Below, in pieces: positions 1 to 64,000 of a stretch of 64,000 nt of DNA; positions within the stretch are counted from its first letter, which is position 1; each line of letters opens with the position of its first letter. The stretch is from an uncultured Holophagaceae bacterium (GTDB lineage Bacteria > Acidobacteriota > Holophagae > Holophagales > Holophagaceae). Under the pieces are notes generated by a model that was given only the letters and a program-made list of their open reading frames with translations, searched no databases and was not told the origin of the DNA. The translations under genes were made by a program, and so were the position numbers. Where the stretch lies: NCBI GenBank assembly GCA_903857495.1, contig CAIOFF010000042.1, positions 62,001 to 126,000 of the forward strand, in the 5' to 3' direction.

Positions 1-57
1 TATGCTTGACCCAAATAATCCGGACAGACCCTCAATGATGTCGAGACAGGAACAACG

Positions 58-528
58 ATGACCCCACCCCCCGCGAGAGTCTGTACCTGGTGCGGGAAGG
101 ATGCGGGTTTCGGGACCTGGCCCCTCCCAAGCCACATCTGCAAAGCGTGCTATGCAGAGCTGCTCGGGGTTCCCTCCCTGACGAGAGAGTCGATCGACAC
201 CCTGCCCTATGGTGCGATCGAGCTGGATGTAACTGGCTCGATCCTGACCTACAACCAGGCGGAGGGAGACCTCGCGGGACTGGACCCCGCCCGAGTCATT
301 GGGAAGAACTTCTTCAAGCAGGTGGCCCCCTGCACCGACGTGAAGGCCTTCCAGGGTCGGTTCGCCGAGTTCATCCATTCGAACGCGGGCCCGCAGTCCT
401 TCACCTTCATCTTCCAGTTCCCGGGCAGGCCCGTGGAGGTGAACATCACGTTCATCAGCACCGATCGGGAGACCGCGATGGTGCTCGTCCACACGCTCGG
501 CTCGAAGCCGACACACGAAGCTGGCTGA
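58..528 (+). CDS. Photoactive yellow protein (PYP)-like PAS sensor with N-terminal Cys4 knuckle
   Basis: This 156-residue protein is probably a cytosolic light or ligand sensor. Residues 45-146 align without gaps over the core of photoactive yellow protein. The run GAIELD, the pair YN, AEGD, then VIGKNFFK and VAPCTD all follow the PYP pattern. Tyr65, Glu69 and Cys92 keep the exact spacing of PYP Tyr42, Glu46 and the chromophore-bearing Cys69. The positions of PYP Thr50 and Arg52 are Ala73 and Leu75 here. Upstream of the PAS core, Cys9/Cys12 and Cys28/Cys31 form a CxxC-15-CxxC knuckle that looks zinc-binding. The ATG follows an AGGA box. The TatD-like gene starts 20 bases downstream, so the two are probably co-transcribed. 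Family membership is well supported. Binding of p-coumaric acid and a photocycle are inferred, and no tyrosine ammonia-lyase or coumarate ligase gene is in the window. Confidence 0.85.
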   Translation: MTPPPARVCTWCGKDAGFGTWPLPSHICKACYAELLGVPSLTRESIDTLPYGAIELDVTGSILTYNQAEGDLAGLDPARVIGKNFFKQVAPCTDVKAFQGRFAEFIHSNAGPQSFTFIFQFPGRPVEVNITFISTDRETAMVLVHTLGSKPTHEAG

Positions 529-548
529 CCACTCAAGGCGCGGCACCC

Positions 549-1247
549 ATGCCCACCCTCTTTGATGCCCACAGCCACCTGCCTCAGCCGGGAAGTCCCG
601 AGCCGAGGCACGGATGCGTGCTCTGCGGGACCCGCGAGGCCGACTGGGTGGCGGTGCTGGCCCACGCCGCGGGCCACTTGCAGGTCATCCCCATGCTGGG
701 CCTGCATCCTTGGTTCGCAGCCGAGGCGGCACCCGGGTGGGAACTGCGCCTGGAGGCACTGCTGCGGACCCACCACTGCGGCATCGGCGAGTGCGGCCTG
801 GACTTCAGTCGGCAGGCTGCGGACCGGGCCGCGCAGGAGACGGCCTTCCGGACTCAGCTGCGCCTCGCGCAAACCCTGGGGCGCCCCGTGGCCATCCATG
901 CGGTGCAGGCCTGGGGACGCCTCCTGGATTTGCTGCGGGAGGAAGGCGTGCCTAAGGCGGGGGCGCTGATCCATGCGTACTCCGGCAGCCCGGAGACCGC
1001 CCAGGTGCTGCAGGGCCTGGGCGTTTTCCTCTCCTTCTCCGGGGATCTCCTGGCACCGAATCGGCCGAAGCCGCAGGAGGCGCTGCGCTCCGTGGCCGCG
1101 GACCGCCTGCTGCTGGAGAGCGACGGCACGGCCGACCTGCGACAGGTGCTCGAGGCTGCCGCCGCCCTGCGCGGGGTCGGGCCGGAGCTCCTCGCGGCCC
1201 AGACCTGGGAGAATGGGCGACAGTGCTTCAAGGAGTGGCTGGCATGA
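549..1247 (+). CDS. TatD-family metal-dependent hydrolase
   Basis: The 232-residue product looks like a TatD-type TIM-barrel hydrolase, a cytosolic family that includes 3'-5' DNases. The visible metal-site motifs come in the expected order: DAHSH at residues 6-10, GECGLDF, AIHAV, LIHAYSG and LESDG. I chose the ATG at 549 because the HxH motif begins six residues later, and the reading frame further upstream overlaps the PYP-like gene. The stop overlaps the tcdA start as ATGA. The protein is somewhat shorter than E. coli TatD (about 260 residues), so its substrate is uncertain. Confidence 0.85.
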   Translation: MPTLFDAHSHLPQPGSPEPRHGCVLCGTREADWVAVLAHAAGHLQVIPMLGLHPWFAAEAAPGWELRLEALLRTHHCGIGECGLDFSRQAADRAAQETAFRTQLRLAQTLGRPVAIHAVQAWGRLLDLLREEGVPKAGALIHAYSGSPETAQVLQGLGVFLSFSGDLLAPNRPKPQEALRSVAADRLLLESDGTADLRQVLEAAAALRGVGPELLAAQTWENGRQCFKEWLA

Positions 1248-1990
1248 GGTGGTATTCCCGCAGTGAGCTGCTGCTCGGCGAGGCGGCGCTGGACCGGCTG
1301 CGCCAGGCGCGCGTGACCGTGTTCGGACTGGGGGGCGTCGGCTCCTTCGCCGTGGAGGCCCTGGCGCGGGCGGGCGTGGGCCACCTGCGCCTGGTGGACC
1401 ACGACGGCGTCGGCCCCAGCAACCTCAACCGCCAGCTCTACGCGCTGCGCTCGACCCTGGGCCAGCCCAAGGCCGAGGTGGCCGCGGCCCGGGTGCGGGA
1501 CATCAACCCCGACTGCGACGTGGAGGCCCTGGTCACCTTCATCCACACAGACACGCTGCCGGCGCTGCTGGAGCCCCGCCCCGACGTGGCCATCGACGCC
1601 ATCGACTCCATGACCTGCAAGGTGGCCCTCATGGTCACGGCCCACCAGCAGGGCCTCCCCCTGATCTCCGCCATGGGGGCCGGGGGCCGCCTGGATAGCA
1701 GCCTGCTGCGCGTGGGCGACATCAGCGAGACGCGGCTCTGCCCGCTCGCCGCCCGGGTGCGCAAGGAGCTGCGCAAGGCCGGCATCACCCAGGGCATCCG
1801 CTGCGTCTACTCCCTGGAGCCCGCCGACAACAAGCGTCCGGCCAATCCCGTGGACATCGAGCCCCACCGCGGTCCCGGCCGGGTCAGGCGACCTGTGGGA
1901 ACGATTTCCTACATGCCCGCCATCGTGGGGCTTAAGGTTGCAGAGGAAGTCTTGCGAATGCTGCTCGCAGCCCCCCCGACTAGCCTTTGA
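1244..1990 (+). CDS. tcdA: tRNA threonylcarbamoyladenosine dehydratase (TcdA/CsdL-like)
   Basis: This ThiF/MoeB/HesA-type E1-like enzyme of 248 residues is expected to adenylate and cyclise the t6A base at position 37 of ANN-decoding tRNAs, giving ct6A. The nucleotide-binding site GLGGVGS lies at about residues 26-32. VDHDGVGPSNLNRQ follows, and the C-terminal PVGTISYMPAIVGL stretch is typical of TcdA/YgdL. The start overlaps the preceding stop (ATGA), so translation is probably coupled to the hydrolase. TcdA normally works with the CsdA/CsdE sulfur system, and neither is visible here. Confidence 0.88.
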   Translation: MRWYSRSELLLGEAALDRLRQARVTVFGLGGVGSFAVEALARAGVGHLRLVDHDGVGPSNLNRQLYALRSTLGQPKAEVAAARVRDINPDCDVEALVTFIHTDTLPALLEPRPDVAIDAIDSMTCKVALMVTAHQQGLPLISAMGAGGRLDSSLLRVGDISETRLCPLAARVRKELRKAGITQGIRCVYSLEPADNKRPANPVDIEPHRGPGRVRRPVGTISYMPAIVGLKVAEEVLRMLLAAPPTSL

Positions 1991-1991
1991 A

Positions 1992-2020
1992 GCTCCGAAA
2001 TCGCACCGCGATTTCGGAGC
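1992..2020. terminator. Bidirectional hairpin between convergent tcdA and ybiT
   Basis: A perfect 13-bp inverted repeat (GCTCCGAAATCGC / GCGATTTCGGAGC) with an ACC triloop sits between two convergent stops. There is no U-run after the stem. However, the arms carry AAA on the 5' side and TTT on the 3' side, so a short U-tract lies inside the stem on either strand. Confidence 0.7.
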
Positions 2021-2024
2021 AGAC

Positions 2025-3650
2025 CTACCGCCCCGTCGGCGCCCCGTACTCCGCGTAGGTCCCCTGGAAGTCCTCGATGCCGTCATCGGTGAGGTGCCAG
2101 ATGCGCGTGGCCACTTCGTCGATGATGTCCTCGTCGTGCGTCACGAAGAGGATGGTGCCCTCGTAGCGCTGCAGGGCGTCATTGAGCCCGATCACCGCTT
2201 CCAGGTCCAGGTGGTTGGTGGGCTCGTCCAACACCAGGATGTTGGGCTTCTGCAGCATGAGCTTGCAGAACAGCAGCCGGCAAGACTCGCCGCCGCTGAG
2301 CACATCGGTCATCTTGTTGCCCTCTTCGCCGCGGAAGAGCATCTGGCCCATGATGCCGCGGATCTGCTCCTTGGTGGCCTCGGGGTCGAACTGGTGCAGC
2401 CAGGTGACCAGCTCGTAGCCCTTGGGGATGCTCTCGGCGAAGTCCTGGGAGAAGTAGCCCACGTTGGCCTCGTGCCCCCACTTCACCTCGCCGCCGTCCA
2501 GCTTCAGGCCCAGTTCGGTGACCTGCGGGGCGTTGGCCAGCAGGGCGTTCAGCAGGGTGGTCTTGCCGATGCCGTTGCGGCCCATGAGGGCCACCTTCTC
2601 GCCCCGCTGCACCATGGCCGAGAAGCCCTTGATGACCTCGTGGCGGCCGCCGGTGCCGTCCTTGTCGGTGTCGTAGCCCTTCTTGACGCCCTCGAACTCC
2701 AGGGCGTAGCGGCCCCCCGGCTTGTTCAGGTTGAACTTGATGAAGGGGCGCTGGATGTTGCTGCGGGCCAGGTCGCTGGGCTGCAGGCGCTCCACTTCCT
2801 TGCGGCGGCTGTTCACCTGGCTGCTGCGGGTGCCTGCGGCGAAGCGCTGAATGAACTCGTTGAGCTGGGCGATCTTCTTTTCGCGCTGGGCGTTGTCGGA
2901 CTCGATGCGCGACCGCACCTGGATCTTGGCCATGACCATGTCGTCGTAGCCGCCCGTGTACTGGATGATCGTCTGGTAGTCGATGTCGGCGATGTGCGTG
3001 CAGACATTGTTGAGGAAGTGGCGGTCGTGGGAGATGACGATGACCGTGCCCTTGTAGCGGCTGAGGAACTCCTCCAGCCAGTGGATGGAGTCGAGATCCA
3101 GATGGTTGGTGGGTTCGTCCAGCAGCAGGGCCTGGGGGTTGCCGAAGAGGGCCTGGGACAGCAGGACGCGCACCTTCTGGCCGCCCTGCAGCTCGCTCAT
3201 CTTGCGTCCGTGCAGGGACTCGGGAATGCCCAGACCGTCCAGCAGCACGGCGGCGTCACTCTCCGCGGTATAGCCATCCTCGTCGGCCACCACACCTTCG
3301 AGCTCGGCGACGCGCATGCCGTCTTCGTCGGTCATCTCGGCCTTGTCGTAGATGGCGTCCCGCTCCTGCAGCGCCTTCCAGAGACCCGCGTTGCCCATGA
3401 TCACCGTGTCGATGACCCGGAACTCGTCGAAGGCGAACTGATCCTGGCGCAGGATGCCCATCTTCCGGGGACGGATCACGTTCCCCATCTGCTGCTCCAG
3501 CTCGCCCGAGAGGATCTTCATGAACGTGGACTTGCCCGACCCGTTCGGCCCGGACAGGCCATAGCGGCGCCCAGGGTTGAAGGTGGTGGTCACATCCTCG
3601 AACAGGATCTTCGCGCCGTAGCGCATGGTGACGTTCTGCACAGCAAGCAT
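2025..3650 (-). CDS. ybiT: ABC-F family ATPase, YbiT type
   Basis: This 541-residue cytosolic protein has two ABC ATPase domains and no membrane segment. That is the layout of ABC-F translation factors that act at the ribosomal E site. Walker A motifs are GPNGSGKST and GRNGIGKTT; signature motifs are LQGGQKVR and LSGGESCR; both halves have LLDEPTNHLDL or LVLDEPTNHLDL. The N-terminus, including LRQDQFAF, and the linker with RFAAG match YbiT more closely than EttA or Uup. The start MLAVQNV at 3650 follows a GGGAG box; longer in-frame starts upstream would add an untypical Arg/Pro-rich tail. The physiological role of YbiT is not well defined. Confidence 0.9.
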   Translation of the reverse strand: MLAVQNVTMRYGAKILFEDVTTTFNPGRRYGLSGPNGSGKSTFMKILSGELEQQMGNVIRPRKMGILRQDQFAFDEFRVIDTVIMGNAGLWKALQERDAIYDKAEMTDEDGMRVAELEGVVADEDGYTAESDAAVLLDGLGIPESLHGRKMSELQGGQKVRVLLSQALFGNPQALLLDEPTNHLDLDSIHWLEEFLSRYKGTVIVISHDRHFLNNVCTHIADIDYQTIIQYTGGYDDMVMAKIQVRSRIESDNAQREKKIAQLNEFIQRFAAGTRSSQVNSRRKEVERLQPSDLARSNIQRPFIKFNLNKPGGRYALEFEGVKKGYDTDKDGTGGRHEVIKGFSAMVQRGEKVALMGRNGIGKTTLLNALLANAPQVTELGLKLDGGEVKWGHEANVGYFSQDFAESIPKGYELVTWLHQFDPEATKEQIRGIMGQMLFRGEEGNKMTDVLSGGESCRLLFCKLMLQKPNILVLDEPTNHLDLEAVIGLNDALQRYEGTILFVTHDEDIIDEVATRIWHLTDDGIEDFQGTYAEYGAPTGR

Positions 3651-3723
3651 GGCGGTTACTCCCGAACCCATCATTCTAACGCAGGGACTCGGTTTCTCCG
3701 AGGGGCGTTCTCGGCCGCGCCCG

Positions 3724-3774
3724 CTCCAAACGGTGCCCTGCGGGCGCCGTTTGGAGATAGGCGGCTTCGCCGCC
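3724..3774. terminator. Two hairpins with C-NNN-G triloops upstream of ybiT
   Basis: The first hairpin (3724-3756) has 15-base arms CTCCAAACGGTGCCC and GGGCGCCGTTTGGAG with a TGC loop and one G-T wobble. The second (3760-3774) is GGCGGC-TTC-GCCGCC. With the next hairpin at 3793-3825 they fill the gap between the ssb stop and the ybiT start. They may terminate ssb transcription or structure the ybiT leader; which of the two is not clear from sequence. Confidence 0.6.
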
Positions 3775-3792
3775 AAGAGAATCCCTTATGAA

Positions 3793-3825
3793 CTTCAAAA
3801 CGGCGCCAGAGGCGCCGTTTTGAAG
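3793..3825. terminator. Perfect 15-bp hairpin downstream of ssb
   Basis: Arms CTTCAAAACGGCGCC and GGCGCCGTTTTGAAG are perfectly complementary around an AGA loop. The 5' arm contains AAAA and the 3' arm TTTT, so transcription from either side would meet a GC core followed by a U-tract. The ssb stop lies 30 bases away, which suits a terminator of ssb. Confidence 0.7.
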
Positions 3826-3855
3826 CCGTGCCGATCGCCTCGGCGGAACAATCCC

Positions 3856-4308
3856 CTAGAACGGAATGTCGTCGTCGGGGAAGCTGCCGCCGGCGGCGGG
3901 GCTGGGGGCGCCGTGGTCCTCGGCCTCCTGGGCGCCACCGCGGCTGTAGCCGCCGTCGCGGGGGCCGCTGTCATCCATGCGGCCCAGCATGACGAAGTTG
4001 TCGCAGCGGATGTCGCAGGCGGTCTTCTTGACGCCGGCCTGGTCGGTGTATTCGCGATACTGGATGCGGCCCTCGATCATCACCTGCTTGCCCTTCCGCA
4101 GGTACTTCTCGGCGATCTCGGCCTGCTTGCCCCAGACCACGATGTTGTGCCACTCGGTCTTGCTCTGCTTCTCCCCGGCCTGGTTCTTCCACGTCTCGGT
4201 GGTGGCCACGGAGAACCGTGCGACCTGCTGGCCCGAAGGGGTGGATTTCAGCTCGGGATCGCGCCCGAGGTTGCCGATGAGCAGAACTTTGTTTAATGAA
4301 CCGGACAT
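3856..4308 (-). CDS. ssb: Single-stranded DNA-binding protein
   Basis: This 150-residue SSB binds single-stranded DNA in replication, repair and recombination and recruits partner proteins through its tail. The OB fold occupies about residues 5-108, with NKVLLIGNLGRDPELK at its start and WHNIVVWGKQAE in the middle. A Gly/Ser/Pro-rich linker follows, and the protein ends in the conserved acidic tip DDDIPF. The ATG is preceded by a near-perfect AAGGAGG box. Monocistronic on the minus strand. Confidence 0.97.
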   Translation of the reverse strand: MSGSLNKVLLIGNLGRDPELKSTPSGQQVARFSVATTETWKNQAGEKQSKTEWHNIVVWGKQAEIAEKYLRKGKQVMIEGRIQYREYTDQAGVKKTACDIRCDNFVMLGRMDDSGPRDGGYSRGGAQEAEDHGAPSPAAGGSFPDDDIPF

Positions 4309-4405
4309 GATGTCCTCCTTAGATCAGCGGAGCTCTCCGCCGCACCGTCGACTCAGACCATCTGAGGGGGTGGTAGGGTGATGAGGATTCCCGCGAGCGA
4401 AACCC

Positions 4406-5155
4406 ATGTCAAGTGCCAACTCAAACCTCCTCGTGAGCTGCAGAAACAAGTCAGGCGCGGTGAAGCATTATCTTCCCGCCCTCAGAGGCGCTGGGTGGGC
4501 TGCGGAGCCCTGCCTCCTGGCGCCCGGGGATCCCCTGCCCGACCTGGACGGGGCCCTCGGCCTGCTGCTCACGGGTGGCTCGGACATCCATCCCCGCTGC
4601 TGGGAAAGCCCCGACGCGGTGCACCGTGAGGCCGATGTGGACGAGGACCGGGATGCCTTCGAGCTGCCGCTGATCCGGGCGGCCTGGGAGCGGAACCTGC
4701 CCATCCTCGGCATCTGCCGCGGCGAGCAGATCCTCAACGTGGCCCTGGGCGGCAGCATGATCCAGCACGTGCCGGAGTACTACGGCTGCGATCCCACCCG
4801 CCACCAGCACGGCACGCCAGAGCACGCGGAGATGCGCCACCGCGTGCAGCTGGCGCCGGGCTCGCGGCTGCGGGCGCTGCTGGGCGAGGACGTGTTCCTG
4901 GTGAACAGCCGCCACCACCAGGCCGTGAAGCAGGTGGCGCCGGACCTGACGGCCGTGGGCTGGCACCTGGACACCGTCCACCCGAAAACAGGTCCGCTCA
5001 TCGAAGCCCTCGAGGCCCGGGATTCCGAGCGCTGGGTCTTCGGCGTGCAGTGGCATCCGGAGAACCTCGTGGGCCTCATGGGTCCCGCCGGAGAAGCCGC
5101 CCGGGACCTCTTCGCGGCCTTCGTGGCGGCCCTCCGGCCGCAGAGCCGGGGCTGA
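4406..5155 (+). CDS. Class-I glutamine amidotransferase-like peptidase C26 (PuuD-like)
   Basis: The 249-residue protein belongs to the gamma-glutamyl hydrolase/PuuD group, cytosolic enzymes that cleave gamma-glutamyl amides such as gamma-glutamyl-GABA. The nucleophile elbow GICRGEQ gives Cys104, and QWHPEN gives His217 and Glu219, completing the triad. LLLTGGSDIHP at about residues 53-63 is also characteristic. The ribosome binding site is weak. No polyamine or GABA genes are nearby, so the substrate is not set by context. Confidence 0.85.
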   Translation: MSSANSNLLVSCRNKSGAVKHYLPALRGAGWAAEPCLLAPGDPLPDLDGALGLLLTGGSDIHPRCWESPDAVHREADVDEDRDAFELPLIRAAWERNLPILGICRGEQILNVALGGSMIQHVPEYYGCDPTRHQHGTPEHAEMRHRVQLAPGSRLRALLGEDVFLVNSRHHQAVKQVAPDLTAVGWHLDTVHPKTGPLIEALEARDSERWVFGVQWHPENLVGLMGPAGEAARDLFAAFVAALRPQSRG

Positions 5156-5207
5156 CAGCCACCAGACGCTCTGCGGTTGTGGTCTGATTGGAGAAACGGG
5201 AGCCCCC

Positions 5208-5996
5208 ATGCCCAGCCCCATCCGCTTCGAGATCTCGGACCGCGTCGCCACGCTGACGCTGGACCGGCCCGACCGCCTGAACGCTCTGGTACCCGAGATG
5301 AAGGAGGGCTTCGAGGAAGCCCTCGCCAAAGCGGCGGAGCCCGGCGTGAAGGTGCTGCTGCTGCGCGGCGCGGGCCGGGCCTTCTGCGCCGGGGGTGACA
5401 TCGGCTGGATGGCCAAGGCCCTGGCCGAGGGGCGCTGGCCGGAGATGGAGGCCCTGCTGGACCTGGGCGCCTTCGTGGCCTGGGGCCTGGCCACGCTGCC
5501 CCGGCCCGTGCTGGCCGTGGTCCAGGGTCCGGCGGCGGGCGCCGGCATGAGCCTCGCGCTGGGAGCGGACCTGCGCCTGGCCGCGCCCGAGGCCGCCTTC
5601 AGCATGGCCTTCGTGAAGATCGGCCTGCACCCGGACTGGGGCGGCAGCGTGATGCTGGGCAGGCTTGTGAATGCCGCCGTGGCCGCGGAGCTGATGCTGA
5701 CCGGGGACACCCTGGGCGCCAGCCGGGCTCTGGAGCTGGGCCTGGTGAACCGGATCGTCCCGGCGGACCAGCTGGACGCCGAGGCCGAGAGCCTGGCCCG
5801 CCGCCTTGCCGCCGGCCCCGCAGCGACCTTCGCCCGCATCAAGGCGTCGGTGCTTCGAAACCAGGGGCTGGATGCGGACAGCCTGCGCAGCCGCCTCGAG
5901 GCCGAGGGCGCCCAGATGAAGGCTGCGATGCGCCATCCGGATGCCAGAGAGGGGCTGGCCGCCTTCCTGGAGAAGCGGGCGCCCCGATTCACCTAG
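5208..5996 (+). CDS. Enoyl-CoA hydratase/isomerase family protein, PaaG-like
   Basis: This 262-residue crotonase-fold enzyme acts on CoA thioesters. The oxyanion-hole segments FCAGGDIG (59-66) and GPAAGAGMSLALGAD (107-121) are present. At the first catalytic position of true hydratases (Glu144 in rat crotonase) this protein has a hydrophobic residue in FSMAF. HPDWGGS supplies Asp143, matching the catalytic Asp of PaaG in IPDCGGT. The C-terminal KRAPRFT also resembles PaaG. An isomerase role is therefore more likely than simple hydration. No other phenylacetate or beta-oxidation genes flank it. Confidence 0.85.
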   Translation: MPSPIRFEISDRVATLTLDRPDRLNALVPEMKEGFEEALAKAAEPGVKVLLLRGAGRAFCAGGDIGWMAKALAEGRWPEMEALLDLGAFVAWGLATLPRPVLAVVQGPAAGAGMSLALGADLRLAAPEAAFSMAFVKIGLHPDWGGSVMLGRLVNAAVAAELMLTGDTLGASRALELGLVNRIVPADQLDAEAESLARRLAAGPAATFARIKASVLRNQGLDADSLRSRLEAEGAQMKAAMRHPDAREGLAAFLEKRAPRFT

Positions 5997-6018
5997 ACCG
6001 GCCCGAGCCCGCCGGGAC

Positions 6019-6046
6019 TTGAATTTTGTCGGCATTGTATTAATTT
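6019..6046 (+). promoter_or_regulatory. Possible AT-rich promoter for the Cys-rich small protein
   Basis: An AT-rich stretch stands out from its GC-rich surroundings. TTGAAT at 6019-6024 could be a -35 box, and TAATTT at 6041-6046 a -10 box after a 16-base spacer. It ends only ten bases before the ATG at 6056, and there is no ribosome binding site, so any transcript would be nearly leaderless. Confidence 0.35.
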
Positions 6047-6055
6047 ATTATTTCT

Positions 6056-6358
6056 ATGCATCCCGTCCTCACCATCTGCGCCGATTGCGAGCGCCGGGCT
6101 TTGCGCCACCCCCGGAAGGGCCGGGCCATGACTGAGGCCCTGCGCTGTCTTGCCCTGCTGCTGCTGAACCGGAAGCGGCTTCAGGGGCTCCAGATCGTCC
6201 GTGAGCACTGTCTGCTGAACTGCCCCCTGGGCCGGGTCTGCGTGACCCTGAAGCAGGATGGGTGCGAGAGCCGCCATCACCTGGCCGCGGAGGACGATCT
6301 CAAGGCCGTGGTCCGGCGGCTGGTGCGCCCGCCAAAGTCGAACCCGAGCCCGACCTAG
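6056..6358 (+). CDS. Small cysteine-rich, DUF1636-like putative metal-binding protein
   Basis: The product has 100 residues with cysteines at positions 8, 11, 31, 52, 56, 62 and 70. The pattern of an N-terminal CADC pair and a later C-x3-NC-x5-C block followed by a basic, charged end resembles DUF1636/2Fe-2S thioredoxin-like proteins. This is a weak recognition. The ATG at 6056 keeps the first Cys pair; a later ATG at 6128 would remove it. Its TAG stop shares the palindrome CTAG (6355-6358) with the stop of the convergent kinase gene. Confidence 0.6.
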   Translation: MHPVLTICADCERRALRHPRKGRAMTEALRCLALLLLNRKRLQGLQIVREHCLLNCPLGRVCVTLKQDGCESRHHLAAEDDLKAVVRRLVRPPKSNPSPT

Positions 6359-9159
6359 GGGCGACCCCCAGCCAGGAGTTCCGCCCTGAGCTGGTCGAGC
6401 TCGGCCCGGGTCTCAGGGGCCTGCCGCTTGGGATCGGCCAGGGCCTTGGCCACTTCCTGGAGCGCCACCTCCCGCTGGCCCGCGCGCAGGGCCGACCAGG
6501 CCAGGACCCGGTGCACGTAGGGCGAGTCCAGGCTCCCCGAGGGGATCTGCGCCAGCAGATTCGCCGCTGCCTTCGCATCAGGGCGAGGCTGGCGGAGGAG
6601 GCACTCGGCCAGCCCAGCCTGGGCATCCCGGCGCACCCCGGGTGTCACCCCGGCGGGCAGCAGCTCCAGCGCCCGCTGGTAGCCCTCCCGGGCCTCCTTG
6701 AAGTGGCGCTGGAGGCGCTCCACCTCCGCGCCGTAGAACTGGCACTCCGCTTCGACGGTCCGGAGGCCCACAGCCTTGGCTTTGGCCAAAGCCCGGCCAT
6801 GGAAGTCCACGGCTTCCGGGACCTGGCCCTTCATCTGGGCCAGGATGCCCAGGTTTCGGAGGCAGGAGATCTGCCCGTTCTGGTCACCCACGGACTCCCG
6901 GGCAGCCAGGGCCCGGTTCAGCAGGCTCTCGGCGCCGGGCAGGTCCCGCGTCATGAGGGCGATGACGCCCAGGTTGTTCAGGGCCAGGGCCTCTCCCCAG
7001 CGGTTGCCCAGGCCCTGGTGGAGCTTCAGGTTGCTGTGATAGAGCGCAGCCGCCGTGCCGAGGTCGCCGTTCTTGAGGGCCAGGTTCGCCAGGTTGTTCT
7101 GGGCCAGGGACAGGTAGAACTGGTCACCCGTCTGCTGGCTGAGTTGGAGGGACCGGTCGTAGAACCCCTGAGCCTCCCGGATCTGGCCCCGCTCTGCCGC
7201 GATGAGCCCCAGGTGGTTGTAGGCGATGGTCTCGCCATCGCGGTCGCCGATCTCGAGCGCCATGGCCAGGGAGGCTTCCCGAAGCCGCTGGGCCTCGTCC
7301 AGGCGGCCCAGGTCCTTGGCCAGGTAGGCCTGCAGTCCCAGGGCGCGGCCCTCGGCCCAGCGGTCACCCGTGGCCCGGGCGGACATGAGGGCCCAGTTCG
7401 CCACGGCCGGAGCATACTCCCGGCCCAGGCGGCGGAGACAGGCGGCATAGCCGGAGACCGCGCTGGAGAAGCCCGGTGCCTGCATGGCGGCATCGCGCAG
7501 GAAGGACTCGCTGCCCTTGAAGTCCCCCTTCAGGAAAAGCGATTTCCCGTTGGCATAGGCCGAGAAGACTTCCGGCGGGATGGGCTGGCTCCGGGTGGCG
7601 CTGGACCGCAGCGGATCCACCTTCCGGAGCAGGTCGTGGGCGGCGGGGTCCACCAGGGCATAGGGCGCGAAAGCCCCGACCCGGGGAGCCTTCACGACTC
7701 CGGAGGCCCGCGCCCGACCGGCCTGGTCCACCAGCTCGTAGGTGAGCAGGTGCGCGGGACCCCCAGGGTCCTGGCTCAGCGTGCCCCGGAGCAGGAGGCG
7801 GACGCCAAGGGCCTGGGCGATCCGTGCCTGCCCGGCAGGTTCCTGGGCCTCGGCAGGGTTCAGCCGGAAGCCGGTGATCGCCCGGCTGACGGCCTCGGAC
7901 TCCACCACGGCCAGGCGATGGGAGCCCTGCAGCGCATTGGCCAGGAGCTCGGTCATGCCGACGCTGACCATGGCATCTAGGGTGGGGTCCCCGGTGAGGT
8001 TGCGGATGGGCATGACCGCCATGCGGGGGGCGTGGTCCTGCCCCAGGTCCGCGATGATGCTGCGGCCGAAGAGGTAGTAGCCGGGTCCGGCAAGGAGGAG
8101 GAGGGCGGCCATGCTGCCTGCGGCCCACCAGCCCGCCGGTGTGCGAGTCAGGTGGCGGGACAGGACCGCCGCCACCTCGCTGGCGCTGGGGCGCTTCTGG
8201 GCGTCCTTCCGGAGCATGGCGCGCAGCAGCCCCGCGATCTTGCGCGGGAGCTTGCGACCCCGCAGGGTCTTGGCCCTGTCATCGAGGGTGGCCACCATCC
8301 GGGCCTGCCCTTCTCCGGGGAAGGGGTGATCTCCCAGCAGCAGCTCCCAGGCCACCACTCCCAGGGAGAAGATGTCGCTGGGCGGGCCGACTCGGCGCCC
8401 CCGCATCTGTTCCGGCGAGGCGTAGGTGGGGCTGCCCATAAAGGTGCCCACCTCGGTGAGTTCTCCCCACGGGGGCGGCGAGGGCACCGAGGACGCTCCC
8501 GGATCGGTCAGCTCCTCGCCCAGCGACGCCCCGGTCGCTCCCACCGTCTGCCCCGCGGCGGCCGCACCCTTCAGAAACTGGAGGGTGGGGACTGGCCCGG
8601 TCGCCAGCTGGACGCCGGAGTTGCTCTCGTCGACCAGACGCGCCAGGCCGAAGTCCAGCACCTTGACCTGACCCGAGGCATCGAGCATGACGTTGCTGGG
8701 TTTCAGGTCCCGGTGGACGATGCCCTTGGCGTGGGCGGCTTCCAGGGCATGGGCGATGGACCGCAGCGCCTGCAGCTTCTGGCGCAGGTCCATGCGCGGA
8801 GCCGCCGTCAGGAGCGTCTCGCCCTCGATGAACTCCATGGCGATGAAGGCGCTGTCGCGCGCCTCCACCCAGTCGTGCACCTGACAGACATTGCCGTGGT
8901 TGAGCTGGGCTAGGGCCATGGCCTCCCGGCGGAAGCGACCCGTGGAGGCCACCTGCCCGTCGTGCCCCAAGCGGATGGCCTTGAGGGCGACCTTGCGCTC
9001 CAGCACGGGATCCCAGGCCAGGTAGACCGCCCCCATGCCGCCCTGACCCAGCAGGTTCCGGACCTGGAAGCGGCCAACCTCGGTGCCGGGAGCCAGCCGC
9101 AGCAGGTCGGGCGACCTGGGCGTGGTGGCGTCGGAGGGCTCGGAGTCGGAGGGGTGCAT
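6355..9159 (-). CDS. Membrane Ser/Thr protein kinase with C-terminal TPR repeats
   Basis: This 934-residue receptor-like kinase of the PknB family has four parts. The cytosolic kinase domain (about 30-336) has GQGGMG, Lys60, HRDLKPSN (149-156), DFG (169-171) and a SPE motif (248-250). A single membrane helix (about 344-364) follows. Next comes a region of about 180 residues starting RMAVMPIRNLTGDP, resembling TolB/FlgO-type domains found after such kinases. At least six tetratricopeptide repeats, with motifs such as AYNHLGLIAAERG and ALNNLGVIALMTRD, fill the C-terminal half. The stretch between DFG and SPE is nearly 80 residues long instead of about 30, owing to a Gly/Ala/Ser/Pro-rich insert. 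ATG 9159 is used; the frame continues upstream only through a TTG. Acidobacteria carry many such kinases; its substrates are unknown. Confidence 0.9.
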   Translation of the reverse strand: MHPSDSEPSDATTPRSPDLLRLAPGTEVGRFQVRNLLGQGGMGAVYLAWDPVLERKVALKAIRLGHDGQVASTGRFRREAMALAQLNHGNVCQVHDWVEARDSAFIAMEFIEGETLLTAAPRMDLRQKLQALRSIAHALEAAHAKGIVHRDLKPSNVMLDASGQVKVLDFGLARLVDESNSGVQLATGPVPTLQFLKGAAAAGQTVGATGASLGEELTDPGASSVPSPPPWGELTEVGTFMGSPTYASPEQMRGRRVGPPSDIFSLGVVAWELLLGDHPFPGEGQARMVATLDDRAKTLRGRKLPRKIAGLLRAMLRKDAQKRPSASEVAAVLSRHLTRTPAGWWAAGSMAALLLLAGPGYYLFGRSIIADLGQDHAPRMAVMPIRNLTGDPTLDAMVSVGMTELLANALQGSHRLAVVESEAVSRAITGFRLNPAEAQEPAGQARIAQALGVRLLLRGTLSQDPGGPAHLLTYELVDQAGRARASGVVKAPRVGAFAPYALVDPAAHDLLRKVDPLRSSATRSQPIPPEVFSAYANGKSLFLKGDFKGSESFLRDAAMQAPGFSSAVSGYAACLRRLGREYAPAVANWALMSARATGDRWAEGRALGLQAYLAKDLGRLDEAQRLREASLAMALEIGDRDGETIAYNHLGLIAAERGQIREAQGFYDRSLQLSQQTGDQFYLSLAQNNLANLALKNGDLGTAAALYHSNLKLHQGLGNRWGEALALNNLGVIALMTRDLPGAESLLNRALAARESVGDQNGQISCLRNLGILAQMKGQVPEAVDFHGRALAKAKAVGLRTVEAECQFYGAEVERLQRHFKEAREGYQRALELLPAGVTPGVRRDAQAGLAECLLRQPRPDAKAAANLLAQIPSGSLDSPYVHRVLAWSALRAGQREVALQEVAKALADPKRQAPETRAELDQLRAELLAGGRP

Positions 9160-9218
9160 CGTTCTGCCTGGCAAGGGGCTCAAGACGTGGGGACTGGCGG
9201 GCTGAGTCGAGAGGTGGC

Positions 9219-9521
9219 TTACCGCGCCCCCCGGGTCTGGGCGGCCTCGATCAGTTCCTTGATGCGGCGGGCATCGTCCTTCCGGTGGCCATGGCTGGTG
9301 AGGGGATCACTGCCGCCGGTACTCTCCACGAGAATGTCCGACCACAGGAGGCCCGTGTCGATGCGGACGCTGGCCACTTTGGACAGGTGGATGCTGATCT
9401 CGTTCAGCGTGAACCAGGAGCGCTTGCGGCGCACCACCGCGGCCTCCGTGACCTCGATGACGGTGGCGAAGAGGTGGTTGCCCTTGGTCCAGCGGCTGGC
9501 CTGGAAGGTCTCGGTGGCCAT
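9219..9521 (-). CDS. Small bacterial PH-domain-like protein
   Basis: The 100-residue protein has a predicted beta-rich core (RKRSWFTLNEISIHLSKV, then VRIDTGLLWSDILVES) and a C-terminal helix (DDARRIKELIEAAQ), a layout seen in short bacterial PH-like proteins. No signal peptide or membrane helix is present. Its ATG overlaps the stop of the transketolase half (shared ATGA), so the two are translationally coupled. A functional link with the transketolase is suggested only by this coupling. Confidence 0.7.
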   Translation of the reverse strand: MATETFQASRWTKGNHLFATVIEVTEAAVVRRKRSWFTLNEISIHLSKVASVRIDTGLLWSDILVESTGGSDPLTSHGHRKDDARRIKELIEAAQTRGAR

Positions 9522-10489
9522 CAGAGCGCGGACTTGGCCGCGGCCGCAACAGCCTGGGGCGTGATGCCGTAGGCTGCCAGCAGCTGCTCGGGCTTGCCGC
9601 TCTGGCCGAACCGGTCCTGCACACCCACGCGGCGCACCGGCATGGGATGGGCTGCGGAAAGCACCTCGGCGACGATGCCCCCGAGGCCGCCGTGGGCCTG
9701 GTGCTCTTCGCAGGTGACCACCGCGCGGTGGGTGCGGGCCAGGGCCACCAGCGTCTCCTGGTCGAAGGGCTTGAGGGTGGGCGTGTGCAGCACGGTGGCC
9801 TCGATGCCCTCAGCGGCCAGCAGCTCCGCGGCGTCCAGACAGATGCTGGTGCCGAGTCCGCAGCCCACCAGCAGCACATCCTTGCCGGAGCGCAGGACCA
9901 CAGCCTTGCCGATCTGGAACTGGTAGTCCTCGCCGTGGATGCGCGGGAACTTGTCCCGGGTGAGGCGGATGTAGACGGGTCCCTGGTGAGCATAGGCAGC
10001 GCGCACGGCCTGCCGAGTCTCGCGGCCGTCGGAGGGTGACAGGACCGTCATGCCGGGGATCATGCGCATGAGGGCCAGGTCCTCCAGGCACTGGTGGGTG
10101 GCGCCATCCTCGCCCACGGTGAGGCCGGCGTGGGTGGCAACGATCTTCACGTTCTGCTGGCCCAGGCCCACCGCCTGACGCACGATCTCGTAGGCGCGGC
10201 CCGTGGCGAACATGGCAAAGGTGCTGAGGAAGGGCACCACACCTGTGGTGGCGGCGCCGGCGGCGGCGGCCACCATGCCCTGCTCTGCTGCGCCCATGTT
10301 GAAGAAGCGCTCCGGGAAGGCCTTGGCGAACTTTCCGGTGCGGGTGGAACCGGCCAGGTCAGCGTCGAAGACCACGATGTTCGCCCCCTCGTTCCCCAGC
10401 TCCACCAGGGTGTCTCCGTAGGCATCCCGCAGGCTGTCCATCGCGCCACCGGTCTTGCCGCCCACCCCCGCCGTCTCCAACCCCGCCAT
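9521..10489 (-). CDS. Transketolase, C-terminal half
   Basis: The 322-residue product corresponds to the pyrimidine-binding and C-terminal domains of transketolase, the thiamine-diphosphate enzyme of the pentose phosphate pathway. NMGAAEQGMV carries the Glu that activates the cofactor; THAGLTVGEDGATHQ and the final domain with QDRFGQSG are typical of split transketolases. The start MAGLETAG at 10489 has a GGGAG box 9 bases upstream. The N-terminal half, which must pair with it to make an active site, is not adjacent: the next gene is divergent. The downstream PH-like gene overlaps its stop. Confidence 0.9.
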   Translation of the reverse strand: MAGLETAGVGGKTGGAMDSLRDAYGDTLVELGNEGANIVVFDADLAGSTRTGKFAKAFPERFFNMGAAEQGMVAAAAGAATTGVVPFLSTFAMFATGRAYEIVRQAVGLGQQNVKIVATHAGLTVGEDGATHQCLEDLALMRMIPGMTVLSPSDGRETRQAVRAAYAHQGPVYIRLTRDKFPRIHGEDYQFQIGKAVVLRSGKDVLLVGCGLGTSICLDAAELLAAEGIEATVLHTPTLKPFDQETLVALARTHRAVVTCEEHQAHGGLGGIVAEVLSAAHPMPVRRVGVQDRFGQSGKPEQLLAAYGITPQAVAAAAKSAL

Positions 10490-10575
10490 GCTCGCTCCCA
10501 TCAAAACGTCCATTCTACGCGAGGCAGCGCCTCGCTGGGCGGGCCGCTTCCCCGGGCGCCGGGTAGACTCGAGGC

Positions 10576-11574
10576 ATGGCCTTGCGCGTCCGTTCTTCGA
10601 GCCTGCTCTGGGGCCTCTTCGTCGCCCTGGGCGGCGCCGTCCTGGTGCTGCGCCTGCGGCAGCCCGGCCACCCGGCCCTGCCTGGACTGACCACCGCCCT
10701 GCTGCTGTTGCTGGCCCTGCGCGTGACCGCCATGGTGCAGGACTGGCGGGCGGGCCGACTGCCCGCGACCCGGCTGCTGCTGCCCGCGGTCCTGCTGGTG
10801 GAGGGCCTGGGGCTGGCCACGGTGGGGGCTTCTCCGGCCGCCACCAACATCCGCTTCGCCACGGCGGCCGGACTGGAAGTCCTGCTCCTGGTGCTGGCGG
10901 TCCGGACCCTGCGCCAGACCCGGGCCCTGCCCGGCCACTGGCCCGAGGACCGCATCGCCGCGGCCTTTGCGGCCTTCGTGCCGCCCCGGGCGGCGCGACT
11001 CATGGCCCTGGAGCTGGTGATGCTTGGCAGCGCCCTGCACTTCCTCTTCGGCGGCTACCGCCAGGACGCTCCGGAGGGCTTCACCCACCACCGGGAAGCC
11101 GCCCTCCGCGCCCTCCTGCCCGCCCTGCCGCTGATGATCCCGGGGGACTTCCTGCTGACGAGCACGCTCCTCAAGAACCTTGCGCCCTGGCTGCGCTGGC
11201 TGCTGCATGGCTCCAGTGTCTACGGGGTGCTCTGGCTGGTCGGCTATTACGCCACCCTCAAGGCCCGCCCGCATCAGCTCCGCGAGGGCCGCCTGGAGCT
11301 GAACCTGGGGCTCCTGAAGTCGGTCACCCTGCCCGCGAGCCAGGTGTTCGCCGCCTCCCCCTTGCCGGCCTTCGAAGATGACTGGGCCCGCCACGCCTAC
11401 CTGAAAGGCGTGGAGAGACTGGTGGCCAAGGGCAACACCATGCTCGAGCTGAGGCTCACCGCACCGGTCCAGGTGACGGGTCTCCTGGGTCCCGGCCGCC
11501 CCACGGATCGCCTCGCGGTCTCGGTGGACGATCCCTCGGCCTTCCTCGCCGCCCTGGGGCGACCGTGCGTCTGA
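10576..11574 (+). CDS. Multi-pass membrane protein with C-terminal PH-like domain
   Basis: I do not recognise a named family for this 332-residue protein. Hydrophobic segments at about 8-26, 36-54, 66-84, 94-110, 143-160, 176-196 and 206-228 suggest six or seven membrane helices. The last 100 residues are soluble and beta-rich. They end in LAVSVDDPSAFLAAL, a pattern common at the end of bacterial PH-like domains. A short hairpin CGAGGC-AGC-GCCTCG (10520-10534) precedes the gene. hrpB starts inside its last codons (GTG 11565), so they probably form one transcript. Confidence 0.75.
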   Translation: MALRVRSSSLLWGLFVALGGAVLVLRLRQPGHPALPGLTTALLLLLALRVTAMVQDWRAGRLPATRLLLPAVLLVEGLGLATVGASPAATNIRFATAAGLEVLLLVLAVRTLRQTRALPGHWPEDRIAAAFAAFVPPRAARLMALELVMLGSALHFLFGGYRQDAPEGFTHHREAALRALLPALPLMIPGDFLLTSTLLKNLAPWLRWLLHGSSVYGVLWLVGYYATLKARPHQLREGRLELNLGLLKSVTLPASQVFAASPLPAFEDDWARHAYLKGVERLVAKGNTMLELRLTAPVQVTGLLGPGRPTDRLAVSVDDPSAFLAALGRPCV

Positions 11575-14033
11575 GTCTGCCCATCGATCCCTTGTTGCCC
11601 GCCCTCGTGGACAGCCTGCGGTCCCGGCCGAACCTGGTGCTGCAGGCGGATCCGGGCGCCGGCAAGACTACCCGGGTGCCGCCGGCCCTGCTGGACGCGG
11701 GGCTCCTGGGCCCTGGGGAATGCTGGATCCTGGAGCCCCGGCGGCTGGCCGCGCGGCTGGCCGCGACCCGCGTCGCCGAGGAGCTGGGCGAACCCCTGGG
11801 CCAGCGGGCGGGCTACGCGGTGCGTTTCGAGCAGAAGGTGTCCCGGGAGACGCGCCTGCGCTTCGTCACCGAGGGCCTGCTGCTGCGGCGGCTGCAGGGG
11901 GATCCGCAGCTGAAGGGCATCGCGGCCGTGGTGCTCGACGAGTTCCACGAGCGCCACCTGCACACGGACCTGGCCCTCACCCTGCTGCGGCGCCTGCAGC
12001 GGTCCCAGCGGCCCGACCTGCGGCTGGTGGTCATGTCCGCCACCCTGGACCCGGGCCCCGTGGCGGCCTACCTGGATGCGGCGGTCCTGCAGAGCGAGGG
12101 ACGCAGCTTCCCCGTCGAGACCACCTTCCTGCCCAGGCCCGACGACCGGCCCGTGGAACTCCAGGTCGCCGAGGCCCTGGACCGCCTCTACGGCGAGGGG
12201 CTGCGCGGCCACACCCTGGTCTTCCTGCCCGGCGCCGCGGAGATCCGCGCCTGCCTGAAGGGCTGTGAAGCCGTGGCCACGCGCCGGGGCCTGAGCCTGC
12301 GCCCCCTGCACGGCGAGCTCTCCCCGGACGCGCAGGCCCACGCCCTGGGCGCCAGCGACCAGCCGAAGGTCATCCTGAGCACCAATGTGGCCGAGAGCTC
12401 CGTCACCCTCGACGGCATCGGCGCCGTGGTGGACTCGGGCCTGGGCCGGGAGGCCTCGCACTCGCCCTGGTCCGGCCTCTCCGGGCTGCGCACCGTCCGC
12501 ATCAGCCAGGCCCGCTGCATCCAGCGCACGGGCCGGGCGGGCCGCACGGGGCCGGGCCGCTGCCTGCGCCTTTACCCTGAGGCCGACTACCTGGCCCGAC
12601 CCGCCTTCGACACCCCCGAGCTCCAGCGCGCGGACCTGGCCGAGCCGCTGCTGTCCCTGCACGGCATGGGCATCGGCGACCCCGCCGGGCTAGCCTGGTT
12701 CGAGGCGCCGCCCGAGACCTCCATGGGCGCCGCAGAGGCCCTGCTGGCACGCCTGGGCGCTCTGGAGAGCGGGGCGCTGACCCCCCTCGGGCGGCGCATG
12801 GCGGACCTGCCTCTGCACCCGCGCCTGGCCCGGCTGGCCGTGGCGGGCGCCGACCTGGGCGTCCCCCAGCTGGCCCTGCGCGCCGCGGCCCTGCTGGAGT
12901 CCGGCAGCCTCTCGGCCCGGCAGGGGCTGGACCGGGCCCCGGTGAAGACCGGCCATGGCGCCGACTCGGACCTGCTGCTGCGCCTGGACCAGTTCGAGGA
13001 GGCCGGGGCCGCGGGCTTCGGCGCCGGGGCCTGCCGGGCCGCAGGCCTGGACACCTCCGCCGTCCAGCGGGCCCGGCGGGCCGTGCAGTCCCTGGCGCGC
13101 CTGCTGCCCTCCCCCGTCGAGCCTGCCGATGCCGAGCTCCGCCTGCTCCAGGCCCTGCTCCGGGCCTACCCGGACCGGGTGGGCCAGCTTTCCGCCAATG
13201 GCACCTGCGCCTTCGCCAGCGGCGGGGGCGCGCGCCTGGACCCGGGCAGCCGGGTGCGCCGGCCGGGCCTGATCCTGGCCCTGGAGGCCGAGGCCGTGAA
13301 GCAGGGCACCGGCGGCCAGACCCTGATCCGCCTGGCCTCCCGCTGCGAAGGGGACTGGCTGCTGGAGGCCTTCCCGGAGCGCCTGGAGGCCGTGGACGAG
13401 GTGCTCTTCAACCCCGGCGCGGCCCGGGTGGAGCGGCGCTCCGAGATCCGCTACGACGGGCTGCCCATCGACGCCAGCCGGGGTCCCGCGGATCCCGCGG
13501 ACTCCCGGGTGGCCGCCCTGCTTGCGGAGGCCCTCCGGGACCGCCCCCTGGACGAGGTGCCCGCCCGGTTCCTGGCCCGGCTCGCCTTCCTCCGGAAGCA
13601 CCGGCCGGACCTGGCCCTGCCCGAGGACCTGCTGGGGCCCCTCCTGGCCGGAGCCTGCGCGGGCCGGACCACCCTCCGGGAGGTCCAGGACGTGGACTGG
13701 CCCCAGGCCTTCCGCCAGGCGTTCCCCCCGGAGACCCTCCGCCTGCTGGAGGCCTGGGCACCGGAGACCATCCAGCTGCCCAAGGGGCGCCCCACCAAGG
13801 TGCACTACGAGGACGATCCTCCCTGGATCGCCTCCCGCCTGCAGGAGTTCTGGGGGCTCAAGAAGACCCCGGCCGTGGCCGGCGGCGCGGTGCCCCTGGT
13901 GCTCCACCTGCTGGCGCCCAACATGCGGGCCCTGCAGGTGACCACGGACCTCGCGGGGTTCTGGCAGCGGGTCTACAAGGAGCTGCGCCCCGCCCTGTCC
14001 CGCCGCTACCCCAAGCACCACTGGCCCGAATAG
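11565..14033 (+). CDS. hrpB: ATP-dependent helicase HrpB
   Basis: This DEAH-box helicase of 822 residues is the usual HrpB length. GAGKTT (31-36) is the Walker A motif, DEFHER (124-129) the DEAH-box variant typical of HrpB, and MSATLD motif III. STNVAESSVT and QRTGRAGRTGPG are motifs V and VI. The HrpB-specific C-terminal region ends in LRPALSRRYPKHHWPE. HrpB is a putative RNA helicase whose cellular role in most bacteria is not defined. The GTG start lies within the end of the preceding membrane protein gene. Confidence 0.93.
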   Translation: MRLSLPIDPLLPALVDSLRSRPNLVLQADPGAGKTTRVPPALLDAGLLGPGECWILEPRRLAARLAATRVAEELGEPLGQRAGYAVRFEQKVSRETRLRFVTEGLLLRRLQGDPQLKGIAAVVLDEFHERHLHTDLALTLLRRLQRSQRPDLRLVVMSATLDPGPVAAYLDAAVLQSEGRSFPVETTFLPRPDDRPVELQVAEALDRLYGEGLRGHTLVFLPGAAEIRACLKGCEAVATRRGLSLRPLHGELSPDAQAHALGASDQPKVILSTNVAESSVTLDGIGAVVDSGLGREASHSPWSGLSGLRTVRISQARCIQRTGRAGRTGPGRCLRLYPEADYLARPAFDTPELQRADLAEPLLSLHGMGIGDPAGLAWFEAPPETSMGAAEALLARLGALESGALTPLGRRMADLPLHPRLARLAVAGADLGVPQLALRAAALLESGSLSARQGLDRAPVKTGHGADSDLLLRLDQFEEAGAAGFGAGACRAAGLDTSAVQRARRAVQSLARLLPSPVEPADAELRLLQALLRAYPDRVGQLSANGTCAFASGGGARLDPGSRVRRPGLILALEAEAVKQGTGGQTLIRLASRCEGDWLLEAFPERLEAVDEVLFNPGAARVERRSEIRYDGLPIDASRGPADPADSRVAALLAEALRDRPLDEVPARFLARLAFLRKHRPDLALPEDLLGPLLAGACAGRTTLREVQDVDWPQAFRQAFPPETLRLLEAWAPETIQLPKGRPTKVHYEDDPPWIASRLQEFWGLKKTPAVAGGAVPLVLHLLAPNMRALQVTTDLAGFWQRVYKELRPALSRRYPKHHWPE

Positions 14034-14060
14034 ACGTTCCCCCTGCGCTACCCTGGAGGG

Positions 14061-14546
14061 GTGTTCACCTTCCGCCCCATCCGCCCTGAGGACGACGCGG
14101 CCATGGCCGCCGTCATCCGCGCCGTCATGCCGGAGTTCGGCGCCGACGGCCCGGGCTTCGCGATCCATGATCCCGAGGTGGACCAGATGTGTGCGGCCTA
14201 CGGGATCCCCGGCGCCGCCTACTTTGTGGTGACGGATGCCAGCGGCCGGGTGGTGGGCGGCGCCGGCGTGGCCCCCCTGGCGGGCGGTGAGGCTGGGGTC
14301 TGCGAGCTGCGGAAGATGTATTTCCTGCCGGAAGCCCGGGGCCAGGGCGTGGGGGAAGCACTGCTGCGCCACTGCCTGGCGGTGGCCGGAGCCCTGGGTC
14401 ACCGGACCTGCTACCTGGAGACCCTGACGGGCATGGACCAGGCCCTCCGGCTCTACCGGAAGCTGGGGTTCCGGACCCTCTGCGCCCCCCTGGGGCACAC
14501 CGGCCATGGCGGCTGTGACCAGTGGTTCGCCCGGGAGTTGCCATGA
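14061..14546 (+). CDS. GNAT-family N-acetyltransferase
   Basis: The 161-residue protein has the GNAT fold: N-terminal FTFRPIRPEDD, the central strand ELRKMYFLPEARGQGVGEALL that holds the acetyl-CoA pyrophosphate loop (RGQGVG), and the C-terminal ALRLYRKLGFR. The GTG at 14061 is chosen because the fold starts directly after it; a GGAGG sequence lies unusually close upstream. The acceptor substrate cannot be told. Its stop overlaps the acpS start (ATGA). Confidence 0.85.
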   Translation: MFTFRPIRPEDDAAMAAVIRAVMPEFGADGPGFAIHDPEVDQMCAAYGIPGAAYFVVTDASGRVVGGAGVAPLAGGEAGVCELRKMYFLPEARGQGVGEALLRHCLAVAGALGHRTCYLETLTGMDQALRLYRKLGFRTLCAPLGHTGHGGCDQWFARELP

Positions 14547-14911
14547 TCGTTGGTCTTGGAACAGATCTATGCCCTCCGAGCCGCTGGCGCCACCTGGTCC
14601 AGCGCTTCGGGGCGGAGAAGGCGGCGGGGCGGATTCTCCATCCCGAGGAGCTGGCCTACCTGCTGGGGGGGAACCGCGAGCGGCTGCCTGAGCGCCTGGC
14701 GGGCCGCTGGGCCCTGCGGGAGGCCTTCGGGAAGGCCCTGGGCACCGGCCTCGATGGCTGGTCCTGGAAGGAGCTCCGCTATGTGAATGGCCGCCTCTGG
14801 GCGGTGGGAGCCCTGGCCCAACTGCTGGCAGACAGGGAGATCCGCACCCTCCATGGGAGTGTCTCCCATGACGGGGACCTGGCCCTGGCGGTGGTCATCC
14901 TCGAGCGATAA
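14543..14911 (+). CDS. acpS: Holo-[acyl-carrier-protein] synthase
   Basis: AcpS transfers the 4'-phosphopantetheine arm of CoA to apo-acyl carrier protein, activating fatty-acid synthesis. The 122-residue length is normal. IVGLGTDL gives the metal-binding Asp8, and RWALREAFGKALGTGL (55-70) contains the second signature with Glu60 and Lys64. The near-C-terminal GSVSHDGDLALAVVI matches the family. The ATG overlaps the GNAT stop, indicating translational coupling. Confidence 0.9.
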   Translation: MIVGLGTDLCPPSRWRHLVQRFGAEKAAGRILHPEELAYLLGGNRERLPERLAGRWALREAFGKALGTGLDGWSWKELRYVNGRLWAVGALAQLLADREIRTLHGSVSHDGDLALAVVILER

Positions 14912-14957
14912 CTCAAGGCTTGGGCCGTTGAGCCGATCCCGCAGGTAGGACGACTCG

Positions 14958-15815
14958 ATGGACCCACTTCAGGCCAAGCAACAGATGACCCTTGCCGAAT
15001 TCCGGAGCCTCCGGGATTACATCTATGCCAAGTCGGGCATCTTCTTCAGTGAGTCCAAGCAGTATTTCCTCGAGAACCGCCTCAGCAAGCGCATCAGCGA
15101 CCTGAAGCTGCGCAGCTACGCGGACTACATGTCCCTGCTGCAGGGCAGCCAGGGCCCGGCGGAGCTCAAGCGCCTGTTCGTGGAGATCACCACCAACGAG
15201 ACCAGCTTCTGGCGCAATCCGCCCCAGATCGAGGCCTTCCAGAACATCGTCCTGCCGGACGCCGTCAAGCAGGCCCGGGAGCGGGGCCAGAGTCGGCTGC
15301 GGATCTGGTCGGCGGCCTGCTCCAGCGGCGAGGAGCCCTACACCCTGGCCATGATCTGCCAGGAGCTGAAGGACACGGTGCTGCGGGGCTTCACGGTGGA
15401 GATCCTGGGCACGGACATCAGCGAGAAGGTGTTGGCCCTGGCCCAGGACGGGGTCTACAACAGCTACACCCTGCGGAACCTCACGCCGGAGCAGATAAAC
15501 CGCCACTTCACGGCCCTGGGCAAGGATCTGTTCCAGGTCAAGCCCGAGCTGCAGCGCTTCACCACCCTCAAGAACTTCAACCTCGTGGACTATGCCGCCT
15601 ACCGGCAGCTCGGCACCTTCGACATCATCTTCTGCCGGAACGTGCTGATCTACTTCGACGAGGCCGTGAAGACCAAGGTCCTCCAGGAATTTCACAGCCA
15701 GCTTCATACCAAGGCCTATCTTCTGGTTGGACACAGCGAAAGCATCCATGCTTTCAACACTGGTTTCGAGCTGCTGCACTTCAGCAAGGCCATGGGTTAC
15801 CGGAAGCGGACCTGA
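14958..15815 (+). CDS. cheR: Chemotaxis protein methyltransferase CheR
   Basis: CheR methylates glutamates on chemoreceptors using S-adenosylmethionine. The 285-residue protein has the helical N-terminal domain, the TTNETSFWRN motif, the SAM-binding segment WSAACSSGEEPYTLA, DIIFCRNVLIYFD and LVGHSES near the C-terminus. No receptor-docking pentapeptide site or TPR extension is seen. It heads a same-strand run with two HDOD genes, cheB, a FliK-like gene and two histidine kinases. CheA, CheW and CheY are not in this window. Confidence 0.93.
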   Translation: MDPLQAKQQMTLAEFRSLRDYIYAKSGIFFSESKQYFLENRLSKRISDLKLRSYADYMSLLQGSQGPAELKRLFVEITTNETSFWRNPPQIEAFQNIVLPDAVKQARERGQSRLRIWSAACSSGEEPYTLAMICQELKDTVLRGFTVEILGTDISEKVLALAQDGVYNSYTLRNLTPEQINRHFTALGKDLFQVKPELQRFTTLKNFNLVDYAAYRQLGTFDIIFCRNVLIYFDEAVKTKVLQEFHSQLHTKAYLLVGHSESIHAFNTGFELLHFSKAMGYRKRT

Positions 15816-15827
15816 GCGGAGCGGATC

Positions 15828-16676
15828 ATGCCCATCACCCCCCAAGAACTGATTGCGAACCTCGGTGACCTGCCTCCTCTTCCCCAGGTGGCCTCCCAGG
15901 TGCTGCGCGTCTCCGCAGACCCGGATGCCAATGCCGAAGACCTCCGCAAGGTCATCGCCACGGACCAGGCCCTCACCAGCCAGATCCTGAAGATCTCCAA
16001 CTCGGCCATGTTTGGCATGGTGCGGGAAGTCACCACGCTGACCCAGGCGATCATGACCCTCGGCTTCAGCACCATCAAGAGCGTGGTCATCGCCAGCTCC
16101 GCGAAGAATCTCTACCACCGGGGCTCCGTGGGCCTCCAGGAGCGGCTGATCTGGGAACATGCGCTGATCTCGGCCATCGCCAGCCGGGCCTTCGCCAAGA
16201 GCCTCCGCTTTCCCCGCGTGGAGGAGGCCTTCATCGGCGGCCTGCTGCATGACATCGGGAAGTCGGTCCTGGGGGTGAAGTTCCCGGAGCGCTACGCGGC
16301 CCTGCTGCGCACGGTCTACAACGAGGGCGGCGTCTGCCTGAATCTGGAGCTGGATACCTTCGGCTTCGACCACGCCATGGTGGGTGAGGCCCTGGTGGGC
16401 AAGTGGAACCTGGCCTCGAGCCTGCAGTCGGCGGTGCGCTGGCACCACGATCCCATCCATGCCCCCAAGGACCACCATGAGCTCTCAGCCATCGTGGCCC
16501 TCGCGAACCAGATGGCCCTGGAGGAGAAGGTCGGCATCGGCGATCCCCAACACCTTGAAGGCTCTACCCAGCAGGCCATGGAGATCCTCCGGGTCGGCCC
16601 CGAAGCTCTGGCCGGCATCAAGGAGGGCATCCGGGCCGCCATCGAGCAGGACAAGACGATGATCGCGGAGTTCTAG
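15828..16676 (+). CDS. HDOD domain protein (first of a pair)
   Basis: The 282-residue protein is a single HDOD domain. It begins LPPLPQVASQVLRVSADPDA, with ALTSQILKISNSAMFG and the HD-like GGLLHDIGKSVLG. HDOD proteins are signalling or scaffold proteins related to HD hydrolases; several act in motility, development or c-di-GMP output. The gene lies 12 bases after cheR, and its TAG stop abuts the next ATG. Confidence 0.88.
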   Translation: MPITPQELIANLGDLPPLPQVASQVLRVSADPDANAEDLRKVIATDQALTSQILKISNSAMFGMVREVTTLTQAIMTLGFSTIKSVVIASSAKNLYHRGSVGLQERLIWEHALISAIASRAFAKSLRFPRVEEAFIGGLLHDIGKSVLGVKFPERYAALLRTVYNEGGVCLNLELDTFGFDHAMVGEALVGKWNLASSLQSAVRWHHDPIHAPKDHHELSAIVALANQMALEEKVGIGDPQHLEGSTQQAMEILRVGPEALAGIKEGIRAAIEQDKTMIAEF

Positions 16677-17540
16677 ATGATCACCCGGGAGCAGTTCATC
16701 TCGCGCCTGAAGGCCAAGTCCCTTCCGAGCCTGCCCTTGACGGTGGTGGCTCTGGGCGAGGCCGTGCAGGACGAGCGCTGCACTGTGGACCGCATCCTCG
16801 GCATCCTCTCAAAGGATCCCTCACTCTCCGCCACCCTGCTGCGCCTCGCCAACTCCGCGCTCTACGCCGGAACCGACTCCATCCAGGACCTGCGCAGCGC
16901 CGTGCTGCGCCTCGGCTTCGATGCCGTGGCCAACCTCGGCACCGGCGCCGCGGTGGTGCGCACCTTGAAGGGCGGCACCCACCTCAACGCCGTGAAGCTG
17001 TGGCAGCACAGCGTGGCAGTGGGCCTCACCGGGAAGGGCATCTGCGTCCTGGCCAAGCGGCACGGCCAGGCCGAGACCGCCTTCCTGACCGGCCTGCTCC
17101 ACGACATCGGCAAGATCGCCCTGGACACCTGCTACCCCGAGGCCTATGCCACAGTGCTCCAGCAGGTCGAGGCGGGAGCCCTCTTCATCGACGCCGAGCG
17201 GGCGGTGCTGGGCCTGGACCACGCCGAGGCCGGCGCCCTCCTCGCCGCGGAGTGGTCCTTCCCCCAGACCATCGTGGAGGTGATCCGCGACCACCACGAA
17301 CCCCAGCCCGGCGACTTCCTCCCCAACCTCATCCACCTCTCGGATTTGCTGGTGCGGACCCGCATTCCCATGGGTCCCGCGGATGAGCACCTGCTGGTGT
17401 CCCTGGACGAGCTGCCGGCCTTCAAGGCCGTCATGGCCGGCGCCCTCCAGAAGGATCTGGATGTGGAGCGTCTCACCTTCTCCATCGATGACGAGCTGGA
17501 CCATGCCATGGCCTTCGTCGAGCTGGCTTTCCAGGCCTAG
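16677..17540 (+). CDS. HDOD domain protein (second of a pair)
   Basis: This 287-residue HDOD protein shares the layout of its upstream neighbour: LPSLPLTVVALGEAV, SLSATLLRLANSALY, a central helical region and GLLHDIGKIALD. The two are probably an old tandem duplication, although the sequences have diverged well. Start directly follows the previous stop with no gap. Role in the chemosensory operon is inferred from position. Confidence 0.88.
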   Translation: MITREQFISRLKAKSLPSLPLTVVALGEAVQDERCTVDRILGILSKDPSLSATLLRLANSALYAGTDSIQDLRSAVLRLGFDAVANLGTGAAVVRTLKGGTHLNAVKLWQHSVAVGLTGKGICVLAKRHGQAETAFLTGLLHDIGKIALDTCYPEAYATVLQQVEAGALFIDAERAVLGLDHAEAGALLAAEWSFPQTIVEVIRDHHEPQPGDFLPNLIHLSDLLVRTRIPMGPADEHLLVSLDELPAFKAVMAGALQKDLDVERLTFSIDDELDHAMAFVELAFQA

Positions 17541-17549
17541 AGGAGTCCC

Positions 17550-18659
17550 ATGACGATCCGGATCCTGGTGGTGGATGACAGCCCCTTCATGCGGAAGACC
17601 CTGCAGAAGATGCTGGAGGAGGCCCCGGACCTCCGCGTGGTCGCCACGGCGCGGGACGGCCTCGACGCCCTCGAGAAGATCCAGGAATTCAAGCCCGACA
17701 TCGTCACCCTCGACATCGAGATGCCCCGCATGGACGGCCTCTCCTGCCTGAAGAAGATCATGGCTGACCACCCCATGCCGGTGCTGATGGTCTCGAGCCT
17801 CACCCAGGAGGGCGCCCGGACCACCCTGGAGGCCCTCTCCATCGGCGCCCTGGACTTCATTCCCAAAGAGAACAGCTACGCCAGCATGAGCATCCTGCAG
17901 ATCCAGCATGACCTGCAGGAGAAGGTGCGCCGCCTCGCCTCGTCCCCCCGGTTCCACCGTGCGCCCCCGGCGCCGGGCGCGGCGGGCCCGGTGCCCGTGC
18001 AGCACGTGCCAGCGGCCCCGCTCCACCGGCCCGCGGCTCTGCCAAAGGCGCCGGTCCCCGCCGGTACCAGCCTCGCCTCCTCGCCCCAGGCAGAGCTCCT
18101 CGTCATCGGCAGCTCCACCGGCGGCCCCAAGGCCCTCCAGGACATCCTGCCCTCCCTGCCGGCCAACCTGCCGGTGCCCTGCCTCATCGTCCAGCACATG
18201 CCGAGCACCTTCACCAAGCCTTTCGCGGATCGCCTGGACGGCCTCTGCCAGGTCCACGTGAAGGAAGCCGAGCAGGGGGAGCCCCTGAAGGCCGGCACCG
18301 TCTACATCGCGCCGGGCGGAATCCACCTGACCTTTGGCCCCCGCGGAGCCAAAGGCTGCATCGAGCTCAGTCCCGAACCGCTCGCTTCCCTGCACCGTCC
18401 CAGCGTCGATGTGCTCTTCCTCAGCGTGGCGGAGCTGTTCCGGGGGCAGGTGCTGGCCGGGATTCTCACCGGCATGGGCGCGGATGGGGCCAAGGGCATG
18501 GAGCAGCTGAAGCTCCGGGGCGCCTACACCTTTGCCGAGTCGGAGGAGTCCTGCGTGGTCTACGGCATGCCCCGCGCCGCCGTAGAGCGGGGCTGCGTCG
18601 ATGTGGTGGCCCCCCTGAGCGAGATCCCGGGCCAGCTCCGTCGGCACTTCAGGATCTAG
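17550..18659 (+). CDS. cheB: Chemotaxis response regulator protein-glutamate methylesterase CheB
   Basis: CheB removes methyl groups from chemoreceptors and can deamidate them. The 369-residue protein has an N-terminal receiver domain (VVDDSPFMRK, phospho-acceptor Asp in TLDIEMPRMDG, later PKE), a Pro/Ala-rich linker at about 135-180, and a methylesterase domain. The catalytic residues are visible: Ser in IGSSTGGPKAL, His in VQHMPSTFT and Asp in GILTGMGADGAKG. An AGGAG box precedes the ATG. It pairs with cheR in the same operon. Confidence 0.94.
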   Translation: MTIRILVVDDSPFMRKTLQKMLEEAPDLRVVATARDGLDALEKIQEFKPDIVTLDIEMPRMDGLSCLKKIMADHPMPVLMVSSLTQEGARTTLEALSIGALDFIPKENSYASMSILQIQHDLQEKVRRLASSPRFHRAPPAPGAAGPVPVQHVPAAPLHRPAALPKAPVPAGTSLASSPQAELLVIGSSTGGPKALQDILPSLPANLPVPCLIVQHMPSTFTKPFADRLDGLCQVHVKEAEQGEPLKAGTVYIAPGGIHLTFGPRGAKGCIELSPEPLASLHRPSVDVLFLSVAELFRGQVLAGILTGMGADGAKGMEQLKLRGAYTFAESEESCVVYGMPRAAVERGCVDVVAPLSEIPGQLRRHFRI

Positions 18660-18690
18660 GCGGGAACCGGGACCAGCGGATGGGGCGACC

Positions 18691-19578
18691 TTGATCGAGA
18701 ACCTGGCACTGACGCCCGCACTGCTGGGATCCCTGAGGATCCCGGCGGCGGCGGCGTCGAGCCCAGCCCTCACCGCCGCTCTCGGCGGCCAGACCCTCGA
18801 GGTCACCCTGGAGGCCCTCCTGCCCGAGGGGATGCTGCTCCGGCTGGCTGATGGCGAGCTGCTGAAGGCTCAGGGCGAGCTGCCCTTCCCGACGGGCAGC
18901 ACCATAACGCTCAAGACCCTGCCCCTGCCGGAAGGCGCCGGCATCCGGCTGCAGGTGGTCCGGGCCACGCCACCGCCCGCTCCTGCGGTGCTGGCGCCGC
19001 TGGTCTTCGGGGAGGGCGCCCAGCTGCTGGCGCGGACTCAAGCAGGGAACGAGCAGGCCCCCCTCGCAGCCCTGCTCCGCAGCTTCCTCCAGGCGGGCTC
19101 CGCCATCGCCGAGCAGCCCGAGAGCTGGTTCACCTGGATGAAGGAGGCCATGAAGACCCTGGCCGATCCCGCCGCCTCCCCCGCCGAGGCCCCCTTCCAC
19201 CAGCTCCAGGCCAAGGAGGGCACCGGCTGGTTCGAGATTCCCCTGCCCTGGGCCGCGGGGGTCGAGCCCCTGCGGATCTGGATCGAGGACGAGCGGGATG
19301 CCGCGGGAGCCGAGGCGACGCCCACCCACCGGGTGTTCCTGAGTGTCCCTTTCAGCGCCCTGGGCGAGGTGCGCATGGGGCTGGAGCAGCGCAGCTCCGG
19401 TCTGCGGGTGCGGCTCTGGCTGACCGATCCCAGCCAGGTCGCCGCCCTGCGTCCCGAGCTCGAGGCGGAGCTGAAGACCCTCGGGCGGCCCGTGGACCTT
19501 CAGGTGCTGACCCTGCCTCCGGGGCTGCCCGACCTCCGCGCCATGGCGGGAGCCTCCCCGCTCCAGGCCATGGGCTAG
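18691..19578 (+). CDS. FliK-like (flagellar hook-length control C-terminal domain-like) protein
   Basis: The 295-residue protein starts at TTG 18691; there is no better in-frame start. Its C-terminal third carries the pattern VPFSALGEVRMGLEQRSSGL, then a short strand and a long helix and VDLQVLTLPPG. This resembles the FliK C-terminal (Flg_hook) domain, which measures hook or needle length and switches export. The N-terminal part is Ala/Leu/Pro-rich and low in complexity, as in FliK. No other flagellar gene is visible, so a motility role is inferred. Confidence 0.6.
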   Translation: MIENLALTPALLGSLRIPAAAASSPALTAALGGQTLEVTLEALLPEGMLLRLADGELLKAQGELPFPTGSTITLKTLPLPEGAGIRLQVVRATPPPAPAVLAPLVFGEGAQLLARTQAGNEQAPLAALLRSFLQAGSAIAEQPESWFTWMKEAMKTLADPAASPAEAPFHQLQAKEGTGWFEIPLPWAAGVEPLRIWIEDERDAAGAEATPTHRVFLSVPFSALGEVRMGLEQRSSGLRVRLWLTDPSQVAALRPELEAELKTLGRPVDLQVLTLPPGLPDLRAMAGASPLQAMG

Positions 19579-19580
19579 CC

Positions 19581-20611
19581 GTGAGCACTCCCGCCCTTCC
19601 CAAGGACAGCCCCAACCGGCGGCTGGAACAGCTCATGGCCTGCACCGGCGCGATTCCCTGGTCCATGGACCCGGAGAACGGAACCTGTGTCTATCTGGGC
19701 CGTTCCGAGGAGGAGCTCTTTGGCTGGCCCCAGGAGAGCTGGCGTGCCCTCCCCTTCTGGGGCGCTGTGATCCACCCCGAGGACCAGGCCGCCTTTCGCA
19801 GCTTTCTCCAGGACCTCGACCCCGCGCCGGGCAGCCCCCAGTTCGAGTTCCGGCTCCAGACCCCCGAGGGGGGCGCCCACTGGGTGCGGGCCGCCGGAGG
19901 ACTGGAGGCCGGCACCCCGGAGAGCCATGTGATGGGCTTCCTCTTTGACATCCACGCCCAGAAAGTCGCCGACCAGAACGTCCTGGAAGCCTCCCTGAAG
20001 CAGAAGGACCTGCTCCTCCGCGAGATCCACCACCGGGTGAAGAACAACCTCCAGGTGGTCTCCAGCCTGCTGCGGCTGCAGGCCTCCACCAACCCGGATC
20101 CCGCCCTGCAGCGGGCCCTGCAGGAAGCCCAGGAACGCATCCAGGCCATCGCCCTCATCCACCAGAAGCTCAAGCACGCTCCTGATTTTTCCCAGCTGGA
20201 CCTGCCGGGCTATGTGCGAACGCTGGCGGAGCGGCTGGTGCGGACCTATGCGAGCGTCCCGGCCCTCATCGACCTGCAGGTACGGGTGGCGGCGGTGGAG
20301 ATCGGCCCGGACGCCCCGATGCCCCTGGGGCTGATCCTCAACGAGCTGGTGGCCAACGCCCTCCAGCACGCCTTCCCCCCGGGCGAAGGTGGCAGCCTCG
20401 ACATCGAGATTGGCCAGGACGCCAAGGGCTGGGTCACCCTCCGGGTGGCGGATTCAGGACTGGGGCTTCCCGCCACCGTGGAGCTGGACCGGGGCGGTCT
20501 GGGCTTCCAGCTGGTCAAGGCCCTGACCGATCAGCTGTCCGGGGTCCTGGAGCTGGAACGGCGCCGGGGGGCCTCCTTCCTCCTGAGTTTCCCCCCCGTC
20601 CGACGGCAGCC

Positions 20612-20615
<4 letters not shown>
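19581..20615 (+). CDS. PAS-domain sensor histidine kinase (HisKA_2 type)
   Basis: This soluble kinase of 344 residues has a PAS domain at about 18-128 and a HisKA_2 dimerisation helix LLREIHHRVKNNLQ (His150 is the probable phosphosite). An HATPase with LILNELVANALQHAF and VADSGLGLP follows. GTG start just after the FliK-like stop. The next gene overlaps its stop (ATGA) and begins with a receiver domain, so phosphotransfer between the two is likely. Confidence 0.9.
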
Positions 20616-22534
<1,919 letters not shown>

Positions 22535-23536
22535 TCAGCCCTTCCGCAGCTGCCTCATGAGCCTCGGCAGCCGGTTCAGGGCCGCCTGGGCCTCGGCCCA
22601 CTCCCGGTGGGGACGGGCCGGGAAGCCCGTGACGAAGCTGCCCTCGGGCAGACTCTTCGCCACCACACTGTTGCCACCCACCACGCTGCGCGCCCCGATC
22701 TCGATGTGGCCCACGACCCCAGCCTTGCCCGCCAGGGTCACGTAGTCGCCCAGCTTCGTCGAACCGCTGATGCCCGACTGGGCCACCAGCAGGCAGTGGC
22801 TCCCCACCTGGACGTTGTGGGCGACCTGCACCTGGTTGTCGATCTTGGAGCCGGTGCCGATCCGGGTGGGGCCGAGCACGCCCCGGTCGATGCAGACACA
22901 GGCGCCGATCTCCACGTCGTCACCCACCTCCACCCAGCCCACCTGGGGAATCTTGGTGTGGCGCCCCTCCACGAGGACGTAGCCGTAGCCATCGCTGCCC
23001 ACCACGGAGTTGGCGTGGATGATCACCCGCCGTCCCAGCCGCGTCTGGCGGTAGAGCACCACGCCCGGGAAGAGCTCACAGCCCTCCCCCAGTTCGCAGT
23101 CGTCCCCGACATGGACACCGGGATGCAGCACGCAGCCGGCGGCCACGACCGTCCGGGCGCCCACCGTGGAGCCTGGGGCGATCACACAGTCCGCGCTGAG
23201 CACCGCCGAGGCGTGCACCGCTGTGGTGCTCCGCTCGGGCGTCGGCTCGGGATGCAGCCAGCCGATCGCCTGGGCGAAGCACCAGTAGGGGTGCGGAACC
23301 CGCAGGACCGGCCGGTCACCCAGATCGGTCTTCGCATCCACGAGGATCAGGCCCGCCGGACTCTCCTTGGCCTTGGTGGCATACCTGGGGTTGGCAAGGA
23401 AGGAGATGGACCGTTCTCCAGCCTCTTCCAGCGGCTTCACTTCGGAAATGAGGCGATCCAGGGGACAATGCTCCAGGGTGCCACCCAAACGTTCGGCCAG
23501 ATCCTGCGCAGTCAGGGTCATCGGGGTCCGGGACAT
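22535..23536 (-). CDS. lpxD: UDP-3-O-acylglucosamine N-acyltransferase LpxD
   Basis: LpxD adds the second (N-linked) hydroxyacyl chain in lipid A synthesis. The 333-residue protein has the uridine-binding N-terminal domain (about 8-100) with ISFLANPRY, and then a left-handed beta-helix of hexapeptide repeats. The helix includes VIAPGSTVGARTVV, IHANSVVGSDGYGYV and HNVQVGSHCLLVAQSGISG. A GAGGAG box precedes ATG 23536. It stands alone rather than in the usual bamA-skp-lpxD-fabZ-lpxA cluster. Confidence 0.93.
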   Translation of the reverse strand: MSRTPMTLTAQDLAERLGGTLEHCPLDRLISEVKPLEEAGERSISFLANPRYATKAKESPAGLILVDAKTDLGDRPVLRVPHPYWCFAQAIGWLHPEPTPERSTTAVHASAVLSADCVIAPGSTVGARTVVAAGCVLHPGVHVGDDCELGEGCELFPGVVLYRQTRLGRRVIIHANSVVGSDGYGYVLVEGRHTKIPQVGWVEVGDDVEIGACVCIDRGVLGPTRIGTGSKIDNQVQVAHNVQVGSHCLLVAQSGISGSTKLGDYVTLAGKAGVVGHIEIGARSVVGGNSVVAKSLPEGSFVTGFPARPHREWAEAQAALNRLPRLMRQLRKG

Positions 23537-23621
23537 GGGTGCTCCTCAGCAGTCTTCAGTCTTCAGGGTACGGCCTCCAGTTTCCAGTCCTCCCATCATT
23601 TCGACCTTCCGAGTCCCCCGC

Positions 23622-24416
23622 ATGCACCCTGTTCTCCTTGAGTTCGGCTCCTTCCCCCTGGGCACCTACGGCCTGCTGCTGGCCATCGCCTTCTTTGCGG
23701 GGACCGCCCTGGCCAAGCGCCAGGGAAGCCTGGACGGCCTGTCCCCCTCAGCCATCACCGATCTGGGCATCGCCATGCTGATCTCGGCCCTCCTGGGTTC
23801 GAAGCTGCTCATGATCGTGGTGGACCTCATCGGCGGCGCCCCCCTGCGGGAAGTCTTCTCGCTCGGGACCTTGCGGGCTGGGGGGGCCATCCACGGGGGC
23901 ATCATCGCCGCCACGGCCGTGTTCTTCTGGAAGCTCCGCAAGGGCCAGGGATTGCCCCTCCGGGTCACCGGCGATGCCCTGGTGCCCGGTGTGGCCCTGG
24001 GCCAGGCCATCGGCCGCCTGGGCTGTTTTTCCGCCGGCTGCTGCTACGGCACCGAGGCCCACCTCCCCTGGGCCACTACCTTTACGGATCCCCTCGCCCG
24101 CGCCTTCAGCGGCACGCCCCTGGGCATTCCGCTGCATCCGGTCCAGGTCTACAACTGCCTGGCCAACCTCCTGGTCATGGCCATCCTGCTGCTGGCCCGC
24201 CCCAGGCGGAGCTTCCGGGGTCAAGTTTTCGCCCTCTACTTCATGGTCGAGGGAATCGGCCGCGTCATCACCGAGACCTGGCGGGGTGACGTGGATCGCG
24301 GCACGGGCTGGCTGGGCTGGACCTGGCTCAGCACCGGCCGTCTTACAGGTATCGCCTTCGCCCTGCTGGGCCTGGGCCTCTGGGCGGCGTGGAGCCGCAC
24401 AAGGGAAACCCGATGA
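23622..24416 (+). CDS. lgt: Prolipoprotein diacylglyceryl transferase
   Basis: Lgt is an inner-membrane enzyme that moves diacylglycerol from phosphatidylglycerol to the lipobox cysteine of prolipoproteins. The 264-residue protein has about seven membrane helices, LRAGGAIHGGI in the position of the conserved His/Gly loop, and the signature GQAIGRLGCFSAGCCYG. HPVQVYNCLANLL matches the family HPxQxYE segment, with Asn for Glu. ATG 23622 fits the family N-terminus (MHPVLLEFG). The stop overlaps the next start (ATGA). Confidence 0.92.
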   Translation: MHPVLLEFGSFPLGTYGLLLAIAFFAGTALAKRQGSLDGLSPSAITDLGIAMLISALLGSKLLMIVVDLIGGAPLREVFSLGTLRAGGAIHGGIIAATAVFFWKLRKGQGLPLRVTGDALVPGVALGQAIGRLGCFSAGCCYGTEAHLPWATTFTDPLARAFSGTPLGIPLHPVQVYNCLANLLVMAILLLARPRRSFRGQVFALYFMVEGIGRVITETWRGDVDRGTGWLGWTWLSTGRLTGIAFALLGLGLWAAWSRTRETR

Positions 24417-25393
24417 TGCAGTTCTGCGCCGAGGCTGGCGCCCCCCGTCTGGACCGCTACCTCGCCGACCTCCATCCAGAGGTGCCCCGCGCCCGCTGGG
24501 ATGCCCATGTCCGCACGGGCCTGGTGAAGGTGAATGGCCAGCCCGTGACCAAGGGCGGCGTCCGCCTCCGCCCCGGAGACCTGGTGGAGACGGACCTGCC
24601 GCTGATCACCGTGGCCGCGGCCCACCTGGAGGCGGAGGACATCGATCTGCCGACGCTCTACGAGGACGGGCTGCTGTGGATCGTGGACAAGCCTGCCGGC
24701 ATGGTGGTGCACCCGGGCCCCGGTCATGCCGGCGGCACCATCGTCAACGCCCTGCTCCACCGCCTGAAGACCCCGGTGGAAGTGGATGCCCTTGCCGAAC
24801 CCTCGGAGGATGCCGAAGAGCTGTCCTCGGGCTGGCCGGGCCTGGTCCACCGCCTGGACCGCTACACCACCGGCTGCCTCTGCCTCGCCAAGACCCTCGA
24901 CGCCCAGCGGGCCATCCAGGAGCAGTTCAAGGCCCGGACCGTGGAGAAGCGCTACCTCGCCATCGTGCGGCACTCCCCGCGCCTGCCTCAGCTGGGCAGC
25001 CTGCTCATCGACGAGCCCATCGCCCGGCACAAGCACGACCGTCTCCGCATGGTGGTGGCCGCAGGCGGCCGCCCGGCCCAGACCCGGATCCGGGTGTTGG
25101 CCCGCACCTCCAGCATCGCCCTGGTGGAGTGCGAGCTGCTCACGGGCCGCACGCACCAGATCCGCGTGCACCTTGGGCACCTGCGCGCGCCCATCATGGG
25201 GGACTCGCTCTATGGCGGCCCCGGCAGATGGCAGGACATCGACAGCCAGCCCCTGCTGCTGCCCCATCCAGCCCTCCATGCCTGGAAGCTCTCCGTGGAC
25301 CACCCCGGCACCGGGGAACGTATCAACGCCGTCGCGCCCCTGCCCGAGGCTTTTCGGGCCCTGGCAGCGTCCTTGGGCTTGCCCGAGGCTTGA
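24413..25393 (+). CDS. RluA-family 23S rRNA pseudouridine synthase (RluD-like)
   Basis: The 326-residue enzyme isomerises uridines in rRNA. An S4 RNA-binding domain occupies about 14-70 (RLDRYLADL and VKVNGQPV). The RluA catalytic domain includes DKPAGMVVHPGPGH and HRLDRYTTG with catalytic Asp149. LLTGRTHQIRVHL near 250 completes the signature. ATG 24413, overlapping the lgt stop, follows AAGGG. An acidic insert (about 125-140) lies before the catalytic motif. Confidence 0.92.
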   Translation: MMQFCAEAGAPRLDRYLADLHPEVPRARWDAHVRTGLVKVNGQPVTKGGVRLRPGDLVETDLPLITVAAAHLEAEDIDLPTLYEDGLLWIVDKPAGMVVHPGPGHAGGTIVNALLHRLKTPVEVDALAEPSEDAEELSSGWPGLVHRLDRYTTGCLCLAKTLDAQRAIQEQFKARTVEKRYLAIVRHSPRLPQLGSLLIDEPIARHKHDRLRMVVAAGGRPAQTRIRVLARTSSIALVECELLTGRTHQIRVHLGHLRAPIMGDSLYGGPGRWQDIDSQPLLLPHPALHAWKLSVDHPGTGERINAVAPLPEAFRALAASLGLPEA

Positions 25394-25460
25394 GCTGGAT
25401 GCATCATCCCACCGGCGGATCCGCCACCGGGGGGATGCTGCGCCCTGAGGATGGACTCCC

Positions 25461-25925
25461 ATGATCGCCAACCTGACCCAACCCATCACCCTGGACTCGC
25501 TGCTGAAGGACTACCCCTGGCTGCCAGGGGTGTTCTTCGCGGTCCTATGCCTTGTGGTCCTGCTGCTGGTGTCCCTGCCCCGCCTCGCTACGTGGCGCCG
25601 GGGGAAAGGCCGCCCGGTGCTGACGCCCATTCAACTCGAGGCCATGCTGATGGGTGCCGGCGCGCTGGTAGTGGATCTGCGGAACGCCCAGGACTTCGCC
25701 AGCGGTCACATCCGAGGCTGCCTGCATGTCCCCTACGCGGGGTTCGCAGCCCGATTCGTGCAGCCCGATCCCAAAGCCAAACGAGTCCTGGTCCTGGTGG
25801 ATGAGACCGACCTGCTCTCCCATCAGGCCCTGGATCTGCTGACCGCGCGGGGCTTCACCTGGCTCTATGTCCTGCAAGGCGGCATGGAGGCCTGGCGCAG
25901 CGCCAATCGGCCCCTCATCAAGTAG
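25461..25925 (+). CDS. Membrane-anchored rhodanese-like protein lacking the catalytic cysteine
   Basis: The 154-residue protein has one membrane helix (about 22-40) followed by a rhodanese fold: VVDLRNAQDFASGHIRGCLHV (in part), a central strand VLVLVDE and the C-terminal YVLQGGMEAW. The active-site loop that normally carries the sulfur-accepting Cys reads VDETDLLSHQA instead, so sulfurtransferase activity is not expected. It may bind a partner or ligand. It lies 67 bases after the pseudouridine synthase. Confidence 0.82.
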   Translation: MIANLTQPITLDSLLKDYPWLPGVFFAVLCLVVLLLVSLPRLATWRRGKGRPVLTPIQLEAMLMGAGALVVDLRNAQDFASGHIRGCLHVPYAGFAARFVQPDPKAKRVLVLVDETDLLSHQALDLLTARGFTWLYVLQGGMEAWRSANRPLIK

Positions 25926-25937
25926 CGTCAGGCCAGC

Positions 25938-26525
25938 TTAATTCTTGCTGGGTTCACCGAGCAGAGCCGCCGTGGGGGCGCTCTGAAACTCGAGGTGGGT
26001 GATCCACCAGCGCTTGCCATCCCAGCCGCACTGGAGCGCATTCACGCCGGTGTACATGGCCGGACCGTCGGCGGTCAGGCGGATCTCGTAGGCCGACCAG
26101 ACCTGCGCGATCCCCTCGTGCTTCTGCACGGTAAGGCTGGTGCCCTTCTCGAAAAAGCCCTTCTCCCACTGGGGGATGGCGAAGCTGAGGAAGGCTTCCA
26201 GTTCCAGCGGGCGCAGGAAGGCTCCCTTCTCGGGATGGCGGGCGGCCACCATGATCCGGCCCTGCAGGTGGAAGAGGCTGCGGATCTTCTCAATGTCCCG
26301 CTTCTGGTCCTTGGGCCCGGAGATGAACGCGTAGAGCGATGCGGTGAGCGCCTCGGGGGTGCCGGCTTCGGCAGCGCTGAGCTCGGCGCGCACCACTTCC
26401 TTCAGGGGGTTCGAGCTGGCCTTGCCGCTCGGGGCGGGCATTGGCGCCGGCAGCGGGAGGGGCGCCGGGGGCGGCCCCTGGGCGGCCAGGGTGAAGGCGG
26501 AGAGGCAGAGCAACGCGCGGAACAT
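25938..26525 (-). CDS. Secreted NTF2/SnoaL-like protein of unknown function
   Basis: The 195-residue product starts with a signal peptide (MFRALLCLSAFTLAAQ) and then a Pro/Ala-rich stretch up to about residue 40. The remainder, with helix-rich SLYAFISGP and strands ending VNALQCGWDGKRWWITHLEF, resembles the NTF2-like fold used by small binding proteins. A GGAGG box precedes ATG 26525. It lies 23 bases downstream of ampG on the same strand and may be co-transcribed with it. Function not recognised. Confidence 0.72.
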   Translation of the reverse strand: MFRALLCLSAFTLAAQGPPPAPLPLPAPMPAPSGKASSNPLKEVVRAELSAAEAGTPEALTASLYAFISGPKDQKRDIEKIRSLFHLQGRIMVAARHPEKGAFLRPLELEAFLSFAIPQWEKGFFEKGTSLTVQKHEGIAQVWSAYEIRLTADGPAMYTGVNALQCGWDGKRWWITHLEFQSAPTAALLGEPSKN

Positions 26526-26548
26526 GGAACCTCCGAAGTAGGACAATG

Positions 26549-27763
26549 TCACGCCTCCGGCTCTTCCGGAAGCCCCCAGCGGTCCCAGAGCAGCAGCAGG
26601 AGCAGACCCGGGATCGCGGCAGCGGCACAGACCGGAAAGTAGAGCTTCCAGCCATAGGTGTCGGCCATGAAGCCAGTGAGCCCTGCGAAGAGGCTGCGCG
26701 GGAGGGCCATCAGGGCGCTGAAGAGGGCGTATTGGGTGCCCGTGTAGGAGCGGTTGCAACTGCCCATCAGCAGCGCGGCGAAGGCGCTCCCGCCCATGCC
26801 GAAGGCCAGGTTCTCCAGCGTGTTGGCCGCCACAAGCAGGGGCAGGTGCCGCCCCAGCAGGGAGATGACCCAGAAGCCCAGGATGCTGCCGGCCTGCAGG
26901 AAGCCGCACAGCCAGAGGGCCCGGCGGAGGCTCATGCGGGTGAGCATCCACCCCCCCAGGAGCCCGCCACCAATGATGGCCAGCATGGCCGTGGTCTTCT
27001 GCACGGTGCCCACCTGCATCTTGGAGAAGCCCATGCCCCGGAGCAGGAAGGGCATCGTCATGGACTCTGCGAGCCAGTCCCCCAGCTTGTAGAACACGGC
27101 AAAGCCCAGCAGGTAGGCGATCCCCTTCCGCTGGAGCAGGTCCTTCAGGGGACCCGTGATGGCCTCCTGGAGGGTCTTCGGGGTGGAGGCGATGGTATCG
27201 GTGTTCACCGCCAGCCAGGTCCCGAGGGTGCCCAGGAGGGTGAGGGCGGCCATGGCTAGGTAGGTGGCGCGCCAGCCCAGGGCCTGCGCCAGGATCAGGG
27301 CCAGACCGCCGCTCACCAGCATGGCCACGCGGTAGGCGGCGATGTGGATGCTGTTGCCGAGGCCGAGCTGCTTCTGGTCCAGGGCCTCGGCCCGCCAGGC
27401 GTCCACGGCGATGTCGAAGGTGGCGCTGGTGAAGGCCACGGCCAGCGCCAGGAGGACCACCCGCGAGAGGTCCAGGTGCGGCTGCGCGAAGCCCAGCAGG
27501 ACGAGGGCCACAGCCATGCCCAGCTGCATGAGCGCCATCCAGCCCCGGCGGCGACCCAGCCCCGGCAGCGCATAGCGGTCCAGCAGCGGCGCCCAGAACA
27601 CCTTCAGGCTGTAGGGCAGCGTCACGAAGCTGAAGAGGCCGATGGTGCCGAGGCTGAGCCCCTCGTCCGTCATCCAGGCCTTCAGGGTGGAGCCCGTCAG
27701 ATAGAGGGGCAGCCCGGAAGCGAATCCAAGCAGGATGAGGACCAACAGGCGACGGCGCGGCAT
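26549..27763 (-). CDS. ampG: AmpG-family muropeptide permease (MFS)
   Basis: The 404-residue inner-membrane transporter has about twelve helices. The start region LGFASGLPLYLTGSTLKAW, GLFSFVTLPYSLKVFWAPLLD and the DIAVDAWRAE segment are hallmarks of AmpG. AmpG imports anhydro-muropeptides for cell-wall recycling. No ampD or nagZ is near. Related MFS members import other solutes, but the AmpG motifs are strong. Confidence 0.88.
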   Translation of the reverse strand: MPRRRLLVLILLGFASGLPLYLTGSTLKAWMTDEGLSLGTIGLFSFVTLPYSLKVFWAPLLDRYALPGLGRRRGWMALMQLGMAVALVLLGFAQPHLDLSRVVLLALAVAFTSATFDIAVDAWRAEALDQKQLGLGNSIHIAAYRVAMLVSGGLALILAQALGWRATYLAMAALTLLGTLGTWLAVNTDTIASTPKTLQEAITGPLKDLLQRKGIAYLLGFAVFYKLGDWLAESMTMPFLLRGMGFSKMQVGTVQKTTAMLAIIGGGLLGGWMLTRMSLRRALWLCGFLQAGSILGFWVISLLGRHLPLLVAANTLENLAFGMGGSAFAALLMGSCNRSYTGTQYALFSALMALPRSLFAGLTGFMADTYGWKLYFPVCAAAAIPGLLLLLLWDRWGLPEEPEA

Positions 27764-27820
27764 CCCTGATGGTAGCGGCAGGTCCGCAGCGTGGTTGTCC
27801 AGATGCTGGCGGTCGGCACA

Positions 27821-27986
27821 AGAGAAAGCCCGGCTGCGCCGAGCTTTCTCTCAGGAAAGGATAAGGAGATGGAGGCGCGCAGCGAAGCGGGACGCACTCC
27901 GCCCAACGGGAGATAAAGCCAGAGCCCGGCTCTGCCGGGCCCTGGCGCGGGGGCCCGGGGGTGTGCGCGAAGCGCGGAACCCCCGG
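27821..27986 (-). terminator. Three successive hairpins downstream of acs
   Basis: Three stem-loops lie between the acs stop and ampG. Nearest acs (27955-27986) is an 8-bp stem CCGGGGGT/ACCCCCGG that encloses GCGC-GAA-GCGC. Next (27921-27943) is AGAGCCCGGC-TCT-GCCGGGCCCT. The last (27821-27851) has 14-base arms around TGC, with AAA in one arm and TTT in the other. The single mismatches in the last two become G-U wobbles in the minus-strand transcript, which fits termination of acs. Confidence 0.6.
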
Positions 27987-27992
27987 ACAGCA

Positions 27993-29924
27993 TTAATCCG
28001 CGAGGGTGCTGAGGTCGCCCGGATCCTGGCCCAGGGCCTGGGCCTTGAGGGCCCGGCGGAGGATCTTGCCAGAGCGGGTCTTCGGCAGGCTGGCGCAGAT
28101 CTCGATCTCGCTCGGCATGGCGATGCCGCCCAGGTCCTCCCGGACGTGGTCCTTGAGGCTGGCGATGAGGCCGGGACCCGTGGAGACACCCGCCCTGACC
28201 ACCACAAAGGCCATGATCCGCTCGCCCTTGATAGGATCGGGCAGACCTACCACCGCACTCTCGGCCACCGCAGGATGGCGGATGAGCGAGCCCTCCACAT
28301 CGGCGGTGCCGATGCGGTGACCCGCCACGTTCAGCACATCGTCCGAGCGTCCCAGCACAGCGAAGTAGCCATCCGCATCCTTCACGGCCACGTCCCCCAC
28401 CGTGTAGAAGCCGGGGATCTCCTTCCAGTATTCCTCGTAGCGCTTGTGGTCGTTCCACACGGTCCGCAGCATGTAGGGCAGCGGGAACTTGATGACCAGC
28501 AGGCCGCCCTGGCCGTTGGGCACCGGACTGCCGTCGTGGTTCACCACGGCCATCTGGGCGCCGGGCATAGGCTTGCCGGCCTTGCCCGGACGGGCTTCGA
28601 AGGTCGGCATGGTCCCGATCACCGGACCCGCGATCTCCGTCTGCCACCAGTTGTCCACCACCTGCCCGTTGCCCTGCCCGACGAGATGCTGCTGGGCCCA
28701 GCGGTGGGCCTCGGGGTTCAGAGGTTCCCCGGCGCAGGCCATCAGCCGCAGCTTGGAGAGGTCATACTTGCCCGGCGCCTCGGCACCGTGGCTCATCCAC
28801 ATGCGCACGGCGGTGGGGGCAGTGAACATGACGTTGACACCGAACCGCTCGCAGATCTCCCAGGTGACCTCGGGGCTCGGGTAGTCCGGCGCGCCCTCGC
28901 GGCAGAGCACCGTGGCGCCGATGCTGAGCGGGCCGTAGACGATGAAGCTGTGGCCCACCACCCAGCCAATGTCGGAGGTGCTCCAGTAGATGTCGCGCTC
29001 CTGGATCTGGTAGAAGGCCTTGCTCAGATAGTTCACGCCCACCAGGTAGCCGCCGGTGGTATGGACCACGCCCTTGGGCTTGCCCGTGGTGCCACTGGTG
29101 TAGAGGATGAACAGCGGGTGCTCGGCATCCACCATCTCGGGATCGCAGTGGATCTCGCGCCCCCGCTGGATGTCGTAGAAGTCCTTCTCGCGCTCGCTGG
29201 CGAAGCTGACCGGGTCGTCACCGGGGCGGGAGCCGCGGCGGTGGACGATCACGTGGTCCACCGAGGTCAAGTCGCGCACGGCCTCGTCCACGATGGGCTT
29301 GAGGGCGATGGACTTCCCGCGGCGGTAGGTGAAGTCGGAACAGACCACGACCTTGGCGCCGGCGTCCTCGATGCGGGTGCGCAGGGCCAGGGCGCCCATG
29401 CCTGCGTAGACCACGCTGTGGATGGCGCCGATGCGGGCACAGGCCAGCATCGAGATGATGCCCTCAGGGGTGAGGGGCATGTAGAGGATCACGCGATCGC
29501 CCTTCTTCACGCCCAGGCGCTTGAGGGTGTTGGCGAAGCGGTTCATCTCGCGGTAGAGGCGGTTGTAGGTGTAGGAGCGCTCGTCGCCATCCTCGCCCAC
29601 CCACAGCAGGGCAGCCTTGTTGCGGCGATCGCTGTGCACGTGGCGGTCGATGCAGTTGACCGTGGCGTTCAGCTTCCCGCCGATGAACCAGGCGTGGTTG
29701 GGGGCGTTGAACTGGAGGACCTCCGTCCAGGGCTCGGCCCAGTCCAGGGCCCGGGCCTTCTCGGCCCAGAAGGAGGCCGGATCTTCCTGAGCCAGGGCGC
29801 ACTCCACTTCGTAGTTGATGGCCGCCTGCTTGGCCAGCCAGCCCCGCATGGGAATGGGCGCCTCGCCTTTCTGCAGCGCATCGATGGTGGCTTTTTGGGT
29901 AAGGCTGATTTCCACGTCGCTCAT
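27993..29924 (-). CDS. acs: Acetyl-CoA synthetase (AMP-forming)
   Basis: Acs activates acetate to acetyl-CoA through acetyl-AMP. The 643-residue length is typical. FILYTSGTTGKPKGVVHTTG (316-335, approximate) is the AMP-binding P-loop, NWWQTEIAG binds the adenylate, and YFAVLGRSDDVLNVAGHRIG is the hinge. LPKTRSGKILRR carries the Lys that is acetylated in regulated Acs proteins. The start MSDVEISL at 29924 follows a GGAG box; upstream in-frame starts add no conserved sequence. No acetyl-transferase or acetate permease gene flanks it. Confidence 0.96.
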   Translation of the reverse strand: MSDVEISLTQKATIDALQKGEAPIPMRGWLAKQAAINYEVECALAQEDPASFWAEKARALDWAEPWTEVLQFNAPNHAWFIGGKLNATVNCIDRHVHSDRRNKAALLWVGEDGDERSYTYNRLYREMNRFANTLKRLGVKKGDRVILYMPLTPEGIISMLACARIGAIHSVVYAGMGALALRTRIEDAGAKVVVCSDFTYRRGKSIALKPIVDEAVRDLTSVDHVIVHRRGSRPGDDPVSFASEREKDFYDIQRGREIHCDPEMVDAEHPLFILYTSGTTGKPKGVVHTTGGYLVGVNYLSKAFYQIQERDIYWSTSDIGWVVGHSFIVYGPLSIGATVLCREGAPDYPSPEVTWEICERFGVNVMFTAPTAVRMWMSHGAEAPGKYDLSKLRLMACAGEPLNPEAHRWAQQHLVGQGNGQVVDNWWQTEIAGPVIGTMPTFEARPGKAGKPMPGAQMAVVNHDGSPVPNGQGGLLVIKFPLPYMLRTVWNDHKRYEEYWKEIPGFYTVGDVAVKDADGYFAVLGRSDDVLNVAGHRIGTADVEGSLIRHPAVAESAVVGLPDPIKGERIMAFVVVRAGVSTGPGLIASLKDHVREDLGGIAMPSEIEICASLPKTRSGKILRRALKAQALGQDPGDLSTLAD

Positions 29925-30051
29925 GAAGGGCTCCGGAAGGGGGGTGGAATGGATAAATGGGGATGTTAGAAGGGAAGGTAGCATGGGAAGCGGCTCACTT
30001 CAGCCAAAATTGCGGTCACGTCATCTCCCTCGCCCCCACCGGAAACCCCCT

Positions 30052-30693
30052 ATGGTCACCATTTACGACTTACCCATCAGCTATGACCTCCATCCGAGCG
30101 TGGCACATGTTCAGACCATCCTGGCGAACCTCAAGGCCAGGACCGGACTCGATCTGGAGGCGTGGGTGGCTCGCGTGAAGGCGGAGGGTCCCGCCGAAGA
30201 AAAAGCCCGCCGGGCCTGGTTCAAGGCCCAGGGCCTCGGGGGCAACCAGGCGATGTTCCTCGCCGAGCGCAGCATGGGCAGTTCAGCCCATGCCTTCGAC
30301 GACACTCCCGAGGGCTACCTGGCGACGGCGCCCGGCTACGTCAGCCAGCAATACTCCGGAAAGAAGGCGGCCTTTGCCCCGCTGTATGGTCAGCTCGTGG
30401 GCCTGGTCCGCACCCTGGGCCCCGACGTCAGAATCTGTCCCTGCCAGACCATGGTTCCCTTCTACCGGCAGCATGTCTTTGCCGAGGTGAAGCCCTTCGC
30501 CTCCCGGCTGGACCTGGGCCTCGCCCTGGGCGATCCCGCGGCCGTGACCGACGCCGGCGGCCGCCTCCGCGAGACCGGCGGCTTTGCCCGGAAGGACCGG
30601 CTCACCCACAAGCTGGAAGTCCGCACGACAGCTGATCTGGAGGACGCCCTGGCCTGGCTGCAGCGCGCCTACGACCGGGACCGGCCCGCCTAG
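30052..30693 (+). CDS. DUF4287/DUF5655 domain protein
   Basis: The 213-residue cytosolic protein joins two small uncharacterised domains. Residues about 18-75, with ILANLKARTGLDLEAWVARV, match DUF4287. Residues about 105-210, with LGPDVRICPCQTMVPFYRQ and a closing HKLEVRTTADLEDALAWLQ, match DUF5655. Function is unknown. The TAG stop shares CTAG (30690-30693) with the convergent ybaK-like gene. Confidence 0.85.
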   Translation: MVTIYDLPISYDLHPSVAHVQTILANLKARTGLDLEAWVARVKAEGPAEEKARRAWFKAQGLGGNQAMFLAERSMGSSAHAFDDTPEGYLATAPGYVSQQYSGKKAAFAPLYGQLVGLVRTLGPDVRICPCQTMVPFYRQHVFAEVKPFASRLDLGLALGDPAAVTDAGGRLRETGGFARKDRLTHKLEVRTTADLEDALAWLQRAYDRDRPA

Positions 30694-31175
30694 GGGTGGG
30701 GCATGGCGACCTGCACGCGGCGCACTGTCAGGATCCTCTCAAGGTCCCCGGGGGCCAGACCCACAAGAAAGCCCCGGCTGCCCCCGTTGAGGTAGATGCG
30801 TTCCAGCTCGAAGAGGCTCGCTTCCGCATAGACGGGCAGAGCCTTCTTCGTGCCCAGCGGGCTGGTGCCGCCCACCAGATAGCCGCTGTGTCGGTTGGCC
30901 ACCTCGGGCCTGCAGGGGTGGATGGCTTTCGCACCGATCTGGCGGGCCAGCTCGCGGGTGCTCACCTCGCGGTCCCCATGCATGAGGATGATGAGGGGCG
31001 CACCCTTCTCGTCCTCCATCACCAGCGTCTTGATGACCGCGTGTTCCGGCACGCCCAGCTCCCGGGCGCTGACGGCGGTTCCGCCGTGCTCCTCGTAGCG
31101 GTAGAGGTGCTCCGTATAGGCCACGCCCGCCTGCCGGAGCAGCCGCGTGGCGTTGGTGGAGGGGGCCTTGGACAT
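30690..31175 (-). CDS. ybaK: YbaK/EbsC-family aminoacyl-tRNA deacylase
   Basis: The 161-residue protein is the size of YbaK, which hydrolyses misacylated Cys-tRNA(Pro). VIKTLVMEDEKG, the conserved lysine context in TKKALPVYAEASL and the GGxSPxGxKK-like GGTSPLGTKKALPV region are the family pattern. Met at 31175 gives the usual N-terminus (SKAPSTNATRLLRQ); a GTG 15 bases further upstream is possible. Separate from its convergent neighbour by a shared CTAG stop only. Confidence 0.88.
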   Translation of the reverse strand: MSKAPSTNATRLLRQAGVAYTEHLYRYEEHGGTAVSARELGVPEHAVIKTLVMEDEKGAPLIILMHGDREVSTRELARQIGAKAIHPCRPEVANRHSGYLVGGTSPLGTKKALPVYAEASLFELERIYLNGGSRGFLVGLAPGDLERILTVRRVQVAMPHP

Positions 31176-31213
31176 GCCCCATGATTCCACATCCTGCGAA
31201 GCGGCTGGAAGGC

Positions 31214-32290
31214 TCAGCCGACAGGCCCAGCCATGGCCAGCTTCCGGAAGGCGGAGGCCTTGATCGCGGCGTAGAGCTGGCTTCCTGGAACGATGTCCAG
31301 ATCCTGCGCCGCGGCAGGGACGATCTCGGCAATGAGCCGGCCCTGCCCGACAGCCAGCTCAACGCCTGTCCGGCTGCCGCTCTCGAAGAGCGAGACGACC
31401 GTGCACGCCAGCAGGTTGCGGGCGCTGATGGCCTCCGGATGCCGCTTGAAGAGGATGATGTCCTTCGAGGAGAGCTCGAAGAGCCCGCCGGAGGCCTCCT
31501 GCTCTCCTCTCGGCAGCACCAGCTCCCCGCCCTCCCAGCGATACACCGAGGCACCACCCTCGATCCGCATGCCCGCCAGGCGGAGGAGGTTGATGTAGCC
31601 CACCGGACTCAGGCCCATGCGCTCACGAGCCAGGTGCTCCGTGGTCGTCTGCGCGGTCACCCGGCCCCCGGCCAGGGCGATCACCTGCTCGGTCATGAGG
31701 CGCATCTCCAGCATGGAGTGCGAGATGAACAGGAAGGGAATGTGGAACTCTCCGCACACGGCCTTCAGGTGGCTGATGATCTGGAACCGCAGGTGGTCGT
31801 CCAGGGCCGAGAGGGGCTCGTCCATGAGGAGCAGCCGCGGATTCGAGAGCACCGCCCGACCGATGGCCACTCGCTGCTTCTCCCCCCCGGAGAGGTTGTT
31901 CACGCCCCGGTCGAGCAGGGACTCGAGTTGCAACACCCGGACCAGGCTTTCCAGATCGATGCGGCGGTGCTCCGGGGCGCAGCGCTTCAGGCCGTAGAGC
32001 AGGTTCCCGCGCACGCTGAGGTGGGGAAACAGGCTGGGCTGCTGGAAGACGATGCCGATGCGCCGACGGTCGGGCGCAACGTCGATCCGGCTCCCGCTGT
32101 CGAAGAGTGGCATGCCATCGAGGAGGATGCTGCCCCGGTCGGGCTTCAGCAATCCGGAAACCAGACTCACCAGGGTGGACTTGCCGCTCCCGGAGGGGCC
32201 GAAGATCCCGCAGGACTCCCCCTGGATCACCAGGTCCAGGTCCAGCGAGAAAGCGCTGAACCGCTTGTGGGTGGCCAGCCGCAGTTCCAT
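31214..32290 (-). CDS. modC: Molybdate ABC transporter ATP-binding protein
   Basis: ModC powers molybdate import. The 358-residue protein has Walker A GPSGSGKST, signature LSGGEKQR, Walker B LLLMDEPLSALD and the switch His in FISHS. The C-terminal third (about 290-350) is a TOBE/Mop-like domain that can bind molybdate and give trans-inhibition. The genes modA-modB-modC are packed head to tail; modB ends one base before the modC start. Confidence 0.93.
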   Translation of the reverse strand: MELRLATHKRFSAFSLDLDLVIQGESCGIFGPSGSGKSTLVSLVSGLLKPDRGSILLDGMPLFDSGSRIDVAPDRRRIGIVFQQPSLFPHLSVRGNLLYGLKRCAPEHRRIDLESLVRVLQLESLLDRGVNNLSGGEKQRVAIGRAVLSNPRLLLMDEPLSALDDHLRFQIISHLKAVCGEFHIPFLFISHSMLEMRLMTEQVIALAGGRVTAQTTTEHLARERMGLSPVGYINLLRLAGMRIEGGASVYRWEGGELVLPRGEQEASGGLFELSSKDIILFKRHPEAISARNLLACTVVSLFESGSRTGVELAVGQGRLIAEIVPAAAQDLDIVPGSQLYAAIKASAFRKLAMAGPVG

Positions 32291-32291
32291 G

Positions 32292-32975
32292 TCAGTCCAG
32301 CCTCGCCATGCGGCGCCCGAGCTGCTCGTGGATCAGCAGGACCGCCACCGAGAGGATGATGGAGACCAGGCACAGGGCCAGGGCCATGGGATCACCCCCC
32401 GGCGAGCTCGCGTAGTCGTAGATGGCGAGGGGGATGGTCTGGGTCACCCCAGGGATGTTGCCGGCCACGATGATGGTGGCCCCGAACTCCCCCAGCCCCC
32501 GGGCGAACATGAGGACCGAGCCCGCCACCAGGCCCCGGATGGACAGGGGCAGGATCACGGTGAGCAGGCAGTCCACTGGACCCGCACCCAGGGCCCGCGA
32601 GGCCTGGATCAGGCGTGGGTCGATGGCCTCCATGCCCACGCGGATGGCTCTGACCATGAGCGGGAAGCCCACCACCGCGGTGGCGATGACCGCCGCCTTC
32701 CAGGTAAAGAGCACCGACACCCCCAGGGAGGCCAGCGTCTTCCCGAGCCAGCCGTGCCGCCCCAGCAGGATCAGCAGCAGGTAGCCGATCACCACCGGCG
32801 GCAGGGTCAGGGGCAGGTTCACCAGGACATCCAGGGCCAGCTTGCCCCGGAAGCGGCCGTAGCTCAGGAGGTAGGCGGCCAGGAAGCCAAACGGGAGCGA
32901 GACCACGGTGGCCGCCAGGGACACCTTGAGGGAGAGCAAGATAGCGGAGTACTCGGCAGAGCTGAACGCGGGCAT
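32292..32975 (-). CDS. modB: Molybdate ABC transporter permease
   Basis: The 227-residue inner-membrane protein has five or six helices and the EAA-type coupling loop RALGAGPVDCLLTVILPLS. LPLTLPPVVIGYLLL and GEFGATIIVAGNIPG are typical of ModB/CysT permeases. It forms the channel of the ModABC importer and sits between modA and modC in the same operon. Confidence 0.94.
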   Translation of the reverse strand: MPAFSSAEYSAILLSLKVSLAATVVSLPFGFLAAYLLSYGRFRGKLALDVLVNLPLTLPPVVIGYLLLILLGRHGWLGKTLASLGVSVLFTWKAAVIATAVVGFPLMVRAIRVGMEAIDPRLIQASRALGAGPVDCLLTVILPLSIRGLVAGSVLMFARGLGEFGATIIVAGNIPGVTQTIPLAIYDYASSPGGDPMALALCLVSIILSVAVLLIHEQLGRRMARLD

Positions 32976-32981
32976 GGCAGC

Positions 32982-33722
32982 CTATTGTACGGAGAAGCCG
33001 TACTTCACCAGTACGACCTTGGCTTCGGCCGACCGGAGGTGGTTGAAGAAGGCGACGGCCTCGGGCTTCGCAGCTCCGGAAGGCGTCAGCGCCATGGGGT
33101 AGACCACGCGCGGATACAACTCCTGGGGCACACGGAAGAGGAGGCGGGCGCGGGTGGCCTGGAGGGCGTCGGTGGCATAGACGAAAGCCCCATCCACCTC
33201 ACCCCGCTCTGCGTACATCAGGCACTCCCGGACGTCCTTGGCCTGGACCAGCTTCTTCTCGAGCAGCCGGTCCAGCCCGGCCCGCTTGAGCGCCTCCAAA
33301 GCGTATTCCCCGGCCGGGACACTCTTCGGACTGCCGATGCCGATCTTCTCCAGCTTCGCCAGGTCCTGGAGGGAGGCAGCCCTGCCCGGGGCCCCCACGA
33401 AGACCAGCGCGTTGAAGGCCAGGGTCGTGATGCTGGCGGCCTGGACCAGGTTCCGGTCCCGGAGGTAGTCCATCCAGGCCTGGTCGGCGGAGATGAAGAG
33501 ATCGGCGGGCGCGCCCGCTTCCAGCTGCCTGGCCAGGGTGCCCGAGGCCCCGTGGTTCTTGAGGATGGCCACCCCGGGGTGGGTCCTGGCGAAGCTGGCG
33601 CTCAGCTCGCCGAGGCTCTCCCGGAGGCTGGCGGCCGCGGAAACGGTGACCTCGCCAGCCCCGACCTGACCCCCCGCGAACAGCAGGAGCCCCATCAGCA
33701 ACCGGGTGGCGAGCGCCTTCAT
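32982..33722 (-). CDS. modA: Molybdate-binding periplasmic protein
   Basis: The 246-residue protein has a signal peptide (about 1-22, ending VGAG) and the ModA fold. SAAASLRESL carries the first oxyanion-binding serine, and ASGTLARQLEAGAPADLFISAD is the second binding region. IGSPKSVPAGEYALEAL follows as expected. GGAGG precedes ATG 33722. It is the first gene of modABC. Only 65 bases separate it from the upstream nat stop, and no Moco riboswitch fold is seen there. Confidence 0.94.
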   Translation of the reverse strand: MKALATRLLMGLLLFAGGQVGAGEVTVSAAASLRESLGELSASFARTHPGVAILKNHGASGTLARQLEAGAPADLFISADQAWMDYLRDRNLVQAASITTLAFNALVFVGAPGRAASLQDLAKLEKIGIGSPKSVPAGEYALEALKRAGLDRLLEKKLVQAKDVRECLMYAERGEVDGAFVYATDALQATRARLLFRVPQELYPRVVYPMALTPSGAAKPEAVAFFNHLRSAEAKVVLVKYGFSVQ

Positions 33723-33787
33723 CGCAGATCCTCCAGCCCCATGGTGACAAGAGTCGGGGCCTTCACTGCTTTGAATTTCAGGGCGGG

Positions 33788-34594
33788 TCAGCGCAGGCTG
33801 CCGGAGCCGTGGCGGAACCAGCCCAGCAAGATCCCCTCAGGCAGATCCAGCTCAAAGGCGTCGTGCAAGAGGGGGATCAGACCCTCCAGAGGCACCTCGC
33901 GACCGACCACCTCCTCGCCCCGGAACTCCGCATAGGCCTGGTTGCGCAGGAGGCGGCGCACCTCGGGACCGGGCTGCTGGACGATGAGGTTCCTGCGGAA
34001 GCGGGAGTCCGGGTGGGTGCTGGTGAAGTGGTTGCCCACCTCAAAGTCGATGGGGAGCCGCGCCTCCGGAACGAAGGCATAGAGATCCTCCCAGGCACCC
34101 CGGTGGAAGCTCTGCAGCACCTGGAGCCCGCCCTCGGGAACGACCCGGTAGGTGTTCTGGAACTGGGCATGGGCCTCGCCATCCAGGGGCACGGGGTGCA
34201 GCAGCCCTTCGAGCCCGAAGCCCACATCGCAGAGCCACGGCGCGCCATCCACCTGCATCAGCAGGAGCATGTGGGTCCGCGGCAGGATCCCGGTCACGCC
34301 GAGCCGGACCCGCGCCTCGCAGGCCATTACCTCGAAGCCGAGGCCATCCAGCACCGCCTGGAACAGGGTGTTCTGCTCGAAGCAGTAGCCGCCGCGCCGC
34401 TGCCCCACCAGCTTCTCCTGCAGGGAGGCCAGGTCCAGGCGGATCGGCAGACCCAGCAGCACATCCACGTTCTCGAAGGGGATCGAGCTGGCGTGAGCCA
34501 GGTGCAGGGCGCGGAGGCCCGCCAGGTTGGCGGCGGGCCGGCTGGCAAGCCCGATGCGTCGGAGGTAGGCGTCCAGATCCAGGTCAGCGGACAT
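33788..34594 (-). CDS. Arylamine N-acetyltransferase
   Basis: NAT enzymes move acetyl from acetyl-CoA to arylamines or hydrazines. The 268-residue length is normal. The catalytic triad is visible: Cys71 in RRGGYCFEQN, His108 in PRTHMLL and Asp123 in WLCDVGFG. The N-terminal ASSIPFENVDVLLG also matches. It lies upstream of modABC on the same strand but with no clear functional link. Confidence 0.93.
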   Translation of the reverse strand: MSADLDLDAYLRRIGLASRPAANLAGLRALHLAHASSIPFENVDVLLGLPIRLDLASLQEKLVGQRRGGYCFEQNTLFQAVLDGLGFEVMACEARVRLGVTGILPRTHMLLLMQVDGAPWLCDVGFGLEGLLHPVPLDGEAHAQFQNTYRVVPEGGLQVLQSFHRGAWEDLYAFVPEARLPIDFEVGNHFTSTHPDSRFRRNLIVQQPGPEVRRLLRNQAYAEFRGEEVVGREVPLEGLIPLLHDAFELDLPEGILLGWFRHGSGSLR

Positions 34595-34650
34595 GGTGCG
34601 CAGCCCCGCTGGGGTGGGAGTGTTGGATCAAGGGCATGCGACCTCCTTGG

Positions 34651-35142
34651 CTAGGCGGACCGGGTCTGCCAGGCGACGAGGTTGCGCCGGATCTGGGCGG
34701 CATGGAGTTCCAGGTGCTCGCCGTAGCTGCGCAGCCAATCATCGGTGCCGTAGGGACCGCTGTGGCTGTGGCGGCCCATGCGGCCCCAGGCCTCCTCGGG
34801 CAGACGGGCCAGCAGGGTCGAGGTGTGGGCCCGCACCGTCTCCACCAGGTGCAGCGAAGCCTCCGGATCACTGCCCTGGTAGTCGAAGCGCCGGGCCCAG
34901 ACATTCTCGTCATAGCCGACGATCAGGGGCTCCGCCTCGGCGAGCAGGAGGCGGATGCGGATGGCCGCGTAGGTCTCGGAATCGGCGCAGTGGGCCACCA
35001 CCTCCAGGGCGCTCCAGGCCCCTGCCGCAGGCCGCCAGGCTCGCATCTCTGCCGGCGCCTCGTCCCAGGCCCCCCGCAGCAGGCTGGGCCCGGTTCGGTA
35101 GCGCTCCAACCAGGAGCTCCGGGTCGCGGCATCCATCGACAT
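34651..35142 (-). CDS. DinB-family protein (putative metal-dependent)
   Basis: This 163-residue four-helix-bundle protein resembles DinB/YfiT-type enzymes. Histidines in VVAHCADSE (about residue 51) and EHLELHAAQI (about 141 and 145) sit where the family binds a divalent metal. Such proteins include thiol-dependent transferases, but most are uncharacterised. A strong GGAGG box precedes ATG 35142. Divergent from the zinc protease gene. Confidence 0.82.
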   Translation of the reverse strand: MSMDAATRSSWLERYRTGPSLLRGAWDEAPAEMRAWRPAAGAWSALEVVAHCADSETYAAIRIRLLLAEAEPLIVGYDENVWARRFDYQGSDPEASLHLVETVRAHTSTLLARLPEEAWGRMGRHSHSGPYGTDDWLRSYGEHLELHAAQIRRNLVAWQTRSA

Positions 35143-35245
35143 GCGTCACCTCCCCTCCAGGATGGACGGGTTGGCTCCAAATTGAACCCTCAGCTTGCGA
35201 GGCAATTATGGTTTCATGAGGGTCTCGCCCCCCTCAGGAGCCACC

Positions 35246-37846
35246 GTGACCACACGCCGCCTCACCAGCCTCACCTTGGCCCTGGCCGCCAGCCTCCTGG
35301 CTGCGCAGCGCACCCCTCAGCAGACACCCCCGGCCGGGGCGCCGAGTGCGGCACCCCGTGCCAATGGCGCGTCCACGCCAGTGCCGGACGCCAGCGAACC
35401 CAAGCCCTATGACAAGGTCGTCACCGCCGAAGCCAAGTCCCAGGAGGGCTTCATCAAGGTCCACCAGCTCAAGGGCAAGACCTACTTCGAGATCCCCAAG
35501 AGCCGCCTGGGCCAGGAGCTGCTGCTGGTGGTCTCCGCCAACCAGACCCCCGCGAACATCGACCACGCCGGACGGGTCGTGGACTCCATCGTGGTCCGGT
35601 GGGTGCTGAAGGAGAACCGCGTGCTGCTGCAGGAGGTCTCCCACGCCCTGGTGGCCGATCCCTCCAAGCCCGTGGCCAAGGCCGTGGCCGCCGCCACCCG
35701 GGACACCATCCTGATGAGCTTTCCCGTGGAGGCCTTCGCCAAGGACGGCGCCCCGGTCATCGAGGCGACGCGGCTGTTCACCACGGAAGTACCGGAACTC
35801 AGCGCCCGCCAGCTCCTGGGCGCCCAGTCCTTCGATCCCGCGCGCAGCTACCTGGACAAGGTCAAGACCTTCCCCGCGAACCTGAACGTCGAGGCGGTGC
35901 AGACCTACAGCGTGCCCTTCAGCATGGGTCCCACACCCGGCAGCTCCAGCCCCTTCGGCGCCCCCGGCCTGCGGCCCGGCACCAGCGGCTCGGTGACCAT
36001 GTTCTTCTCCTTCGTGCAGCTGCCGGAGCAGCCGATGCTGCCCCGCGTCTCGGACGAGCGCCTGGGCTTCTTCAGCGTGCGGAACACCGACTACGGCCGG
36101 CCGGACCACGAGGCCAGCCGCCGCTCCTACATCACCCGCTGGCGTCTGGAGAAAAAGGACCCCGCCGCGGCCCTCAGCGAGCCCGTGAAGCCCATCACCT
36201 TCTACATCGACCGCGCCACCCCCGAGACCTGGGTGCCCTTCGTGAAGAAGGGCGTGGAAGCGTGGCAGGCCGCCTTCGAGGCCGCCGGGTTCAAGCAGGC
36301 CATCGTGGCGAAGCTCGCCCCCACCCCCGAGGAGGATCCGGACTTCGACGCCGGCGACGCGCGCTACTCCGTCATCCGCTGGGTGCCCTCGCCCGTGGCC
36401 AACGCCTACGGCCCCCACATCAGCGACCCCCGCACCGGAGAGATCCTGGAGGCGGACATCGTGCTCTACCACAACATCCTGCAACTCCAGCGGGACTGGT
36501 ACTTCACCCAGGTCGCCCCGCTGGACAAGCGGGCCCAGGGGCTCCGGCTGCCCGATGACCTCATGGGCGACCTCCTGGCCTACGTGGTGACCCACGAGGT
36601 GGGCCACTCCCTGGGCTTCCCCCACAACTTCAAGGCCAGCTCGCAGTATCCCTTCGAGAAGATCCGGGACAAGGCCTGGGTGAAGAAGATGGGCCATGTG
36701 TCCACCCTCATGGACTACTGCCGCTTCAACTACGTGGCCCAGCCCGAGGACGGCTTCGAGCCGGCGGACCTGGTGCCCAAGCTCGGCCCCTACGATATCT
36801 TCGCGGTGAAGTGGGGCTACACGCCCATCCCCAGGGCCAAGACCTCCGATGACGAGAAGGCCACCCTCAACGCCTGGCTGAAGCCCCAGGAGACGGAGCC
36901 CTGGCTCCGCTTCTCCACGCCCGGCACTTCGGGCATTGATCCCGGCGATCAGACTGAGGCTGTGGGGGATGCGGACCCCGTGAAGGCCACCACCCTGGGT
37001 ACCCGCAACCTGCAGCGGGTCCTGGGGCTGCTGCCGAAGGCGGCCCTGAAGGAAGGCGAGGACCTCAAGGAGCTGAGCCACCTCTATGACGCCATCTGGG
37101 GTCAGTGGCGGCGCGAGCTTGGTCACGTGGCCCTGCTGGTGGGCGGCTACGACACCGAGAACAAGCACGGCGGCCAGGCCGGGGGACGCTTCACGCCCGT
37201 GGCCGCGGGACGCCAGGCCGAGGCGGTGAAGTTCCTCAATGGCGCCCTGCTCAAGACGCCCAGCTGGATCCTGGAGCCGGCCCTGCTTGGCAAGCTCGAG
37301 CCCGGCAGCGGGCAGCTGCGGCTGCTGGCCGCGCAGCGTGGGGTCCTCGGAGCCCTGCTCGACCGGGCCCGGCTCAGCCGCCTGGAGGAACAGGAGGCCC
37401 AGCTCGGGGAGAAGTCCTATGCCATCGGCCAGCTGCTGTCAGATCTGCGGTCCGGCATCTTCACCGAGCTCACCGGGGCGGCGCCCAAGGTCGATCCCTA
37501 CCGCCGCAACCTTCAGCGCGCCTACCTCGAGTTGCTCGGGAACCTGCTCAACCAGCCGGCGCTGCCGAGCATGGCCGCCGGAGGGTTGGGCATGACCGTC
37601 CTCGGGGTGAACACCAGCGACGACTGCCGGGGCGCCGTCCGCGCTGAGCTGAAGGCCCTCCAGGCTCTCGTGACGAAGCCCGCCGCCCCCAAGGCCACCC
37701 GGGCCCACCTGGAGGACCTGAAGGATCAGATCGCCCGGGTGCTGGATCCCAAGTTCCAGGCCGCCCAGCCCTCGGCCGCCAACGCCACCCCGTCCCGCCG
37801 GGTGGAAGAGACCTGCTGGCCCAGCGCGGCCAGTCTCGAGAACTGA
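35246..37846 (+). CDS. Secreted zinc-dependent metalloprotease (DUF5117/DUF5118 type)
   Basis: The 866-residue protein has a signal peptide (TTRRLTSLTLALAASLLAAQ) and a Pro/Ala-rich spacer. A long N-terminal domain follows, and then a metzincin-like catalytic centre HEVGHSLGFPH (His450, Glu451, His454, His460). The helical C-terminal domain lies beyond. This arrangement matches large zincins annotated with DUF5117/DUF5118 in Bacteroidota and Acidobacteriota. GTG 35246 is chosen because AGGAG lies 5 bases upstream and the signal peptide begins directly after; ATG 35216 is the alternative. ggt follows 40 bases downstream, so both may serve peptide or glutathione use outside the cytoplasm. Confidence 0.88.
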   Translation: MTTRRLTSLTLALAASLLAAQRTPQQTPPAGAPSAAPRANGASTPVPDASEPKPYDKVVTAEAKSQEGFIKVHQLKGKTYFEIPKSRLGQELLLVVSANQTPANIDHAGRVVDSIVVRWVLKENRVLLQEVSHALVADPSKPVAKAVAAATRDTILMSFPVEAFAKDGAPVIEATRLFTTEVPELSARQLLGAQSFDPARSYLDKVKTFPANLNVEAVQTYSVPFSMGPTPGSSSPFGAPGLRPGTSGSVTMFFSFVQLPEQPMLPRVSDERLGFFSVRNTDYGRPDHEASRRSYITRWRLEKKDPAAALSEPVKPITFYIDRATPETWVPFVKKGVEAWQAAFEAAGFKQAIVAKLAPTPEEDPDFDAGDARYSVIRWVPSPVANAYGPHISDPRTGEILEADIVLYHNILQLQRDWYFTQVAPLDKRAQGLRLPDDLMGDLLAYVVTHEVGHSLGFPHNFKASSQYPFEKIRDKAWVKKMGHVSTLMDYCRFNYVAQPEDGFEPADLVPKLGPYDIFAVKWGYTPIPRAKTSDDEKATLNAWLKPQETEPWLRFSTPGTSGIDPGDQTEAVGDADPVKATTLGTRNLQRVLGLLPKAALKEGEDLKELSHLYDAIWGQWRRELGHVALLVGGYDTENKHGGQAGGRFTPVAAGRQAEAVKFLNGALLKTPSWILEPALLGKLEPGSGQLRLLAAQRGVLGALLDRARLSRLEEQEAQLGEKSYAIGQLLSDLRSGIFTELTGAAPKVDPYRRNLQRAYLELLGNLLNQPALPSMAAGGLGMTVLGVNTSDDCRGAVRAELKALQALVTKPAAPKATRAHLEDLKDQIARVLDPKFQAAQPSAANATPSRRVEETCWPSAASLEN

Positions 37847-37886
37847 CGTCACGCCAGCCTGATCGACGAGCCACCAGGGAGGCCCC

Positions 37887-39593
37887 ATGCCCACTGCCCG
37901 GATCCTTCTCGCGCTGACCCTCGGGCTCGCGGCCAGCCTGCCCGTCGGGGCGGGCGACCGCGTCACCGGCCGGGCCTTCGCCACCCGCTCCGAGGTGGCG
38001 GCCCAGCACGGCATGGCCTGCACCAGCCAGGCCCTGGTCACCCAGATCGCCCTGGACATCCTCAAGCAGGGGGGTTCCGCCGTGGATGCGGCCATCGCCG
38101 CGGACGCGGCCCTGGGCCTCATGGAGCCCACGGGCAGCGGCATGGGCGGTGACCTCTACGCCATGGTCTGGGACGCCAAGGGGAAGAATCTCCACGGCCT
38201 GAACGGCAGCGGCCGCTCGCCGAAGTCGCTCAGCCTCGATCACTTCAAGAAGCTTGGCCTCAAGCACATCCCGCCCCAGGGCCCCCTGCCTGTCAGCGTG
38301 CCAGGCTGTGTGGACGCCTGGTTCGAGCTGCACCGCAAGTTCGGCAGGCTCCCCATGGCGCAGGTGTTGGCTCCGGCCATCCGCTACGCCCGGGAGGGCT
38401 TCCCTGTCTCCGAGCTGGTCGCCTACTACTGGGACCGCAGCGTGCCCGCCCTGGGCCGCTTCCCCGGCTTCCTGGAGACCTTCACCGTGGACGGCAAGCG
38501 GGCCCCTCGCAGCGGGGAGGTCTTCCGCAACCCCCGGCTGGGCCGCACCCTGGAGCTCCTGGCCAAGGAGGGGCGCGACGCCTTCTACAAGGGCGAGGTT
38601 GCCCGCAAGATCGACGCCTACATGAAGGCCCAGGGCGGCTTCCTGAGCTATGAGGACTTTGCCGCCCACCGCTCGGACTGGGTGGACCCGGTCTCCGTGA
38701 GCTACCGGGGCTATGACGTGTGGGAGCTGCCCCCCAACGGCCAGGGCATCGCGGCCCTGCAGATGCTGAACATCCTCGAGGGCTACGACTTCTCGAAGAT
38801 CCCCTTCGGCAGTCCCCGGCACGTCCACCTGTTCACGGAAGCCAAGAAGCTGGCCTTCGAGGACCGGGCCAAGTTCTACGCGGACGCCGCCTTCATGAAG
38901 GTGCCCCTGGGCTGGCTGCTCTCCAAGGACTACGCCGCCCAGCGCCGCGCCCTCATCGACGAGGGCCGCGCCGCCCGCCGCCTCGAAGCGGGTCACCCGC
39001 CCCTGAAAGAGGGCGACACCATCTACCTCACGACGGCGGACGGTGACGGCAACATGGTGAGCCTGATCCAGAGCAACTACCGGGGCATGGGCAGCGGCAT
39101 GACCCCGGGGGACCTGGGCTTCTGCCTCCAGGACCGGGGTGAGCTGTTCAACCTCGAGGAGGGCAACGCCAACACCTATGCCCCGGGCAAGCGCCCCTTC
39201 CACACCATCATCCCGGGCTTCATCACCAAGGGCGGCGAGCCCTTCCTGAGCTATGGCGTCATGGGCGGCGAGTTCCAGCCCATCGGCCACGCCCAGATCG
39301 TCATGAACCTGGTCGATTTCGCCATGAACGCCCAGGAGGCCGGGGACGCCCCGCGCATGAGCCACGACGGCTCACCGGAGCCCACGGGCGAGAAGGGCAA
39401 GCTGCCGGGCACCATTCAGCTGGAGAGCGGCTTCCCCTACGAGACCGTCCGGGAGCTCATGAACCGCGGCCACGGCGTGGCCTGGCTGCTCGGGGGCTAC
39501 GGCGGCTACCAGGCCATCCGCTGGGACCCCAGGCAGAAGGTGTTCTTCGGGGCCTCGGAGTCACGCAAGGATGGCCAGGCCGCGGGATATTAG
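37887..39593 (+). CDS. ggt: Gamma-glutamyltranspeptidase
   Basis: GGT is a periplasmic Ntn-hydrolase that cleaves itself into two subunits and transfers gamma-glutamyl groups from glutathione and related peptides. The 568-residue precursor has a signal peptide (about 1-23). GGSAVDAAIAADAALG and EPTGSGMGGD are in the large subunit. DTIYLTTADGDGNMVS supplies the likely nucleophile Thr378. The usual second Thr and following His are replaced (IYL), making it a divergent member. An AGGGAGG box precedes the ATG. Its stop overlaps that of the convergent HD-GYP gene (TTAG, 39590-39593). Confidence 0.92.
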   Translation: MPTARILLALTLGLAASLPVGAGDRVTGRAFATRSEVAAQHGMACTSQALVTQIALDILKQGGSAVDAAIAADAALGLMEPTGSGMGGDLYAMVWDAKGKNLHGLNGSGRSPKSLSLDHFKKLGLKHIPPQGPLPVSVPGCVDAWFELHRKFGRLPMAQVLAPAIRYAREGFPVSELVAYYWDRSVPALGRFPGFLETFTVDGKRAPRSGEVFRNPRLGRTLELLAKEGRDAFYKGEVARKIDAYMKAQGGFLSYEDFAAHRSDWVDPVSVSYRGYDVWELPPNGQGIAALQMLNILEGYDFSKIPFGSPRHVHLFTEAKKLAFEDRAKFYADAAFMKVPLGWLLSKDYAAQRRALIDEGRAARRLEAGHPPLKEGDTIYLTTADGDGNMVSLIQSNYRGMGSGMTPGDLGFCLQDRGELFNLEEGNANTYAPGKRPFHTIIPGFITKGGEPFLSYGVMGGEFQPIGHAQIVMNLVDFAMNAQEAGDAPRMSHDGSPEPTGEKGKLPGTIQLESGFPYETVRELMNRGHGVAWLLGGYGGYQAIRWDPRQKVFFGASESRKDGQAAGY

Positions 39594-40792
39594 AGATACA
39601 CCAGCGGATCCAGGTCCCAGTCCCCGGGCTCTTCGTAGTCCTCGATCTCTTCGGGGGCGTGGAGCAGGTGCAGGTCCTTGACGGGCAGCGGCAGGCCCAG
39701 CTTGGTGTCGAATACCAGGCGCACTGTGGGCCGCAGGAGGTCCTCGCTCTGTTCAACGACGACGGCCAGACGCCCACTGGTGAGGCGGACCAGGGCGCCC
39801 ACGGGGTAGATGCCCAGGGTGCGGATGAACTGCTGGACCAGGTCACCATCCAGGTGGGCGCCGCTCCACTCCAGCAGCTTCTTCAGCACCTCGGAAGGCT
39901 CCATCCCCTTGTGGTAGACCCGGTTGGACGTCAGGGCGTCGTAGACGTCCACGATGGCGGCCATGCGCCCGATCTGGGAGATGCCCTCCCCGGGAATGCC
40001 CGCGGGATAGCCCCCGCCGCCCATGCGCTCGTGGTGCTCACCGGCGATCCGGATGACCATGTCGGAGATCCCGGAGACTCCTGTAAGCAGATCCCGACTG
40101 AGGGTGGCGTGGGACTTCATGATGGTGAATTCTTCTTCCGTGAGCTTCCCGGGCTTGTTGAGAATCTCGTTGGGGATCTTCATCTTTCCGATGTCATGGA
40201 GCAGCCCGCCGAGACCCGCTTCATGCACCAGGTCGGCAGGCATGCCCAGGGCATTGGTGAAGGACACCAGCAGCGCGCAGATGCTCACGCTGTGCTGGAA
40301 GGTGTAGGTATCTGCCTGCTTGATGCGGCAGAGGCTGAGGAGGGCGCCGGGATTGCGGAGCACGGAAGCGTTGATCTCCTTCACCAGGGGTCCGGCCTTG
40401 GCAGGTTCCACCTGCTTGCCCAGCCGCACATCCAGGAGCAGGCCGTCGACCATGACCGAGGCCTCGCCCAGGATCCGCCGGGCCTGGACGGACTCCTCCT
40501 TCTGGGAGACCCGGGCCGTCGGCAACGCGGCCCCGGCGGCGGCCGACTGCTTCAGCTGCTGGTCGAGCACCAGGTCGATCTCGGCCTTGGTCGGGGCCCC
40601 GGCTACATCGTCCCCGCGCTCGGTGTCGATGTAGAGCTCGTGCATGCCCTGGTCCCGCATCTTCTGGATCTGATCCGGATGACGCAGCAGGAAGCGCTGC
40701 CGCAGGAAGCCGTGCTGCAGCCAGCCGCAGTTCAGGTCGTGGATGTACATCCCCGTCCTGAGATCCTCGACCCGCACCCGCTTGATCGTCAT
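39590..40792 (-). CDS. HD-GYP domain cyclic-di-GMP phosphodiesterase with DUF3391
   Basis: The 400-residue protein has an N-terminal DUF3391 domain (1-130; VRVEDLRTGMYIHDLNCGW and ELYIDTERG) and an HD-GYP domain (about 145-330). HD is at 199-200 in GLLHDIGK, HHER at about 253-256 and the GYP signature at 261-263 in GGGGYPAGI. All metal-site motifs look intact, so hydrolysis of cyclic di-GMP is likely. A C-terminal tail of about 70 residues ends in an acidic run. ATG 40792 matches the family start; a GTG 12 bases upstream is possible. Confidence 0.92.
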   Translation of the reverse strand: MTIKRVRVEDLRTGMYIHDLNCGWLQHGFLRQRFLLRHPDQIQKMRDQGMHELYIDTERGDDVAGAPTKAEIDLVLDQQLKQSAAAGAALPTARVSQKEESVQARRILGEASVMVDGLLLDVRLGKQVEPAKAGPLVKEINASVLRNPGALLSLCRIKQADTYTFQHSVSICALLVSFTNALGMPADLVHEAGLGGLLHDIGKMKIPNEILNKPGKLTEEEFTIMKSHATLSRDLLTGVSGISDMVIRIAGEHHERMGGGGYPAGIPGEGISQIGRMAAIVDVYDALTSNRVYHKGMEPSEVLKKLLEWSGAHLDGDLVQQFIRTLGIYPVGALVRLTSGRLAVVVEQSEDLLRPTVRLVFDTKLGLPLPVKDLHLLHAPEEIEDYEEPGDWDLDPLVYL

Positions 40793-40994
40793 GCCCTTGT
40801 CCACCGCCTGATCCTTGGATCGGCCTGGAAGGATCCGAGGTTGAAACCTGACCGGGCGTGTCCAGGGTCAGCGGCGGCCCCCGGGCTTCCCAGCAGCGAG
40901 GGAGCCCCCGGAGAGCATCTGATACCCCAGGAGGGGGCTGGATGTAGAATGGGGGTTCGGACCGCGCCCAGCGGCGCTCTCAGGGGAGTTGACC

Positions 40995-43571
40995 GTGCTC
41001 GAAGCCTACCGCCTCCATGTCGCTGAACGCGCCGCCATGGGCATTCCGCCCTTGCCACTCACGGAAGCCCAGACTTCCGAGCTGACAGCCCTACTCGCCA
41101 CTCCCCCTGCGGGCGAGGAGAAGGTTCTGCTCGACCTGCTGGTCCACCGCGTACCCGCCGGCGTGGATGATGCCGCCCGGGTGAAGGCGGCCTTCCTGGC
41201 CAGCGTCGCCAAGGGCCAGGAGAAGGTGCCTCTGGTCTCCCCCGAGAAAGCCACGGAGCTGCTCGGCACCATGCTGGGCGGCTTCAACGTGAAGCCCCTC
41301 ATCGACCTGCTGGACGATGCCAAGGTGGGTGCCCTCGCCGCCGAGGGCCTGAAGAAGACCCTGCTGGTCTTCGACGCCTTCGCCGAGGTGAAGGCCAAGG
41401 CCGACGCCGGCAATGCCAACGCCAAGTCCGTCCTCCTGTCCTGGGCCGAGGCCGAGTGGTTCACCAGCCGCCCCGAAGTGCCCCAGAGCCTGACCCTGAC
41501 CGTGTTCAAGGTCACCGGCGAGACCAACACCGACGACCTGTCCCCGGCCCCGGACGCCTGGAGCCGCCCCGACATCCCGCTCCACGCCCTGGCCATGCTG
41601 AAGAATGCCCGGCCCGGCATCGAACCCGACGACGCGGGCAAGGTGGGCCCCATCAAGCAGCTCGACGCCCTGAGAGCCAAGGGCCACCTGATCGCCTACG
41701 TGGGTGACGTGGTCGGCACCGGCTCCTCCCGCAAGTCCGCCACCAACTCGGTGCTGTGGTTCACGGGGGAGGACATCCCCTTCGTGCCCAACAAGCGCTT
41801 CGGCGGCGTCTGCCTGGGCTCCAAGATCGCGCCCATCTTCTACAACACCATGGAGGACGCCGGCGCCCTGCCCATCGAGCTGGATGTGAACAGCATGGAC
41901 ATGGGCGACGTCATCGAGCTGCGCCCCTACGAGGGCAAGGCCCTGAAGAACGGCCAGGTCATCTCCGAGTTCAAGGTCAAGTCCGAGGTCATCTTCGACG
42001 AAGTCCGCGCCGGTGGCCGCATCCCCCTGATCGTCGGCCGGGGCCTCACGGCCAAGGCCCGCCAGGCCCTCGGTCTGCCCGAGTCCACGATCTTCCGCTT
42101 CCCCGCGATCCCCGCGGACACCGGGAAGGGCTTCTCCCTGGCCCAGAAGATGGTGGGCAAGGCCTGTGGCGTGAAGGGCATCCGTCCCGGCACCTACTGT
42201 GAGCCCCGCATGACCACCGTGGGTTCCCAGGACACCACGGGTCCCATGACCCGGGATGAGCTGAAGGACCTCGCCTGTCTTCAGTTCTCCGCCGACATGG
42301 TGATGCAGTCCTTCTGCCACACGGCGCCCTATCCCAAGCCCGTGGACGTGAAGACCCACCGGGAACTGCCTCCCTTCATCACCAACCGGGGCGGCGTCTC
42401 CCTCAAGCCCGGCGACGGCGTCATCCACAGCTGGCTGAACCGCCTGCTGCTGCCGGACACCGTCGGCACCGGCGGCGACTCGCACACCCGCTTCCCCATC
42501 GGTATCTCCTTCCCCGCGGGCTCGGGCCTGGTGGCCTTCGCCGCCGCCACGGGCGTCATGCCCCTGGACATGCCGGAGTCCGTGCTCGTGCGGTTCAAGG
42601 GCGACCTCCAGCCGGGCATCACCCTGCGGGATCTCGTCAACGCCATCCCCTACTACGCGATCAAGCAGGGTCTGCTTACCGTCGAGAAGAAGGGCAAGAA
42701 GAACCTCTTCAGCGGCAAGATCCTGGAGATCGAAGGGCTGCCCAAGCTCAAGGTGGAACAGGCCTTCGAGCTGTCCGACGCCTCGGCCGAGCGGTCTGCC
42801 GCGGGCTGCACCGTGCACCTGGACAAGGAACCGATCATCGAATACATGACGTCCAACATCACGCTCATGAAGTGGATGATCGCGAATGGCTACGAGCACC
42901 GGGAGACTCTGGAGAACCGCATCAAGGCCATGCGCGCCTGGATTGCCAGCCCCGAGCTGCTGGCCCCGGATGCCGACGCCGACTACGCGGCGGTCATCGA
43001 GATCGACCTGGCCGACGTGAAAGAACCCATCGTGGCCTGCCCCAACGATCCCGATGACGTCAAGCTGCTCTCCACCGTGGCGGGCGACAAGATCGACGAG
43101 GTCTTCATCGGTTCCTGCATGACGAACATCGGCCACTTCCGGGCGGCCGGGAAGCTGCTGGACGGCAAGTCCGACCTCGCCACGCGCCTCTGGATCGCCC
43201 CGCCCACCAAGATGGACGCCTACGTGCTCACCCAGGAGGGCTACTACGGCATCCTGGGCCGCACCGGCGCCCGCATGGAGATGCCCGGCTGTTCCCTGTG
43301 CATGGGCAACCAGGCGCAGGTCCGCAAGGGCAGCACGGCCATGTCCACCTCCACGCGCAACTTCCCTAACCGGCTGGGCCTGGATACCCGGGTCTATCTC
43401 GGCTCCGCTGAGCTGGCCTCCATCTGCGCCCTGCTCGGGAAGATCCCGACGGTTGCCGAATACACGGAGCTCGTCGGGGTCATCGCCCAGAAGTCCTCCG
43501 ACATCTACCGCTACATGAACTTCGACCAGATCCCGGACTTCCGCGAAGTCGCCGATACCGTGACGGTCTAG
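40995..43571 (+). CDS. acnB: Aconitate hydratase B
   Basis: AcnB isomerises citrate to isocitrate in the TCA cycle through a [4Fe-4S] cluster. The 858-residue protein has the full AcnB layout: N-terminal HEAT-like domain ([14 protein letters not shown]), swivel domain, and the three-domain core. Cluster cysteines are visible in [12 protein letters not shown] and [10 protein letters not shown]. Long stretches such as [18 protein letters not shown] are essentially those of E. coli AcnB. GTG 40995 is chosen over TTG 40989 because GGGGAG lies 6 bases upstream and the protein then begins like other AcnB. TAGAAT at 40945-40950 may be the -10 box. Shares its CTAG stop with the convergent DUF5131 gene. 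Confidence 0.97.
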
Positions 43572-44356
43572 GAACCCGTCGCCTCCATTCGGCTCACGCT
43601 TAGGTAGTTCAGGATGTCCTTCAGGAAGGCCTCGGCCGTAGGTCCGTTCGCCAGCCACGGATAGAAGGTCTGACCCTGGCTGGCTCCAGCGCCGCTGACG
43701 GGAACCCCGAACAGGGCCCGTGGGCAGCTGAGGTCGCAGGCGAGGAACCGCACTGCGGCGGGGACCTTGAGCAGCGCCAGGATCCGCTGCTGGGCCCCTG
43801 CCCGGTCCTCGATGGTGGTGCCCATCCAGACGTTCCGGGGTGGCTCGCCCGCCAGCCAGCGCTCCAGCCAGGCGACGAACAGCCCCTCCTCACCGGCGCT
43901 CGGTTCGAACCGGGCAAGCTCGAGCGCGGCCTGCAGCAGGGAGGGGATGACCTTGGGCTGGCGGGTGAGCAACATCCACGTCAAGTTGGGAGTCTGCTGC
44001 ATGGTCTCCAGTGCCACGCGCCGGGCCTGGTCCAGAGCCCTGTCATCAGCCCAGAAATCCCCCATGGAGTTGGTGAAGATCTTCAGGGTCTGGCTGGCCT
44101 CCCGCGCCTCCCGATCACAGCGACGGGCCGCTTCGCAGGCAGACTCCAGGGTGACGCAGTGCTTGGGCTGGGAGGGATCCTGCCCACCAGGAGGGAGCCC
44201 TCGGTTGGCCTCGGCGGAATCCGGATCTTTCGGATTCCGGGACTTCCCGGGCCGGGATTCGGCGTAGCAGATGGCGCAGACCTGGGAAACCTCGTTCCGG
44301 GTCCGCCAGAAATCGACCGAATAACCATCGCGGAGCGTGGGGATGACTTGAGCCAT
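43568..44356 (-). CDS. DUF5131 (phage Gp37/Gp68-like) protein
   Basis: The 262-residue protein matches DUF5131: CAICYAE (27-33), [11 protein letters not shown] (95-105), LLTRQPK and [18 protein letters not shown] with RFLACDLS. Family members carry a CX6CX2C cluster in GC-x6-GCxNCYAE and look like radical-SAM proteins; they are common in phages. Here the first of those three cysteines is not visible, although Cys67, Cys74 and Cys80 follow in a separate segment. ATG 44356 follows GGAAGG. The stop shares CTAG with acnB. Phage ancestry is possible, but no other phage gene is near. Confidence 0.82.
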
Positions 44357-44654
44357 GAAACCTTCCTTGGAACTCACCGAGATTATTTCAACTCATGAGC
44401 TTTCAACTTCGCGCGGGCTCAGGCCCTGTCAAGCGATCCAAGGGGGCCATCCGCCGACCTTCGAGCCGGCCCTGTCTGCGGAAACGCAAGGCCAGCCCTG
44501 GATCAGACTGGCCTCAAGGCTTCCCGAAAAATCCCCGGGAAAATTCTCGACATCGCCTGGCCGCCCGAAAACCAGCCCTGGGGCCTGATTCCCGCGCGGC
44601 TCAGGCCAGCTTTTCACAGCCCGGGAACCCCACCCTCCGCGGCTGCTTTTCGAT
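44357..44654. other. Non-coding gap between DUF5131 and ribH with short stem-loops
   Basis: I see no credible gene in this divergent gap. It holds two CCAGCCCTGG segments, each in a small stem-loop: GGCCAG...CTGGCC (about 44490-44515) and GGCCTGA...TCAGGCC (about 44581-44607). An 18-nt motif at 44425-44442 recurs near 61,950. The conserved boxes of an FMN riboswitch are absent. Confidence 0.5.
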
Positions 44655-44681
44655 TTGCATAACTCGCGTTCATGCTAGACT
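44655..44681 (+). promoter_or_regulatory. Probable sigma-70 promoter of ribH-nusB
   Basis: TTGCAT (44655-44660) and TAGACT (44676-44681) form -35 and -10 candidates with a 15-base spacer in a locally AT-rich stretch. The ribH ATG is 33 bases further on. Confidence 0.45.
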
Positions 44682-44714
44682 TTTTCCTCTTCAACCACCT
44701 TTCGGGGGGTTCCC

Positions 44715-45200
44715 ATGGGGATCTTTGAGGGCCACATCCGCGTGCATGAAGGCGACCGCTTCGCCTTGGTCGCGTCGCGCTGGAACGACTTTATCGTCGA
44801 GCGGCTGATCCAGGGTGCGCAGGACTGCATCCTCCGCCACGGTGGGAAGGAGGATCAGCTGGACCTCATCCGGGTTCCCGGAAGCTTCGAGCTGCCTCAG
44901 GTGGCCAAGCTGGCGGCCCAGAGCGGCCGCTACGCGGGTGTCATCGTGCTTGGCACGGTGATCCGGGGCGGGACGCCCCACTTCGACATGATCGCGGCTG
45001 AGGTCACCAAGGGCGTCGCCCAGGTGGCTCTGGACACGGGACTGCCCATGAGCTTCGGTGTCCTGACGACAGACAGCGTGGAGCAGGCCATCGACCGCGC
45101 CGGCGCCAAGATGGGCAACAAGGGCTGGGAGGCTGCCATGAGTGTCCTCGAGATGGTGGACCTGACCCGCACCCTCGGTGCCAAGAAAGGGCGCGACTAG
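44715..45200 (+). CDS. ribH: 6,7-dimethyl-8-ribityllumazine synthase
   Basis: RibH condenses the ribityl pyrimidine with dihydroxybutanone phosphate in riboflavin synthesis, usually as a hollow icosahedral or pentameric complex. The 161-residue protein shows [28 protein letters not shown] and [16 protein letters not shown] with the catalytic His of TPHFD. nusB begins one base after the stop, the common ribH-nusB pairing. Confidence 0.95.
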
Positions 45201-45668
45201 ATGGGTGTTCGCCGCCGGGGGCGGGAGTACGCCCTGCAGATGCTCTACGCCATGGACCTCACCGGCTACCAGCCGGATCAGGTCTTTGCGGGCTTCTACA
45301 CCATCCAGGATCTGAACCGGGACGCCTTCTACTACGCGCGCCGGCTGGTGGATGGTGTGCACGGCCACCTGGAGGAGATCGACGGGGCCCTCGCGAAGTA
45401 CGCGGAGCACTGGAAGATCCATCGCATGGCCGCCGTGGACCGGAACCTCCTCAGGCTTGGCCTCTATGAGTTGATGTTCGTGCGGGAGGTACCCTTCCCC
45501 ATCGTCATCAACGAGGCCCTTGAGATCGTGAAAGAGTTCAGCGACCAAGAGGGCACGCAATTCCTGAACGGCATTCTTGATGCGGCAAGAAAAGAGTTCC
45601 GTCCAGAAGAAACCGGCCCTCGAATCAAAAAGAAGGCACCTGCGGCAGAATCTGCCGAAGATTCCTGA
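45201..45668 (+). CDS. nusB: Transcription antitermination factor NusB
   Basis: NusB joins NusE (S10) on boxA RNA to form antitermination complexes on rRNA operons. The 155-residue all-helical protein has RRRGREYALQMLYAMDLTG, AAVDRNLLRLGLYELMF and PFPIVINEALEIVKEFSDQEGTQFLNG (in part), with a Lys-rich tail. It directly follows ribH. Confidence 0.94.
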   Translation: MGVRRRGREYALQMLYAMDLTGYQPDQVFAGFYTIQDLNRDAFYYARRLVDGVHGHLEEIDGALAKYAEHWKIHRMAAVDRNLLRLGLYELMFVREVPFPIVINEALEIVKEFSDQEGTQFLNGILDAARKEFRPEETGPRIKKKAPAAESAEDS

Positions 45669-45689
45669 CCTGACCGGCCTGCCTCGGTT

Positions 45690-45698
45690 TGCTATGCT
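45690..45698 (+). promoter_or_regulatory. Extended -10 promoter of accB-accC
   Basis: TGCTATGCT forms an extended -10 element (TGn-TATGCT) in the 69-base gap between nusB and accB, about 40 bases upstream of the accB start. No convincing -35 box is present. Confidence 0.5.
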
Positions 45699-45737
45699 CG
45701 ATCCCTTCCCCCGACTGACCTGATCGTTGGAGCCTCG

Positions 45738-46304
<567 letters not shown>

Positions 46305-46306
46305 CC

Positions 46307-47737
<1,431 letters not shown>

Positions 47738-47780
47738 AGCCGTCCAGAAGCCCCCCCGATTCCGCTAGAATGGACCCTGC

Positions 47781-47856
47781 GCCGCCTTAGCTCAGTTGGT
47801 AGAGCTCCAGCTTTGTAATCTGGTGGTCACCCGTTCGATTCGGGTAGGCGGCTCCA
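47781..47856 (+). tRNA. tRNA-Thr (anticodon TGT)
   Basis: A 76-base cloverleaf with encoded CCA. The acceptor arms GCCGCCT and AGGCGGC pair perfectly, followed by discriminator T and CCA. The D-arm is TTAGCTCAGTTGGTAGAGC, the anticodon loop TTTGTAA gives TGT, and the T-loop is TTCGATT. One C-T mismatch lies next to the anticodon loop (31-39). Confidence 0.96.
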
Positions 47857-47872
47857 GTCCGTGATGCACCTG

Positions 47873-47901
47873 CGGCCACCCTCCCCGGTGGCCGTTTTCT
47901 T
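47873..47901 (+). terminator. Rho-independent terminator after tRNA-Thr
   Basis: An 8-bp stem CGGCCACC/GGTGGCCG with loop CTCCCC is followed by TTTTCTT. It ends the accB-accC-tRNA unit. The 214 bases from here to the chemoreceptor start hold no gene that I can see, only a short AT-richer patch near 48,000. Confidence 0.88.
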
Positions 47902-48115
47902 GCTCCCCGCACCGGGATCAGAATCCCTGCCAGACCGAGTGGGCCCGAATCGGACAGGTCGAAAGCCTCCGGCCCTGCAAAGCTCCCCGGAGAGCACATA
48001 TGTTGATTAACTCAATCTATTTAGGGGTCCGCCTTGCCGCTCCGACTCCAAATAGGCAATTCCTAACCTTCCATGGAATTTCACCCGATGGTCCATTGAA
48101 CGGATCGGAGTCGGC

Positions 48116-49693
48116 GTGAACTGGACCATGGGATTCAAAATCCGGGCGCTCGTGTTCCTGGTCTGCGGGCTCTTCGCTCTCCAGGAAGCTCTCTATGTGC
48201 TGCCCACCTTCAAGTCCAAGCTCTTCGAGCGCAGGCAGGGTGAGAACAAGGCGGTGGTGGAGGTCGCCTACGGGGTCGTCGAACACTTCGCCGCCATGGA
48301 GTCCTCGGGGAAGGTGACCCGATCAGAGGCCCAGTCCCTGGCACAGGGGGCGCTGCGGGGTCTCCGCTTCGAGGGCGGCAACTATTTCTGGATCAACGAC
48401 CTGGAGCCGCGGATGCTCATGCATCCCACCAAGCCCGAGCTCGAAGGGAAGCCCGTGGCGGACCTCAAGGATGCCTCCGGCAAGGCCTACATGGTGGAGA
48501 TGGCAAGGATCGCCCGGCAGTACGGGGAAGGCTTCGTGGCCTACGACTTCCTGAAGCCGCAGACCGGCACGGTGGTGCCCAAGATCTCCTACGTGAAGCT
48601 CTACTCGCCCTGGGGCTGGGTGATCGGCAGCGGGGTCTACCTGGATGATGTCGCGGCTGAGGGGTGGAAGATGGCTGCCGCCCTCGGCCTCGGGCTGGTG
48701 ATCGTCATGGCGCTGGCGTTCCCGGTCTTCCGGGTCATGACGGGCAGGATCAACACCTCGGTCCGGGAAGTCCGGGACGGCATCGAGTCCATCGTGGCCG
48801 GCCGGCTCACCCATCGCTTCCAGGTGCTGGGGAAGGATGAACTGGCGGAGATGGCGGGCAACCTCAATGGACTGGCCGAGCGCCTCCAGGGCGACTTCAA
48901 GGGGATCCTGCACGCTTCAGAATCCACGGCCTCGGGAGCCACCCAGCTCAGCGCCACCAGCCATGAGCAGCTGCGGGCCGCGGAGGAGGTCGCGAATGGC
49001 GCCCAGGTCCTCAAGGCGGCCCTGGAGCGCAATGTCGGCAGCATCGAGCAGGTGCGCGAGTCCCTGGACCAGACCGGGGGCCAGATCGGGCAGGCCGCCC
49101 TGCAGGTGGAGGGCGCCGTCGAGGCCACGGAGTCCGGCCGGGCGGCTGCGGAAGAGAGCTTCCAGGCCATGGAGGAGATCAAGACGGTCTCAGACCGGAT
49201 CGTGAAGGCTGTCCAGCTCATCCAGGAGATCGCCCGGCAGACCAACCTGCTCTCGCTGAACGCCGCCATTGAGGCGGCCAAGGCGGGGGCCCAGGGCAAG
49301 GGCTTCGCGGTGGTCGCCGAAGAGGTCCGGAAGCTGGCGGAGCGCTCAGGCGGTGCGGCGCGGGAGATCTCCGCGATGATCGAGGAGACCCATCAGGCCG
49401 TGGGACGGGGTCAGGAGACGTCCCGGCTCACCCTCGAGAAGCTGCAGATCATCCTCTCGGGCATCCTCGAGCTCACCGGGACCGTGCTCTCCATCCGGAT
49501 CTCCACGGAGGAGGAGGGGAGCGCCATTGAGCAGATCCGGGCCCAGGTCCTGGAGGGAGAGAGCCAGGCCGAGCGAAACGCCTCCGCGGCCACTGAGCTG
49601 AGTGCCAGCGCAGAACAGGTCGCCGCCACCGCCCACGAGCTGTCCCGAGTCGCGGATGGCCTGGCGGAGACCGTCAGTCGCTTCACCGTTTGA
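48116..49693 (+). CDS. Methyl-accepting chemotaxis protein with sCache_2 sensor domain
   Basis: This inner-membrane chemoreceptor of 525 residues has TM1 at about 7-27, a periplasmic Cache domain and TM2 at about 184-206. A HAMP region and a cytoplasmic signalling coiled coil follow. The Cache segment includes [20 protein letters not shown] and [15 protein letters not shown], the sCache_2 pattern. The tip sequence [18 protein letters not shown] is standard. GTG 48116 has GGAG 5 bases upstream. The STAS and phosphatase genes downstream suggest that it feeds a partner-switching output as well as, or instead of, CheA. Confidence 0.93.
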
Positions 49694-49745
49694 GACCCCG
49701 TCCAGGCAGCAGCAACGGCTGCTGCCCCTTCCTGAAGGAACCAGC

Positions 49746-50060
49746 ATGAGCAGTCCCACCGTCAAGATCCAAGGCGCGGTCGCGGTCCTGAGCCCTTCCG
49801 GCAGGTTCACCTCCGAGTCCCACACCGCCTTCAAGGAAGCCTCCTATCCGTTGGTCGAGAACCCCTCGGTCACCACCATCTGCATCGACCTGGCAACGGT
49901 CTCCTACATGGACTCGTCCTCCCTCGGCAGCCTCCTCCTGCTGAGAGAGAAGGCCACGGCCAAAGGCAAGAAGGTCACGCTGCGGAACCCGAATCCGACC
50001 CTGCTGCCCACCCTCAAGATGATCAAGTTCGACAAGCTCTTCGAAACCTCGAACACCTGA
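49746..50060 (+). CDS. STAS-domain anti-anti-sigma factor (HsbA/SpoIIAA-like)
   Basis: The 104-residue protein is a lone STAS domain. YMDSSSLGSLLLL matches the DSSGLG loop, with Ser57 as the likely phosphosite. In partner switching the unphosphorylated form binds an anti-sigma kinase or another target and releases it. The gene lies 9 bases upstream of the receiver-phosphatase-kinase gene, the same pairing as hsbA-hsbR in Pseudomonas. Confidence 0.88.
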   Translation: MSSPTVKIQGAVAVLSPSGRFTSESHTAFKEASYPLVENPSVTTICIDLATVSYMDSSSLGSLLLLREKATAKGKKVTLRNPNPTLLPTLKMIKFDKLFETSNT

Positions 50061-50069
50061 GCCCGGCTC

Positions 50070-51722
50070 ATGCGCATCCTTGTCGCCGAAGATGACGCTG
50101 CCACCCGCCTCCTGATCCGGCGCGTGCTGGAAAAGGAGGGCTATGAAGTCACCCTCGCCTTCGACGGCCTGGACGCCCTGGAGCGCTTTGCCCAGTCTGC
50201 GCCGGACATCGTCATCACCGATTTCCAGATGCCGCGCATGGACGGCCTGCAGCTCTGCCGCGCGTTGACGGTCGCCCGTGGCGAGCGGTTCGTGCCCCTC
50301 ATCATGCTCACGGGCGGACAGGACGCGGATCTGCTGCACAACAGCCTGGAGGCGGGAGCCCTGGAGTTCCTCAACAAGCCCATCCGCCCGGACGAGCTGG
50401 TCGCCCGGGTGAGGGCCATTGCCGCCATGTCGGCCATGCACTTCACCCTGGCCAACAACCAGGAGGAGACCCTGGGTGAAATTGCCATCGTCAAGCATCT
50501 GCTTGAGCGGCTGACCTCACCGGGCCTGAAGCTCATGCCACCAGGCTTCGCCATGGAAACCCTCCAGACCCGCCGGATCAATGGCGATGCCTGCTCCTAC
50601 CTGAGAGGCATCGGGGGCAACCACTTCGGCCTGCTCTGCGATGCGACCGGGCATGGCCTCGTGGCCGGGGTGAGCACGCTGCCGGTCCTGGAGACCTTCC
50701 AGACCATGGCCTCCCGCGACATCCCGCTCGAATCGATCTACCGGGAGATCAACACCAAACTGTGCCGGCTGCTCCCCTCCGACCGCTTCACCTGTCTCAT
50801 CATGTTCAGGCTGGATCCCGAGATGGGCATCCTGACGGTGCTCAACGCGGGGATGCCCGATGTGTTCCTGTTCAGGGGGGACAGCCAGGAGCTCCGGGTC
50901 TTCACCTCCAGGAACTTCCCGGCCGGCATCCTGGAGGACCAGGGTGAGATCGAGGTCGAGGATGTCGCCGTGGTCTCGGGGGATCGCCTCTTCGCCTGCA
51001 GCGACGGCCTGCTCGACCTGTTCGCCGAGCCGATCCTCCGCAAGCGCTTCCTGCGCCGCGGCACGAGGTACTCCGCAGCGGAGGACCAGGCCTGGCTGAG
51101 AAACACCCTCCGGGTGAGCCTGAAGAACGCAGAGCAGCATGACGACCTCACCTGGGCCCTATGGGAAGTCCCCCCTCCCATGCCTCTGGACCTGGGGCAG
51201 GATCCGCTCCTCCCGCCCACCGAAACCGTGGAGGGGCTGGCGCTCCAGTTCGACCTGGACCCGAGGATTCATGGGGTCCGGGACTTGGTGCCGAACATCC
51301 TCGGCCTGCTGGGCTACAAGGGGGTGCCCTCCGCGACGCTGCAGAAGCTGGGCATCGTCCTCACGGAAGGGCTCGACAATGCCGTGGATCATGGCCTGCT
51401 CGGGCTCCAGTCGACCCTGAAGGCCGGTGGCTTCGAGGACTATGAGGCCCGCCGGAAGGAAGCCCTCGACGCCCACGGGGCCGGCCTTGCCCGGTGCCGA
51501 CTGGCGCTCCACTACACGCCAGGCGCAGTCCCAATTCTGCACCACCTGAGGGTGAACATCTCAGACGATGGGCCCGGGTTCGACTGGGCCGCCCACGCCC
51601 AGTCCACGGGTCCTGGTGAGTTGGCGCCGCACGGCCGGGGCATCCTCCTGATGAAGGCACTCACCGCGGACTTCCAGTTCAACGAGGCGGGCAACGCCGT
51701 CTCCTTCACCCTGGCCTGCTGA
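50070..51722 (+). CDS. Response regulator with PP2C phosphatase and HATPase domains (HsbR/RsbU-like)
   Basis: The 550-residue protein fuses three modules. The receiver (1-120) has Asp51 and the switch Lys in LNKPIRPDEL. The PP2C/SpoIIE-type phosphatase (about 150-370) has CDATGHGLVAG and ACSDGLLDLF. The RsbW-like HATPase (about 385-550) has the N-box TEGLDNAVDHG, DDGPGF and HGRGILLMKAL. In the first phosphatase metal motif the sequence is NGDACSYL, lacking the usual second Asp. Phosphorylation of the receiver probably sets the balance between dephosphorylating and phosphorylating the neighbouring STAS protein. Named by analogy with Pseudomonas HsbR, which has the same domains. Confidence 0.88.
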   Translation: MRILVAEDDAATRLLIRRVLEKEGYEVTLAFDGLDALERFAQSAPDIVITDFQMPRMDGLQLCRALTVARGERFVPLIMLTGGQDADLLHNSLEAGALEFLNKPIRPDELVARVRAIAAMSAMHFTLANNQEETLGEIAIVKHLLERLTSPGLKLMPPGFAMETLQTRRINGDACSYLRGIGGNHFGLLCDATGHGLVAGVSTLPVLETFQTMASRDIPLESIYREINTKLCRLLPSDRFTCLIMFRLDPEMGILTVLNAGMPDVFLFRGDSQELRVFTSRNFPAGILEDQGEIEVEDVAVVSGDRLFACSDGLLDLFAEPILRKRFLRRGTRYSAAEDQAWLRNTLRVSLKNAEQHDDLTWALWEVPPPMPLDLGQDPLLPPTETVEGLALQFDLDPRIHGVRDLVPNILGLLGYKGVPSATLQKLGIVLTEGLDNAVDHGLLGLQSTLKAGGFEDYEARRKEALDAHGAGLARCRLALHYTPGAVPILHHLRVNISDDGPGFDWAAHAQSTGPGELAPHGRGILLMKALTADFQFNEAGNAVSFTLAC

Positions 51723-51789
51723 AGCCCTGAGGTCCGGAGAACGGTGGCTTGGATTAACTCTGGCCCTGATCCTGACCGAAAAATCAGGC

Positions 51790-54700
51790 ATGACCTTCCA
51801 GGGGGGGCTTCTCCGTCTAGATCGTGGCGATTCCGCTTGCCTCCAGGCACTGGAGGCGGGCCGGAGGGGGTCTGCCCGGATCACCCGGGTGCTTGTGGTT
51901 GGCCTTCTCCGTCGGGTCTGGCTGCTGGTGCTCGGCCTGTTCCTTGCGCTCCCGCTTGCGGCCCAGGCCCTGGCCATGCGCCACTTCGACCGGCGGGACG
52001 GCCTGCCCCAGAGCCAGGTGACGGCCCTGCTCGAGGACCGCAACGGCTTCATCTGGGCCAGCACCAACGAGGGGGTGACCCGGCTGGGGCCGAACGGGTA
52101 TCAGCTGTTCGACGCCACGACCGGCCTGCGCGCAAAGGACATCGTCTGCCTGCTGGAAGACCGCGCCGGGGCCATCTGGGCCGCGAGTGCCGAGCGCGGC
52201 GTCGCCCGGATTAAGGGCCGGGAGGTCACGACTTTCGGCCTTAAGGAGGGTCTTCCGGACGAGACTACGCGGGCCCTTCTTGAAACCCGGCGCGGAGACC
52301 TGCTGGTCGGCACCGGACAGGGACTCGTGCGACGCCAGGGAGAACGCTTCGAGCGCATCCCCCTGCCAGAGCCCTGGGGCCTGACCCCCATCCAGGCCCT
52401 GGCCGAAGACAGCGAAGGCTGGGTGTGGCTCGGCGCCCGCAAGGGGACCGTTGCCCGGTGGAGGGAGGGCGTCTTCGAGGTAGCCGTCTTGCCCCCAGCC
52501 ACGGAATCCTCCCCCCTGGTCACCCTCCGGACGGACCCCTCTGGCCAGGTCTGGATTCTCGAGGCGGAGCGAATCCTGAGGCGAAGCCGAGAGGGCCGGT
52601 GGCAGGTGGAGTCCCTGCCGGGGTTGCCCGCCTCGGCCGTCTTCACGGGCCTCTCTTTCACACCGGCAGGCGAGCTCCTCCTCTCGCTTGGTTCGGATGG
52701 ACTCTACCTGCGGCAGCCCGATGGCAGCCATCGGCTCCTGAACCGCCAGAACCTGCTCTGCCGGGATTCCATCAACTGCGCCCTGCGAGACCGGAACGGC
52801 GGCCTCTGGATCGGCACCGACGGCGACTACCTCTGGACCCAAGCCCTCCCGGGCCTCTGGAGCCTGACCCGCGACACCGAAACGGACCTGAGCCTGGGCC
52901 TCGGCTCAGTGACCGCCTTCCTGGCCCTTCCTGGCAACCGCATGCTGTTCGGGAGCAACAACGGAGTCATCCTCTGGCAGCAGGGCAAGGGCGTGCTGAA
53001 ACGCTGGTCGCGCAGGGATGGTCTGCCTTCCGAGGACGTGTGGCTGCTGCACGAGGACGGTGGGGGCGGGTCCTGGGTCGGCACCTTGAAGGGGCTGATC
53101 CGCCTGGGCTCCGACCAGCGCATCCATCCGGGCCCTCCGGAACTGGAGAAGAGCCATATCCAGTGCATGGTCCGGAGGGGCAACCGGCTGTGGGTCGGGA
53201 CCGACATGGGACTGGTGGAGCTGGACCTCCAGGGGCGGTTCCTGGGGCGCCACCACCCTGTCCAGGAGACCGGCTACACCTCGGTTCACTGCCTGCTGGT
53301 CCGCGGCGAGGAGCTGCTGGTGGGTACCAGCAGCGGCCTCTTCCGCTTCGAGCGGGGGAGCTTCCACCGCGGCCTCGCCAACGGTCCCACGGATCGCATC
53401 CAGATCCTGGCCCTCCATGCCGATGCCCGGCAGCGCCTGTGGGTGGGGACCTCCCAGAACCTCCTGGTGAACGATCCCACCGAGGGTTCCTGGAGCAGCC
53501 TGGACCTTGAGGCCGGTGGGCAGCCACTGTACGGCATCACCTGGATCCGCGGTCTCGCTTCCGGGGGAACCGCCATCGGTCATGCCAAGGGCGTCACCGT
53601 GCTGCCCCGGGAAGGTAAGCCCGTGCTGATCACGCAGCGGCTGGGACTGATCTCGGACGAGACCAACCAGGGGGGCGCCCTCGAAGATGGCCTGGGCCGC
53701 CTCTGGATCGGGATGGTGGGCGGCGCCTGCTTCCTGGAAGCCGGTGCCAGCGTCCCGGAATACCCCCTGCCGACCCCGGTGGTCCTGGACATCACCTGGG
53801 AGCGGGGAACCTTCTGGATGCCCAAGGAGGCCACCCTGCCGCCCGGCTTCGCCTCCCTGGTGGTCCATGTGGACTCCGGCTCACCCAACACGCCTGTCCC
53901 GGTCCGCTTCGAGGCCCAGCTCGACGAGCTCGGGGGCAGCTGGCAGGCCCTGGAATCCGGCAACGGGAGCATCCAGTTCGGGGGCCTGAGCCCGGGAACC
54001 CACCTCCTGCGGTTCCGGACCAGCCTCGACGGCACGCTCTGGAACGAGGCCACCCCGGTGCGCCTGACCATCAAGCCCACCTGGTATCAGACCCTCTGGG
54101 CCCGGTTGATCCTGATGGCGGTCCTGGCCTCTGCCTGCGTCCTGGTCATCCGGGCACGCTTCCGCACCCTGGAGCGGAACAACGAAGCCCTGGAATCGAA
54201 GGTCCGCTCCCGGACCAGGGAGCTGCAGGCCTGGACGCGGGAACTGGCGCTGCGGAACCAGGGTATGGAGTGGACCCAGCGGCAGCTCAAGGACACCCTC
54301 GAGTCCCGGATGCAGATGATCAACACCGTCAGCCATGACCTCCGCTCTCCCCTCACCAGCATCCTGCTCAGCGTCGAGCGGATCAACGGTGGCGGGGCCG
54401 AGGTCGAACCCGGCCTGGCGAGAGTGCTCGGCATCATGAAGCACGAAGCCCATCGGCTGGACGGCATCCTCAAGAGCCTGCTCGACAAGAACCGCGCCGA
54501 ATCCCTGACCGACCGGCTGTCCCTGAAGCTGACCCATCCCCAGGACCTGCTCGAGAACCTCGAGACCACCCTCCAGCTCAAGGCCGAAGCCCGGGGGCTC
54601 CGGCCACGACTCGACCTCGATGCGGACCTTGCCGAGACCTGGGTCCTGCTGGACCCGGTGGCCATGCGGCAGGTGCTGTTCAACCTGGTGGAGAACGCCC

Positions 54701-54999
54701 TCAAGTTCACGGAGCCCCCGGGCGCCGTGGGTGTCCGGACCCGCCTGAAGGAGAACCACTGGCACCTGGAGGTCTGGGATACCGGCCGGGGCATCCCCCG
54801 CGCCGAGTGCGAGCGCCTCTTCCATCCCTTCGAGCAGGGCCAGCATCAGGACGCCAAGAAGGGCTGGGGTCTGGGCCTCTATATCTGCCGGACCATCGTG
54901 GAGGCCCACGGTGGGCGCATCGAAGTGGAGAGCGAAGTGGGCAGCGGCTCGGTGTTCCGGGTGAGCCTGCCCCTGGTGGGCAGCGAGACGCCAGCCTGA
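51790..54999 (+). CDS. Beta-propeller (reg_prop/Y_Y_Y) membrane sensor histidine kinase
   Basis: This 1069-residue kinase has a signal/anchor helix (about 40-60), and then a large periplasmic region of two propellers built from repeats such as DRNGFIWASTNEGVTRL and DGLGRLWIGMVGG. A Y_Y_Y-like beta domain (about 690-765), one membrane helix (about 773-793) and a cytoplasmic coiled coil follow. HisKA has SHDLRSPL with His849; the HATPase has LVENALKFTEPPG and GWGLGLYICRTIV. Such sensors often detect glycans in Bacteroidota. Unlike the hybrid versions there is no receiver or AraC domain. The N-terminal ATG has a weak ribosome site; GTG 51889, just before the hydrophobic helix, may be the real start. 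Confidence 0.88.
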   Translation: MTFQGGLLRLDRGDSACLQALEAGRRGSARITRVLVVGLLRRVWLLVLGLFLALPLAAQALAMRHFDRRDGLPQSQVTALLEDRNGFIWASTNEGVTRLGPNGYQLFDATTGLRAKDIVCLLEDRAGAIWAASAERGVARIKGREVTTFGLKEGLPDETTRALLETRRGDLLVGTGQGLVRRQGERFERIPLPEPWGLTPIQALAEDSEGWVWLGARKGTVARWREGVFEVAVLPPATESSPLVTLRTDPSGQVWILEAERILRRSREGRWQVESLPGLPASAVFTGLSFTPAGELLLSLGSDGLYLRQPDGSHRLLNRQNLLCRDSINCALRDRNGGLWIGTDGDYLWTQALPGLWSLTRDTETDLSLGLGSVTAFLALPGNRMLFGSNNGVILWQQGKGVLKRWSRRDGLPSEDVWLLHEDGGGGSWVGTLKGLIRLGSDQRIHPGPPELEKSHIQCMVRRGNRLWVGTDMGLVELDLQGRFLGRHHPVQETGYTSVHCLLVRGEELLVGTSSGLFRFERGSFHRGLANGPTDRIQILALHADARQRLWVGTSQNLLVNDPTEGSWSSLDLEAGGQPLYGITWIRGLASGGTAIGHAKGVTVLPREGKPVLITQRLGLISDETNQGGALEDGLGRLWIGMVGGACFLEAGASVPEYPLPTPVVLDITWERGTFWMPKEATLPPGFASLVVHVDSGSPNTPVPVRFEAQLDELGGSWQALESGNGSIQFGGLSPGTHLLRFRTSLDGTLWNEATPVRLTIKPTWYQTLWARLILMAVLASACVLVIRARFRTLERNNEALESKVRSRTRELQAWTRELALRNQGMEWTQRQLKDTLESRMQMINTVSHDLRSPLTSILLSVERINGGGAEVEPGLARVLGIMKHEAHRLDGILKSLLDKNRAESLTDRLSLKLTHPQDLLENLETTLQLKAEARGLRPRLDLDADLAETWVLLDPVAMRQVLFNLVENALKFTEPPGAVGVRTRLKENHWHLEVWDTGRGIPRAECERLFHPFEQGQHQDAKKGWGLGLYICRTIVEAHGGRIEVESEVGSGSVFRVSLPLVGSETPA

Positions 55000-55061
55000 G
55001 GCACCCATCCTGGCGCCGGTTTCCGCCTGAGCCCCATGGGCTTCCGCGCTATCCTCGGACC

Positions 55062-55838
55062 ATGTTCCTGCCGCTCTACCTGGGCATCCTGCATGCCGTG
55101 GAACCCGACCATGTGGCCGTGGTGACGGGAGTGTCGCTGTCGGGCGAACGCCGGGGCGCCTGGAGAGTGGGGCTGGCCTTCGGCGCCTCGCACATGCTGG
55201 CCGTGGCCCTCATCGCTGTCGCCGCGACCTTCCTGGGTCAGACCTTCCTGGGTGACCGCTTCTTCCTGTGGATGGACCGGGCCGCCTGGACCCTGGTGCT
55301 CGCCCTGGGTCTCTGGAACCTGACCGCGGCCCTGGGACTGCGCCGGATCGCCACCCACAGCCACGCCCACCAGCACGGTCCCCTGGCCCATGACCACCCC
55401 CACTTCCACACCCGGGGTGCCATCGGGCTCCGACTCCAGCTGAAGCGGGGCCGCCAGCCTAGCCAGTCCGCCCCGCGTCGCAGGATCACTTCGGCCCTCC
55501 AGCCCCTGGCCCGCCGGGCGCCCAAGCACCACGCCAGCGGTGCCTCGGCCCACGGCTATCACCACGCCGCAGCCTGGATGGGCGCCTTCTTCGGCCTGGG
55601 CGGGGTCCGGGGCTTCACCTCATTGATGAAGAACGCCGGCATCTCCGGTCAGGTCCAGTTCCTCGAGGCGCTCCTGCTCTTCGGCCTGGGCATCACGGCC
55701 ATGTTCACCCTGCTCAGCGCGGCCTCCGGCTGGCTGGCGATCCGCATGGGCACTCAGGCCCGCTTCCGTCGCCTGCTCTACGCCCTCTCCGGGGTAGGCA
55801 ACGTGGTGGTGGGCCTCTACCTGCTGCTAAAAGCATGA
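55062..55838 (+). CDS. NiCoT/UreH-like membrane transporter with His-rich loop
   Basis: The 258-residue inner-membrane protein has about six helices. HAVEPDHVAVV near the N-terminus matches the HX4DH metal motif of nickel/cobalt permeases. A cytosolic or periplasmic loop HSHAHQHGPLAHDHPHFH (about 101-118) is strongly histidine-rich, as in metal transporters, and is followed by a basic stretch. Ni or Co transport is the most likely role, not proven. The stop overlaps the murJ start (ATGA). Confidence 0.78.
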   Translation: MFLPLYLGILHAVEPDHVAVVTGVSLSGERRGAWRVGLAFGASHMLAVALIAVAATFLGQTFLGDRFFLWMDRAAWTLVLALGLWNLTAALGLRRIATHSHAHQHGPLAHDHPHFHTRGAIGLRLQLKRGRQPSQSAPRRRITSALQPLARRAPKHHASGASAHGYHHAAAWMGAFFGLGGVRGFTSLMKNAGISGQVQFLEALLLFGLGITAMFTLLSAASGWLAIRMGTQARFRRLLYALSGVGNVVVGLYLLLKA

Positions 55839-57442
55839 GCAACGGCCCCCGCAAGCCCAGCCTGCTGCGCTCCGCGGCCGTGGTGTCCTTCATGACGCTG
55901 CTGAGCCGCCTGACGGGCCTGCTCCAGACCTTCTTCCTCAGCCATGTGCTGGGGGCTGGACCTGCCGCGGATGCCTACGCCGTCGCCTTCCGTCTGCCCA
56001 ACCTGCTGCGTCGCTTCACCGCCGAAGGCACCATGACCGCCGCCTTCCTGCCCACCCTGGCCGAGGCTGAGGCCGCCGAGGGTGAGACCGCCATGAAGGC
56101 CGTGGCCGCCCGCTTCCTGGGCACCCTGCTGGCGTTCCTGCTGCTTGGTGTGGTGCTGGTGGTGCTGTTCATGGGGCCCTTGGCGGGTCTGCTCATGCTG
56201 GGAAGACCGGGCGTCCAGGGCGAGCTGACGGCGAAGCTGGGCCGGATCATGTTCCCCTACCTGGCCCTGGTGAGCCTCACGGCGGGCTTCACGGGGCTGC
56301 TCAACCTGCGCCACCGCTTCGCCCTGGCGGCGTCGGTCTCAGTATTCTGGAACCTCGCCTTCATCGCCTTCGGCTGGACCACGCTTCGAGTGCTGCAGCG
56401 TGGCGGTCCTGCGCCCTATGAAACCGTCGGCGTCGTGTGTGCTGTTGCCGTACTTGCGGGTGGTGTCCTCCAGCTGTTGGTGGTGCTACCGGCCGTGCGC
56501 CAGGAGGGCTTCAGCCTCTCGTTCGGCCTGCACCTGCGGGATCCGTGGGTACGCAAGGCCCTGGGTCGCATGGGGCCTGGCCTGCTGGCCGCAGGCATCT
56601 ACCCCATCAACGCCCTCATCAGCACCATGCTGGCCTCGAAGCTGGCGGACGGCGCCCAGATCGTGCTCTACAACAGCGGCATGATGGGCGAGATGGTGCT
56701 GGGGCTGTTCGCCATGAGCCTGGCCACGGCAGGCCTGCCCACCCTGAGCCGACAGGCCGAGGCCCGGGACTGGCCCGCCCTGAACCGCAGCCTGATCCAG
56801 TCCATCTCGGCCTCGGCGTTGCTGGTGCTGCCGGCCTCGGTGGGCCTCGCTGTGCTGGCGCGACCCATCTGTGCTCTGCTCTTCCGCACTGGCGCCTACA
56901 CCCCGGCGGCTTCGGACTGGACGGCTCTCACCGTGGTCTTCGGCGCCGTGGGCCTGGTCTTCGTGGCGGTCCAGCGCCTGGGCAACCAGGCCCTCTACGC
57001 CCTCAAGGACTACCGAGGCCCCGCCTCCATGGCGGGAATCACGCTCGTGCTGAACGTCGCGCTGAGCCTCGCGCTGCTCAAGCCCCTGGGCACCGGCGGC
57101 CTGGCCCTGGCCAATGGCCTGGCCAGCCTGGCGGGCCTCCTGGGCGTGGTGCTGCGCCTCCGGCCGCGTCTGCCCGGCCTGGACCTGCGCCCGCTGCTGA
57201 AGGGCACCGCCCGAGCCCTGGCCGCCGCCACGCTCATGGGGGCTCTGGCCTGGCTTGGGAGTCGACTGCTTCACTTGGACGCCCCCCACGCCTTCACCCG
57301 CTGGGCCTTGGGCCTGCGCCTCCTGCCCCTGGTGGCCCTCTGTGCGGCCGCCTACGGCCTACTGGCCTCAGCCTTTGGTCACCCCGAGGCCATGGAGCTG
57401 GCCGGGAAGGTGCGCTCGAAGCTCCGACGGGGTAGACCATGA
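55835..57442 (+). CDS. murJ: Lipid II flippase MurJ
   Basis: MurJ moves lipid II across the inner membrane for peptidoglycan synthesis. The 535-residue protein has about fourteen helices. SFMTLLSRLTGLLQTFFLSHVLGAG (in part), AYAVAFRLPNLLRRFTAEG and FPYLALVSLTAG are strongly conserved MurJ/MviN segments. It overlaps the transporter gene upstream and dtd downstream by ATGA, making a tightly coupled three-gene operon. Confidence 0.95.
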   Translation: MSNGPRKPSLLRSAAVVSFMTLLSRLTGLLQTFFLSHVLGAGPAADAYAVAFRLPNLLRRFTAEGTMTAAFLPTLAEAEAAEGETAMKAVAARFLGTLLAFLLLGVVLVVLFMGPLAGLLMLGRPGVQGELTAKLGRIMFPYLALVSLTAGFTGLLNLRHRFALAASVSVFWNLAFIAFGWTTLRVLQRGGPAPYETVGVVCAVAVLAGGVLQLLVVLPAVRQEGFSLSFGLHLRDPWVRKALGRMGPGLLAAGIYPINALISTMLASKLADGAQIVLYNSGMMGEMVLGLFAMSLATAGLPTLSRQAEARDWPALNRSLIQSISASALLVLPASVGLAVLARPICALLFRTGAYTPAASDWTALTVVFGAVGLVFVAVQRLGNQALYALKDYRGPASMAGITLVLNVALSLALLKPLGTGGLALANGLASLAGLLGVVLRLRPRLPGLDLRPLLKGTARALAAATLMGALAWLGSRLLHLDAPHAFTRWALGLRLLPLVALCAAAYGLLASAFGHPEAMELAGKVRSKLRRGRP

Positions 57443-57873
57443 AGGCCGTGATCCAGCGCGTGCAGCGGGCCACCGTGCGCAGCGGCGAGCTCGAGGCCGC
57501 CATCGGCCCGGGCCTGCTGGTGCTGGTAGGTCTGGAGGCCGGGGACACGGAAGAGACCTGTGCCTGGGCCGCCGCCAAGATCGCCGCATTGCGGATCTTC
57601 TACGATGCCGACGGCAAGATGAACCTCAGCCTGCAGGACATCGGCGGCGAGATCCTCGCCGTGAGCCAGTTCACCCTGGCCGGCAGCATCGCCAAGGGCC
57701 GCCGCCCCTCCTTCGACCGGGCCATGAAGCAGGACGAGGCCCGGGTGCTCTTCCGGCGCTTCCTGGAACTGCTGAAGGCCCAGCATCCCCAGGTGAAGTC
57801 CGGCTTCTTCCAGGAGCACATGGAGGTCGAGCTGGTCAACGACGGCCCGGTGACCTTCATCCTGGAGCGCTGA
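57439..57873 (+). CDS. dtd: D-aminoacyl-tRNA deacylase
   Basis: Dtd hydrolyses D-aminoacyl-tRNAs (and Gly-tRNA(Ala)), acting as a proofreading homodimer. The 144-residue length is typical. MKAVIQRVQRATV opens the protein, SQFTLAGSI supplies the active-site SQxT element, and NDGPVTFILER holds the cross-subunit Gly-Pro motif. Its ATG overlaps the murJ stop. Confidence 0.95.
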   Translation: MKAVIQRVQRATVRSGELEAAIGPGLLVLVGLEAGDTEETCAWAAAKIAALRIFYDADGKMNLSLQDIGGEILAVSQFTLAGSIAKGRRPSFDRAMKQDEARVLFRRFLELLKAQHPQVKSGFFQEHMEVELVNDGPVTFILER

Positions 57874-57879
57874 GGCCCA

Positions 57880-57917
57880 GCAAGCAAAGGCCGGGCGGGT
57901 GCCCGGCCTTTGCTTGC
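57880..57917. terminator. Bidirectional terminator between dtd and the S9 peptidase gene
   Basis: Perfect 17-base arms GCAAGCAAAGGCCGGGC and GCCCGGCCTTTGCTTGC flank a GGGT loop. Symmetric AAA and TTT blocks inside the arms let it act on both converging transcripts. Confidence 0.8.
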
Positions 57918-57929
57918 GTGCGCAGGAGC

Positions 57930-60650
57930 CTACTTCTGCAGCTCAAGGGTGAGCACTGCGCCACCCATCTGGGGCAGGGTGGCAGAGGTCTTCAGCACCT
58001 TGCGGCTGGCCGTGTCCACCCAGATGGTGGTGCTGCCAGGATTCCCGTCGGCGGAGGTGAGTTCCAGCTTCCAGGCCTTGAAGCTGCCGGCGGGAACCTG
58101 GAGGTCTTCCTGGCCCGTGACCGCAGCCTTCTTGAGCTCGACCTTCTGGCGCTGCAAGTCCACATTGCGGAACGTGACGCTGTAGCCGGTGGCCAGGGGC
58201 AGGCAGGCCAGCGCCTCCTGGGCTCCCGGGCCATCGGCGAAAGCGCCGCCACCCAGGTCGAGGCTGATGGGCTTGGGAGCCCCGCCCATGGCCATGGAGC
58301 CGGTGACCTTGGCACCGTCGAAGGCCAGCTCGATGGTGACGGGCCCCTGCTTCACCGTGCGCTTCACGGGCACTAGGGAGTCCCTGGCCAGAGTGGCGGC
58401 ATCCACAGCTTCGCCGCCGGGCAGCTTGGTGGTCTCGGTGACCAGCCAGGAGCCGCCCTCCTCCTTCACGGTGCGCACCATGGAGATGGGCATGCTCTGC
58501 GGCCCCATGGCGAGACTACCGGCGTAGGTGTAGGTGCCGGCCGTCAGCTTGGCAGTGGGTGTGGGTATCCCCACGGAACCGGCATCGGTCTTCTTGGCCA
58601 GCACCACGGACTTGGGATCCACGGTGATCTCGGGCAGGCGCTGCATGACATCGGGCTTCCCGCCCTCCTGGAACCGGGCCTGGAGGTGCTTGGCGAGGAA
58701 CTTCTCCGCGGCGGCCATCATGGCCTGGCTGTTCACAGGCCGCGCGAAGCCGTGGCCCTCGTCCGGGGCGCAGATGTATTCCACAGGGAAGCCACGGTCC
58801 CGGAGGGCGATGACGATCTGCTCGCTCTCGGCCTTCTTCACGCGGGGGTCATTGGCGCCCTGCACCACCAGCAGCGGGGTCTTGATCCTGGCGACGGAGT
58901 TCAGGGGGGACTGCCGCTCCAGCTGCTTCTTGCCCTCGGGCGTGTTGGGGTTGCCCATGCGCTCGTGGAAGATGATGCGGCCCGCCTCCCAGTAGGGGGG
59001 GATGGTCTCCAGCAGCGTCAGCAGGTTGGAGGGACCGACGATGGAGACCGCGGCGGCATAGAGGTCAGGCGTGAAGGCCACGCCCGCAAGGGTGGCGTAG
59101 CCGCCGTAGGAGCCGCCCATGATCGCCACGCGCTTGGGATCCACGGTGCCGAGCTTGACCAGATGCTTCACGCCCCAGGTCAGGTCGTCCTGCATGCGGT
59201 CGCCCCACTGCTTGTTGCCAGCGTTCAGGAACTTCTTCCCGTAGCCAGTGGAGCCCCGGAAGTTGGGGGCCAGCACCGCGTAGCCGCGGTTGGCCAGGAA
59301 CTGGGCGTAGGGATTGAAGCCCCAGCCGTCCCGGGCCCAGGGCCCCCCGTGCGGGAACACCACCAGGGGCAGGCCCTTCGCCGGCACCCCCTTGGGCAGA
59401 CTCAGGTAGGCGGGAATCTCCAGGCCGTCGCTGGACTTGTAGCGGATGGACTGCATGGGAACCAGGGGATCCCGGGGCAGGTCCTCGCGGGAGACATACT
59501 CCAAGCTGAGCTTCTTGGTGCGGCGGTCGAACAGGTAGCGGGTGCCCGGATCCCGGTCGCTGGAGGCCGCCACCAGCAGGAGCTGCTCATCGGCGCTGGA
59601 GGAGCCCATGTTGATCTCCCGCCCCGGCAGCTGCTTCTGGAGCAACTTGTAGTCCGCCTCCCAGGCCTTGTCCTTCCAGTAGATCCGGGTGCGGTCGTCC
59701 TGGTAGGTGGTGGCGATCAGCTCATCGCTGAGGTCCGAGAAGATGGCCGAGCCGAAGTCCACCCGGCCCTTGGGGTCGGATTCCAGTTTCTCCTCCTTGC
59801 CACTGGCGGGATCAAAGAGGACCAGTTCCGTCAGGTCCCGGCTGCCCTTGTTGGTCTCCAGGTAGACCCGCTTCCCGTCCTTGTGGAAAGCCACGGGATC
59901 GGCAGACTCGAACACCGTGCATTCGTAGACCTTGGTGAAGCCCCCGGGATCCACGCGGAGAATCTCCGAGTCCCCCTTCTCCGTGGTGCGCTGGGCGAGG
60001 CGGAGGTTGGCCTGCTTGTCGAAGACCCAGCCCGCGATGCGCTCGGTGTTCTTGCGGAGCAGGGTCCGCTCGCCGGTGGAGATCTTGACTTTGTAGACAT
60101 CGTGCCAGGCGGCATCGCGGTCATTCAGGCCCACGTAGATCGTGTCGGGATCGGCCTTGGGCACGGAGTAAATCATCGCCCTGGCCCCCTTGGCGGCAGT
60201 CAGGTTGCGGGCTTCCGGAGCCTCCTTGCCCGCGGCGGCCCGGGCTGCGGGATCTACGGCATACACGTTGTAGTTTTCGTCGCCATCCTTGTCCTGGACG
60301 AAGAGGATCTGCTTGCTGTCCCGGCTCCAGAAGAAGCCGGGGATGGGCCGCTTGGGATCAGCGGTGAGGAGCCGCCCCTTGGTGTAGGGGTCGCCCACCT
60401 TCTTGACCCAGACGTTCCGGGTCTCCTTCCAGGGCTTGAGGAAGGCGATCCACTGCCCGTCCGGGGACAACTGGGCACCGGCGATCTCGGGATTGCCGAA
60501 GAACTTGTCCCGATCGACGAGGGGCGGGAGCTGGGCCTTCCGGGCAGAGGCGGGGGCGGGAGCCTTGGCTCCCTCCGCAGCCAGCGGCAGGACCAGGGCC
60601 AGGGCAAGGCCTGACCGCAGGAGCCGAGTCAGGAGAAGGGGATGATTCAT
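57930..60650 (-). CDS. Secreted S9-family prolyl oligopeptidase-type peptidase with C-terminal extension
   Basis: The 906-residue protein has a signal peptide (about 1-26), a beta-propeller-like region (about 45-400) and an alpha/beta hydrolase domain. The triad is visible: Ser514 in GGSYGGY, Asp601 in GANDPRV and His633 in DEGHGF. After the hydrolase, about 225 extra residues (680-906) form a beta-rich domain with GTYTYAGSLAMGP and VPAGSFKAWKLEL, resembling DUF3108-type lipocalin-like folds. A GAGGAG box precedes ATG 60650. It probably degrades oligopeptides in the periplasm. Confidence 0.9.
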   Translation of the reverse strand: MNHPLLLTRLLRSGLALALVLPLAAEGAKAPAPASARKAQLPPLVDRDKFFGNPEIAGAQLSPDGQWIAFLKPWKETRNVWVKKVGDPYTKGRLLTADPKRPIPGFFWSRDSKQILFVQDKDGDENYNVYAVDPAARAAAGKEAPEARNLTAAKGARAMIYSVPKADPDTIYVGLNDRDAAWHDVYKVKISTGERTLLRKNTERIAGWVFDKQANLRLAQRTTEKGDSEILRVDPGGFTKVYECTVFESADPVAFHKDGKRVYLETNKGSRDLTELVLFDPASGKEEKLESDPKGRVDFGSAIFSDLSDELIATTYQDDRTRIYWKDKAWEADYKLLQKQLPGREINMGSSSADEQLLLVAASSDRDPGTRYLFDRRTKKLSLEYVSREDLPRDPLVPMQSIRYKSSDGLEIPAYLSLPKGVPAKGLPLVVFPHGGPWARDGWGFNPYAQFLANRGYAVLAPNFRGSTGYGKKFLNAGNKQWGDRMQDDLTWGVKHLVKLGTVDPKRVAIMGGSYGGYATLAGVAFTPDLYAAAVSIVGPSNLLTLLETIPPYWEAGRIIFHERMGNPNTPEGKKQLERQSPLNSVARIKTPLLVVQGANDPRVKKAESEQIVIALRDRGFPVEYICAPDEGHGFARPVNSQAMMAAAEKFLAKHLQARFQEGGKPDVMQRLPEITVDPKSVVLAKKTDAGSVGIPTPTAKLTAGTYTYAGSLAMGPQSMPISMVRTVKEEGGSWLVTETTKLPGGEAVDAATLARDSLVPVKRTVKQGPVTIELAFDGAKVTGSMAMGGAPKPISLDLGGGAFADGPGAQEALACLPLATGYSVTFRNVDLQRQKVELKKAAVTGQEDLQVPAGSFKAWKLELTSADGNPGSTTIWVDTASRKVLKTSATLPQMGGAVLTLELQK

Positions 60651-60795
60651 GGGTTGGACTCCTCGGGGAAAAGGGCTTGGGTCGGCTACGAAGGAATCGG
60701 GGAGGGGTTGAGCAGCAAGCAGTGGGGATTCCGGGCCCGAGCATAGCCTCTCAAGCCGTCTCCAGCAAAGGGCATTCTGGTAAAAAAAATTGATA

Positions 60796-61290
60796 TCACC
60801 TCGGACTGTAATCGAGGCGGCTGGGGGGAAAGGCCTGGCCCAGGACCTTGCAGGCGGTCGCGTGGCCCCAGGGTCCCTCCAGCGGAATCACCACGGCCAC
60901 CAGAAGGTGGGCCGGGAGTCCTTCTACCAGCCGTAGCAGGGCCCGTTTCCTCAGCCCCGAGGCGAAGTGTTTGAGCACCCTCTCCGCGCAGGACCAGGCC
61001 TCCGCCTCTGTCGGTAGCCAGCGCCCGCCGTCGGGCAGGTACCTTCGGAGTCCTGGCTGGTAGCTGATCCCGAGGATCCCGCAGGCATACTTCCCAACGC
61101 CGAACTCCCCCAGATAGGCATGCACCTGGGCTTCACATCCTGGGGAGACGCTGACGAGCAGCTCCTTCTCCAAGGCGAGGGAATGTAGGGCCTTCATCTC
61201 AGGCAGCGTGTTCCCGCAGCCCAAGGCCTGCGCGAACACTCCCTGCGGGTAGGCGGGTGGCATCTCCGGGAACAGCATCGGTCCATTCAC
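60796..61290 (-). CDS. Unrecognised protein, second gene of a two-gene cassette
   Basis: I do not recognise this 164-residue protein. It has no signal peptide or clear membrane helix. Notable segments are LGEFGVGKYACGILGISYQPGL (in part) and ERVLKHFASGLRKRALLRL, with a hydrophobic LLVAVVIPLEGP near the end. GTG 61290 or ATG 61278 may be the start; neither has a good ribosome site. The upstream gene ends 20 bases before it, so the two are likely co-transcribed. A T-rich run follows the stop without a stem. Confidence 0.6.
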   Translation of the reverse strand: MNGPMLFPEMPPAYPQGVFAQALGCGNTLPEMKALHSLALEKELLVSVSPGCEAQVHAYLGEFGVGKYACGILGISYQPGLRRYLPDGGRWLPTEAEAWSCAERVLKHFASGLRKRALLRLVEGLPAHLLVAVVIPLEGPWGHATACKVLGQAFPPSRLDYSPR

Positions 61291-61310
61291 CTCGGTTCGT
61301 AATAGCCTCG

Positions 61311-61784
61311 TCAGCTCCCCGAGGCCTGACGCAATCCCAAGCCATGAGCCTGTCCTCCCGGAAGCGGCTGTGGGCGGACCGCCGCAGGACTTCTCAGGCT
61401 GGAGAGGGCTTCAGAGAGCCCCGTGAGAATGCCCCGCAGGTTCAGTCCTGCGGCCGGGAACGGCTCCCCGATCCCAGCGGCTACGGGTGCGGTGTGGGCC
61501 ACGGAGACTGAGATCTGAGCATCCTGCTTACGAAGCCTCATGACGAGCCGTTGGCTCTGGCCTTCCTGGGACCTTAGGTGAAAGCCCAGATCTATCCCTT
61601 CCTGTTTCATGGCAAGGAGGAAACGGACCACGCACGGGTCCTGGACGAGGAGCGGCGCGGGTCCTGGGGTGACCTGAATCAGGAATGACCCAAAGCTGTC
61701 CTGCTGGGGATCCTGCAGGATGCCCCCACACCGGATGATGGCCATGCGCAGCAGGTCCAGCAGGCTGATGAGCGTTGGGTTCAT
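61311..61784 (-). CDS. Unrecognised protein, first gene of a two-gene cassette
   Basis: The 157-residue protein matches no family known to me. The N-terminal half is helical and mildly hydrophobic (TLISLLDLLRMAIIRCGG), followed by VVRFLLAMKQEGIDLGFHLRS and a Ser/Pro/Gly-rich C-terminal tail. ATG 61784 follows GAAGG. A good -35/-10 pair lies about 150 bases upstream. No phage or transposase gene accompanies the cassette. Confidence 0.6.
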   Translation of the reverse strand: MNPTLISLLDLLRMAIIRCGGILQDPQQDSFGSFLIQVTPGPAPLLVQDPCVVRFLLAMKQEGIDLGFHLRSQEGQSQRLVMRLRKQDAQISVSVAHTAPVAAGIGEPFPAAGLNLRGILTGLSEALSSLRSPAAVRPQPLPGGQAHGLGLRQASGS

Positions 61785-61930
61785 GGTTCGGCCTTCAAGG
61801 GGAGGTATGGGGCCTAGGGGCCCGATGGCTCAGCAGCCCTAAAGCCCCGACATGGCGGCGGTAGGAACGGACCTGAGACGGAGTCCCGCTGGCCAGATGG
61901 AATCTACGTAAAACTACTTACTTGGCCATC

Positions 61931-61957
61931 ATTGTAAGTCCCGCCCAGACCTGTCAA
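61931..61957 (-). promoter_or_regulatory. Probable promoter of the two-gene cassette
   Basis: On the minus strand TTGACA (61952-61957) is a perfect -35 box and TACAAT (61931-61936) a near-perfect -10 box, with a short 15-base spacer. The 18 bases around the -35 box (61950-61967) recur with one change at 44425-44442, upstream of the DUF5131 gene. Confidence 0.55.
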
Positions 61958-62101
61958 GCAATCCAAGAAAAGATGTGCTTGTCTTTTGATCAATGGATTT
62001 ATCAAAAAATACTAAATTTTTTAATACTCAATGAATCCATCAAAAAATCAATCGCTTCATAGCATTGACAAGAAAATTTCGACCAACTTTTCGACAGGTC
62101 T
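61947..62101. repeat. AT-rich segment with 21-nt direct repeat and flanking inverted repeat
   Basis: This stretch is far richer in A and T than the rest of the window. It lies in the gene-free gap 61785-62270, in which I find no credible gene. It holds two copies of a 21-nt sequence (61990-62010 and 62028-62048, 18 of 21 identical, period 38), each ending CATCAAAAAAT or TATCAAAAAAT. AGACCTGTCAA (61947-61957) and TCGACAGGTCT (62091-62101) form an inverted repeat (10 of 11) around it. It may be an operator/promoter region or the trace of an inserted element. Confidence 0.65.
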
Positions 62102-62270
62102 TTATGTTTTTACATTGACTTGCCAGGCCCAGCGGGCAGCAGGCCTGAGCCCAGGGGTGGATTCGTCCAGAATTTTTTTCGCGACCAAGGGCCACCCCTC
62201 CGCCCAAACCCGATGACCGGAAGCAGCGGTACTTTGTTCTCTTTTTCGATTCTTCCCCTGTAGGGGGCCT

Positions 62271-62789
62271 TCACACCTTGGGCGGTTCCAGCCCGAAGTC
62301 AGCCCAGCCTTCCCGGGTCGGACCATAGACGCTGGGCACGGACAGCCCTGCCTGCCGCATGAGAACCGTCATCTGGCCACGATGATGCGTCTGGTGGGAC
62401 ACCAGGACATAGAGCGCGAATGCACCCGTCCAGGTCTCGCCGTACAAGGTGAAGTTGCGGCCCAGCTCCGTATTGCTCCAGCTGCCCATGTGATCCAGGA
62501 GCGACTCGCTCACGGCCCGGTAGGTGATGCCGATCTCCACCATGGTCGGGGGCGGGGCGCCGATGAAGCCGTCCGAACCGAGAGCCACCGGACCCTTCAC
62601 CTTGAGGCCCAGGTTCTGGGGCAGCTCCAGGATGGTCTCCACCAGATGCCAGGCGAGGCGCCGCAGGTCGCGGTGCTGGGCGTCCACAGCCTGATGGGCG
62701 GCGGCATCGGGGATGGCCGCGAACGCAGCCAGCGTCTTTTCCGCTTCCTGCTGCCAGATGGACTTGAAGTCCTCCACGCGTCGGAACAT
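62271..62789 (-). CDS. DinB-superfamily protein
   Basis: The 172-residue protein is a DinB-type four-helix bundle. RLAWHLVETI (about residue 47) and SHQTHHRGQM (about 131-135) give the three metal-binding histidines. The HQTHHRGQ motif is characteristic. ATG 62789 follows GGAGG; an upstream in-frame start adds only ten residues. It differs clearly from the DinB-type protein at 34651-35142. Enzymatic role unknown. Confidence 0.85.
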   Translation of the reverse strand: MFRRVEDFKSIWQQEAEKTLAAFAAIPDAAAHQAVDAQHRDLRRLAWHLVETILELPQNLGLKVKGPVALGSDGFIGAPPPTMVEIGITYRAVSESLLDHMGSWSNTELGRNFTLYGETWTGAFALYVLVSHQTHHRGQMTVLMRQAGLSVPSVYGPTREGWADFGLEPPKV

Positions 62790-62962
62790 GTCTGCCTCCG
62801 GAAAGGTGTCCGGAAGCATAGCGCAGAGAGGGTCGGGGTCGGGGGAAACGACGGCCGGAGACCCGACCGGACTGGCCGCTATCTCTGAACCGGAGGGTCG
62901 ACCGACCCCTGCCCGCGTCTAACGTAAGGCCACAGAGCTATCCTCTGACGGAGAACGCACCC

Positions 62963-63334
62963 ATGAAAACCTACCTCTTCCCGATCGCGCTCATCCTGGC
63001 CGGCATGGCCAGCCTGGCCTCAGCCCAGTCCGAGCTGCGCCCCCTTCAAATACTCATGCAGGCCCGCGCGGGCTGGATGAAGGCCATGAGCCAGAACCTG
63101 GCCGCCAAGAACCTCCCGGAGGTGGCCAAGGATGCCGAGGCGCTCTCGAAGCAGGCGGCCAAGGTCGCCGCGGGCGTCGAGGGCGAGCGCAAGGTGTTCA
63201 ACCAGAAGGTGTCCGACCTGGCGAAGGCGGCGGCCGACGCCGCCGCGGGCGGGGATGAGGCCGTGCTCAAGGCGCGGCTGGGCGAGCTCAAGGCCACCTG
63301 CGCGGATTGCCACGCCAAATTCCGGGACAAGTAA
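62963..63334 (+). CDS. Cytochrome c' family protein
   Basis: The 123-residue precursor has a signal peptide (about 1-21, ending SLASAQ). The mature part is a helical bundle, and the heme motif CADCH (Cys113, Cys116, His117) lies close to the C-terminus, the layout of cytochrome c'. Such proteins are periplasmic and bind gases such as NO or act in electron transfer. An MFS gene begins 14 bases downstream. Confidence 0.88.
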   Translation: MKTYLFPIALILAGMASLASAQSELRPLQILMQARAGWMKAMSQNLAAKNLPEVAKDAEALSKQAAKVAAGVEGERKVFNQKVSDLAKAAADAAAGGDEAVLKARLGELKATCADCHAKFRDK

Positions 63335-63348
63335 GCCATCCTGGAGGG

Positions 63349-64000
63349 ATGGCAGAGTCCGCAGAAGTAGAGCAGCAGGGGATCTTCACCCGTCCGTTCC
63401 TGATCCTGTGGGCCTTCTACTTCCTGGTCTTCGCCGCCGGCTACCAGCTGTTCCCGGTGGTGCCCCTGCACCTGCGGGACCTGGGTGCCAGCCTCGCGGA
63501 GAGCGGCCGGTTCCAGACTGCTTTCATGCTTGGTTCCGGCATTGGTTCGCTGTTCACGGGCCCCCTGGGTGACCGGCTCGGCCCGCGAAGGGTCCTGCGC
63601 CTGTCCTCCCTGCTCCTGGTGCTGATCCTCGCGGCCTATGCCCTGCTGCGGGTGCGCTGGGGCTTCTACCTCCTGGCGCCCCTCCACGGCGTGCTCTGGT
63701 CCGCGCTGCGGACCGCTTCCGTCGCCAAAGTGGGCGGCATCCTCAGGCCGGAGCACCGGGCCCAGGGCATGTCGCTCTTCGGCCTCTCCGGCCCCGGGGG
63801 CGTCGCGCTGGGGCCGCTTGCAGGCCTCTGGCTGCTCCCGCACCTGGGCTTCGCCTGGATGCTGGCCATCCTGGCCTCGGTCTTCGCCGTCCTCCATCTG
63901 CTCATCGGGAGCCTGCCCCGGGAGGCCGAACAGGAAGTGACCTCGCAGCCCTCCTTCAGGCTGCCGGAGCGCGGCATCTGGGCGCCCGTGGTCCTGCTCT
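63349..64000 (+). CDS. MFS transporter, truncated by the window end
   Basis: The frame opens with ATG at 63349 and runs off the window after about 217 residues. At least six hydrophobic helices are present, with GPLGDRLGPRRVLRL as the conserved loop between helices 2 and 3 and GLSGPGGVALGPLAGLWLL as helix 5. It belongs to the major facilitator superfamily; the substrate cannot be told. The GGAGGG box is very close to this ATG. Confidence 0.85.
   Translation, partial: MAESAEVEQQGIFTRPFLILWAFYFLVFAAGYQLFPVVPLHLRDLGASLAESGRFQTAFMLGSGIGSLFTGPLGDRLGPRRVLRLSSLLLVLILAAYALLRVRWGFYLLAPLHGVLWSALRTASVAKVGGILRPEHRAQGMSLFGLSGPGGVALGPLAGLWLLPHLGFAWMLAILASVFAVLHLLIGSLPREAEQEVTSQPSFRLPERGIWAPVVLL

Follow-up and report, generated by a model that had tools for sequence, protein, structure and literature searches.

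The open reading frame at 58-528 of the window, by which we mean the whole 64,000-nucleotide stretch of DNA from an uncultured Holophagaceae bacterium analysed here, raises the question of whether a PYP-type photoreceptor has been joined to a Cys4 knuckle and, if so, what the knuckle does. An earlier note, made from the letters alone, had proposed that this frame keeps the PYP chromophore cysteine and the Tyr42 and Glu46 equivalents at exact spacing, behind a CxxC-15-CxxC knuckle that PYP itself lacks. Both parts of the proposal were borne out, as set out below, and the features concerned are collected in Table 1.

Table 1. Features of the knuckle-PYP gene and the two genes downstream of it, in window coordinates
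Feature	Position	Strand	Evidence
Knuckle-PYP gene; stand-alone protein, 156 aa, ATG start	58..528	+	Orthologues, purifying selection, TIGR02373 match
Putative Cys4 knuckle CTWCGKDAGFGTWPLPSHICKAC, residues 9-31, at position of PYP N-cap	82..150	+	Conservation of the Cys residues and of x15; sub-threshold zinc-ribbon matches
PYP-type PAS core, residues 45-130 = PYP 22-107	190..447	+	phmmer, TIGR02373, Foldseek
Y65 codon = PYP Tyr42	250..252	+	Alignment; invariant in genus set
E69 codon = PYP Glu46	262..264	+	Alignment; invariant in genus set
C92 codon = chromophore cysteine Cys69	331..333	+	Alignment; invariant in genus set
TatD-family hydrolase gene, downstream (context only)	549..1247	+	PF01026, E 2.6e-42
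ThiF-family gene overlapping TatD end (context only)	1244..1990	+	PF00899, E 1e-44

The PYP core and the N-terminal knuckle

The PAS core of the product aligned with that of PYP without a gap, which puts Y65, E69 and C92 at the three positions expected, and it has IGKNFFK and VAPCTD in common, letter for letter, with Halorhodospira halophila PYP, as had been recognized. The four cysteines lie at C9-x2-C12-x15-C28-x2-C31, with the claimed spacing, and in the same alignment the knuckle and linker (residues 1-44) occupy the exact place of PYP residues 1-21. The replacement of Thr50 and Arg52, two residues said to tune the photocycle, was also correctly read (A73 and L75 stand there), but is unremarkable, since Ala50 and Leu52 are the consensus of the PYP family (PMC12826048).

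On this and the following evidence the product is a true PYP-family protein. It matched TIGR02373 (photo_yellow) over residues 45-134 with an E-value of 3.6e-30 and a score of 104.6 bits, and PYP chains in a phmmer search with an E-value of 5e-22. Every PDB sequence match with E up to 1 (33 of 33) was to PYP or a PYP-derived protein, which excludes a generic PAS protein; the generic Pfam PAS family also matches, as it does in other PYPs. The TIGR02373 score is lower than the equivalog cut-off of 143.05 bits, but this model is reported to find no more than about 20% of PYP homologues (PMC9664959), and a distant PYP homologue from Caballeronia scored 62.6 bits, below the knuckle-PYP. An AlphaFold (AF2) model built from a three-row alignment had a mean pLDDT of 62.7 and a pTM of 0.53, with values of about 50-57 in the knuckle. 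With this model as query, the best 40 PDB matches in Foldseek were all PYP or PYP-derived FAST tags, with E-values down to 1.8e-9. As the model is modest, PYP membership rests mainly on the sequence comparisons. The profile search and structure prediction for which the earlier note had called therefore both led to PYP, and the contrary outcome that it had named, in which PAS families other than PYP would match best and the cysteine would not be conserved, did not appear: PYPs matched best and C92 is invariant in the genus.

The knuckle probably binds zinc, as its motif suggests. It matched no Pfam family above cut-off and so could not be assigned to a known Pfam domain; its best PDB match was no better than E 0.027. 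DZR_2 was weakly matched by 14 of 16 knuckle members, at E 1.5e-4 in the best case; the knuckle of the window itself fell below every cut-off, and there were further weak matches to rubredoxin-like and treble-clef families. Such zinc-ribbon, rubredoxin-like and treble-clef matches would fit zinc binding, and prove nothing. When the phylum was searched for the short-loop knuckle pattern, 12 PYP genes and three short frames of other families were returned; none of these three carries a recognizable sensor, and the short-loop knuckle was accordingly rejected as a module of other sensors in the phylum.

A different cysteine module, a C-terminal tail with the pattern CxxC-x29-CxxC (CKKIRDDxGYW...THGICPDC), recurs in the genus on otherwise different sensor proteins, both in the window's own genome (L089, L099) and in relatives (L088, L092, L094, L097, L098, L100). 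The two members scanned gave no Pfam family above cut-off. The tail resembles the PYP knuckle in having two CxxC pairs, of which the second lies within HGIC-x2-C, but it is C-terminal with a loop of 29 residues, whereas the PYP knuckle is N-terminal with a loop of 15. In local HHalign comparison the second half of the tail matched the PYP knuckle with a probability of 92%, from two shallow profiles, whereas end-to-end comparison was weak (22%). The two modules look similar in kind, and may or may not share descent.

Distribution, selection and genomic setting

PYP matches were present in 24 of the 77 genomes of the family and in 19 of the 47 genomes of the genus. The knuckle form accounts for 19 genes in 18 of the 47 genus genomes, G351 having two. 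Among the 19 PYP-bearing genus genomes, one (G420) has a PYP without a knuckle (L153). The four cysteines and the x15 spacing are invariant in the 18 tabulated genus genes and the same in the 19th (L148), which rules out a chance cysteine motif. The Tyr42/Glu46/Cys69 triad is kept in all 19, and across the 18 knuckle genes aligned the equivalents of I31, Y42, E46, F62, F63, A67, P68, C69, F75, F92 and F96 are invariant; triad and cysteines hold even at about 40-49% identity. In the same set Ala or Ser occupies position 50, and Leu, Met or Arg position 52. The equivalents of Met100 and Trp119 are lost from the knuckle-PYPs, and Tyr94 and Tyr98 are replaced by Phe.

Compared with the nearest orthologue (90% amino acid identity), NG86 dN/dS was 0.048/0.330 for the first 150 codons and 0.062/0.416 for residues 1-44 taken alone, about 0.15 in both cases. 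By this measure, close copies of the knuckle-PYP are under purifying selection, knuckle included, and selection together with the orthologues rules out a shadow ORF. The phylum yielded a second knuckle-PYP, with x17 spacing, from another family (G126, L085). The tree, which has long branches, does not settle whether the knuckle-PYPs are one clade, and an AU test did not reject union with the G126 gene (p 0.22). Outside Acidobacteriota, the survey comprised one genome-contig scan and collections of plasmids and phages. No phage match was found; three matches to viral contigs were short and partial, the one inspected being an unrelated CxxC ORF, and a viral origin was therefore dismissed.

The earlier note placed the gene beside tRNA and DNA hydrolase genes. 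A TatD-family hydrolase gene does adjoin it, followed by a ThiF-family gene that we take to be probably that for tRNA threonylcarbamoyladenosine dehydratase, but the only tRNA gene found within the window is at 47.8 kb. Among the PYP loci, TatD and ThiF lie downstream only in the window and in its nearest relative (L018); they therefore give no clue to output and were rejected as functional partners. At eight other genus loci maeB is a neighbour of pyp, and some of these also have a DUF302 gene, on one side or the other; further loci are elsewhere, in unrelated places. With pyp at several different locations in the genus, and TatD and ThiF not kept, the notion that the neighbours hint at an output route fell away. 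The DUF302 gene was likewise rejected as a partner: it is adjacent on the same strand in some genomes, in either order, and missing in others. The SirB1-like and PP2C-like neighbours are convergent, and hence form no operon with pyp. Across the genus loci compared, there is no conserved operon partner.

Several genus genomes have the maeB/SirB1-like site without a PYP gene, the two genes then lying close together (50-117 bp in the tightest cases). Genomes of the genus differ in whether this site holds the PYP (and DUF302) gene (L188-L198), which represents gene gain or loss. We conclude from the varied neighbours and from the occupied and empty maeB sites that the knuckle-PYP gene is an accessory gene whose place varies between lineages. 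In L018 a response regulator gene and a histidine kinase gene (109-1855) lie divergently upstream of the orthologue; this arrangement does not occur in the window's genome.

PYP was also described in the earlier note as known mainly from proteobacteria. This holds by number, 67% of 984 PYP homologues being from Pseudomonadota and 2.4% from Acidobacteriota (PMC12826048), but the family has been reported from 10 phyla, Acidobacteria included (PMC9664959). PYP in Acidobacteriota is already known; the variant with a knuckle for the N-cap may be new. The main texts of Xing 2022 (PMC9664959) and Dohmen 2025 (PMC12826048) mention neither the knuckle fusion nor zinc nor Holophagaceae, although their supplementary sequence sets may list such sequences. 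Geothrix, which we infer to be the probable genus, is not mentioned in the main text of Dohmen 2025, and the part of the literature covered gave no match for PYP with Geothrix. The multi-domain class of Dohmen 2025 takes in proteins of >200 aa only (PMC12826048), a criterion that would hide the 156-aa knuckle form.

Chromophore supply and possible function

A lyase of family PF00221 was found in 30 of the 31 genus genomes searched, apparently as one gene each, with two genomes giving two partial pieces. Those inspected, including that of the window's own genome, have HutH motifs. The latter is the only PF00221 lyase of its genome; it scored 630.5 bits against the HutH equivalog (cut-off 539.15), and this score and the motifs SHAAGVG and KEDHVSMG rule it out as a TAL. 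The search for a tyrosine ammonia-lyase suggested for this genome therefore yielded no dedicated enzyme, its only aromatic lyase being HutH. The companion search for coumarate-CoA ligase fared no better: when five genus genomes were searched with a CoA ligase that is associated with PYP, only weak partial matches and no PYP-type pCL were found. The best match in the window's own genome (E 2e-8, with 33% identity across a third of the query) compares with 44% over 355 residues and E about 1e-90 for the pCL directly beside pyp in G036 and G038. G129, a genome of the same family, has besides its first lyase another that is TAL-like and lies close to an AMP-binding enzyme. In published pyp operons pCL is present in 32% and TAL in 5%, and uptake of p-coumarate (pCA) from the environment, or broad enzymes, has been considered as the source of chromophore (PMC12826048). 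As a pyp gene with neither alongside is common, the missing dedicated genes are suggestive, not decisive, and a broad-specificity CoA ligase could conceivably activate p-coumarate.

Blue-light sensing by the knuckle-PYP is likely. We think it fairly probable that it is a stand-alone PYP in which a Cys4 knuckle replaces the N-cap and p-coumarate sits on Cys92, and in which a change driven by blue light alters the packing of the knuckle and its contact with a partner. The p-coumarate, taken from the environment or activated by a broad-specificity CoA ligase, would form a thioester with Cys92, its phenolate held in place by Tyr65 and Glu69. Blue light would isomerize it, whereupon Glu69 would lose its proton; rearrangement of the core would then alter the packing of the knuckle and linker (residues 9-44) on the core, and the knuckle would gain or lose contact with its partner. 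Hydrogen-deuterium exchange (HDX) indicates that the light signal of PYP reaches the N-terminal cap (PMC4477167), and we count this in favour of a PYP light sensor, together with the family match, the invariant triad and pocket, the kept knuckle and the dN/dS of about 0.15. Against it we count the TIGR02373 score, the missing TAL and pCL, the loss of W119 and M100, the changes Y94F and Y98F, the low confidence of the knuckle model and the want of a conserved partner.

The main rival of a p-coumarate light sensor is a PYP fold that binds a different ligand (thiol-reactive or phenolic) or uses Cys92 and the four knuckle cysteines to sense redox state, and not light. It would account for the lack of TAL among the lyases inspected and of a PYP-type pCL in the five genomes, as well as for the altered residues at positions 94, 98, 100 and 119. 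For some methylobacterial Ppr-PYPs a redox switch has been suggested (PMC9664959). Those proteins, however, have lost Cys69, whereas here all three pCA-contacting residues (Cys69, Tyr42 and Glu46) are invariant, and most predicted pyp operons are also without pCL and TAL (PMC12826048); we therefore hold this rival to be rather unlikely. We give still less weight to a non-photoactive remnant that has drifted since its chromophore supply was lost. Such a history would be in keeping with the dedicated chromophore genes missing from the searches made and with the patchy occurrence of any PYP in the genus (19/47), but it is hard to square with a dN/dS of about 0.15, with the invariance of triad and cysteines among such divergent genes or with the several different placements of the gene, and it is very improbable.

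The protein might also work as a PYP with the knuckle serving as a zinc-stapled structural cap only, signalling being left to the usual PYP surfaces with no special output. The exact substitution of residues 1-44 for PYP 1-21, the lack of a zinc family match above cut-off and the lack of a conserved partner gene are what such a cap would lead one to expect. The similar CxxC...HGICxxC module at the C-terminus of different sensors in these genomes is not: a shared interaction role fits that recurrence better than a cap specific to PYP, even with common descent of the two modules no more than possible, and a purely structural knuckle appears improbable. Extending the light-sensor reading, we suggest tentatively, and as a proposal that may well be wrong, a light-switched zinc-knuckle adaptor, in which the knuckle would be the output surface for a dedicated partner and the chromophore would be environmental p-coumarate, so that light would be reported only when the phenolic is present.

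How stand-alone PYPs relay their signal is an open question (PMC12826048). A discrete knuckle exchanged for the N-cap, which is known to receive the light signal, offers a compact test of the idea that the cap is the output, and a PYP triad set apart from dedicated chromophore genes makes the source of chromophore, or another ligand, directly testable.

Comparison with known PYPs

The knuckle-PYP shares with H. halophila PYP (clade A of Xing et al. 2022) the PAS core, the Tyr42/Glu46/Cys69 triad, the IGKNFFK and VAPCTD runs and the form of a small stand-alone protein. It differs in having a Cys4 knuckle for the N-cap, in Ala50, Leu52, Phe94 and Phe98, in lacking Met100 and Trp119, and in having no pCL or TAL beside its gene. 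The canonical PYPs of G036 and G038 come from the same class of Acidobacteriota and have the Cys69 triad; unlike the knuckle-PYP, they have no knuckle and keep Thr50, Arg52, Met100 and Trp119. In both, the pCL adjoining pyp is the one that matches the Caballeronia pyp-linked ligase at 44%, and in G036 an aromatic ammonia-lyase gene follows.

Multidomain PYPs also occur in Acidobacteriota. Fusions of PYP to a histidine kinase were seen within Holophagaceae, the window's own family (L137 in G129, L156 in G436), and fusions to a V4R-like domain in L136 (G376) and L155 (G427); PYP-HK and PYP-V4R are published types (PMC12826048). EAL-like proteins with a C-terminal PYP that keeps the triad were found in L133 (G212), L151 (G429) and L154 (G430). 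All these are like the knuckle-PYP in carrying a PYP core with the triad kept, in the same family or phylum, and unlike it in that the core is fused to a kinase, V4R or EAL domain instead of a knuckle.
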